Shown: one piece after another, positions 1 through 29,330 of the stretch
Position numbering within the stretch: position 1 is the first letter of the stretch
Layout of the letters: each line of letters starts with the position of its first letter
IMG/VR virus record: IMGVR_UViG_3300045125_000037
Span: 1-29,330 of that record
Reading direction: 5' to 3' (one strand)
From: a virus
DNA: 29,330 nt
Translations under genes and position numbers: made by a program
Notes under the pieces: generated by a model
Seen by the model: only the letters and a program-made list of their open reading frames with translations
The model's database searches: none
What the model was told of the DNA's origin: nothing

Positions 1-196
1 GGTGGATGAAAGCTACGGTGAGACCATGCAGGAGCTACTACTTAGTGAGCGTGTGATATGGCAGTCAGGCCAACAAACCCTACCTGTTAAGGTCAACACT
101 AAGACATTGAACAAGCAGAAAAACATCAACAATAAGACCATCAATTACAGCATTGAGATTGAATTGGCTTATGACACCATCCATAGCATAGTGTAA
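1..196 (+). CDS. 3' end of a structural/tail-type protein gene that begins at 28434 and wraps across the window ends
   Basis: The reading frame is open from base 2 to the TAA at 194-196 and has no natural start here. It encodes VDESYGETMQELLLSERV and further charged residues, which look like the middle and end of a protein. The last bases of the window read, in one frame, TRKYTMNTG, and the join KYTMNTG/VDESYGE resembles a block I recall from Bacteroidota phage proteins (NTGWVDE followed by LLLSE). Joining needs about two missing bases at the cut point. The stop overlaps the next start as TAATG (194-198). Molecular function is unknown; its place between a gp10-like protein and the tape measure suggests a tail or neck role. 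Confidence 0.7.
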   Translation, partial: VDESYGETMQELLLSERVIWQSGQQTLPVKVNTKTLNKQKNINNKTINYSIEIELAYDTIHSIV

Positions 197-2299
197 TGAA
201 GAGAGCTGTCAAGGTATTTATTGAGGGGCAGGAGCTTGACCTCTTTGATGATGAGCAGATACAAGTATCTTCCAGTGTGCAGAATGTGTATGATATCAGC
301 AAGAGCAACACCGATATCTCACAGTCATTCACCGTACCTGGTGAGCCCTACACAACAACCGTATCTTCCAACACTTCTTATGAGACGGATGTGGATAGCA
401 CCATTGACCACAACCTACGGAGGGATGGGTTTATTGAGATTGATCTAACTACGTTTCAAAAAGGGTAGGATACAACTTGACAAGGCCAATGTTGAGAAGG
501 GTGTGATAAAGAGCTATACCATTACATTCTACGGTAAGCTCGTGAGTCTCAAAGACTTGTTCGGTGATGACAAGCTACAAGACTTGGACCACTCAGGTAT
601 CAGCCATGCTGTTCACTTGGGCAGAGGTCTATGGGCGTATCACTGGTACTATCACATCCGATGTTGACTATCCACTCATCAGCTCCAACAGATTGTGGGA
701 GTACAATGGCAATGCTCTGCATTCATTCCACCGAATTGGTTAACAGCTACGGCAACCAACAACAACATCACCACAGCAGGGGAAGCATCAACGTACTGAC
801 TGAGTTATTTCCTGCTGTGAATTTGAATGCCATTATGAACATGATTGCCACTAAATACGGCATCAATTTCAACAGCAGTTTTTTCAGCAGTGAGCAATGG
901 AGGGCGAACCTTCCTATGGTACAAGAATAAGGATTCTATGAAGCTCAGTACCTTGGCTAATTACATTGACTTCAACGCATTGATTAACAACGTAACGCTT
1001 GAGATTGACACATCACAGTATGTTAATCTTAGCACCAATACAATTACACCAACCTATCAACCTGTGGTTTGCTGTTAGCAGTGCTCACTATATTAGCATT
1101 GACGTTACAAGTGTGAGCTCTACGGCTGTGACCTATTACATAGATAGATATATCAATGGAGTTTATTCCAACAACCATCACAGGGATTGGTGGTAATTTA
1201 CAAGGCAATTCAGGATATTCATTGGTATATGTGCATCCGAATGTAGCAGGATTGAATGACGCAGTGCAGTTTAAGGTGCGTGCAGATAGTGCACTTACCA
1301 TCAATACACAGGTTAAATATATCTTCACAAGCTCGGTCAATAGTTACAGTGAGTACTCCTGTGTAGCTCAAAACTTAGTGCAATATATCAACCTTGAAAC
1401 CTGTGCACCTGACATCAAGATAGCTGATTTTTTCAGTGGTATTCTAAAACAGTTCAACATGGTAGTGGAGAACTTAGATGATACTGAATACCTCATTGAA
1501 CCACTACTCACATGGTATGCCAATGGCAATGTGTATGACATCACCACAGCTACTGACTTTGACTCGGTAGAGATAAGCAAGGTGCCACTGTACAGGAGGA
1601 TATCCTTCAAGTATCAACCAAGTGAAAGTACTATGAATAAGTACTACCTCCAACAGTGGCAGAAAGAGTACGGAGATACGGAGCAGAATTATTCCTATGA
1701 TGGTGGTGAGTACAATATCCAGGTGCCGTTTGAGAATTTGATGTTCAACCAATATGATCATGCAGGTGCGAGCAACAGGTTTGCAGGTAGGATTCTCACT
1801 CAACAATGCACTTGCTCCGTATGTACCCAAGCCATGTATTCTGTACCGGTATGGAGTGGTAACAGGATTGCCTCATAACATACGGTTCAAGGATGGAACA
1901 GGTAACACTGCTGTGACCAATGAGTATGTGATGTATGGCCAAGACTACACCAATAGTGTTACGGGTATTGATTACTCATTGAATTTCTCACCTGAGACAA
2001 GTACCTACCACAGATATGCCATACAGCAGGGCTTGTTTGCTACCTATTATTTCCAATATCTGTACAAACCTGTACAACCTAAAGAATAGGATTACCACGG
2101 TCAAGACAGTACTATCCCTATAGCATCCTATCTAAGATACGGTTGAATGACAGGGTAGTGATACGAGACAAGAGATATATCATCAATGATATGCAAACCA
2201 ACCTAACAACAGGACGAGGCTACGTTGAGGTCGCTTTCAATGACTTCATGCCTGTTGGTCCTGATAATGTACCACCCGGACCCAACACCAGAAGAATGA
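196..2299 (+). CDS. Large conserved phage structural protein, probably tail-associated (about 700 aa)
   Basis: The start ATG overlaps the previous stop. The N-terminus (KVFIEGQELDLFDDEQIQV, then SSVQNVYDISKS, FTVPG and RKGRIQLDKA) matches a family I recall upstream of tape measure genes in Bacteroidota phages and prophages. Its molecular role is not established. The protein is carried through several frames: visible breaks lie near 465, 620, 740, 910, 1070, 1190, 1790 and 2080. It ends with VIRDKRYIINDMQTNL and a proline-rich tail. Removing one G near 2277-2279 gives a stop at 2297-2299, which overlaps the next ATG as ATGA. Position before the tape measure makes a distal-tail or baseplate role plausible; this is inference only. 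Confidence 0.7.
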
Positions 2300-2469
2300 T
2301 AGTACAGAACATAGTAAAGATGTTGAGCCTAACCGAGCACTATGCCAAGAGTGAGCTCATTGAATTAGCCAAAGGTAAGTACCAACTTGAGACCACTGCC
2401 AAGAGGGTGTACAAACAAGCAATGCGTGAGTTATATATGAAGAGACATGGCAGAAACAAGGGTAGTTAA
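2296..2469 (+). CDS. Small conserved protein of unknown function (57 aa)
   Basis: ATG at 2296 overlaps the reconstructed stop of the preceding gene (ATGA). The product begins MIVQNIVKMLSLTEHYAK and ends in a basic stretch, KRHGRNKGS. It is short, helical in character and rich in lysine and arginine toward the C-terminus. Its 3' end overlaps the tape measure start at 2447 by 23 bases, so the two are probably translationally coupled. The uncorrected frame fuses it to the end of the large protein; I treat that fusion as a frameshift artefact. The function is unknown. The place just before the tape measure is where tail assembly chaperones often sit, but nothing in the sequence confirms that. Confidence 0.6.
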   Translation: MIVQNIVKMLSLTEHYAKSELIELAKGKYQLETTAKRVYKQAMRELYMKRHGRNKGS

Positions 2470-4678
2470 TTTAGAGGTCAAGGATAACACCAAGAGCCTC
2501 AAGGCACAGCTCAAGGAGGCACAGATGGAAGTGCAAGCCTTGGCTGATAAGTATGGTGCTACATCCAAGGAGGCAGTAGCAGGCAGCCAAGAGAGCTAGC
2601 AGACCTTAAAGATAGGATTGGTGATGCTAAGGCCTTGACTGATGCCTTCAACCCAGATGCTAAGTTTAAGGCATTGAGTGCTTCACTTAATGGTGTGGCA
2701 GGTGGTTTCTCTGCTGTTACCGGGGCCATGGGATTGCTCGGTGCAGAGAGTGAGGATGTACAACGTCTCATGCTCAAGGTGCAGAGTGCCATGGCTTTGT
2801 CTCAAGGACTTCAAGCCTCGGTGAATCAAGGGATGCCTTCAAGCAGTTAGGTGCTGTGGCTAAGAATGCACTCCAAGGTATTAAGAATGGAATTGCCGCC
2901 ACAGGTATTGGTGTTTTGTTGGTGGCCTTGGGTACTATTGTAGCCTATTGGGATGATATTAAGGCCGCTTGTTTCAGGGGTCAGTGAGGACCAAAAGAAG
3001 TACAATGTCTGCCGTGGCTGAAGATGTCAAGGCACAGAAGGCTAAGATGGATACCATGGACAAACAGGATAACATCCTGAAGCTCCAAGGTAAGACTGAA
3101 AAGCAGATAACAGAATTGAAGATAAAGCAGATTGATGCAACGATCACTGCAACCGAGGCACAGCTCAAAGGACAGAAGGCCACCCTCAAGGCACAGGTAG
3201 AAGCGGAGGAACGTAACTACAACATCCTTAAGACTGTTGTCAGGATAGGATTGGAGATGGGTACCACTACCCTAAGACTATTGGCATTGCCGATTGATGC
3301 TCGCCATTGGTGCTCGCTAACATGGTGAGTGAGGCCCTTGGGTATGGTAAGATTACAGCCTTCAGTATCAACGATGAGATAAGCAAGATGAATAAATTTG
3401 TGGCTGAGGGATTGACTTCGTTTGTGTTTGACCCTGCCAAGGTCAAGGCCGATAGTGAGAGCAAGCATCAAGGAAACTGAGGCGACACTATGTGGACCTT
3501 AAGAATAAGAAGGCAGGGTATGAATTAGCCATCAAAGATATTGATAAGAAAGGAGCAGAGGACCGTGCAAACCATTGCTCAGGAGTGCGACCGATAAACT
3601 ACTCAAGCAACAGGAGGCAGAGGCAGAGGCGACACGTAAGTTAAGGGAGGAGCAGAATAAGCTAATCAAGGATGACAGGCAGAGAGAGCTTGCAGAGAAC
3701 AATGAGCAGTACAACCAAAAGATTGAGGACCTCAAGAAAGGTAAGAAAGAGCTCAATGATACTGACCGTGCACTCATTGCTACCTATGAGGCACAGAGAT
3801 TGAAAGACCAAGGCAGATATCAATGCCAAGTATGACAAGCTACAAGAAGAGCATGATGCTAAGGTTTTAGCTGACATGAAGGCTCAAGATGCTCGCACAA
3901 TTAGTCGTCATTCTTTGAGGGTGAGAAGATAAAGATAGATGCAATGCAGGCAGGCTTTGACAAACAGAAAGCCATCCGTGAATTAGCATACAAGCAAGAG
4001 GTGGCAGATTTAGTAGCCAAACTTGATGAGGGTAAGATTACACAAGAGCAGTATGACTTAGCCAGTGTAACTGCTAACCAAGAAACTGAATGCCGATATA
4101 CAGGCTCTAAGACTTGAGGACCTCAACGCTGAGAAGGCAAAGATGGAACAGAAGCAAGCACTCCAACAACAAGGCATGGATGTAGCTCTGCAAGGATGTT
4201 GAATTAATCAAGCAGGTATTCGGTAAGTCCAAGGCAGTACAGAAGGGAGCAGTGGTGGTTGAATCTGCCATTGGTATTGCTAAGATGATACAGGCTAACA
4301 ACATTGCTAACATCGGAGCATTGAGCCACACCTCAAGCCATTGCCACAAGTGGTGCAAGCAGCGACTCCTGTCATTGCTATGAACAACATCCAAACAGGT
4401 ATTGGAATTGCCGCTAACATTGCGGCAACTGCCAAGGCATTGAAAGAGATAGGAGCAGGTGGTAGCGTATCAGCTCCATCCGTAGGTGGTGGTGGTGGTG
4501 GTTCAGCAGGTGGTGGAGGTGGTACCATGCAGGCACCTAACTTCAATGTGGTAGGCAACAATGGTATCAACCAACTTGCACAGCTACAACAACAGCCTGT
4601 CAAGGCATACGTGGTAGGGGCAGAGGTGACAAGTCAACAAGCATTGATAGAAACAGAATAAGCACCGGACAGTTATGA
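2447..4678 (+). CDS. Tail tape measure protein (about 740 aa)
   Basis: This protein sets tail length and is threaded through the tail tube. The start at 2447 (MAETRVVNLEVKDNTKSLKA) is the usual opening of Bacteroidota phage tape measures. Long lysine-, glutamate- and alanine-rich coiled-coil stretches follow (about 3000-3250 and 3570-4180), with a hydrophobic segment near 2887-2950 (GIAATGIGVLLVALGTIVA). The C-terminal part has an alanine-rich helical region, a glycine-rich run near 4486-4525, and an ending around YVVGAEVTSQQALDRNR. Frameshifts occur about every 100-300 bases. The reconstructed stop at 4676-4678 overlaps the next ATG. By the usual rule of about 0.15 nm per residue, the tail would be about 110 nm, suggesting a siphovirus. 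Confidence 0.88.
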
Positions 4679-5573
4679 AAATAATCGAATTAGTATTAGA
4701 TGAGAATGAGCAGGATACAGGGTGTATGCTGTCTCGGTAGTGGAGGACCCTGCCATTGAGGAGAATTTCATCAAGCTAAGCAAGCATAAGATGGAGCTTG
4801 CAACAGTGGATGGTGAGAAAAGATACTCATGGGGCCTGCACTGATACCCAACAAGCAGATATATCGACATAATGAGAAGCATGGTGAATTTTATATCTAC
4901 TTCAGTGAGGATACCATCCGCTTAGCCAGTGAGATGTTTTTCAGGAACAGCAAGCAGAATAATGCTACCTATGAGCATGAGAAGGAAATTGACGGCATGA
5001 CCGTGGTTGAATCCTATTGATTGAGGACCCTGCCAAGGATAAGAGTGCTATCTATGGCTTTGACCTTCCAAAAGGTACGTGGATGATCAGCATGAAGGTA
5101 AACAACCCTGATGTATGGGCCAAGGTTAAGGCAGGTGAGGTCAAAGGGTTCAGCATTGAGGGATACTTCGCTGATAAGTTAGACCTTGCCTCTGTACGTA
5201 CCATGGAAGAGGAAAGAGAGTACCTGATTGAACAGATTAAGAACGTACTACGTGGTAAAGAATTGGCAGAGGAGAGCTACAATGACTACCCATCGGTAGT
5301 GAAGAGAACGCACAGCGTGGTATTGCACTCAATGAAAGGAATGGCAACAAGTGTGCTACACAGGTGGGTAAGATACGAGCTCAACAGTTAGCTAATGGTG
5401 AGAAGATTAGCATGGAAACCATCAAAAGAATGTACAGCTACCTATCAAGAGCTGAGGTGTACTACAACCAAGGTGATAGCAATGACTGCGGATACATTAG
5501 CTACCTACTTTGGGGAGGAAAGGCAGGATTGATGTGGGCTAAATCTAAGATAAACGAGAATGAGCAAGACTAA
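4675..5573 (+). CDS. XkdF-type putative prohead serine protease with a conserved C-terminal domain
   Basis: Proteins of the XkdF family are thought to process the prohead. The start at 4675 gives MKIIELVLDENEQDTG, then, after a shift near 4725, VYAVSVVEDPAIEENF, the family's N-terminal signature. Core blocks follow: LMGPALIPNKQIYRHN, ATYEHEKEIDGMTVVES (5013), IEDPAKDKSAIYGFDLPKG and VKGFSIEGYF; the His of YEHE and the Ser of FSIEGYF are candidate catalytic residues. The C-terminal region (IALNERNGNKCATQVGKIRA, then SRAEVYYNQGDSNDCGY) is a separate block I know from the same phage group. Shifts are near 4725, 4825, 5017 and 5305-5360. It lies between the tape measure and scaffold/capsid genes, overlapping both neighbours. 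Confidence 0.82.
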
Positions 5574-5706
5574 AGGTAACACAGCTATCTCTTTTGTCAG
5601 GAAGCCTAAGAGAAAAAAGACCACGGTATTCACTCCAAGTGCCGAGCATCACGGAGTAAGAGTGCTAAGAATTACGTTCAAACTATATAAAGGACAAGGC
5701 AAATGA
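5560..5706 (+). CDS. Small basic protein of unknown function (about 48 aa)
   Basis: ATG at 5560 overlaps the end of the protease gene. The product starts MSKTKGNTAISFVRKPKRKK and, after a one-base shift near 5630, reads HSKCRASRSKSAKNYVQ and ends YKGQGK. Such short Lys/Arg/Ser-rich proteins recur beside XkdF-type protease genes in Bacteroidota phages, but I know of no assigned function. The net charge suggests nucleic acid or scaffold contact, which is inference. The stop at 5704-5706 overlaps the next ATG as ATGA. Confidence 0.6.
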   Translation: MSKTKGNTAISFVRKPKRKKTTVFTPSAEHHGVRVLRITFKLYKGQGK

Positions 5707-5853
5707 GTAAGACTAAGGAACAGACTAAGAGCTCACCCCAAGGTGGGAAGCGTGGATGCCTCTGCAAGGATGGAAAGTACCTGTAGTAAGTGCTGTGATG
5801 GTACACTGCAGGCACAAGGCATTGGTAACATTGGTGGGAAAGTTCAGCCATAA
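5703..5853 (+). CDS. Small cysteine-containing protein of unknown function (about 50 aa)
   Basis: ATG at 5703 overlaps the preceding stop. The product reads MSKTKEQTKSSPQGGKRG, then CLCKDGKYS and, after a shift near 5790, KCCDGTLQAQGIGNIGG before the stop at 5851-5853. The CLCxDG...CCDG spacing could hold a metal ion, but no known zinc fold is evident. It shares its first five residues with the preceding small protein, perhaps a trace of duplication. I recall similar peptides between protease and capsid genes in related phages; no function is known. Confidence 0.55.
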
Positions 5854-5895
5854 AGGTGTACAACATTAAAATAATCGAGTTATTAAAGAAAAATC

Positions 5896-6505
5896 ATGAA
5901 AGAAAACACAATTTTAAGCAGAATTGCCGCCCTCCTTGGCATGAACAAGGTGAGTTAGCTACAATGAAGCTCATGGATGGGGTTACTGTCCTTGAGGCTG
6001 ATGCATTTGAGGCCGGTATGGAGGTCTTTATTGTTACTGAGGATGAGCAACGAGTGGCTCTACCTGTTGGTGAGTATGAGCTTGAGGATGGTTCTGATGT
6101 TGGTGGTAGCTCAGGAGGGTATCATTGCAGAAATTAAACCTGCTGAGGCACAAGAGGAAGCACCTGTCGTGACCTTATAGTGAGGCAGAAGAGCCTGCTA
6201 CTGAGCCAATGATGGAGGAGCAAATGGCTGACGAAGCTATCCCTGTTGCACCTAAGAAAGTAATTAAAAGCACTATTGAGGAGATGTTATTCTCTAAGAT
6301 TGAAGAATTAAAAGCTGAGAATGAGGCATTGAAGCAACAACTATCCGAGCAACCTGTAGTAGAAGAGGCTCCAGTGGTTGAAGAACCTGTCGCTAAGCCG
6401 ATTGCTCACAACCCAGAGAAGCCACAGGCACAACCACAATTTACTTGGGGTCAGTCTGCAGGTGAATCTACATTTGACCGTATCATTGCTAAACTAAACA
6501 AATAA
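5896..6505 (+). CDS. Scaffolding-like protein preceding the major capsid protein (about 200 aa)
   Basis: The start at 5896 gives MKENTILSRIAALLGMNK, and after a shift near 5948 ELATMKLMDGVTVLEADAFE and VALPVGEYELEDGS. A second shift pair near 6110 and 6180 leads into an acidic, Glu/Pro-rich linker and a coiled coil (6260-6345, FSKIEELKAENEALKQQL). It ends STFDRIIAKLNK at 6505. The order beta-rich head, acidic linker, coiled coil and short basic-amphipathic end, directly before the capsid gene, fits a scaffold that is removed by the protease upstream. No sequence motif proves this, and a decoration protein is possible. Confidence 0.65.
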
Positions 6506-6512
6506 CAAAAAA

Positions 6513-7482
6513 ATGGCTACTTGATTACAACCACTTATGCTGGTGAGTTTGCAGGCAAGTATGTTGCCGCCGCTTCTTTTATCTGCTCCTACCATTGAGA
6601 AAGGTGGAGTTACTGTACTTCCAAATGTACGTTACAAGCAACTTTTGCAGAAGGTTGCTGATTCTAACCTTGTAAGAAATGCTACTTGCTCGTTCACCGA
6701 TGCATCTACCATTACACTTACTGAGCGATTCATCACAACTAAGGACCTACAAGTGAACCTTGAATTGTGTAAATCTGACTACTTCCAAACATGGCAAAGT
6801 GCTGAGTTAGGTTTCTCAACTTCAAAGAATTGCCTAAGTCTTTTGCTGACTTCATGATTGCTCGTGTTGCTGACGTGTATCTGCTAATATCGAGACTGCA
6901 TTCTGGCAAGAGTGCTACTGCAACCAACGGTTCATTTGATGGTATCTCTACCATTGTTGCATTGGATATCGCTCTTCCTGCTGCTCAAGAGGTTGCAGGT
7001 ACAACCGTTACTGCTCTTAACGTAGTTACTGAGTTAGGTAAGATTGTTGATGCTGTTCCTGTCTGCTTCTTTATGGTAACCCAAGGTTTACGCATCTATG
7101 TATCTACTAACATTGCTAAGGCTTATGTACGTGCATTGGGTGGGTTCTCTACTGTATCTGGTACTACAGGTAACGTAGCTCCTGGCTCTTATATGTTGGT
7201 GGAATGTCAACTACTTGGTACAACCAAGGTGCATTAAGCTTTGACGGAATCGAGATATTCTGGGCTCATGGATTGGCTTCCAACACAGCTATCTGTACAA
7301 CTGTTGACAACCTATTCTTTGGTACATCTGTATTGAGTGACTTGAATGAGGTTAAAGTAATTGACATGGCTGACATCGATGGTTCACAAAATGTGAGAAT
7401 GATCATGCGATTCACAGGTGGTGCTCAATACGGTGCTGTTGAAAACGTAGTTACCTACGGAATCACTAATTCTGCTAACTAA
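6513..7482 (+). CDS. Major capsid protein (about 320 aa)
   Basis: This forms the icosahedral head. The start at 6513 gives MAT, and restoring one base near 6521 continues LITTTYAGEFAGKYVAAA. Signature blocks follow: GGVTVLPNVRYKQLLQKVA, DLQVNLELCKSDYFQTW and, after a shift near 6825, FKELPKSFADFMIARVAD. The C-terminal half has RIYVSTNIAKAYVRALGG and GIEIFWAHGLASNTA and ends ENVVTYGITNSAN. These are the blocks I recall in the capsid family of Bacteroidota siphoviruses, which probably takes the HK97 fold. Further shifts lie near 6880, 7060 and 7195. It follows the scaffold-like gene after only seven bases, and it is the expected highest-expressed product. Confidence 0.87.
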
Positions 7483-7529
7483 TAATAATCATGGGGTGGG
7501 TAACACTGCCCCCTTTAATACTTAAAGAT

Positions 7530-8105
7530 ATGCCTTGTTTAATTTCAAATGGCCGTACCGAGCAGTGCAAGGATAGCATCTCAGGTATACAAGCGGTCTA
7601 TCTAATCAACTTCGGTGACTATGACCCGGACCCATCAACAGGTGGTGGTGATGTTACCTATGATACTACTGTTGGCTACGAGGATATGATTACTGCCATC
7701 GGTGGTAACATCAACAGCCTTTACAAGTACGAGCTTAAAGGTAACAATGGTTTCAATACCACAGTTAACACATCCCGTGAGAATGGTACTACTTTCTTTA
7801 CTCAAACTTTGACTATCGAGTTAAAGAGACAAGACCCTGTATTCCACAAGCAGTTCAAGATTTTGGCTTATGGACGTCCACACATTGTGGTACGTACCAA
7901 CGGAAACCAATTCTTTTTAGCAGGTCTTTACAGAGGATGTGATGCTACTGCAGGAAGTGTTGAGAGTGGGGTTGCTTATGGTGATTTCAATGGTTACAAA
8001 TTGACATTTGAGGCCATGGAAGAGAAGCCTGCTAACTTCCTTGACTGTTCTACTGAAAGTGACCTAATTACTTTGTTGGGTTCACCTACATTGGTTACTA
8101 CTTAA
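7530..8105 (+). CDS. Conserved structural protein, candidate tail tube protein (191 aa)
   Basis: I chose the ATG at 7530 (MPCLISNGRTEQCKDSISG) over the in-frame ATG at 7491. The extra residues look like untranslated leader, and MPCLI is the family's usual opening. The frame is unbroken to TAA at 8105, one of the few intact genes here. Blocks such as YELKGNNGFNTTVNTSREN, FFTQTLTIELKRQDPVFHK and YKLTFEAMEEKPANFLD are beta-rich and resemble tail-tube or head-completion proteins. I recall the family next to capsid genes in Bacteroidota phages without a proven role. A terminator follows, so it may share an abundant transcript with the capsid gene. Confidence 0.6.
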   Translation: MPCLISNGRTEQCKDSISGIQAVYLINFGDYDPDPSTGGGDVTYDTTVGYEDMITAIGGNINSLYKYELKGNNGFNTTVNTSRENGTTFFTQTLTIELKRQDPVFHKQFKILAYGRPHIVVRTNGNQFFLAGLYRGCDATAGSVESGVAYGDFNGYKLTFEAMEEKPANFLDCSTESDLITLLGSPTLVTT

Positions 8106-8124
8106 TAGTCATACCACAACGACT

Positions 8125-8156
8125 GAGGAGGGGCACATTGCTCCCCTTTCTTTTTT
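8125..8156 (+). terminator. Rho-independent-type terminator after the capsid/tube genes
   Basis: The arms AGGGG (8129-8133) and CCCCT (8143-8147) pair around a nine-base loop; an alternative inner GCA/TGC pairing is possible. A T-rich run, TTTCTTTTTT, follows at 8147-8156. It lies 20 bases after the stop of the tube candidate, so it would end a capsid-plus-tube transcript and set these products apart from the portal genes downstream. Confidence 0.7.
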
Positions 8157-8190
8157 GGCAACAATTTCCAAGTAAGTGAGTTATTAATAT

Positions 8191-8525
8191 ATGCAGGTAG
8201 TTACCACCGATAATGTCAATGACCAATTTATCTACTTTATCCCAAGGAGAGCACAGTGGATACCATGCACCTCACAGATGAGAGCACCAATGTTGAGGTA
8301 TCTGTACCCATTACAAACTACACACTTGGTGATTACACCGATGAGATTGAGGCAGTGTTCCCATGTAAAGAGGGGCATTACTACCGAATGATACTCAAAG
8401 ATAATGCAGGGGTGGAAGTGTACAGAGATAGACTATTCTGCACTGACCAAGCACCTGCTAACTATACACCTAACAGCTCTGCCTACGTAGCTCCAAGCAG
8501 TGCTAATGATTTCCTAATGTATTGA
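8191..8525 (+). CDS. Conserved phage protein of unknown function (about 110 aa)
   Basis: ATG at 8191 follows the terminator and gives MQVVTTDNVNDQFIYFIPRR. After a one-base shift near 8250 the protein continues TVDTMHLTDESTN, FPCKEGHYYRMILKDNAG and VYRDRLFCTDQA to the stop at 8523-8525. The beta-strand pattern and the block GHYYRMILK...YRDRLFCT are ones I recall from proteins found immediately upstream of portal genes in Bacteroidota phages. The role is unknown; a small head-tail or fibre-attachment protein would fit the place. It ends one base before the portal start. Confidence 0.6.
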
Positions 8526-8526
8526 T

Positions 8527-10393
8527 ATGAACAACATCCACATAGTTAATTTAGCGGCCTATGAGCCACCTGTGATAAGAGAGTCCAAGAGAGATAATTG
8601 GGTGGAGTATGGGGAGAACAATATGCACTACCAGTGGTGCATGATAGATACATCAACAGCACCACCAACAATGCAGTGATCAACAACATAGCTCGGATTG
8701 GTATACGGCAAAGGATTGAGAGCATTGGATGCATCCAAGAAACCAAGTGAGTATGCTCAAATGATTGCTCTATTTGACAAGGATGATGTCCGTAAGATGG
8801 CCCTTGACTTTAAGATGTTGGGGCAGTTTGCCATTCAGGTACTCTATACCAAGGACCACAAGAAAATAGCTAAGGCTTACCATGTACCTGTAGCAACTAT
8901 TGCGAGCTGAGAAGTGCAACGAAGAGGGTGAGATTGAGGGGTATTACTTCAGTGATAATTGGGCCGAGGTTAGAAATACCCACCAACAAGATACAGTGCT
9001 TTTGGTACGTCTAAGGATGATATTGAGATATTATTCGTCAAGCCTTACTCTGTGGGTATGAAATACTATTCTTACCCTGACTACCAAGGGGCTCTGCCAT
9101 ACGCTGTATTGGAGGAAGAGACAAGTGACTACATGATTAACCTGGTACAGAGCTCCTTTTCACCAAGCACTATCCTAAATTTCAATAATGGTATCCCATC
9201 CGAGGAGGCTCAACAGCAGATTAAGAGCGATGTGATGAACAAGCTTACAGGTCTAGGTGGGGATAAGATAGTGGTATCCTTCAACCAAAACAAGGAGACT
9301 GCTTTGCCACCATAGAGAATATGCCGGTACAGCAAGCACCCGAGCTATACAAGTACCTAAGTGAGGAGTGTGTACGCAAGATATTGATAGGCCACAACGT
9401 GACATCTCCATTGCTCTTCGGTATTGCTACCACCACAGGCTTTGGAAGCAACGCAGATGAGCTTAAAAACAGTGCTATCCTGTTCAATAACATGGTGATT
9501 GTGCCATTGCAGGAGGTTATGTTGGATGCCTTTGACAAGATACTTGCATACAATGGCATTGCTCTCAAGCTATATTTTGAGACCTTTGAACCCATTGGAT
9601 AGCAGTGGTGACTTGACCTCCGCCGATGAGATTACTAAGATATCGGATGCACTCAATGAGATGGCACCTGCTGTAAGTGCTAAGGTACTTGAAAACATGA
9701 GCAGTGATGAGCTAAGAGCACTTGCAGGATTGAAGCCAAAACCCGTACAGCTCAAGAAAGAAGATGTAAGTGATGAGGTGCCTAGTAAAGTGCTGGCAAC
9801 CTTGATGGGGAGGAAGTGGATGGTGAGGTATGGGAGCTTGTAGAGGAGAGAGAGTACTCTGCTGATAATGACAGCACAGAGGAGTGGGCCAACCGAGTAT
9901 AGCACCCAAGCCATCCATGTTGCAGAGACTTGCATCTCGTTATCAAGAGCAACCCCAACGGCTTCAGCTACCTTGATAAAGTCCATCTACAAGGTACGTT
10001 ACCGATATAGTGAAAGATACAAGAAAGATAACAGCAGAGACTTCTGCAAGCAGATGATGCAACAGGACCAACAATGGGGTAGTGTACCGATTAGAGGATA
10101 TTGACTATGCAAGCATTGCAGGAGTGAATGAGGAGCTCGGACACAAAGGGCAACCCTATGACTTGTTTAGGTTCAAAGGTGGTGTGAATTGTGGCCACTT
10201 CTGGACCGAGCAACTATACCAACGCAAGAAAAACCCTGACGGCACTCTAAGGCCTGATAAAGCCCTTTCAAGCAACGAACAGGTGGCGAGCATACCTAAG
10301 TCTTACCAACCTAACCCAAGAGGCTCAGGTGACGCTAATACTCCACCGATTGATATGCCTAACAATGGACACCACCCCGATTACAATAAATAA
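8527..10393 (+). CDS. Portal protein with a C-terminal extension (about 620 aa)
   Basis: The portal is the dodecameric ring through which DNA enters the head. The start at 8527 (MNNIHIVNLAAYEPPVIRES) leads to NNAVINNIARLVYGKGLRAL, ALDFKMLGQFAIQVLYT, DNWAEV, SSFSPSTILNFNNGIPSEEA, LTGLGGDKIVVSFNQNKE and HNVTSPLLFGIATTTGFGSN, the order and content of the portal family in Bacteroidota phages. After the portal core (about 9850), an extension reads YKVRYRYSERYKKDNSRDFC, VYRLEDIDYASIAGVNEELG and GGVNCGHFWTEQLYQRK and ends PNNGHHPDYNK. It resembles the domain often fused to portal or MuF-type head proteins. Shifts occur near 8625, 8690, 8900, 8985, 9300, 9600, 9810, 9900 and 10070. Confidence 0.85.
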
Positions 10394-11132
10394 TGGAAGC
10401 ACTATTCATAACAAGACAGGACCTCGTTAAGTACACTGCAGTCAATGGCAACGTGGATACTGACAACTTCATCCAATGGATTAAGGTAGCTCAAGATATC
10501 CACCTCCAAAACTACCTCGGTACTGACCTCTTCAACAAGCTCAAGAATGACATCCTTAACACCGTGAGTGGTACGGGTGTGCCTACTACCACAGCCTTGA
10601 CTGCAGGAGGTACGGGATACACTAACCTCACAGGGATTGCCTGCTCAGGTGGTACAGGTTCAGGCTTCGGTGTTGATATTACAACAGCAGGGAATGCGGT
10701 AGTATCTTACACCGTATCAACACCAGGAACAGGATACACGGTGGGTGATGTACTTGACCATCCAAGCAGGTAACGTAGATGCAACCATCACCGTCAGTGC
10801 CATTGATGAGATACAGGCACCCTATGCTGACCTGCTAAGTACCTACGTGAAGCCGTGCCTCATACATTGGGCCATGGTGGAGTACCTACCTTTCAGTGTT
10901 TACACCATTGCTAATAAAGGTGTGTTCAAACATAACAGTGATAATGCCACTACTATTGAAAAGCCCGAGCTTGATATGCTGATTTCCAAGCAGAGGATAT
11001 AGCTCAAAACTATACGCAGAGAATGATAGATCACTTGCAGTTCAACAATGCACTCTACCCGAGTACCACACGAACAGCAATGGTGATATCTATCCAGATA
11101 CTAACAATTACAATATAGGATGGGTACTGTAA
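10393..11132 (+). CDS. DUF6712-like head-tail connector protein with an inserted repeat domain
   Basis: The start ATG overlaps the portal stop as TAATG. The opening MEALFITRQDLVKYTAVNG and DNFIQWIKVAQDIHLQNYLG, and the ending LLSTYVKPCLIHWAMVEYLP, FKHNSDN, NYTQRMIDHL and YNIGWVL, match the connector family that follows portals in Bacteroidota phages. Between these halves (about 10570-10800) lie roughly 75 Gly/Thr-rich residues with two similar motifs, GGTGYTNLTG and GTGYTVGDVLTI, which is a beta-rich insert absent from the compact members I recall. Shifts are near 10760 and 11000. The likely role is to seat the neck on the portal. Confidence 0.75.
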
Positions 11133-11189
11133 GAAAGCCAAACCAAACGAACATAAAGAAACTATTAACCTACTTAAACAGTGTAAAAA

Positions 11190-11622
11190 ATGCCAAATGA
11201 AATAGGATGGGAGCAACCCTATGACATCGAAAGTGGATACGGGATGGCGACAGTCAATGGTGCTGCATCAGGCTATGGTACGGTAGTGATTGATAGCTAC
11301 TCCGGTGAGACCAATATCAAGCTCACAGGATGCTGATACTGCACCCTCGTTATTGGAAGAGGCATTCACCATTAGTGCAATGAATCAGGTTCGAATTTAT
11401 GGTTATTTTCTATTGGCTCCAGATGTTGTACCATTTGCAATAATTTACAAAATATATAAGGATGGCGAGGCATACGGAGAAAGTTCATTAACTTCCGATG
11501 GATTGTCTTGGCTTGCTGATGTAGATAGTCTTGCTAATTGGCAGGTATTACTATCTATATTAACCGATGAAACAACTGAGGTAATATATACATCAAACAC
11601 GTTGTATGCCGAGCCCATCTAA
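11190..11622 (+). CDS. Conserved phage protein opening with Gly/Tyr/Trp repeats, likely tail- or fibre-associated
   Basis: ATG at 11190 gives MPNEIGWEQPYDIESGYGMA, then GYGTVVIDSYSGETNIKL, an opening known from proteins next to fibre genes in Bacteroidota phages. A shift near 11330 leads into an unbroken frame (DADTAPSLLEEAF, QVRIYGYFLLAPDVVPF, LTDETTEVIYTSNTLYAEP) to TAA at 11620-11622. The second half is visibly richer in A+T than its neighbours and uses different codons (ATT, TTA, GGA). Its last 17 bases overlap the start of the fibre gene. Function is unknown. The place between connector and fibre suggests an adaptor or a chaperone for host-recognition proteins. Confidence 0.55.
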
Positions 11623-12722
11623 CATCCGACCAAGTAAGTACCCTGTGGGCCCAGATGAGCAGGAGGCTTTGTTTGATGATGCTGTAGGCGCAGGTCGAGC
11701 AGGCAAGCAGGATACCTTGGTGAGTGGCACCAACATCAAAACTATCAACGGCACCTCCAGTGCTTGGCAGTGGTGACTTGACGGTATCGGCAAGCGGTGC
11801 CTCATAGGGGTAGCATCACAGGTACATTGAGCTCACAGACTGACCTAAGCACAGCACTGCAGTGGTAAGCAGGCTTCATCACAGCAGGTACAGCGGCTCA
11901 ATACTAACAGTTGAAGACATTCAAGCATTAAATGGAAGCTGCGGTAGGTCTTGGACATGTGGATAACACTAGTGTATGCAAGTGCCTGTGGTATAGCTAC
12001 TCAAACGGCATTGAATGCTAAGCAGGCTACATTGGTGAGTGGTACCAATATCCAAACGATTAACAGTGCATCTAATCATAGTGGAATATGCATCCTGCAA
12101 GATGCTATATAGCTAACCATCAAGTATCTGGGTTGGTCGGGTGCTACAACGGAATATACTGGCAACTGTTCCGAATACCACTACTATGGGTAACTCAATG
12201 TTATGTGCCTCGTTTATACATTCAATAGTTCTGATAACTTGTAACTAGGTGCTACTTTAATAGCCACAGTCAGGATAACAGATAGCATCACTCTAATACT
12301 ATTGGTGCACAACATTGTTAGTTATTGCTACTAATTTGACTCTTCAGCCAAGTAAGTCTTTATGCAACTAAACCGTAGTGGGAGACATTTGTCCTATAGA
12401 TATACTACACAGGAGCAGCGAACTATTGACCAAAGCTTTACCTTCACCGTACTATCTTATATGGGCTGGACACATTAACCACTACGCAACAGACCAAGCA
12501 GTCTCGCATCAATTACACAATGTTATTAGAATTGCTATAATGGAAAATAACTACTCAAATTAAAGATACTTCAGGCATTGATCAATGTGCTTGGTATACT
12601 GTACCACGTTTTTATGTTGAGCCTTGGCATTGCCTTGGTGCAACAGCCTGAAGCTACCTTAGTCTTGCAGGATGGGTCATACTTAGCTACGATATCTATA
12701 CCATACTTTACAACCAATATGA
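11606..12722 (+). CDS. Tail fibre-like, host-recognition protein; reading frame badly disrupted
   Basis: ATG at 11606 gives MPSPSNIRPSKYPVGPDEQE. A repeat typical of phage fibre shafts follows: KQDTLVSGTNIKTINGTS with LGSGDLTVSASG, then ITGTLSSQTDLSTALQ, GLGHVDNTSD, TATQTALNAKQ and a second KQATLVSGTNIQTINSAS. After about 12090 the protein can only be followed in short pieces (for example DQSFTFTVLSYMGW and QQTKQSRINYTMLLE), and shifts come every 30-80 bases, more often than elsewhere. The end is uncertain: a TGA at 12720-12722 overlaps the holin ATG, the overlap style used throughout the genome. Repeats and position before the lysis genes support a receptor-binding fibre. Confidence 0.6.
11705..11749 (+). 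repeat. First copy of a fibre-shaft repeat
   Basis: These 45 bases encode about 15 residues of the KQDTLVSGTNIKTIN motif. A second, diverged copy lies at 12020-12064. The two differ mainly at third codon positions plus a few amino acids (D/A, K/Q), so they are old protein-level repeats, not a recent duplication. Confidence 0.7.
12020..12064 (+). repeat. Second copy of the fibre-shaft repeat
   Basis: This copy encodes KQATLVSGTNIQTIN and matches the copy at 11705-11749, 315 bases upstream. Such KQ-TLVSGTNIKTING units are common in trimeric fibre shafts of Bacteroidota phages. Confidence 0.7.
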
Positions 12723-13178
12723 AAGCACAATTAACCATCCTGACAACAACGCTGAGTAACAAGTGGCCGTTATTCTTAACCATGCTCAGTGCATTCTTTA
12801 TGCCGATTTATGGGCTTATGTTCCTCATTGAGGTTTGCTATCTTCGTTGATACAGTTGCCGTTATATGGAAGGCTCAGTAAACTTAACCAACCTGTGACC
12901 TCACGGAAGCTATCACGGTGATATCTAAGATGCTACTTTATGAGATAACCGTGATATTGTTCTATCTCGTTGACTATTTTATCTAAATGATATAGTTTTA
13001 ACCTTTTTTCAGTGCCATTGATGCTAACCTAAAATGCTATCTTTGGTGCTTGTATCCATTGAGGTGGTCAGTATCAATGAGAATTACAAAGCAGTCAAGG
13101 GAATTGACCTGTGGGTAAGTGCTGAAGAATTTAATAACAAGGGCTAAAGAATTAAAAGACGATGCCGAACGAAATTAG
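12719..13178 (+). CDS. Holin (about 150 aa, several membrane segments)
   Basis: Holins open the inner membrane at the set time of lysis. ATG at 12719 gives MKAQLTILTTTLSNKWPLF, then a hydrophobic segment (LTMLSAFFMPIYGLMFLIG). After a shift near 12831, FAIFVDTVAVIWKA follows with the conserved VTSRKLS motif and two more hydrophobic stretches (MLLYEITVILFYLVDYFI; MLSLVLVSIEVVSI). The end, VKGIDLWVSAKNLITRAKEL, is an amphipathic charged tail. The layout and the FVDT...W+A...SRKLS pattern match the holin family I know from Bacteroidota phages. The stop at 13176-13178 overlaps the endolysin start by 17 bases. Shifts lie near 12831, 12870, 12920, 12985 and 13035. Confidence 0.78.
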
Positions 13179-13820
13179 ACACAACAACGATAGTACAGGA
13201 GAGACTATCTAACAGCCAATACTTCCAAGAGGAAGCCACCAAAAACAGATATATCTTCACCATACAGCAGGCAATGGCAATGCTGTTGGGGTAGCTCGTT
13301 ATTGGAACAGCAGTGATCTGAGGATAGCTACTGCTGCATTTGTCATTGGCAACAAGGGTACAATAGTGACAGTGCTTCAGCTCCAAGCATTGGGCCTACC
13401 ACCTTGGCATTAGATAACCAAGACTTCCAAGAGCATGGACTGAAATATCAAAATCTCAACAAGCTAAGTGTTGGGTATTGAGGTGTGTAATTGGGGCCCA
13501 TTGAAGCAGGTCAATGGTAAGTACATCAACTATGTCAAGAGCGTGGTGGATCCTTCGGAGGTAACCATCCTTGAAAGACCATTCAAGGGTCACGTTGCAT
13601 GGCACAAATACACGGATGAGCAGATGAAAGCCTACGTCAATTAATAGTCTACCTGTGTGATACCTACAACATACCCAAGGAATACCGCAAAGAAATATGG
13701 GCCATTGATACGGAAGCCTTCAAAGGAACACCTGGCATCTACACTCATAACAGTGTGAGAAGAGATAAGAGTGATATCTACCCATGCCCCCGAATGATAG
13801 CAATGCTCCAAAACCTTTAA
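13162..13820 (+). CDS. N-acetylmuramoyl-L-alanine amidase-type endolysin
   Basis: The enzyme cuts the amide bond between muramic acid and the peptide in peptidoglycan. The start at 13162 is the best ATG; after an early shift the protein reads KLDTTTIVQERLSNSQYF, then IYLHHTAGNGNAVGVARYW (first zinc histidine), CFSSKHWAYHLGI, SVGIEVCNWGPIE, GHVAWHKYTDEQMKAYV and a C-terminal H-N-S-V-R-R-D-K-S-D-I-Y-P-C-P block. The latter supplies the second His, the Lys and the Cys expected in Amidase_2/T7 lysozyme-like enzymes. Shifts are near 13170, 13235, 13370-13430, 13460, 13510 and 13640. It sits between holin and spanin genes, a complete lysis cassette. Confidence 0.85.
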
Positions 13821-13823
13821 CCT

Positions 13824-14263
13824 ATGAGGCTTTCAGTAATTATTTTGTCGCTAATTTCTACTATATTTGCGACATCCTGCTCAGCTCTAAGCGAGCACAA
13901 TACCACTACAAGCGTGCCTTAGCTAATGGGCTAAAGGTTGAGGTGGGTAGTGACACTATCCGTGTGGCCACCATTGACAGCATCCCTGTTATTAAGAATG
14001 ATACCATAGTGTGGGAAAAGGTACTCACCTACAAGGATACCATTTTGATGTATAGGACAGTCACCCTGCCTAAGACCCGTTGGCAGACCAAGATAGAATG
14101 GAAGTACCGTACCAAAATAGAGAAGATTAAAGGTGATGTGATAACCAAACAGCATGAGGTGGTGAGATATAAGTTAAGGTGGTGGCCGTTTTGGTTAGGC
14201 TTAGCCATACCCTTCCTGCTTAGGTTACTGTGGTCCTTAGTGCTCACCAAAATCAACCGATGA
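13824..14263 (+). CDS. Candidate unimolecular spanin: lipoprotein signal plus C-terminal membrane segment
   Basis: Unimolecular spanins join inner and outer membranes and disrupt the latter in the last lysis step. I chose ATG at 13824, four bases after the endolysin stop. It gives a Lys/Arg-poor but typical lipoprotein signal (MRLSVIILSLI, then FATSC as lipobox). After a shift near 13890 the periplasmic part reads YHYKRALANGLKVEV, IRVATIDSIPVIKNDTIVWE, a charged coiled stretch and KTRWQTKIEWKYRTKI. It ends with a C-terminal hydrophobic helix (WWPFWLGLAIPFLLRLLWSL) and basic TKINR. N-terminal lipid anchor plus C-terminal transmembrane helix is the defining layout. The stop overlaps the next ATG as ATGA. 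Confidence 0.72.
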
Positions 14264-15036
14264 GAAAACGCTTATTTTATGACATTGAAACCTCATTCAA
14301 TGTCGGTATATTCTGGAGGACAGGATATAACCTAACCATCAACCGGGTGATATCATCCACGAGCGTGCAATTATCTGCATCTGCTACAAGTGGGAGGGTG
14401 AGGAGGAGATTCACAGCCTCACATGGTCAAAATCTCAAAGTGACAAGGCAATGCTTGAAAAGTTCATTAAAGTAATGAGTAAAGCGGATGAGATAGTGGC
14501 CCACAATGGTGATAGATTTGACCTTAAATGGGTGCGTACAAGAGCTTTATATCACGGCATTGATGTAATGCCATTCGTTAAGACCATAGACACGCTTAAA
14601 TGGGCTAAAAAGTACTTTAATTTTAATAGCAACAAACTCGATTACATAGCCAAACTGTTACAGGTAGGGGCTAAGATGGACACAGGAGGGCTTGACCTAT
14701 GGAAAGATATAGTATTTAGGAAGGACATGGAGGCACTTGCTAAGATGGTGGAGTACTGCAAGATGGATGTGGAGGTCCTTGAGGCAGTGTTCAACAAGCT
14801 CAACAGCTATCTTGCACCTCAGCATAACTATGCAGTGCAGCACGGAGGTGAAAAGTACGAATGCCCTGAATGTGGTGGCACTAATTTCTATTTCAATAAG
14901 AAAGTAACCACAGCAGACAGGCACAGTACACTATTGGGTTAAGTGCATCCCCTGCCAAAAGCACCACAGAATCAACCAAAAGACCTTTAGTAAGCTCCAA
15001 GATTACATCTACAAGACCAAGAAATATATCTCTTAG
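14260..15036 (+). CDS. DnaQ/RNase H-like 3'-5' exonuclease with a C-terminal zinc ribbon (about 258 aa)
   Basis: The start at 14260 overlaps the spanin stop. Exonuclease motif I is the D-I-E of LFYDIETSFN (residues 8-10). Motif II is AHNGDRFDLKWVRTRAL, and motif III is YCKMDVEVLEAVF near residue 165. The C-terminal part has CPECGG (about 14860) and, after a shift near 14925, VKCIPCQKH, forming a four-cysteine ribbon. The protein resembles the stand-alone ribonuclease H-like exonucleases of Bacteroidota phages; no polymerase domain is attached. Its substrate is unknown. Shifts lie near 14350 and 14925. It is the last gene before the control region, so it may be transcribed with the lysis genes. 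Confidence 0.8.
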
Positions 15037-15040
15037 GTTA

Positions 15041-15095
15041 ATTATTTACACATGATTGTTATCTCATAGGTAAATAATCGGAATTAAGCCGATTA
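15041..15095. repeat. Two overlapping inverted repeats after the exonuclease gene
   Basis: ATTATTTAC (15041-15049) is matched by its reverse complement GTAAATAAT (15070-15078). TAATCGG (15075-15081) is matched by CCGATTA (15089-15095) around a seven-base loop. The two structures share 15075-15078, so they are mutually exclusive hairpins. They could end the upstream transcript, though there is no strong T-run, or bind a regulator. Confidence 0.55.
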
Positions 15096-15120
15096 CACCC
15101 CCTTAATTTTACATTTCCTT

Positions 15121-15139
15121 ATTTAGAATCATTCTAAAT
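15121..15139. promoter_or_regulatory. Perfect 19-base palindrome, operator candidate
   Basis: The site reads ATTTAGAATCATTCTAAAT: nine-base arms and a single central base. It ends 11 bases before the -33 element of the strong promoter. A symmetrical site of this size next to a promoter is typical of a dimeric repressor or activator. No candidate binding protein was identified by sequence, although the helix-turn-helix protein at 17082 is an option. Confidence 0.6.
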
Positions 15140-15141
15140 TT

Positions 15142-15160
15142 TGTTGATAATTTGTCAACA
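15142..15160. promoter_or_regulatory. Inverted repeat spanning the -33 box, second operator candidate
   Basis: TGTTGA (15142-15147) and TCAACA (15155-15160) are exact reverse complements separated by seven bases. The -33 element TTTG (15151-15154) lies inside the spacer, so a bound protein would block RNA polymerase directly. Confidence 0.45.
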
Positions 15161-15181
15161 TTGAAACTATTTGTATATTTG
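15151..15181 (+). promoter_or_regulatory. Bacteroidota-type promoter for the early genes
   Basis: TTTG at 15151-15154 and TATATTTG at 15174-15181 are separated by exactly 19 bases. This matches the consensus known for the primary sigma factor of Bacteroidota (TTTG-N19-TAnnTTTG). Transcription would start about seven bases later, giving a leader of roughly 20 bases to the ATG at 15210. It is the only perfect match I found, and it sits at the late/early boundary. Confidence 0.85.
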
Positions 15182-15209
15182 TCAAGTATTAACACTTAAA
15201 CATTTATAC

Positions 15210-15392
15210 ATGACACGAGAATTTGAAATTGAAATGGTCATCCTTGACATGGAGCAAGAGCTTCGGGATGAGATGTAGGAAATGCTTGATGCCTTCGGTC
15301 CACATGACTCAGGTACTAACTTCATGACCACCAAATGGGCTGTACTTGACGATTTATTAACCCGATTAAATTTAACCCATTATGAAAAGTAA
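15210..15392 (+). CDS. Small early protein of unknown function (about 60 aa), with an in-frame stop
   Basis: This is the first gene after the strong promoter. ATG at 15210 gives MTREFEIEMVILDMEQELRD, with a TAG at 15276-15278 interrupting an otherwise sensible frame that continues EMLDAFGPHDSGTNF, TTKWAVLDDLL and LTHYEK to TAA at 15390-15392. A base error is the likeliest cause of the TAG. The protein is acidic, with no recognisable domain. Early position suggests a host-takeover or regulatory role, which is inference only. Its 3' end overlaps the next small gene by 11 bases. Confidence 0.5.
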
Positions 15393-15480
15393 ATTACTTG
15401 ATGATGTATTGGTCGCCCTTGTGGTGGTAGCTGTGCCGGTAGCTATGTATCACATCTTAATCTTTATGCTATGCAGATAA
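15382..15480 (+). CDS. 32-residue single-pass membrane peptide
   Basis: ATG at 15382 lies inside the end of the preceding gene. The frame is intact: a short charged start (MKSKLLDD) precedes a hydrophobic stretch of about 22 residues (VLVALVVVAVPVAMYHILIF) and a short end. The stop at 15478-15480 overlaps the next start. Small membrane peptides in phage early operons can alter the host membrane or exclude other phages, but nothing here identifies the role. Coupling to both neighbours supports that it is translated. Confidence 0.5.
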   Translation: MKSKLLDDVLVALVVVAVPVAMYHILIFMLCR

Positions 15481-15738
15481 CTTGGATGGAATTTAAGGAC
15501 AACTGGAACGTGGATGTTAATGTTCATCGCGTGGAACGAGGCACTCAGTTCTACGGAGTAATAGAGTACTTCCACAATTGGAATAAAGGCAGGCCTGCTT
15601 GGATAGCTTGGCATGAGTTCTATGCATGATGGGTGACTAGTTGCAAGGACATACAACTACGTGCTTGCACCCTACCAGAGCTCAAGGAGATTGAGAAGAG
15701 TTCTCAACGATGCACTCGTTGCACCCCGATGGTCCTAA
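15471..15738 (+). CDS. Early protein of unknown function (about 88 aa)
   Basis: ATG at 15471 overlaps the membrane-peptide gene. The product begins MQITWMEFKDNWNVDVNVHR and continues GTQFYGVIEYFHNWNKGRPA and WIAWHEFY. It then crosses a disrupted spot (TGA at 15628-15630) into WVTSCKDIQLRACTLPELKE and, after another shift near 15700, RRVLNDALVAPRWS, stop at 15736-15738. It is rich in aromatic residues, and I recognise no domain. Two very short ATG frames lie between it and the next gene; I do not call them. Confidence 0.45.
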
Positions 15739-15774
15739 TGCTCATACTATGAAACTATATTACGAGGACACGCT

Positions 15775-16042
15775 ATGAAAGGGAAAAACACTATACGAAT
15801 GTGCATCGGTGGTGGAGGAGTCAGTCCTTCAGCCATGACATAGGAGGTAGCTTCAACATGGAGCTCTATTACGAATATCTTAAATGTAAAGCAAAATGTA
15901 CAGACTTACAATACTACATACACACCCAGCTCATCCGTGAATGGGTGTTCAACAGCAGAGGGCTCTGCCGATGGAAACAGACAACAGCTCATTCTTTCAG
16001 GGGATTGCAGAGATGGGTAACTTCAAAATTGTCACGGTAATG
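15775..16042 (+). CDS. Early protein of unknown function (about 85 aa), frame uncertain
   Basis: ATG at 15775 gives, with one base removed near 15785, MKGKTLYECASVVEESVLQP. After a shift near 15835 it continues HDIGGSFNMELYYEYLKC, KAKCTDLQYYIHTQLIREWV and FNSRG. A third frame gives METDNSSFFQGIAEMGNFKI. The true end is unclear; a TAA at 16038-16040 overlapping the HNH start as TAATG would fit the habit of this genome. No domain is recognised. The helical, Tyr/Lys-rich middle suggests a small soluble protein. Confidence 0.4.
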
Positions 16043-16666
16043 AATAAAGAGCAGTTAATTAGAGTGCTGTACCCCACCGTACCAAGCAGGCCCCTGTGTG
16101 ATTACCTTGGCATTACAATGTCACAGCTCTACAACCGAGTATTTCAAATGGGGGTAAAGAAAAACCCACGCATCAAGTACCTGCAGAATCGAGCCTTGAG
16201 ACTCAATGGAGGTATGAAGAGCAGATGGCAACGTGGTTATGAGCCACATAACAAGGGTAAGCAGATGAGCAGTGAGCTCTATGCAGAAGGTAAGACCTAC
16301 CATGTACAAGCGCTAAGCAACAAGCCATTCAATACACGGGAGCCTAATGCAACAAGCATCCGATGGGATAAGACAGGAAGGCCCTACTCCTACACTAAGG
16401 TAAAGGATAGCCTTTGGGTGCTCACTCACAGGTTAGTGTGGGAGTCCATCTACGGACCAATACCCAAGGACCACGTGGTTAGATTCAAGGATGGCAACAA
16501 CCTCAACATACAGATTGATAACCTTGAGTGCATCCCTAAGACTGAGAATGCAATACGAAACAGCATCCACCGCTTCCTAGGTGAAGTGCAGACAGTAATA
16601 AGATTAAAGAGTAAATTAAATAAACAAATAAAACAAAAACAAAATGGCAAGAAACGGAATGAATGA
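16040..16666 (+). CDS. HNH endonuclease (208 aa)
   Basis: ATG at 16040 gives MNKEQLIRVLYPTVPSRPLC, and the frame is unbroken to TGA at 16664-16666. The first third has a helix-turn-helix-like segment (LCDYLGITMSQLYNRVFQMG), then HNKGKQMSSELYAEG. The nuclease core is THRLVWESIYGPIPKDHVV, RFKDGNNLN and IQIDNLECI: the His of HRLVWE, the Asp/Asn of KDGN and the Asn of IDNLE correspond to the HNH_3-type site. Such enzymes may be homing endonucleases or part of DNA metabolism. There is no intron or disrupted host gene around it, so a free-standing role is likely. The basic C-terminal tail overlaps the next start by 23 bases. Confidence 0.83.
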   Translation: MNKEQLIRVLYPTVPSRPLCDYLGITMSQLYNRVFQMGVKKNPRIKYLQNRALRLNGGMKSRWQRGYEPHNKGKQMSSELYAEGKTYHVQALSNKPFNTREPNATSIRWDKTGRPYSYTKVKDSLWVLTHRLVWESIYGPIPKDHVVRFKDGNNLNIQIDNLECIPKTENAIRNSIHRFLGEVQTVIRLKSKLNKQIKQKQNGKKRNE

Positions 16667-16893
16667 TCTAAGAGACCACCTATTTGCAGGACTCGAAAGA
16701 TTAAACGATGATGAGCTCACACCTGAGCAGACTCGCTACTGAGGTAGAAAAAGCACAGGCAATTAGTAACCTGTCAAATTCTGTAATAAACAGTGCTAAG
16801 GCTGAGGTTGATTTTATGAAGGCTACCGGAATGATAGCAACCACATCCAACCTGTTCAAAGGAGTGAATGACCCTAAAAGACTTGAGCAATGA
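16644..16893 (+). CDS. Small conserved protein following the HNH gene (about 83 aa)
   Basis: ATG at 16644 gives MARNGMNDLRDHLFAGLERL and NDDELTPEQ. After a shift near 16735 comes ATEVEKAQAISNLSNSVINS, then AKAEVDFMKATGM, ending at TGA 16891-16893. I recall proteins of this pattern (NGMNDLRDHLF...AIS..A..II.SAK.E..F.K.TG) encoded beside HNH genes in Bacteroidota phages; their function is not known. It is mostly helical. The stop overlaps the next ATG as ATGA. Confidence 0.62.
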
Positions 16894-17091
16894 CATACGC
16901 AGGATACTACAGAATGTGGCTCCCTGATACGGTTGGAGCCTGAAGGTGGCACATGGTGCTACATGGGGATGGATAAAGAGGGATATCTGCACCAATTAAA
17001 TTGGCTGTACGATGAGAATGATGCAGAACAACTTGACACCTTAGAACAATACCTCCAGTGGGGGTACAAAATTGAAGAGCTATGCTACTAA
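16890..17091 (+). CDS. Small acidic protein of unknown function (about 66 aa)
   Basis: ATG at 16890 overlaps the previous stop. The product reads MTYAGYYRMWLPDTV. Shifts near 16910-16940 lead into LEPEGGTWCYMGMDKEGYLH and QLNWLYDENDAEQLDTLEQY, ending WGYKIEELCY at TAA 17089-17091. It has no recognisable motif. Acidic, aromatic-rich small phage proteins of this size sometimes mimic DNA or bind host enzymes; there is no direct support here. The next gene starts inside its last codons. Confidence 0.5.
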
Positions 17092-17551
17092 TTGACAGAA
17101 GTATATCAACTGTCCAAGGTCTACAACTAGGACATTGTGAAGATCATTGACGAGTTCAACCTTCGCATGAAGATGCAGGAAGCAGGAATATGTGTACAAG
17201 CGTTACTGGTTAGCTCAGTACCTGTGGTACTGCAGAAGGCACATGACCGTGCAACTTGCAGGTCACTACCTCAACATCAACCACAGCACAGTGAGCTATG
17301 GCTTAAAGATGCATGACTTGTGGTGGAGGGTGAGTGATAACAGATACCTATGTCACATCTATCCACTTCCTGACCTGCTGAGCGTGACAACCCATGACAA
17401 CCCCGTGACAACTTACACGGTAAAATTCAATGAGGTTGACACGGAGAATGTGAGAGTAACTATCAACGGAAATTTCCCTCCAAAGTTATTAACCAATTTT
17501 GAAAAACCCTTGACAGGTAAGCAATTAAGCGACATCTTGCACATGTCATAG
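17082..17551 (+). CDS. DNA-binding protein with a DnaA domain-4-like helix-turn-helix; replication initiator candidate
   Basis: ATG at 17082 gives MLLIDRSISTVQGLQL. After shifts near 17125 and 17190 the protein reads DIVKIIDEFNLRMKMQEAG and VYKRYWLAQYLWYCRRHMTV, then QLAGHYLNINHSTVSYGLKM. The H-S-T-V followed by a helix is the signature by which the C-terminal domain of DnaA reads DNA. The rest (PLPDLLSVTTHDNPV and onward) has no known fold. The DNA encoding SVTTHDNPVTT contains three CGTGACAAC-type repeats at 10- to 11-base spacing, and more copies follow the gene. This recalls initiators that bind iterons in or near their own gene. A terminator follows 19 bases after the stop. Confidence 0.65.
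17383..17412. repeat. Three phased CGTGACAAC iterons inside the HTH gene
   Basis: Copies lie at 17383-17391 (CGTGACAAC), 17393-17401 (CATGACAAC) and 17404-17412 (CGTGACAAC). The spacing of 10 and 11 bases puts them on one face of the helix, as in typical iteron arrays. They are within coding sequence but in different codon registers, so protein repetition does not explain them. Confidence 0.75.
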
Positions 17552-17570
17552 GATAAGGGTTCAATACGTT

Positions 17571-17594
17571 AGGGGCTTCGGCTCCTTTCTTTTT
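17571..17594 (+). terminator. Rho-independent-type terminator with UUCG tetraloop
   Basis: AGGGGC (17571-17576) pairs with GCTCCT (17581-17586), with one G-T wobble, around the very stable TTCG loop. TTCTTTTT follows at 17587-17594. It ends the early transcript that starts at 15181. Confidence 0.88.
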
Positions 17595-17601
17595 GCCCAT
17601 C

Positions 17602-17791
17602 CGTGACGACGTGACAACCCAAATGCATATGAGCCATATATTTAATACAGTGATATTCACCCCCAAAAAGTTGATTTTGAGTCGTCACGTTGTCACGGAA
17701 ACACAAGAAACCCAATACTGACGGGGCTTATAGGCGTGACAACTACCCCTTTTGGGGTTGTCACGGGTTGTCACTGTCACGAGTTGTCACG
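17602..17791. repeat. Intergenic cluster of CGTGACAAC/GTTGTCACG repeats; origin or operator candidate
   Basis: Copies are at 17602 (CGTGACGAC), 17610 (CGTGACAAC) and 17735 (CGTGACAAC) in the forward sense. In the reverse sense they are at 17681 (GTCGTCACG), 17689 (GTTGTCACG), 17757 (GTTGTCACG), 17767 (GTTGTCACT) and 17783 (GTTGTCACG), with a partial copy at 17775. Together with the three copies inside the gene, this makes eleven within 410 bases. The 17552-17822 interval holds no gene. An AT-rich stretch (17792-17850) follows directly, as expected of a duplex-unwinding element. Confidence 0.78.
17735..17765. repeat. Long hairpin formed by two opposing repeats
   Basis: CGTGACAAC (17735-17743) and GTTGTCACG (17757-17765) are perfect reverse complements. 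The inner CCCC (17746-17749) and GGGG (17754-17757) can extend the stem with a small bulge and TTTT loop. There is no T-run after it, so it is more likely a cruciform or protein site than a terminator. Confidence 0.65.
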
Positions 17792-17816
17792 CATTAGAAT
17801 TAATTTAATATATTTG
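17784..17816 (+). promoter_or_regulatory. Possible promoter for the primase-helicase operon
   Basis: TATATTTG at 17809-17816 is a perfect -7 element. The nearest TTG (17784-17786) lies 22 bases upstream, longer than the usual 19. It falls inside the last GTTGTCACG repeat, so a protein bound there would affect polymerase. The leader to the ATG at 17823 would be nearly absent. Uncorrected indels may have altered the spacing. Confidence 0.4.
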
Positions 17817-17822
17817 CACCCT

Positions 17823-20184
17823 ATGTATAACCCTTATATATCAATTTTCAAGAGTCTCTACAATAGTAAAGAGACACCATTCTCTATTAAGGCAATAGAG
17901 GTAGCATAACAGAATACAGGTAGGCACACCTGATTTAATTACTAAGATAAAGCCATCCGCAAGGGTAACAATGAGCTCAAGAACAGCCTATATGGCTATC
18001 ATGTTCAATGGTACCTTCAGTGAACGGAAGGATGATGGACTTGTTGAGCACTCTAGGTCTTTGTATCCTGGACTTTGACAAGTACCCCGATGCTGATACC
18101 ATAGGCGAAGCAGAACGGAAGAGGCTCATTGAAGATAAGTATACCTATATGCTTTTCACCTCACCCAGTGGTAAGGGCCTCAAGGTAGTGATTAGGATAC
18201 CTCAATGTGACAAGGTTGAACACCGGAGGAGATTCAGCCACTATGAGCAGTACATCAACAGTGAGTACTTTGACACCTCCAACAAGAATGTGAGCAGGGT
18301 GTGCTTTGAGTCCTACTGACCCCGAGGCCTATCTCAATGAATTTGCAACGAGTTTACACAGGTATCATTGAGGATACAGGGTACCACCGTAGTGAATACA
18401 CCCCCAAGGTGGTGATAACCAACGAGAACAGGATCATTGAGAAGATACTCAAGTTCAACCATGGTGAATTTAAGGAAGGAAATAGGGCTAACTGGATCTA
18501 CAAGGTAGCCTGCTGCCTATGTGAGTACTCTATTCCCCTTAGTACTGCGGAAAATACACTGCTGCAATTCACGCAGGAAGGCTTTGGAGCTACCGAGATA
18601 ACCAATACCATTAGGAATGCATACAAGCAGGCTCAGTTTGGCCTTAAAGTGTTTGAGGATGTAGAAGCCATCCAAGGGATAAAGGCTAAATTAAAGGAGG
18701 GAATTGCTCCCGAGGATATCAGTAAGCAGTTAAGTGTATCTAAGGATGATATTAAGGCCATCCAAAAGGAGGAGGACATCTTTTGGGAGGTAAAAAAAGA
18801 CACTGGTAATATCATACCCAACAAGTATGCGGCATGGTTGCACAAGCAAGGCTTTGCTAAGTACTACCCTGAGCGTTCAAATAACCCCCTTTCGTGTACA
18901 TAACAGAGAATAAGGTCCAAGAGAGCTCAGTTGAGAAGATAAAGGACCATGTACTAACCTATCTAATGGAGCAGGGAGCTGATGGATGTGTACAACCACT
19001 GTGCTAAGAGCTCACAACTATTCACACCTGTGGCACCTCAATATGCTTGACTCCATTGATATGCGTATCCTGCAGGACTCGCAAGACCGAGTGCTACCTC
19101 CCATTCACCAATGGGGTGGCAGTGATCACTAAGAACAAGGTCAAGCTCATCAGCTACATTGATATTGATGGATACATCTGGCGATGACCAAATAATACCA
19201 AGGGAGTTCAAGGTTGAGAATACCTACGAGAATAACTTTCAGGATTTCGTCAACAAGATAGCAGGCACAGGACCCTAACCGAATCAAGTCAATGAGGACC
19301 ACCATAGGGTACCTGCTCCATACCTACAAGGACAAGGCAGACCAAAAGGCAGTGATTATTCAATCGATGAAGAGATAGACGATAACCCTAATGGAGGGGA
19401 GTGGTAAGTCACTAATGCTCACAGCCCTTGGCCACATCCGAAAGATTGTGAAGATAGACGGTAAGATGTTCAACCCAGGTAAGAATGATTTTGTCTATTC
19501 AAGGGTGAACCCCTGATACACAGGTATTGGCCTTTGATGATGTTGAAAGCACTTCAATCTTTGAGCAGTTATTCTCACTCATCACGGAGGGCATCCCTGT
19601 CAACAGGAAGAACAAGGATGAGTACTACATCCCATACGAGCGAAGCCCTAAGATAGTCATCACCACCAACTACGTGATTAGCAGGAGCAGGTGGAAGCCA
19701 CGACAGGTGAGGAGGCATGAGGTTGAGTTCAACCAATACTTCAATGCTAACCATAGCCCCATTGATGAGTATGGTGTGCAAGCTATTCGACCAATGGACC
19801 ACATGAGGAGTGGAGCTACTTTGACAATTACATGATTGGCAATATCAAGTACTACTTTGAGCATGGCCTATTCCAAACCACAGGTATCAACAGCGACATC
19901 AAGAAGCTCATCCAAAACACCTGCAAGGAGTTCTATGACTTTGTTGAGGACACACCACTGATAGCAGATGGTAAACACTTGCACCGGTACAAGGGGCTCA
20001 TGATGCAATTCCAAGAGGAAACCAACAGCTTCAAGGACCTCAAGCCTCAAGTATTCTCCCGATGGATTGACTGCTATGCAACCCACATGAAATATAAATT
20101 AACTAAACACCGTAACCATGAAGGCGCCATTTTTATCTTACCCCTACTGCTCCTAACAGGATGCAGGACAGCACAGAAGTGTGA
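17823..20184 (+). CDS. VirE-N/BT4734-type primase fused to a D5-like helicase (about 780 aa)
   Basis: This protein should prime and unwind phage DNA. ATG at 17823 gives MYNPYISIFKSLYNSKETPF. The VirE-N domain shows MFNGTFSERKDDGLVEHS, then CILDFDKYPDAD, LFTSPSGKGLKVVIRIPQC and SRVCFESYDPEAYLN. A middle region (18420-18900) precedes a superfamily 3-like ATPase: Walker A is GGSGKSLMLTALG (about 19395), Walker B is VLAFDDVE (19526), and a sensor strand is KIVITTNYVIS (19650). The end, WIDCYATHMKYKLTKHRNHE, then FYLTPTAPNRMQDSTEV, stops at 20182-20184. Shifts are frequent, for example near 17910, 18045, 18318, 18895, 18985, 19080, 19185, 19270, 19370, 19510, 19690 and 19780. Confidence 0.83.
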
Positions 20185-20332
20185 TGCATGTATGAGTCAG
20201 TATGATTACATCCAAGTGCTTGGATACACCGATATTGTTCCTACCTTTGGTGAGGATGAGATACACCTGCCACCATGTGAGTATATCATTAAGGCATGGA
20301 AGGGGGAGGAGTGTTGTATATCTACGCTATGA
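20118..20332 (+). CDS. Candidate small lipoprotein overlapping the primase-helicase 3' end (about 70 aa)
   Basis: From ATG at 20118, restoring one base near 20125 gives MK followed by AIFILPLLLLTGCRTAQ, a compact type II signal peptide with lipobox LTGC. The mature part reads KCDACMSQYDYIQVLGYTDI, then PPCEYIIKAWKGEECC, rich in cysteine pairs. The stop at 20330-20332 overlaps the nuclease ATG as ATGA, the usual join in this genome, which supports a real gene. It overlaps the end of the primase-helicase gene by about 67 bases in another frame. Function is unknown. A phage lipoprotein made early could block superinfection at the envelope, as known for other phages; this is inference. Confidence 0.55.
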
Positions 20333-20783
20333 ACAAAGAACACATAAATAAACTACACGAGCTGAAGGTCAAGAAACTACTTGACAAGTGCCCACATTAC
20401 CCCCAAGACTACATTATGAAAAGAAAATATACCGACTCCACGGCCAATGGACTGACCAAGGCAATCTGCGACTGGATAAACCTGCATGGATATCAAGCTG
20501 AACGTATCAACACCATGGGTGTGGCACGTACTAAGTACCGCACATGATGGATCAGTGGCAGGCATCCAATGGACTAAGGGCACCTCAACAGCAGGGAGTG
20601 CTGATATATCGGCTACCATTAAAGGCAGAAGTGTTAAGATAGAGGTCAAGATAGGCAAAGATAGGCAGAGTGAAGCACAGAAAAAGTACCAGTAAAATGA
20701 TTGAGAGGGCAGGGGGTGTGTATATTATCGCAAAAAATTTCGACGATTTTGTTGAATGGTACAATAATTTTGTATCTTTGTAA
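20329..20783 (+). CDS. VRR-type (PD-(D/E)XK) nuclease (about 150 aa)
   Basis: ATG at 20329 gives MNKEHINKLHELKVKKLLDK, then YTDSTANGLTKAICDWINLH and GYQAERINTMGVAR. After a shift near 20540 it continues HDGSVAGIQWTKGTSTAGSA, DISATIKGRSVKIEVKIGKD and RQSEAQKKYQ. Another shift near 20695 leads to MIERAGGVYIIAKNFDDFVE, with stop at 20781-20783. G-S-A-D-I and I-E-V-K give the D...ExK catalytic set of VRR-Nuc enzymes, with Q near S-E-A-Q. Such nucleases in phages may resolve branched DNA. It is about the usual length for phage stand-alone VRR-Nuc proteins. Its end overlaps the next promoter. Confidence 0.83.
20752..20780 (+). promoter_or_regulatory. Probable promoter for the recombination genes
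   Basis: TTG at 20752-20754 and TATCTTTG at 20773-20780 are separated by 18 bases, one fewer than the Bacteroidota consensus. It lies in the last codons of the nuclease gene and 23 bases before the ERF start, in an AT-rich patch. Confidence 0.55.
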
Positions 20784-20802
20784 AAATTAAACACTATATC
20801 TT

Positions 20803-21339
20803 ATGACAACAAGAGCAAAAAAGAGGAGGTAGCACCTCAGGCGAACAGCCTAAACATCTACCAAAAGCTACACTTGGCTAAGCAGTCAATGGGTAAGGTC
20901 ATTAAGAATGCCACAAACCCCCATTTGAAGCGTAACTATGCCGACATCAACAGCATCATTGATACGGTGGAGCCTATCCTGTTGGACCATGGCCTGCTAT
21001 TGATACAGCCTGTTAAGGATGATAAGGTCTACACCATAGTGGTTGACATTGAGAATGGTGATAGATTTGAGTCCTTCATGCAGTTACCGGTCATTACCGA
21101 TGCACAGAAGCTCGGTGGTGCCATTACTTACTTCCGTAGGTACACACTTGTATCTCTCCTTTCCCTGCAAGCTGTGGATGATGATGGCCATGAGGCTTCA
21201 AGAGCACCCAAGACTAAGCCTATCCATCACTGCTGATAGATTTGCCAATGCATTGAAAGCCATCCAAGAAGGAAGGTACACCAATGAGGAGCTGAGAGCT
21301 ACCTATTCACTTACTAAAGAACAGGAGGCACAGCTATGA
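20803..21339 (+). CDS. erf: ERF-family single-strand annealing recombinase (about 178 aa)
   Basis: ERF proteins anneal complementary single strands during phage recombination and genome circularisation. ATG at 20803 gives MTTRAKK. After a shift near 20822 comes EEVAPQANSLNIYQKLHLAK, then QSMGKVIKNATNPHLKRNYA, DINSIIDTVEPILLDHGLLL, KLGGAITYFRRYTLVSLLSL and QAVDDDGHEA. The NP-x(4)-YAD/I...VEPIL and GGAITY-RRY-L motifs are the family hallmarks. A second shift near 21225 leads to TADRFANALKAIQEG and the stop at 21337-21339, which overlaps the exonuclease ATG. It forms an annealase-exonuclease pair with the next gene. Confidence 0.87.
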
Positions 21340-21955
21340 AATTCCGAGCATCACAATTAGGCAAGATAATGACTCTCCAGGACTAAGGGGGAGGCATTAG
21401 GACAAACAGCTAAGACCTATATCATTGAGAAGGCTAAGGAGGATTTCTATGGGTACCGTACTCAACTCATGAATAAGTACGTTCTGAAGGGCTTAGAGCA
21501 GGAACAGGACAGTATTGACTTACTCAATGGGGTAAGGTTCCAAAAGTACATTAAAAACGAGCAGACGGCAGAAAACAGAGTATCTTACCGGATGCTGTGA
21601 TATCATTACCGAGGATAGCATCATTGACATCAAGAGCTCATGGTCCTTGGAGACTTTTCCATCTACCATCCTATGAGCTCAAGGACCTGAACGACTATGA
21701 GTGGCAGGGCCGTGCTTATATGTGGCTGTACGATAAGCCTACCTTTGAGCTGTGCTATGTGATGGTGAGCACTCACCCTGAGCTACTGAGTCAGTATGAC
21801 CCCATTGACATCCATGAGGTAGATCACATTGACCCTGTTAAGCGTATTACTTCCATCACCTTTGAGACGTGATAAGGAGATAGAGATAAAGATGCAGGAG
21901 CAGTTGACTTGTCGCGAGCCTGTTCTATGACCAAGTATATAACCCAATTAAATAA
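21336..21955 (+). CDS. YqaJ/lambda-exonuclease-like nuclease (about 205 aa)
   Basis: The enzyme should resect double-stranded ends to feed the annealing protein. ATG at 21336 gives MKFRASQLGKIMT. After a shift near 21380 come TKGEALGQTAKTYIIEKAKE, FQKYIKNEQTAENEYLTGCC and DIITEDSIIDIKSSWSLETF, then DYEWQGRAYMWLYDK. D-I-I...D-I-K-S-S-W is the D...ExK-like core (here D-x-K), and W-Q-x-x-A-Y-M is the conserved helix of YqaJ-type recombinases. It ends FYDQVYNPIK at TAA 21953-21955. Shifts lie near 21380, 21570, 21660 and 21865. Confidence 0.78.
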
Positions 21956-21961
21956 CAAATA

Positions 21962-22234
21962 ATGACACAAGAACAATTCTACCGTGAGGCCTGCCTTAGA
22001 GCAATGGAGGGCCTCCTTGTCTGCATCAGGGCATTACCGTGATGAGCTAATTGGCTAACCCATGTGAATACGTTGCCAATCGTCGCACGTCACTATGCCA
22101 CTGAGCTCACTGAGCAGGTGTATGGTGGTGGAGTGCAATGGGATGAGATAACGCATAAATGTGGATTGCAGAATGGTTGTAATGGGATAAGTTGCCATCA
22201 CTGTAATACACCGAATGATTTTACAGTAAAATAG
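21962..22234 (+). CDS. Protein of unknown function with a cysteine cluster (about 90 aa)
   Basis: ATG at 21962 follows the exonuclease stop by six bases. With two compensating shifts (about 22018 and 22055) the product reads MTQEQFYREACLRAMEGLL, SASGHYRDELIG, then VNTLPIVARHYATELTEQVY and HKCGLQNGCNGISCHHC, with stop at 22232-22234. The C-x(5)-C-x(4)-C-H-H-C end could bind zinc. I do not recognise the family. Its tail runs into the first copy of a 13-base direct repeat, which may regulate the next gene. Confidence 0.5.
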
Positions 22235-22299
22235 TGCAATTTATACCACTTTATGGTATAACTTGTAAGATAATACCAAAAAAGTAGTAAAATAGTGCA
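22226..22299. repeat. 13-base direct repeats flanking a hairpin upstream of an AT-rich gene
   Basis: GTAAAATAGTGCA occurs at 22226-22238 and again at 22287-22299. Between them, TTATACCA (22241-22248) and TGGTATAA (22254-22261) form an eight-base perfect inverted repeat with a five-base loop. This gene-free stretch (22235-22311) precedes a gene of unusual composition. It could be an operator region or the trace of an inserted cassette. Confidence 0.65.
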
Positions 22300-22311
22300 T
22301 TATATAACACA

Positions 22312-22578
22312 ATGAAAAAACAAACAGCAGTAGAGTGGCTATATGAACAATTATACGTGATTAACACCATTGCAAGATAATACGTTCAGATTAATGAATG
22401 TTATGAACAAGCCAAAGAAATGGAGAAGAAGCAGAAAAAAGATTTAGTTATTGGCACTTACATTGACTTAAAGATAAAAGATTATAAGTTGCCTTATGGA
22501 ATGAAGTATCTTGATAAAATTTCTGAATTAGAAGAAGAAGCAAACAAATACTACAACGAAACATTTAAACAAGAATAA
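22312..22578 (+). CDS. Small AT-rich conserved phage protein of unknown function (about 88 aa)
   Basis: ATG at 22312 gives MKKQTAVEWLYEQLYVINT. After a disrupted spot near 22375, the frame yields YVQINECYEQAKEMEKKQKK, then DLVIGTYIDLKIKDY and EEEANKYYNETFKQE, with stop at 22576-22578. The QTAVEWL...EQ opening and YYNETFK ending are shared by many small phage proteins of Bacteroidota, of unknown role. Its DNA is much richer in A+T than either neighbour, with AAA, GAA and TTA codons dominating, which suggests a separate origin. Confidence 0.62.
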
Positions 22579-22580
22579 CA

Positions 22581-22805
22581 ATGAAAGCAACACTGGAATT
22601 TAACCTGCCCGATGATTACCATGAGTGGGATATGGCAGTGCACGGAGCTAAGATGTATCAAGCCATGCATGAGTTTTCCCAAGAGCTCCGTATCATGTGG
22701 AAGTATCGTGAGTACCAAACCGAGGATGAGTATGCCATTGTGGAGTCCATACGGGACAAGTTCTATGAGATACTGAATGAGCACAACATTAACCTAAACC
22801 AATGA
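22581..22805 (+). CDS. Conserved phage protein of unknown function (74 aa)
   Basis: ATG at 22581 lies two bases after the previous stop, and the frame is intact. The product reads MKATLEFNLPDDYHEWDMAV, HGAKMYQAMHEFSQELRIMW and continues to YEILNEHNINL. I recall this pattern (KATLEFNLPDD...A.....LW....R...K...L.EH.I) in many phage replication regions, where it has no assigned function. The helical, acidic C-terminal half may mediate protein binding. The stop overlaps the next ATG as ATGA. Confidence 0.65.
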   Translation: MKATLEFNLPDDYHEWDMAVHGAKMYQAMHEFSQELRIMWKYREYQTEDEYAIVESIRDKFYEILNEHNINLNQ

Positions 22806-23051
22806 GATACCTGATAATAGCACTGAGTGCACTGATAATTGAGATATGTTCCACCTTCTACATTAGATACGTGGCAGAAGGTAACCCCACCGCCATGTTG
22901 TTCTTTGCAGGTATTGGTCCGTTCCTTGGGCTTACCCTTCATTGGTTACATGGTGGAGTCTAAGACATGGACCGAGAGGCTCAAGCAAGCACTTGCACTG
23001 TCAGTGGGCTATCAGGTAGGATGTTTAATTGTAATCTATATAATAAAATAA
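22802..23051 (+). CDS. Small membrane protein (about 82 aa)
   Basis: ATG at 22802 gives MRYLIIALSALIIEICSTFY, then IRYVAEGNPTAMLFFAGIGP and, after a shift near 22928, FLGLPFIGYMVESKTW and ALALSVGYQVGCLIVIYIIK. There are three hydrophobic stretches, so it is an integral inner-membrane protein. I have seen this family in the replication regions of Bacteroidota phages, without a known role. Position away from the lysis cassette argues against a second holin. It may act on the host envelope early in infection. Confidence 0.65.
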
Positions 23052-23053
23052 AT

Positions 23054-23397
23054 ATGAGTGATTTCAAAGGAGAGGTGGTATTCGTTACCCCTACAACAAC
23101 AGTGAGCGACAAGTTCAAAAGAGAGATATAACCCTGAAGTCTCAGGATGAGTATCCGCAGTACATTACCTTCCAATTAGTACAGGACAAGTGTGACCTTA
23201 GCTTAATAACCTCAAGCCCGGGGATGTGGTAGAGCTCAAGTACAACCTTCGAGGCCGTAGATGGGAGGCACAGGATGGCACCATCAAGTACTTCAACACC
23301 ATCGAGGCATGGACCATGAGCCTCAGTGCCTCTGCTCCCTGCTCCTGTTCAAAACAAGTCGAAAAAGAATGAAGACACTGACGATCTACCTTTCTGA
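23054..23397 (+). CDS. DUF3127-type single-stranded-DNA-binding protein with an SSB-like DDLPF tail
   Basis: It should coat single-stranded DNA during replication and recombination. ATG at 23054 gives MSDFKGEVVFVTPTTTVSDK. After a shift near 23122 come RDITLKSQDEYPQYITFQLV, QDKCDL and, after another near 23205, LKPGDVVELKYNLRGRRWEA and IKYFNTIEAW, the DUF3127/OB-fold pattern. Following a shift near 23335, the end reads PVQNKSKKNEDTDDLPF with stop at 23395-23397. The acidic DDLPF tip closely matches the bacterial SSB tail (DDIPF) that recruits replication and repair proteins. The neighbours (ERF, YqaJ nuclease) support the role. Confidence 0.78.
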
Positions 23398-23577
23398 GGG
23401 TGAAACCTTGAGTCAATGGGCTGTGAAAACCGCTAACAGTATGCTCAATGACAGATACCGGTTGGTACACCTTATGCACTTGACATGAAGGCTCCTTACC
23501 ATACGGTGAGGAGGTTCGTTGGTGGGGATAACGGTAGCCCTTTGAGGTTCAGGACAAGTTTATTTCGTTATATTTGA
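23369..23577 (+). CDS. Small protein of unknown function overlapping the SSB-like gene (about 68 aa)
   Basis: The ATG at 23369 lies inside the tail-coding part of the SSB-like gene, in another frame. The product reads MKTLTIYLSEGETLSQWAVK and TANSMLNDRYRL. After a shift near 23467 it continues YALDMKAPYHTVRRFVGGDN and GSPLRFRTSLFRYI, stop at 23575-23577. No family is recognised. The basic, aromatic C-terminal half is compatible with nucleic acid binding. The 29-base overlap is longer than usual, so a different start further inside (for example after 23400) cannot be excluded. Confidence 0.45.
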
Positions 23578-23614
23578 AAACCATGTACGGACAACATTCG
23601 TCTATGGGATACAA

Positions 23615-24126
23615 ATGGAGTGGATAAACCAAATAGCTAAGCATCACAAAGAATGGGTGAGGGTAGTCAATACCTTTGGGGAGCAATTCTATGCGGAGGA
23701 TGTGGTTCAAGAGGTCTATATCAGGCTTATGAATTACTCCAGGGAGGAGCAGTGCATAGTGAATGGTGAAATCAATAGAGCCTATATGTATTACGTACTT
23801 AGAAATACTTACTTAATCATCAACAGGAATTACAAGCCTCAGTTTGTGGCTATTGATAATGCCTTTGGATTGGCAAGCAGATAACCCTACACTCCTCGAT
23901 GCCTACAAAGAGCTCTGAAGAGTCCATTGATGGTGAGGTAGCTAAGTGGCACTGGTATGACCAGCGAGTTTGGGACATACACAGGGAGCAACAGCTATCC
24001 ATTAGGAAGATAGCCGATAAGACCAAGATATCAAGCAAGTCTATATTTAATACCCTTAAGTCCTGTAAGCTGAGACTCAAAGAAGCAGTGCAGGATCAAT
24101 GGGATAACTACAAAGAGAATGAGTAA
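23615..24126 (+). CDS. Phage RNA polymerase sigma-like factor (about 170 aa)
   Basis: ATG at 23615 gives MEWINQIAKHHKEWVRVVNT, then FYAEDVVQEVYIRLMNY, the AED-V-Q-E-V-x-x-R-L motif of sigma-70 region 2. The middle, GEINRAYMYYVLRNTYLIIN, follows. After shifts near 23880 and 23920 the C-terminal part reads LSIRKIADKTKISSKSIFNT and LKSCKLRLKEAV, a region 4-like helix-turn-helix. The set resembles the short sigma-like proteins found near the terminase in Bacteroidota phages. It probably helps switch transcription to late genes. The stop lies within the next gene's first codons (24119). Confidence 0.72.
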
Positions 24127-24540
24127 AAGAAAACCAAAAGCAGAGCCAACAGTCACTTGGGAGTTAGGTACAGCAGTCGAGAAAGTAACCACTGTTACCG
24201 GTATCAAGTCACTTGTCAAGCACATGGCAGGTGAAGATTGTGGATGTGATGAGCGTAAAGAGAAGCTCAATGAGTGGAGTGCTAACCTGCAACAGAAAAT
24301 CAACGGGATATTCAAGAGGCCTGTGCAGTCATTAACCCCCGAGGAGTATGCATACCTCGATGATTTCTTTACCAATTACAAGGGGTGGTCAATATCAGCC
24401 AACAGCGTGACCTCTTAGTCATTAACAACAGAGTGTTCTCACAAAAGCTCCAGTACTCCACCTGTGGCTCATGTGTGATATCCATGGTGAACCAACTTAA
24501 AACAGTATACAATGCCTATACCATCCCCACGGAAGAATGA
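24119..24540 (+). CDS. Conserved protein with CGC...CGSC cysteine sites, before the HAD fusion gene (about 138 aa)
   Basis: ATG at 24119 overlaps the sigma-like gene. The product reads MSKRKPKAEPTVTWELGTAV, then VTGIKSLVKHMAGEDCGCDE and RKEKLNEW, followed by PVQSLTPEEYAYLDDFF. After a shift near 24403 it continues QRDLLVINNRVFSQK and STCGSCVISMVNQLKTVY, stop at 24538-24540. The G-x-D-C-G-C-D-E-R-K and C-x-S-C sites probably bind a metal. I recall this family beside terminase genes of Bacteroidota phages, function unknown. Its last 29 bases overlap the next gene. Confidence 0.65.
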
Positions 24541-24944
24541 GAATGAGACAGAGTTCATGCAACGCTGTATGAGTGACTCTAAGATGATCAGTGAGTACCC
24601 AACGGAGCAACGTGTCGCCATCTGTCGGACTGCTTTCAGTGAGCATCTTGCAGGTACTAAGGTATCATTTGACTATGATGGTACCCTAACCAAGGCAAGT
24701 GCAAAAAGAAGAGCCTTAGACCTTATCTCTAAGGGTGTGGATGTCTATATCATTTCAGCCCGTTCAAAGTGCAGGAGAAATGCTCCAAACAGCTAAGAGG
24801 TTAGGTATACCTGAGAGCAGAGTGTATGCAACAGGAAGCAATGAGGCTAAGATAGCCAAGGTCAAAGAGCTCGGTATCACTACCCACTATGACAATAACC
24901 CTAACGTGGTTAGAGCGTTGCCTTATGTTGGTGTTATTATTTGA
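24512..24944 (+). CDS. Small HAD-family phosphatase fused to a phage capsid-type N-terminal motif (about 144 aa)
   Basis: ATG at 24512 gives MPIPSPRKNENETEFMQRCM, then EYPTEQRVAICRTAF. This is the P-x-P...E-x-E-F-x-x-R-C-M...R-x-A-I-C motif often found at the ends of phage head proteins. From residue 50 it reads KVSFDYDGTLTKASAKRRAL (HAD motif I, D-Y-D-G-T), then DVYIISARS (motif II). After a shift near 24768, GEMLQTAKRLGIPESRVYAT and SNEAKIAKVKELGITTHYDN (motif III lysine and motif IV D-N) follow. It may act on nucleotides or nucleic acid ends; the substrate is unknown. It lies 17 bases before the terminase small subunit. Confidence 0.75.
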
Positions 24945-24961
24945 TTAACCATTTTTTACCA

Positions 24962-25254
24962 ATGGCAGAGGAAGTCAAGATATCTAAGAGAGGAGGGGTA
25001 AGGGAAGGCTCAGGGAGAAAACCCAAGGCCGCTGAGATAGCCCTTGCAGAAAAGATGGACCTTGTGGCACCATGTGACCAAGGTACTGACTGCACTCTAC
25101 CACAAGGTACTTGAGGGTGATACTGCCGCCTATCAAGCTGTGGCTTAACTATCGCTTAGGTATGCCTGTTCAAAGAGTGGAGCAAGAGACTAAGGTAGAT
25201 ATCAATAGCTTCAGCATCCGTGATGTAATTGAGTTCAATGATCAAGGCGAGTGA
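24962..25254 (+). CDS. terS: Terminase small subunit (about 97 aa)
   Basis: The small subunit recognises phage DNA for packaging. ATG at 24962 gives MAEEVKISKRGGVREGSGRK and PKAAEIALAEKMDL, where the GG-x-R-E-G-S-G-R-K-P stretch is typical of terminase small subunits. After shifts near 25080 and 25135, VLTALYHKVLEGDTAAIKLW and LNYRLGMPVQRVEQET follow, the usual helical second half. The stop at 25252-25254 overlaps the large-subunit start at 25238 by 17 bases. Confidence 0.78.
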
Positions 25255-26450
25255 GAAGTACAGGCCCCTGTATTCATCCGATTGTAGGTACTTTGTAATT
25301 ACAGGAGGTAGGGGTAGCTCTAAATCATTCAGTGTAGCCGCATGGGTGTGCCTGTTGTCATTTGAACATGGCCACAAGATACTGTTCACAAGGCAGACCA
25401 TGACCTCTGCACATATCTCTATCATCCCCGAGTTCAAGGAGAAGATAGAGCTCATGGGATTAGAAGAGCACTTTGAGATAACCAAGTCCGAGATAGTCAA
25501 CAAGACCACAGGCAGTGAGATAATCTTCAGGGGTATCAGGACATCCAGTGGTGACCAAACAGCTAACCTTAAATCACTACAAGGCATAACCACTTGGATA
25601 GTGGATGAGGCAGAGGAGCTCACCGATGAGAACACCTTTGACAAAATCAACCTGTCTATCCGTAGCCCCAAGCAACAGAACAGGGTGGTGCTGATACTCA
25701 ACCCTGCTACCAAGGAGCATTGGATATACGGTAAATTCTTTGAGGACAAGGGCATCAGCCCCGGGTAGCAACACCGAGCATGGGGATACCTGCTACATCC
25801 ATACCACCTACCTTGATAACATAGCCAACCTGCCTCAGTCATTCCTTGATGAGGTAGAGCTCATGAGAGAGCGGAGGCCTGACAAGTACAACCACAGCAT
25901 ACTTGGTGGATGGCTTGACAAAGCGGAGGGTGTTATCTTCTCTAATTGGTCCATCGGTAAGTTCACAGAAGTAAGTCCATCGGTCTATGGTCAGGACTAC
26001 GGATTCAGTCAGGACCCCACCACATTGGTAGAGACATCCATCGACACAAGCACCAAGACGATCTATGTAAGGCTTCACCTGTATGAGAAGGGTCTCACCA
26101 CCTCCATGATTGCCGACATCAACAAGAGTAAAGCAGGGAGTTCACTCATTGTGGCTGATAGTGCAGAGCCCCGTCTCATCACCGAGCTCAATGCAATGGG
26201 GTGCAACGTGGTGCCTGCCATCAAAGGACCTGACTCGGTGAGCTATGGGATAGCCCTCCTCCAAGACTATGACATGGTGGTGGATGAGGGTAAGCGTTAG
26301 ACCTTAGTTAAAGAGCTGAATAATTACTGTTGGTTATCACAGAAGAGCAAGACCCCTATCGATAAGTATAACCATGCTATTGATGCTATTAGATATGCTA
26401 TTTCTTACCAGCTCGAAAACCCAAATAAAGGAAAATACTATATAATATAA
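25238..26450 (+). CDS. terL: Terminase large subunit (about 404 aa)
   Basis: This is the ATPase-nuclease motor that packages DNA. I chose ATG 25238 (MIKASEKYRPLYSSDCRYFV) inside the small-subunit gene. The Walker A variant is GGRGSSKSFSVA (residues 23-34), Walker B is TWIVDEAEEL (about residue 119), and coupling motif candidates include VLILNPATKEHWIY. After a shift near 25767 the nuclease domain shows YGQDYGFSQDPTTLVE and SLIVADSAEPRLI with its catalytic aspartates. After another near 26298 comes KYNHAIDAIRYAISYQLEN with the last acidic residue, stop 26448-26450. Length and motif order are normal for the family. Confidence 0.93.
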
Positions 26451-26552
26451 AAAGGACTTAAAGTAAAGCTTCAAATAAGGCAATATAAACAACTGAAAAA
26501 CAATAGATTAACAACAGGGTAAACAAATGTGTTTACTATGAGTTATTAAGGT

Positions 26553-26731
26553 ATGGCTACCGTTGATATGTATGAGATGATAAAAGTGGTGGAGGCTTAT
26601 ATCCTGAAAAGAAAGGCAGGAGGGTGCAGATTGAGTTCAACAACATACAGCGGTTCCCAGTTCACCTTGAGATGCTTGTGGCTTGTTACAATTACATTAA
26701 GAATGAAAGCAGAGATAACCATCCCAAGTAA
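26553..26731 (+). CDS. Small conserved protein after terL (about 60 aa)
   Basis: ATG at 26553 follows a 102-base gap that holds no recognisable feature beyond AT-richness. The product reads MATVDMYEMIKVVEAYILKR. After one shift near 26622 it continues KAGRVQIEFNNIQRFPVHLE, MLVACYNYIKNESRDN, stop at 26729-26731. I recall similar short proteins (MA...M.....Y...R.GK.VQI..NNI...PVHL.M...AYN) just upstream of tail genes in related phages. The role is unknown. It overlaps the next start at 26704 by 28 bases. Confidence 0.55.
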
Positions 26732-27463
26732 CATGGGTGAGATACCGTTGAAGAATTATCAGCGGTTCCTAAAGATGCAGGCAGAGTCCAATGATGAGGA
26801 ATTCATTGCTCAAAAGATGATTGAGATATTTTGCGGTATTGACCTGAAGGAGGTGGCCAAGATTAAGCTCACTGACCTTAACGAACTGATTGAGCACTTC
26901 AATAAGATATTCAATGAGCCTGCCAAGTTCTACCACAGGTTCAAACTGAAGGACATGGAGTTCGGATTCATACCTAACCTGGAAGAGATTTCATGGGGTG
27001 AGTACATTGACCTTGAGCATCACCTGAATAATTGGGATGACTACCACAAGGCAATGGCTGTAATGTACAGGCCGATAGTAAACACGGAAGGACAAGTATG
27101 AGATAGCTCCATACACAGCCAGTGAGGACTACCACGAGCTGATGAGGTATATGCCTATGGAGATTGCTATATCAAGCAGGGTTTTTTTACGATTTAGGGA
27201 GCGTATTGTTAGACAGTACCCTGTCCTATTTGGAGATGGAGGTGAGGAAGATAAAGACAAGGAGGATTTCTCGGAAAGGGGGCAGTTCAACAAACAGTGG
27301 GGATGGTATAGTAGCAATCTATGCAGTGGCTAAGGGAGATATATCCCGATATGATGAAGTTACCGGCTATGGACTACATAAATGTCTCACCTATCTCACC
27401 TTCGAAAAGCAGAAAACGGAAATTGAACAAAGAGAAATACAACGAATAAATAAACAACGATGA
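26704..27463 (+). CDS. Conserved protein upstream of tail genes, possible tail assembly factor (about 250 aa)
   Basis: ATG at 26704 gives MKAEITIPSNMGEIPLKNYQ and continues FIAQKMIEIFCGIDLKEVAK, KLTDLNELIEHFNKIFNE, FKLKDMEFGFIPNLEEISWG and EYIDLEHHLNNWDDYHKAMA. After shifts near 27090 and 27190, APYTASEDYHELMRYMPMEI, VFFYDLGSVLLDSTLSYLEM and VAIYAVAKGDISRYDEVT follow, ending near EIEQREIQRINKQR at 27463. I know this family only as conserved in Bacteroidota phages. Its acidic helical first half and location suggest a tail assembly chaperone, which is inference. The stop overlaps the next ATG as ATGA. Confidence 0.62.
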
Positions 27464-27918
27464 CATGGATACTACACCCTTGTAAAAGCACTGAAGGATC
27501 ACTTTGATGCTGATGACTTAGTTAACACCGTAACCAATGGAGATATCTTTGATGTGGATATTGCCAAGCAAACCATCTCTTCCATTGGTCCACACCATGG
27601 TAACCACAGGCACAATTTGAGGCAAACATCCAACGGTTCACCTTGACTATCTTCTGCATGGACATTGTGGACAAGGTAAAAGAGGAGGATGACACGAAAT
27701 GGGAGACCAAAGATAACACCAATGATGCACTCAACAGCACTTTACAGATACTCAACCGAGCGTATCAAATGCTACTGCATGGTGCACTGCATGACCTTAA
27801 CTATCATGTGGAGAATACCCCGAGCTGTGAGCCTTTCAGTGAGAGATTTGAGAATGACTTGGTAGGATGGGCTATGACCTTGGATATCATTTGTCCTAAT
27901 GACATGACCATCTGCTAA
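27460..27918 (+). CDS. Tail/neck-type minor structural protein (about 152 aa)
   Basis: ATG at 27460 overlaps the previous stop. With a shift near 27470 the protein begins with a tail-completion-like opening (YTLVKALKDHFDADDLVNTV), then TNGDIFDVDIAKQTISSIGP. After shifts near 27600-27625, FEANIQRFTLTIFCMDIVDK follows, then LNSTLQILNRAYQMLLHGAL and PFSERFENDLVGWAMTLDII, ending CPNDMTIC. The pattern agrees with a family in Bacteroidota phages that precedes a gp10-like protein, so a tail terminator or neck role is likely. The stop overlaps the next start as TAATG. Confidence 0.65.
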
Positions 27919-28453
27919 TGGACCAACAGGAGACATACAAAGAGCTCAAGAAATTCAGGGACCATGTAGTCAAGCAGGCAAGAGCTAACCTAACCCGTAG
28001 TGGTAAGAATGCAAGCGGTAAGCTATACAAGTCCATTGATGCTGAGGTCAAGGCAATGCCTAACAGCATCGGTATCTATTTTGACATGGAGAGCTATGCA
28101 GCCTTCCAGGATAAAGGGGTTAATGGTGTATGGAGGGGCTCTGGTTCACCGTACAGCTTCAAGAGTAAGATGCCACCACCTTCTAAGTTAGACAAGTGGA
28201 TAGTGCTCAAGGGATTGGCACCCAAGGACAAGCAGGGTAAGTTCATACCACGGAAGAGCCTGCAGTTCCTGATTGCTCGAAGCATATACAGGAGGGGTAT
28301 TAAACCGAGTTTGTTTTTCACTAAGGCATTGGAGGGGCATACAAAAGCTCCCTGATGAGTTAATAAAGTAAGTATGGGTTAGATGCTGAGAAGCTAACTA
28401 CCCAAGCATTGGACCAAATAATAAATAGAGTAAATGCCAATAAACGCACGTAG
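27918..28453 (+). CDS. HK97 gp10-like tail completion protein (about 178 aa)
   Basis: ATG at 27918 gives MDQQETYKELKKFRDHVVKQ, then ARANLTRSGKNASGKLYKSI and MESYAAFQDKGVNGV. It continues PYSFKSKMPPPSKLDKWIVL, PRKSLQFLIARSIYRRGIKP and SLFFTKA. The order (helix, R-x-S-G-K-L..SI, E-x-x-A...D-x-G-V-x-G, G-I-x-x-S-x-F-F-x-K-A) is that of gp10/neck proteins joining head and tail. The uncorrected frame stops at 28355. Following a shift near 28332 to LPDELIK and another near 28370 gives YGLDAEKLTTQALDQIINR and a stop at 28451-28453, overlapping the next gene. Confidence 0.72.
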
Positions 28454-29330
28454 CCCCCATGTGGTGCAGGTCAATGACCTAACCCAAACAGGCAGTAAGA
28501 TTGAGATTGATTTGTGGTACTACACAGGTACACAGCCAACCACCCCAACGTATACCTTGATGAGCAAGGGTATACCTGCAAGCAACAACACCGATACGGC
28601 CTACAACATTAGCCCCTATATCAAGGGAATTCCTGTCTGCACAAGTACACAGGTAACAATTACAGCACTAACCAATTCGTGACGGATGAGTATGAGTACG
28701 TCAACATCCAGTACCCGGACTTACAACTTCATTGGTGTCCGCCTATGTTTTGGATAGCCACGGTGACTGATACCTGCTTTGATGGGTATGGATACTATGA
28801 GGAAGGGGTGAACATCGACAGGGGTAACATCCTGCTGGGCAATGGTACCTCACATTACTATTGGCATGACAGCACCAACACCCCAAGCAGTAACCCTGCC
28901 CACCGTGCAGGTGTAGTGACTGTCAAGGCAAAGAGGAATTGGTACTATACTCACACACCGATTGGTGGTGGTACACCTGTCACATATACACATTCACAGC
29001 CAATGGGGTGTATGACATCAAGCGAGTGCATCAAGGCAACTACGCAACAGGTAACACCTTCACAGATATTTGACAACCTCAATGTGCTACAATGGGTAGG
29101 GTATTTCTATCCTAAGACTGAGTGCAGGTACACACCTATGACCATTGATTTTGTAAACAAGTTTGGTGGATGGCAGCGAGAGTTTTTCTTCAAGGCATCA
29201 CAGGAGGTGCTTGAGGTGAACAGCACAGCGTACAACCTCATGCCATCACAGGTGATACCCACATTGATTAGTGAAGGGCAGAGACGTCATGAATAACAAC
29301 GGTACACGCAAGTACACCATGAATACAGGA
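28434..29330 (+). CDS. 5' part of a structural/tail-type protein that continues at base 1 (about 360 aa in total)
   Basis: ATG at 28434 gives MPINARSPHVVQVNDLTQTG, then SKIEIDLWYYTGTQPTTPTY and NNTDTAYNISPYIK. After a shift near 28635, NQFVTDEYEYVNIQ follows, then ATVTDTCFDGYGYYEEGVNI and NWYYTHTPIGGG. Later parts read VGYFYPKTECRYTPM and FFFKASQEVLEVNSTAYNLM. The last 50 bases, in another frame, give RDVMNNNGTRKYTMNTG and run off the end. Beta-rich modules with YTG/GYGYYEEGVN blocks suggest a structural, perhaps immunoglobulin-like, tail protein. I recall the family in Bacteroidota phages without a function. Shifts also lie near 28725, 29015 and 29275. Confidence 0.65.

Follow-up and report, generated by a model that had tools for sequence, protein, structure and literature searches.

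A palindrome resembling a flavobacterial Fur box in helical register with a predicted early promoter of Bacteroidota phages

Within the 29,330-base virus record IMGVR_UViG_3300045125_000037, analyzed over its whole length and called the window here, a perfect 19-bp palindrome lies upstream of a predicted Bacteroidetes-type promoter at a distance that changes only by whole helical turns among relatives. We propose, with a probability of about two in three, that a Bacteroidota phage has its main early promoter here and that the Fur protein of the host would serve as its upstream, helix-phased activator. The proposal draws on the close match to a published Fur box, on the conservation and helical phase of the palindrome, on the like geometry found at host respiratory genes, on the position before the early genes and, in addition, on the finding of no Fur-family gene in the phage records. 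Binding of Fur to the phage copy, activation, dependence on iron and direct contact with RNA polymerase are what we infer from these observations.

Promoter and repeats between the exonuclease and the early genes

The features of the control region and its surroundings, in window coordinates, are as follows.

14260-15036, plus strand: DNA polymerase exonuclease subunit, final gene in the late arm, frames broken here
15041-15078: inverted repeat 3' of the exonuclease stop codon (15041-15049/15070-15078; 9-bp arms, loop of 20)
15075-15095, plus strand: short hairpin (15075-15081/15089-15095; 7-bp arms, loop of 7)
15121-15139: perfect palindrome ATTTAGAATCATTCTAAAT (15121-15129/15131-15139; 9-bp arms, one center base)
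15142-15160: inverted repeat over the -33 element (15142-15147/15155-15160; 6-bp arms, loop of 7)
15151-15154, plus strand: -33 element TTTG, aligned in relatives
15174-15181, plus strand: -7 element TATATTTG, ending 51 bases past the palindrome center
15210-15392, plus strand: first gene 3' of the promoter (MTREFEIEM...)
16040-16663, plus strand: HNH endonuclease, early region
17775-20140, plus strand: primase/helicase-like protein, early region, frames broken
20808-21952, plus strand: Erf-like annealing protein and phrog_5715-type exonuclease, early region, frames broken

A first-pass annotation of this DNA had described a compact control region with one perfect promoter and four inverted repeats. 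All four repeats were present where it had placed them, including the two overlapping hairpins within 15041 to 15095 and the perfect 19-base palindrome with its 9-1-9 arrangement, and the promoter TTTG-N19-TATATTTG was confirmed at 15151 to 15181. The motif TTTG-N19-TAnnTTTG, which we take to be the consensus of Bacteroidetes primary-sigma promoters, matched once in the 29,330 bases, with 0.09 matches expected and at least one match in 9 of 100 shuffles. The stretch from 15151 to 15181 agrees with this consensus and is a predicted promoter. A sigma-70-like promoter on the minus strand (11 of 12 bases) was rejected, since it does no more than overlap the palindrome and the type of promoter found indicates Bacteroidota.

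The four repeats did not fare equally as a conserved core. Of 60 dinucleotide-shuffled versions of the window, 12 also had a perfect palindrome with 9-bp arms; such a palindrome alone is not rare, and it is the conservation and the distance to the promoter in relatives that exceed chance. The repeat over the -33 element was unremarkable against shuffles of the window (P = 0.24) and inconsistent among relatives; paired arm changes were seen in a few of them (window, L005, L017, and L023) and were not significant. The repeat is weak, and a second operator over the -33 element is no more than a possibility. Both hairpins within 15041 to 15095 were rejected as conserved elements since they differ among relatives, the short one (15075 to 15095) being partly kept in near relatives. 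The repeat at 15041 to 15078 is perhaps part of a terminator, and the hairpin at 15075 to 15095 is perhaps terminator-like. A terminator scan made no call at 15041 to 15095, and near relatives carry a different stem followed by TTTTT. Rfam gave no match, and blastn of the control region against named phages gave weak matches that were mostly AT-rich noise.

The same annotation had placed the region where the late arm ends and the early genes begin, and gene order bears this out. The relative G399 carries, on one strand, terminase, tail, portal and lysis genes and then the exonuclease, which is followed by the box and promoter, small genes, the HNH endonuclease, the primase/helicase-like protein, the Erf-like protein and a second exonuclease; the order in the window is the same. 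Structural and lysis genes therefore lie upstream of the control region and replication and recombination genes downstream. A single box (up to 3 mismatches) was found in 6 of the 7 mapped records of relatives, always after the exonuclease, as in the window, and none in the mapped record of G413, a member of the box-less clade described below. From the shared gene order and the single box after the exonuclease, we take the control region to be the start of the early region, early expression being judged by gene functions. By exonuclease, the closest named Flavobacterium phages (51% identity) are arranged differently after this gene.

One G399 protein (5587 to 6672) matches the last 900 bases of the window and then its first 193; because it spans both ends, the record has the appearance of a complete genome cut open within a gene. 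Most of the longer G399 genes match the window in at least two pieces, usually in different frames (tblastn), and, set against those of relatives, most of the longer window genes are broken up into two or three frames, resembling an uncorrected long-read contig. The shifting frames make single-base insertions and deletions, of which the contig probably has many, the likelier cause of the short frames; alternative genetic codes (TAG as glutamine, TGA as tryptophan) brought no gain. In contrast to the broken genes around it, the control region aligns cleanly to relatives. The first early gene has an in-frame TAG at 15276 to 15278, where G399 has glutamine.

Spacing of palindrome and promoter across phage lineages

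Relatives were defined as the best 80 of 389 viral-contig matches to the neighboring exonuclease. The palindrome (up to 3 mismatches) was kept in 69 of these 80, its arms keeping their sequence with no covariation. Three of the 11 counted as box-less (L022, L055, and L056) are contigs that end 70 to 207 bases past the exonuclease match. The other eight (L038, L059, L062, L067, L069, L074, L075, and L078) form a single clade that keeps the promoter, which makes the box dispensable and provides a natural comparison set.

Spacing was measured from the palindrome center to the last base of the -7 box. For the window and 68 of the best 80 relatives (L007 was left out of the table since its contig ends inside the promoter), it was 51 or 52 in 34 cases, 61 or 62 in 31, and 71 or 72 in 4. 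All 69 measurable spacings thus fall into three classes, with none between, and these classes are whole helical turns apart. The class changes at least 6 times on the exonuclease tree. Two relatives, L011 and L012, have the box displaced downstream by 324 bases at an unchanged distance to the promoter.

The same geometry was found in other phage lineages. A scan of viral contigs for the palindrome only, read in both orientations, gave at least 120 stretches; among the matches listed, 37 promoters of the form TTG-N18-21-TAnnTTTG followed within 110 bases, 33 of them at 51, 52, 61, 62, 72, or 73. A scan for palindrome plus promoter, which is blind to distances below 53, gave 53 stretches with 57 matches, compared with no stretch for a scrambled palindrome. 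Forty-seven of these matches lie at 61 to 62 or 71 to 74 and the remaining 10 at 75, 77, or 81; 8 of the 10 are without the outer bases of the 19-mer and were kept in the counts.

With identical site sequences counted once in the palindrome-only and grouping counts, the 86 distinct sites among the matches listed fell into 22 groups by downstream proteins and promoter likeness, a rough grouping by lineage in which the biggest group holds 62 sites. With each group represented by a single value, a period of 10.5 bp gave a resultant length of R = 0.77, which none of 20,000 uniform draws reached; for the 14 groups among the listed matches of the palindrome-only scan, it was 0.82 (5e-05). The upstream site is therefore in helical register, as at a class I-type activated promoter. 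A second class of boxes lies at about 30 to 33 from the -7 box, without a -33 element. Its members include L088, L125, L128, L145, L163, L166, and L194, and their flanks often extend the palindrome (CTTATTTAGAAT...ATTCTAAATAAG).

The Fur box and its candidate binders

For the flavobacterium Riemerella anatipestifer, the parts of the published study used here (PMC5609570) describe a predicted Fur box of 19 bp, ATTTAGAATTATTCTAAAT, and report that purified Fur bound four promoters with putative boxes in electrophoretic mobility shift assays (EMSA), which concern other copies of the box than that of the phage. The window palindrome ATTTAGAATCATTCTAAAT is identical to ATTTAGAATTATTCTAAAT at 18 of 19 bases and differs at the center base; it also shares the symmetry and the flavobacterial -33/-7 context (PMC5609570, in part). 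The 19-bp palindrome ATTTAGAATnATTCTAAAT, used as the mark of a flavobacterial Fur box, is present in the window. This likeness to a published host box suggests that the regulator of the phage box is probably host-encoded. All 5 Bacteroidota genomes examined have Fur-family genes, with 1 to 3 apiece. A search of 23 phage records including the window, many frames of which are broken, turned up no such gene, and a local profile built from phage and host Fur gave no Fur-family match in the phage records either. The earlier remark that no known repressor gene is nearby therefore stands as far as Fur-family genes are concerned but had missed the host Fur box; host Fur as the regulator would answer why the gene is absent.

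In bacterial genomes, the palindrome was found in at least 119 stretches, many from Bacteroidota, some from Alphaproteobacteria and others from groups including Firmicutes. Among the matches listed, it occurs at iron and heme genes of Bacteroidota as well as at other genes: the most frequent families among 72 Bacteroidota flanking genes are cytochrome c (6), NqrA (5), TonB plug (4), and GlutR (3), and the flanking genes overall also comprise heme oxygenase, Feo, and non-iron genes. A box 46 to 76 bases before the end of TAnnTTTG gave 28 matches in 25 of 395 genomes of one class, compared with none for a reversed pattern in the same genomes. Fourteen of the 28 lie at 71 to 74, half being outside this range, and 2 at 61. 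Six of the 14 genes at 71 to 74 were scanned with Pfam, of which 5 are multiheme cytochrome c-like and 1 (L395) had no match, for which reason its assignment as a succinate dehydrogenase subunit was dropped; the other 8 were judged by eye from their first residues only. The two matches at 61 precede a cytochrome c gene and an NqrA gene (L390). Among the matches listed, four NqrA-type genes (L277, L281, L326, and L336) have the box 72 to 73 from a -7-like box without the -33 TTG, and these nqrA loci, together with L390, are possible Fur-activated respiratory operons. Boxes nearer the -7 box numbered 19 in 198 host genomes, 11 of them at 18 to 25, and the 8 genes scanned at this distance comprised 3 TonB receptors, 1 FeoA, 1 FeoA-FeoB, and 3 others. 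The same box thus tends to occupy two places, at 61 or 71 to 74 before iron-using genes and at 18 to 25 before iron-uptake genes.

This pattern bears on whether host Fur might instead repress the phage promoter, holding the early genes down in iron-replete cells and releasing them at low iron. Fur is mostly a repressor in the accounts we drew on in part (PMC5609570 and PMC3788343), and the box overlaps the promoters of host TonB receptor and Feo genes. However, these repression-type sites lie at 18 to 25, whereas the phage sites lie at 51 to 74, upstream of the -33 element and in one-turn steps, a placement shared by the host cytochrome c and NqrA sites. A repressor would be expected to sit across the promoter instead, and we regard repression as unlikely.

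A Fur-like protein made by the phage could also bind the box in place of that of the host. Directly ahead of its terminase genes, Polaribacter phage Freya_1 (L399, 4082 to 4510) has a protein annotated as a member of the ferric uptake regulator family; boxes nearly identical to that of the window occur in Freya_1 and, among the matches listed, in Danklef. The Pfam match covers residues 23 to 97 only, the DNA-binding part; the rest is similar to short segments found in contigs L103, L137, and L189. The boxes of these contigs lie at 31 to 33, and their proteins have in common with the Freya protein its C-terminal piece, which in L103 precedes a Fur-like winged helix. No relatives of the Freya protein were confirmed in viral contigs, and among 50,697 phage records only Freya and Danklef phages (17 records) had them. 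The main text of the Polaribacter phage paper (PMC8776804) mentions neither ferric, iron, nor promoter. Freya_1 has its boxes ahead of the portal gene and at two further sites among the structural genes, 20 to 33 from TAnnTTTG, and these are of a different class from the box of the window; the protein may be a captured Fur serving late genes. Some phages thus carry a Fur-like protein of their own and the binder need not always be that of the host. For the window, the lack of Fur-family matches in the 23 records and an early promoter that must work before phage proteins exist make a phage-encoded binder distinctly unlikely.

Another host regulator with the same half-sites, a PerR-like member of the Fur family or an unrelated factor, would fit with the presence of up to three Fur-family genes per host genome. 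The palindrome also occurs, among the matches listed, in Alphaproteobacteria and Firmicutes, where other members of the family are known. Against this, the flavobacterial EMSA used Fur itself (PMC5609570, in part) and the listed flanking genes include heme, cytochrome, TonB, and Feo genes, and we hold such a regulator to be very improbable. That the palindrome, which follows a gene end and precedes a few T residues, is an RNA hairpin terminating the exonuclease transcript with incidental spacing is scarcely credible, given arms that conserve sequence instead of covarying, helical phasing that recurs in other lineages, and the displaced boxes of L011 and L012 with their unchanged promoter distance.

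Activation by host Fur and comparison with known systems

We favor activation by host Fur. Iron-loaded Fur would already be in the cell before any phage protein, would sit on the palindrome on the same face of the helix as RNA polymerase and would help the polymerase to start at the downstream Bacteroidetes-type promoter; early transcription would thereby be tied to the iron and respiratory state of the host. A site that moves by whole turns only suggests a protein that has to face RNA polymerase, and the helix-phased upstream position together with the host pattern favors activation over repression. Whatever drives an early promoter has to be in the cell when infection begins, and Fur-family genes were found in all 5 host-type genomes examined and in none of the 23 phage records. 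The earlier suggestion that the region is the main switch would hold in the sense of a main early promoter, with a position that suggests an activator and not a repressor.

It should be noted that R. anatipestifer gives no case for Fur-dependent activation of respiratory genes, because its iron-dependent respiratory genes fell without iron in the wild type and the fur mutant alike (PMC5609570, in part). The clade that does without the box, the 14 of 28 host matches outside 71 to 74 and the 3 of 8 scanned host genes at 18 to 25 that do not serve iron uptake also speak against the proposal. A wider version of the proposal is tentative, and we give it somewhat less than even odds: many unrelated Bacteroidota phages would use the Fur-activated respiratory regulon of the host, with contact to RNA polymerase and gating by iron, and a Freya-like branch would have captured Fur, lost its metal-sensing part and turned it to late promoters. 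If true, infection by many environmental Bacteroidota phages would depend on the iron state of the host, linking iron to phage success. A promoter set in which a Fur box shifts by whole turns also makes contact with RNA polymerase testable in reporters, and here such a set is natural, being found in phages and before host respiratory genes. A literature search, with subscription papers mostly outside its coverage, returned no report of phage early promoters phased with Fur boxes.

Phage genes under host regulators are known from the LexA-controlled CTX phage and from Fur-controlled stx1. The phage described here would similarly use the site of a host regulator; it differs in that the site would serve the main early promoter, recurs in many lineages and has an activating geometry. 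Class I and class II activation by CRP likewise involves a series of allowed positions one turn apart. The phage sites resemble it in their one-turn series and in the second class that overlaps the -33 region (30 to 33), and differ in the putative activator protein, sigma factor, and absolute positions. The R. anatipestifer boxes lie less than 100 bp from the start codons of Fur-regulated genes, several of them for iron uptake (PMC5609570, in part), whereas the phage box lies upstream of an early promoter in helical register. Direct activation by Fur, according to the excerpt of a review used here (PMC3788343), has been described for norB of Neisseria, oorB of Helicobacter, and hilD of Salmonella, with upstream boxes that hardly differ in sequence from those of repressed genes and a contact with RNA polymerase that was not known. 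The phage promoter shares with these genes an upstream box of the repressed-gene sequence. The known activating boxes are about 100 to 200 bp upstream (PMC3788343, in part), whereas those of the phages lie about 55 to 77 bp before the expected start and move in one-turn steps.

Follow-up and report, generated by a model that had tools for sequence, protein, structure and literature searches.

A dense cluster of short repeats lies between the gene for a small helix-turn-helix (HTH) protein and the primase-helicase gene of a small freshwater phage, and the question it raises is whether this array is where replication of the phage begins, a control site for the primase gene, or something else. 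We consider it likely, judging from sequence comparison, that the array is an iteron-type replication origin, bound by the neighbouring DnaA domain IV protein and placed next to the primase-helicase; the main rival is a role as operator only.

The genome record and its relatives

The sequence analyzed, hereafter the window, is the whole of the IMG/VR virus record IMGVR_UViG_3300045125_000037 (29,330 bases). Its two ends adjoin each other in the relatives G002 and G004, and terminal repeats are present in several relatives, so that the window probably represents a full phage genome of about 29 kb in circularly permuted form. Its genes are broken by many frameshifts, which are sequencing errors, and they were read through relatives with clean sequence. 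Related primase loci number in the hundreds, with 557 confirmed stretches in IMG/VR, and one relative is a contig inside a pond metagenome bin. An INPHARED nucleotide search returned no matches, tblastn recovered remote isolates only, and Rfam and tRNA scans of the window gave no matches. The Bacteroidota -7 promoter element has the consensus TAnnTTTG, and a promoter of this type, together with DUF3127 and a BT4734-like domain, suggests that the host belongs to the Bacteroidota.

Layout of the locus

The neighbourhood of the array is a replication and recombination module, because an Erf-like annealing protein, an exonuclease and a DUF3127 single-strand-binding protein are encoded nearby in relatives. 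The primase-helicase itself combines a BT4734-like N-terminal domain, a PriCT-1-like part and a DUF5906/P-loop helicase. The features of the interval are, in order:

17082 (ATG) to 17551 (stop), plus strand: candidate initiator gene, a stand-alone DnaA domain IV (helix-turn-helix), frameshifted in this assembly
17383 to 17412, plus strand: three direct motif copies in the 3' end of the initiator gene, at 17383, 17393 (one mismatch) and 17404
17435 to 17443, minus strand: reverse copy CGTGTCAAC with one mismatch, inside the initiator gene; exact in several relatives
17571 to 17594, plus strand: hairpin resembling an intrinsic terminator at the end of the initiator gene; conserved among close relatives and also found in sister phages
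17602 to 17618, plus strand: direct pair F1F2, 8 bp apart
17627 to 17656: AT-rich gap between the pairs, with CATATATTTAATAC here and CTCTTATATA in sister phages
17681 to 17697, minus strand: inverted pair R1R2, mirroring F1F2
17735 to 17743, plus strand: single site F3, inverted with respect to R2
17757 to 17791, minus strand: reverse series by the primase promoter, at 17757, 17767, 17775 (damaged) and 17783
17793 to 17852: AT-rich segment of low stability that runs across the primase promoter and start; candidate unwinding element
17809 to 17816, plus strand: TATATTTG, matching the -7 element TAnnTTTG, conserved in relatives
17823 to 20184, plus strand: primase-helicase gene, frameshifted here, its end inferred by homology; about 775 aa in relatives

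The conserved TATATTTG ends 6 nt upstream of the primase ATG, so that the primase message may well be leaderless or nearly so. At the other side of the locus, a small conserved gene lies between an HNH endonuclease and the HTH gene (L010:3495-3752; about 16640-16890 in the window) and matches PHROG 2044, "RNA polymerase beta subunit" (E 6e-21), a name that is doubtful for a product of 85 aa. The slot just upstream of the HTH gene is variable, and in many sister phages (L153, L161, L162, L179, L180, L181, L184, and L191) DNA methyltransferase genes or other small genes replace the usual gene of 81-85 aa.

A repeat array confined to one place

The preliminary description of this DNA had reported at least eleven motif copies, with at most one mismatch, within 410 bases; our count is 12, at 17383-17791, seven of them exact copies of CGTGACAAC/GTTGTCACG (17383+, 17404+, 17610+, 17689-, 17735+, 17757-, and 17783-) and five with one mismatch (17393, 17435, 17602, 17681, and 17767). 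Position 17775 reads TGTCACG and is probably a thirteenth copy damaged by a sequencing error, because the corresponding site in relatives is a full GTTGTCACG and the window is rich in frameshifts. The unit is 9 bp long and asymmetric; four of the 12 copies fall inside the 3' end of the upstream gene and the remainder are intergenic. Across 18 arrays, neighbours on the same strand are spaced by 8 (32 cases), 9 (17), 10 (17) or 11 bp (48), distances of about one helical turn.

All seven exact copies in the 29.3-kb record lie within the array. Allowing one mismatch, the whole record holds 16 matches against 4.7 expected, a number reached by none of 100 shuffles. The motif had also been described as different from the DnaA box, and this holds: the window contains 31 matches to TTATnCACA at one mismatch or less, where 42.5 were expected, with no cluster at the array. 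Real DnaA boxes, and with them an oriC-like origin built on such boxes, were rejected because sites of this kind are not enriched.

Conservation in close relatives

All 19 close relatives with upstream sequence carry the array, each with 9-12 exact copies whose spacing hardly differs. There the reverse series consists of a 20-bp unit, GTTGTCACGGAGTTGTCACG, present twice and in L008 three times, and it is by this unit that copy number changes among close relatives. Two of the checks proposed at the outset, motif retention in relatives and motif counts across genomes, came out in favour of a locus-specific array, since no comparable density occurs elsewhere in any of 13 whole records. In the viral records of the clade the exact motif is confined to the array, which is also the sole notable repeat cluster in seven genomes; outside the array, two isolated matches turned up in the single bacterial bin that was searched, an 800-kb bin with one relative among its contigs. 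A much larger phage contig of 91.6 kb (L027, record G014) begins inside a primase gene 88% identical to that of the clade; the region upstream of the primase lies outside the contig, and the remainder contains neither the HTH gene nor the motif.

The upstream protein

The candidate initiator gene is intact in relatives, where it encodes 154-161 aa (e.g., L010:3718-4203), adjoins the array in nearly all loci and is not classified by PHROGs. Its product carries the DHSTV signature of DnaA domain IV. The Pfam family PF08299 (Bac_DnaA_C) was matched by 23 of 24 family members, with a best E of 5e-16, and members of the window's clade taken singly gave weak matches below the cut-off (E 0.006-0.014). 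Compared with the PDB, the family profile found the DnaA DNA-binding domain in its DNA complexes (3pvp, E 6e-6; 1j1v, E 1e-5), and an AF2 model (pLDDT 77) matched 3pvp with a Foldseek probability of 0.96 and a target TM-score of 0.64, at Foldseek E-values that are not significant. The DnaA AAA+ domain (PF00308) was found in none of the six records of these phages searched, while the positive control was found in 13 of 14 genomes. Given the family, PDB-profile and structure matches and the lack of an AAA+ domain in six genomes, the upstream protein is a stand-alone DnaA domain IV, and the earlier label "DnaA-domain-4-like" is borne out by the Pfam and PDB profile matches. The AAA+ domain that the protein lacks is the DNA-opening part of DnaA, and this counts against reading the array as an origin.

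A constant layout with a changing motif

Sister phages, whose primases are about 55-65% identical, have the same interval with a different motif, ATCGTCAT/C in most of them, GCGTC(A/G)C in L185-L188 and TTGTAAC in L191. Sixteen representatives align over F1F2, the AT-rich gap with CTCTTATATA, R1R2, a conserved block, F3, the reverse copies, TATATTTG and the ATG. Most sister phages have the motif at far higher density in the 440 bp that precede the primase than in the rest of the locus; for L146 the strict word gives no significant excess, as its sites read ATCGTCC/ATCGTCT. At four aligned sites of the 16 representatives GTC is invariant and positions 1-3 vary, and agreement between sites at the variable positions is higher within a genome than across genomes, 0.81 vs. 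0.67 in shuffles, the maximum among 2000 shuffles being 0.72, in a test that ignores phylogeny. Such concerted change of the sites within a genome is what would be expected for one cognate binder. Loss of the motif in relatives had been named as an outcome that would speak against an origin; close relatives keep the array, and distant ones keep the architecture with a changed motif.

Further out, distant HTH homologues in L057-L060 and in Flavobacterium phage tooticki have no such array nearby, which counts against the origin reading, and in the complete genome MW202828, whose primase is 38.5% identical, repeat search and k-mer clustering found no array; a DnaA-IV-like gene lies there about 2.7 kb upstream of the primase. 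In L188 the array block holds four occurrences of the word GCGTC, and the other 8.4 kb none; the phage may be avoiding the box, or a restriction site, there. Sister phages also contain an isolated, conserved copy of ATCGTCAC 5-7 kb downstream of the primase start, which was rejected as a second site since it represents the codons of the C-terminal tail ESSDDLPF of the single-strand-binding protein.

The identity of the binder is where a first alternative arises: a host factor or another phage protein might occupy the array, as a partition, packaging or silencing site, in place of the neighbouring HTH protein. Motif class and HTH sequence show no one-to-one mapping, nor do motif and recognition helix, as exemplified by L188, whose HTH protein is nearest to that of the window's clade and yet goes with the GCGTC motif, and by L181, whose helix differs and yet goes with the common ATCGTC motif. 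The change of motif between phage lineages under a constant layout nevertheless argues for a phage-encoded binder, the HTH gene adjoins the array in nearly all loci, no partition genes were identified at the locus and about 8 kb separate it from the terminase, so that we consider this explanation improbable.

A second alternative starts from R2 and F3, which in most phages form inverted repeats with a perfect or near-perfect match and which covary: they could be the arms of a stem-loop, belonging to a single-strand origin or an mRNA leader, with the repeats as by-products. Both sides have changed in 9 of 25 sequences at one pair and in two sequences each at two others, and the covariation score was reached by none of 500 shuffles. 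The consensus fold, however, has only a 7-bp outer stem, whose covariation is explained by two inverted copies of one binding site, whereas the inner stem is unsupported (pairing in 70% of cells, with three of its pairs mostly open) and the other motif copies are incompatible with a stem-loop. The R2-F3 hairpin was rejected on account of the unsupported inner stem, and a structured element in general appears very improbable.

Origin or operator

The array occurs once in the genome and is conserved while its motif turns over; from this, the homology to DnaA domain IV and the gene order, we infer a mechanism of binding, opening, helicase loading and autoregulation. The DnaA domain IV protein encoded by the preceding gene would bind the 9-bp sites in both orientations; its binding would bend the DNA and open the AT-rich stretch either in the gap that separates the pairs or next to the primase start, and the primase-helicase, encoded directly downstream, would load at the opened DNA, where replication would start. 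The same binding would probably also tune expression of the primase, since the last copies overlap its promoter region.

The AT-rich stretch that had been reported to follow the array is present: few 60-mers of the window genome are less stable than the one that begins at 17793, and in six of seven genomes the AT-rich 60-mer adjacent to the array ranks within the six of lowest stability. Such low stability is not specific to unwinding, as the stretch doubles as promoter. Cumulative GC skew, also proposed as a check, did not mark the array site, with no extreme at the array in any of the seven genomes and no consistent minimum.

The promoter brings in the operator-only explanation, according to which the HTH protein acts as repressor or activator on the array for the primase operon, and perhaps for its own gene, while replication starts elsewhere. 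The last reverse copies closely precede the conserved TATATTTG and the primase ATG, the final site of sister phages is about 4 bp from the TATATTTG element, and the terminator-like hairpin lies between the two genes and separates them, so that the primase needs a promoter of its own. Yet about 12 sites over 400 bp are far more than an operator needs, the upstream gene contains four of them and two pairs are 100-200 bp from the promoter, exact copies occur at no other promoter, and the protein family is the DNA-binding domain of the initiator itself. On balance we find a purely regulatory role unlikely. The preliminary description had left the choice between an origin and a master operator: the former is supported by a locus-specific motif, by an array kept in relatives and by an HTH protein that is DnaA domain IV, and the latter is the less likely of the two because the copies are found at one locus only, not at other promoters.

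Comparison with known replication systems

In phage lambda the initiator sites lie inside the initiator gene, a feature only partly shared here (four of 12 sites). Repeated initiator sites beside an A+T-rich stretch are characteristic of lambda and plasmid origins (PMC5043065), and the array resembles the lambda origin with its O protein in having multiple initiator sites by such a stretch and a helicase-side gene downstream (PMC5043065). Unlike the 19-bp inverted repeats of lambda, which are bound by dimers, the unit here is short and asymmetric, occurs in mixed orientation and goes with a candidate initiator that is a DnaA domain IV and not an O-type protein; long palindromic iterons of the lambda O type are absent. 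Plasmid Rep initiators are winged-helix proteins, which sets them apart from the candidate initiator, and plasmid iterons are mostly direct, longer repeats. The iteron plasmids P1, F, RK2, and R6K nonetheless share with the array short repeats near one helical turn apart, an adjacent cognate gene and an AT-rich segment (PMC5043065).

The origin oriC of E. coli likewise has 9-bp sites in both orientations, with opposed groups beside the unwinding element (PMC5742627), and its DnaA has the same domain IV fold; here, by contrast, the motif is not TTATnCACA, and there is neither an AAA+ domain nor an ATP switch. The recognition helix of DnaA reads the 3' half TnCACA of the box and Arg399 the 5' TTA (PMC5742627), and GTTGTCACG can be placed in register with the DnaA box so that CAC is shared at positions 6-8. 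By analogy, the contact of the DHSTV helix may have been kept and that of the basic loop may have drifted, which matches the constant GTC and the varying positions 1-3. In the PLE satellites, origin iterons and the DNA-binding domain of the initiator RepA also differ between variants as a replicon module (PMC8263062), with specificity tested by swaps (PMC8263062); PLE differs in its RepA_N-type domain and three semi-palindromic iterons of roughly 30 bp. By these comparisons the unusual part of the putative system is the type of initiator; otherwise the proposed origin would work like those of lambda and the iteron plasmids. In a targeted literature search, with subscription papers mostly outside its reach, no phage origin served by a lone DnaA domain IV was found to have been described.

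Significance

We give an even chance to the broader proposal that a widespread group of small phages, probably of Bacteroidota, initiates replication with a stripped-down DnaA, reduced to domain IV, on re-specified 9-bp boxes and hands the opening of the DNA to its own primase-helicase, the box having changed in concert while the architecture was kept. If true, the locus would be a compact, testable replicon based on a lone DnaA DNA-binding domain: a binder of 160 aa, some 400 bp of DNA and a single primase-helicase. It would also offer a natural series of changed boxes, with a dozen sites changing together, in which the evolution of origin-binding specificity could be followed, and it would suggest a function for a gene that PHROGs leaves unclassified, in phages whose related primase loci run to several hundred.
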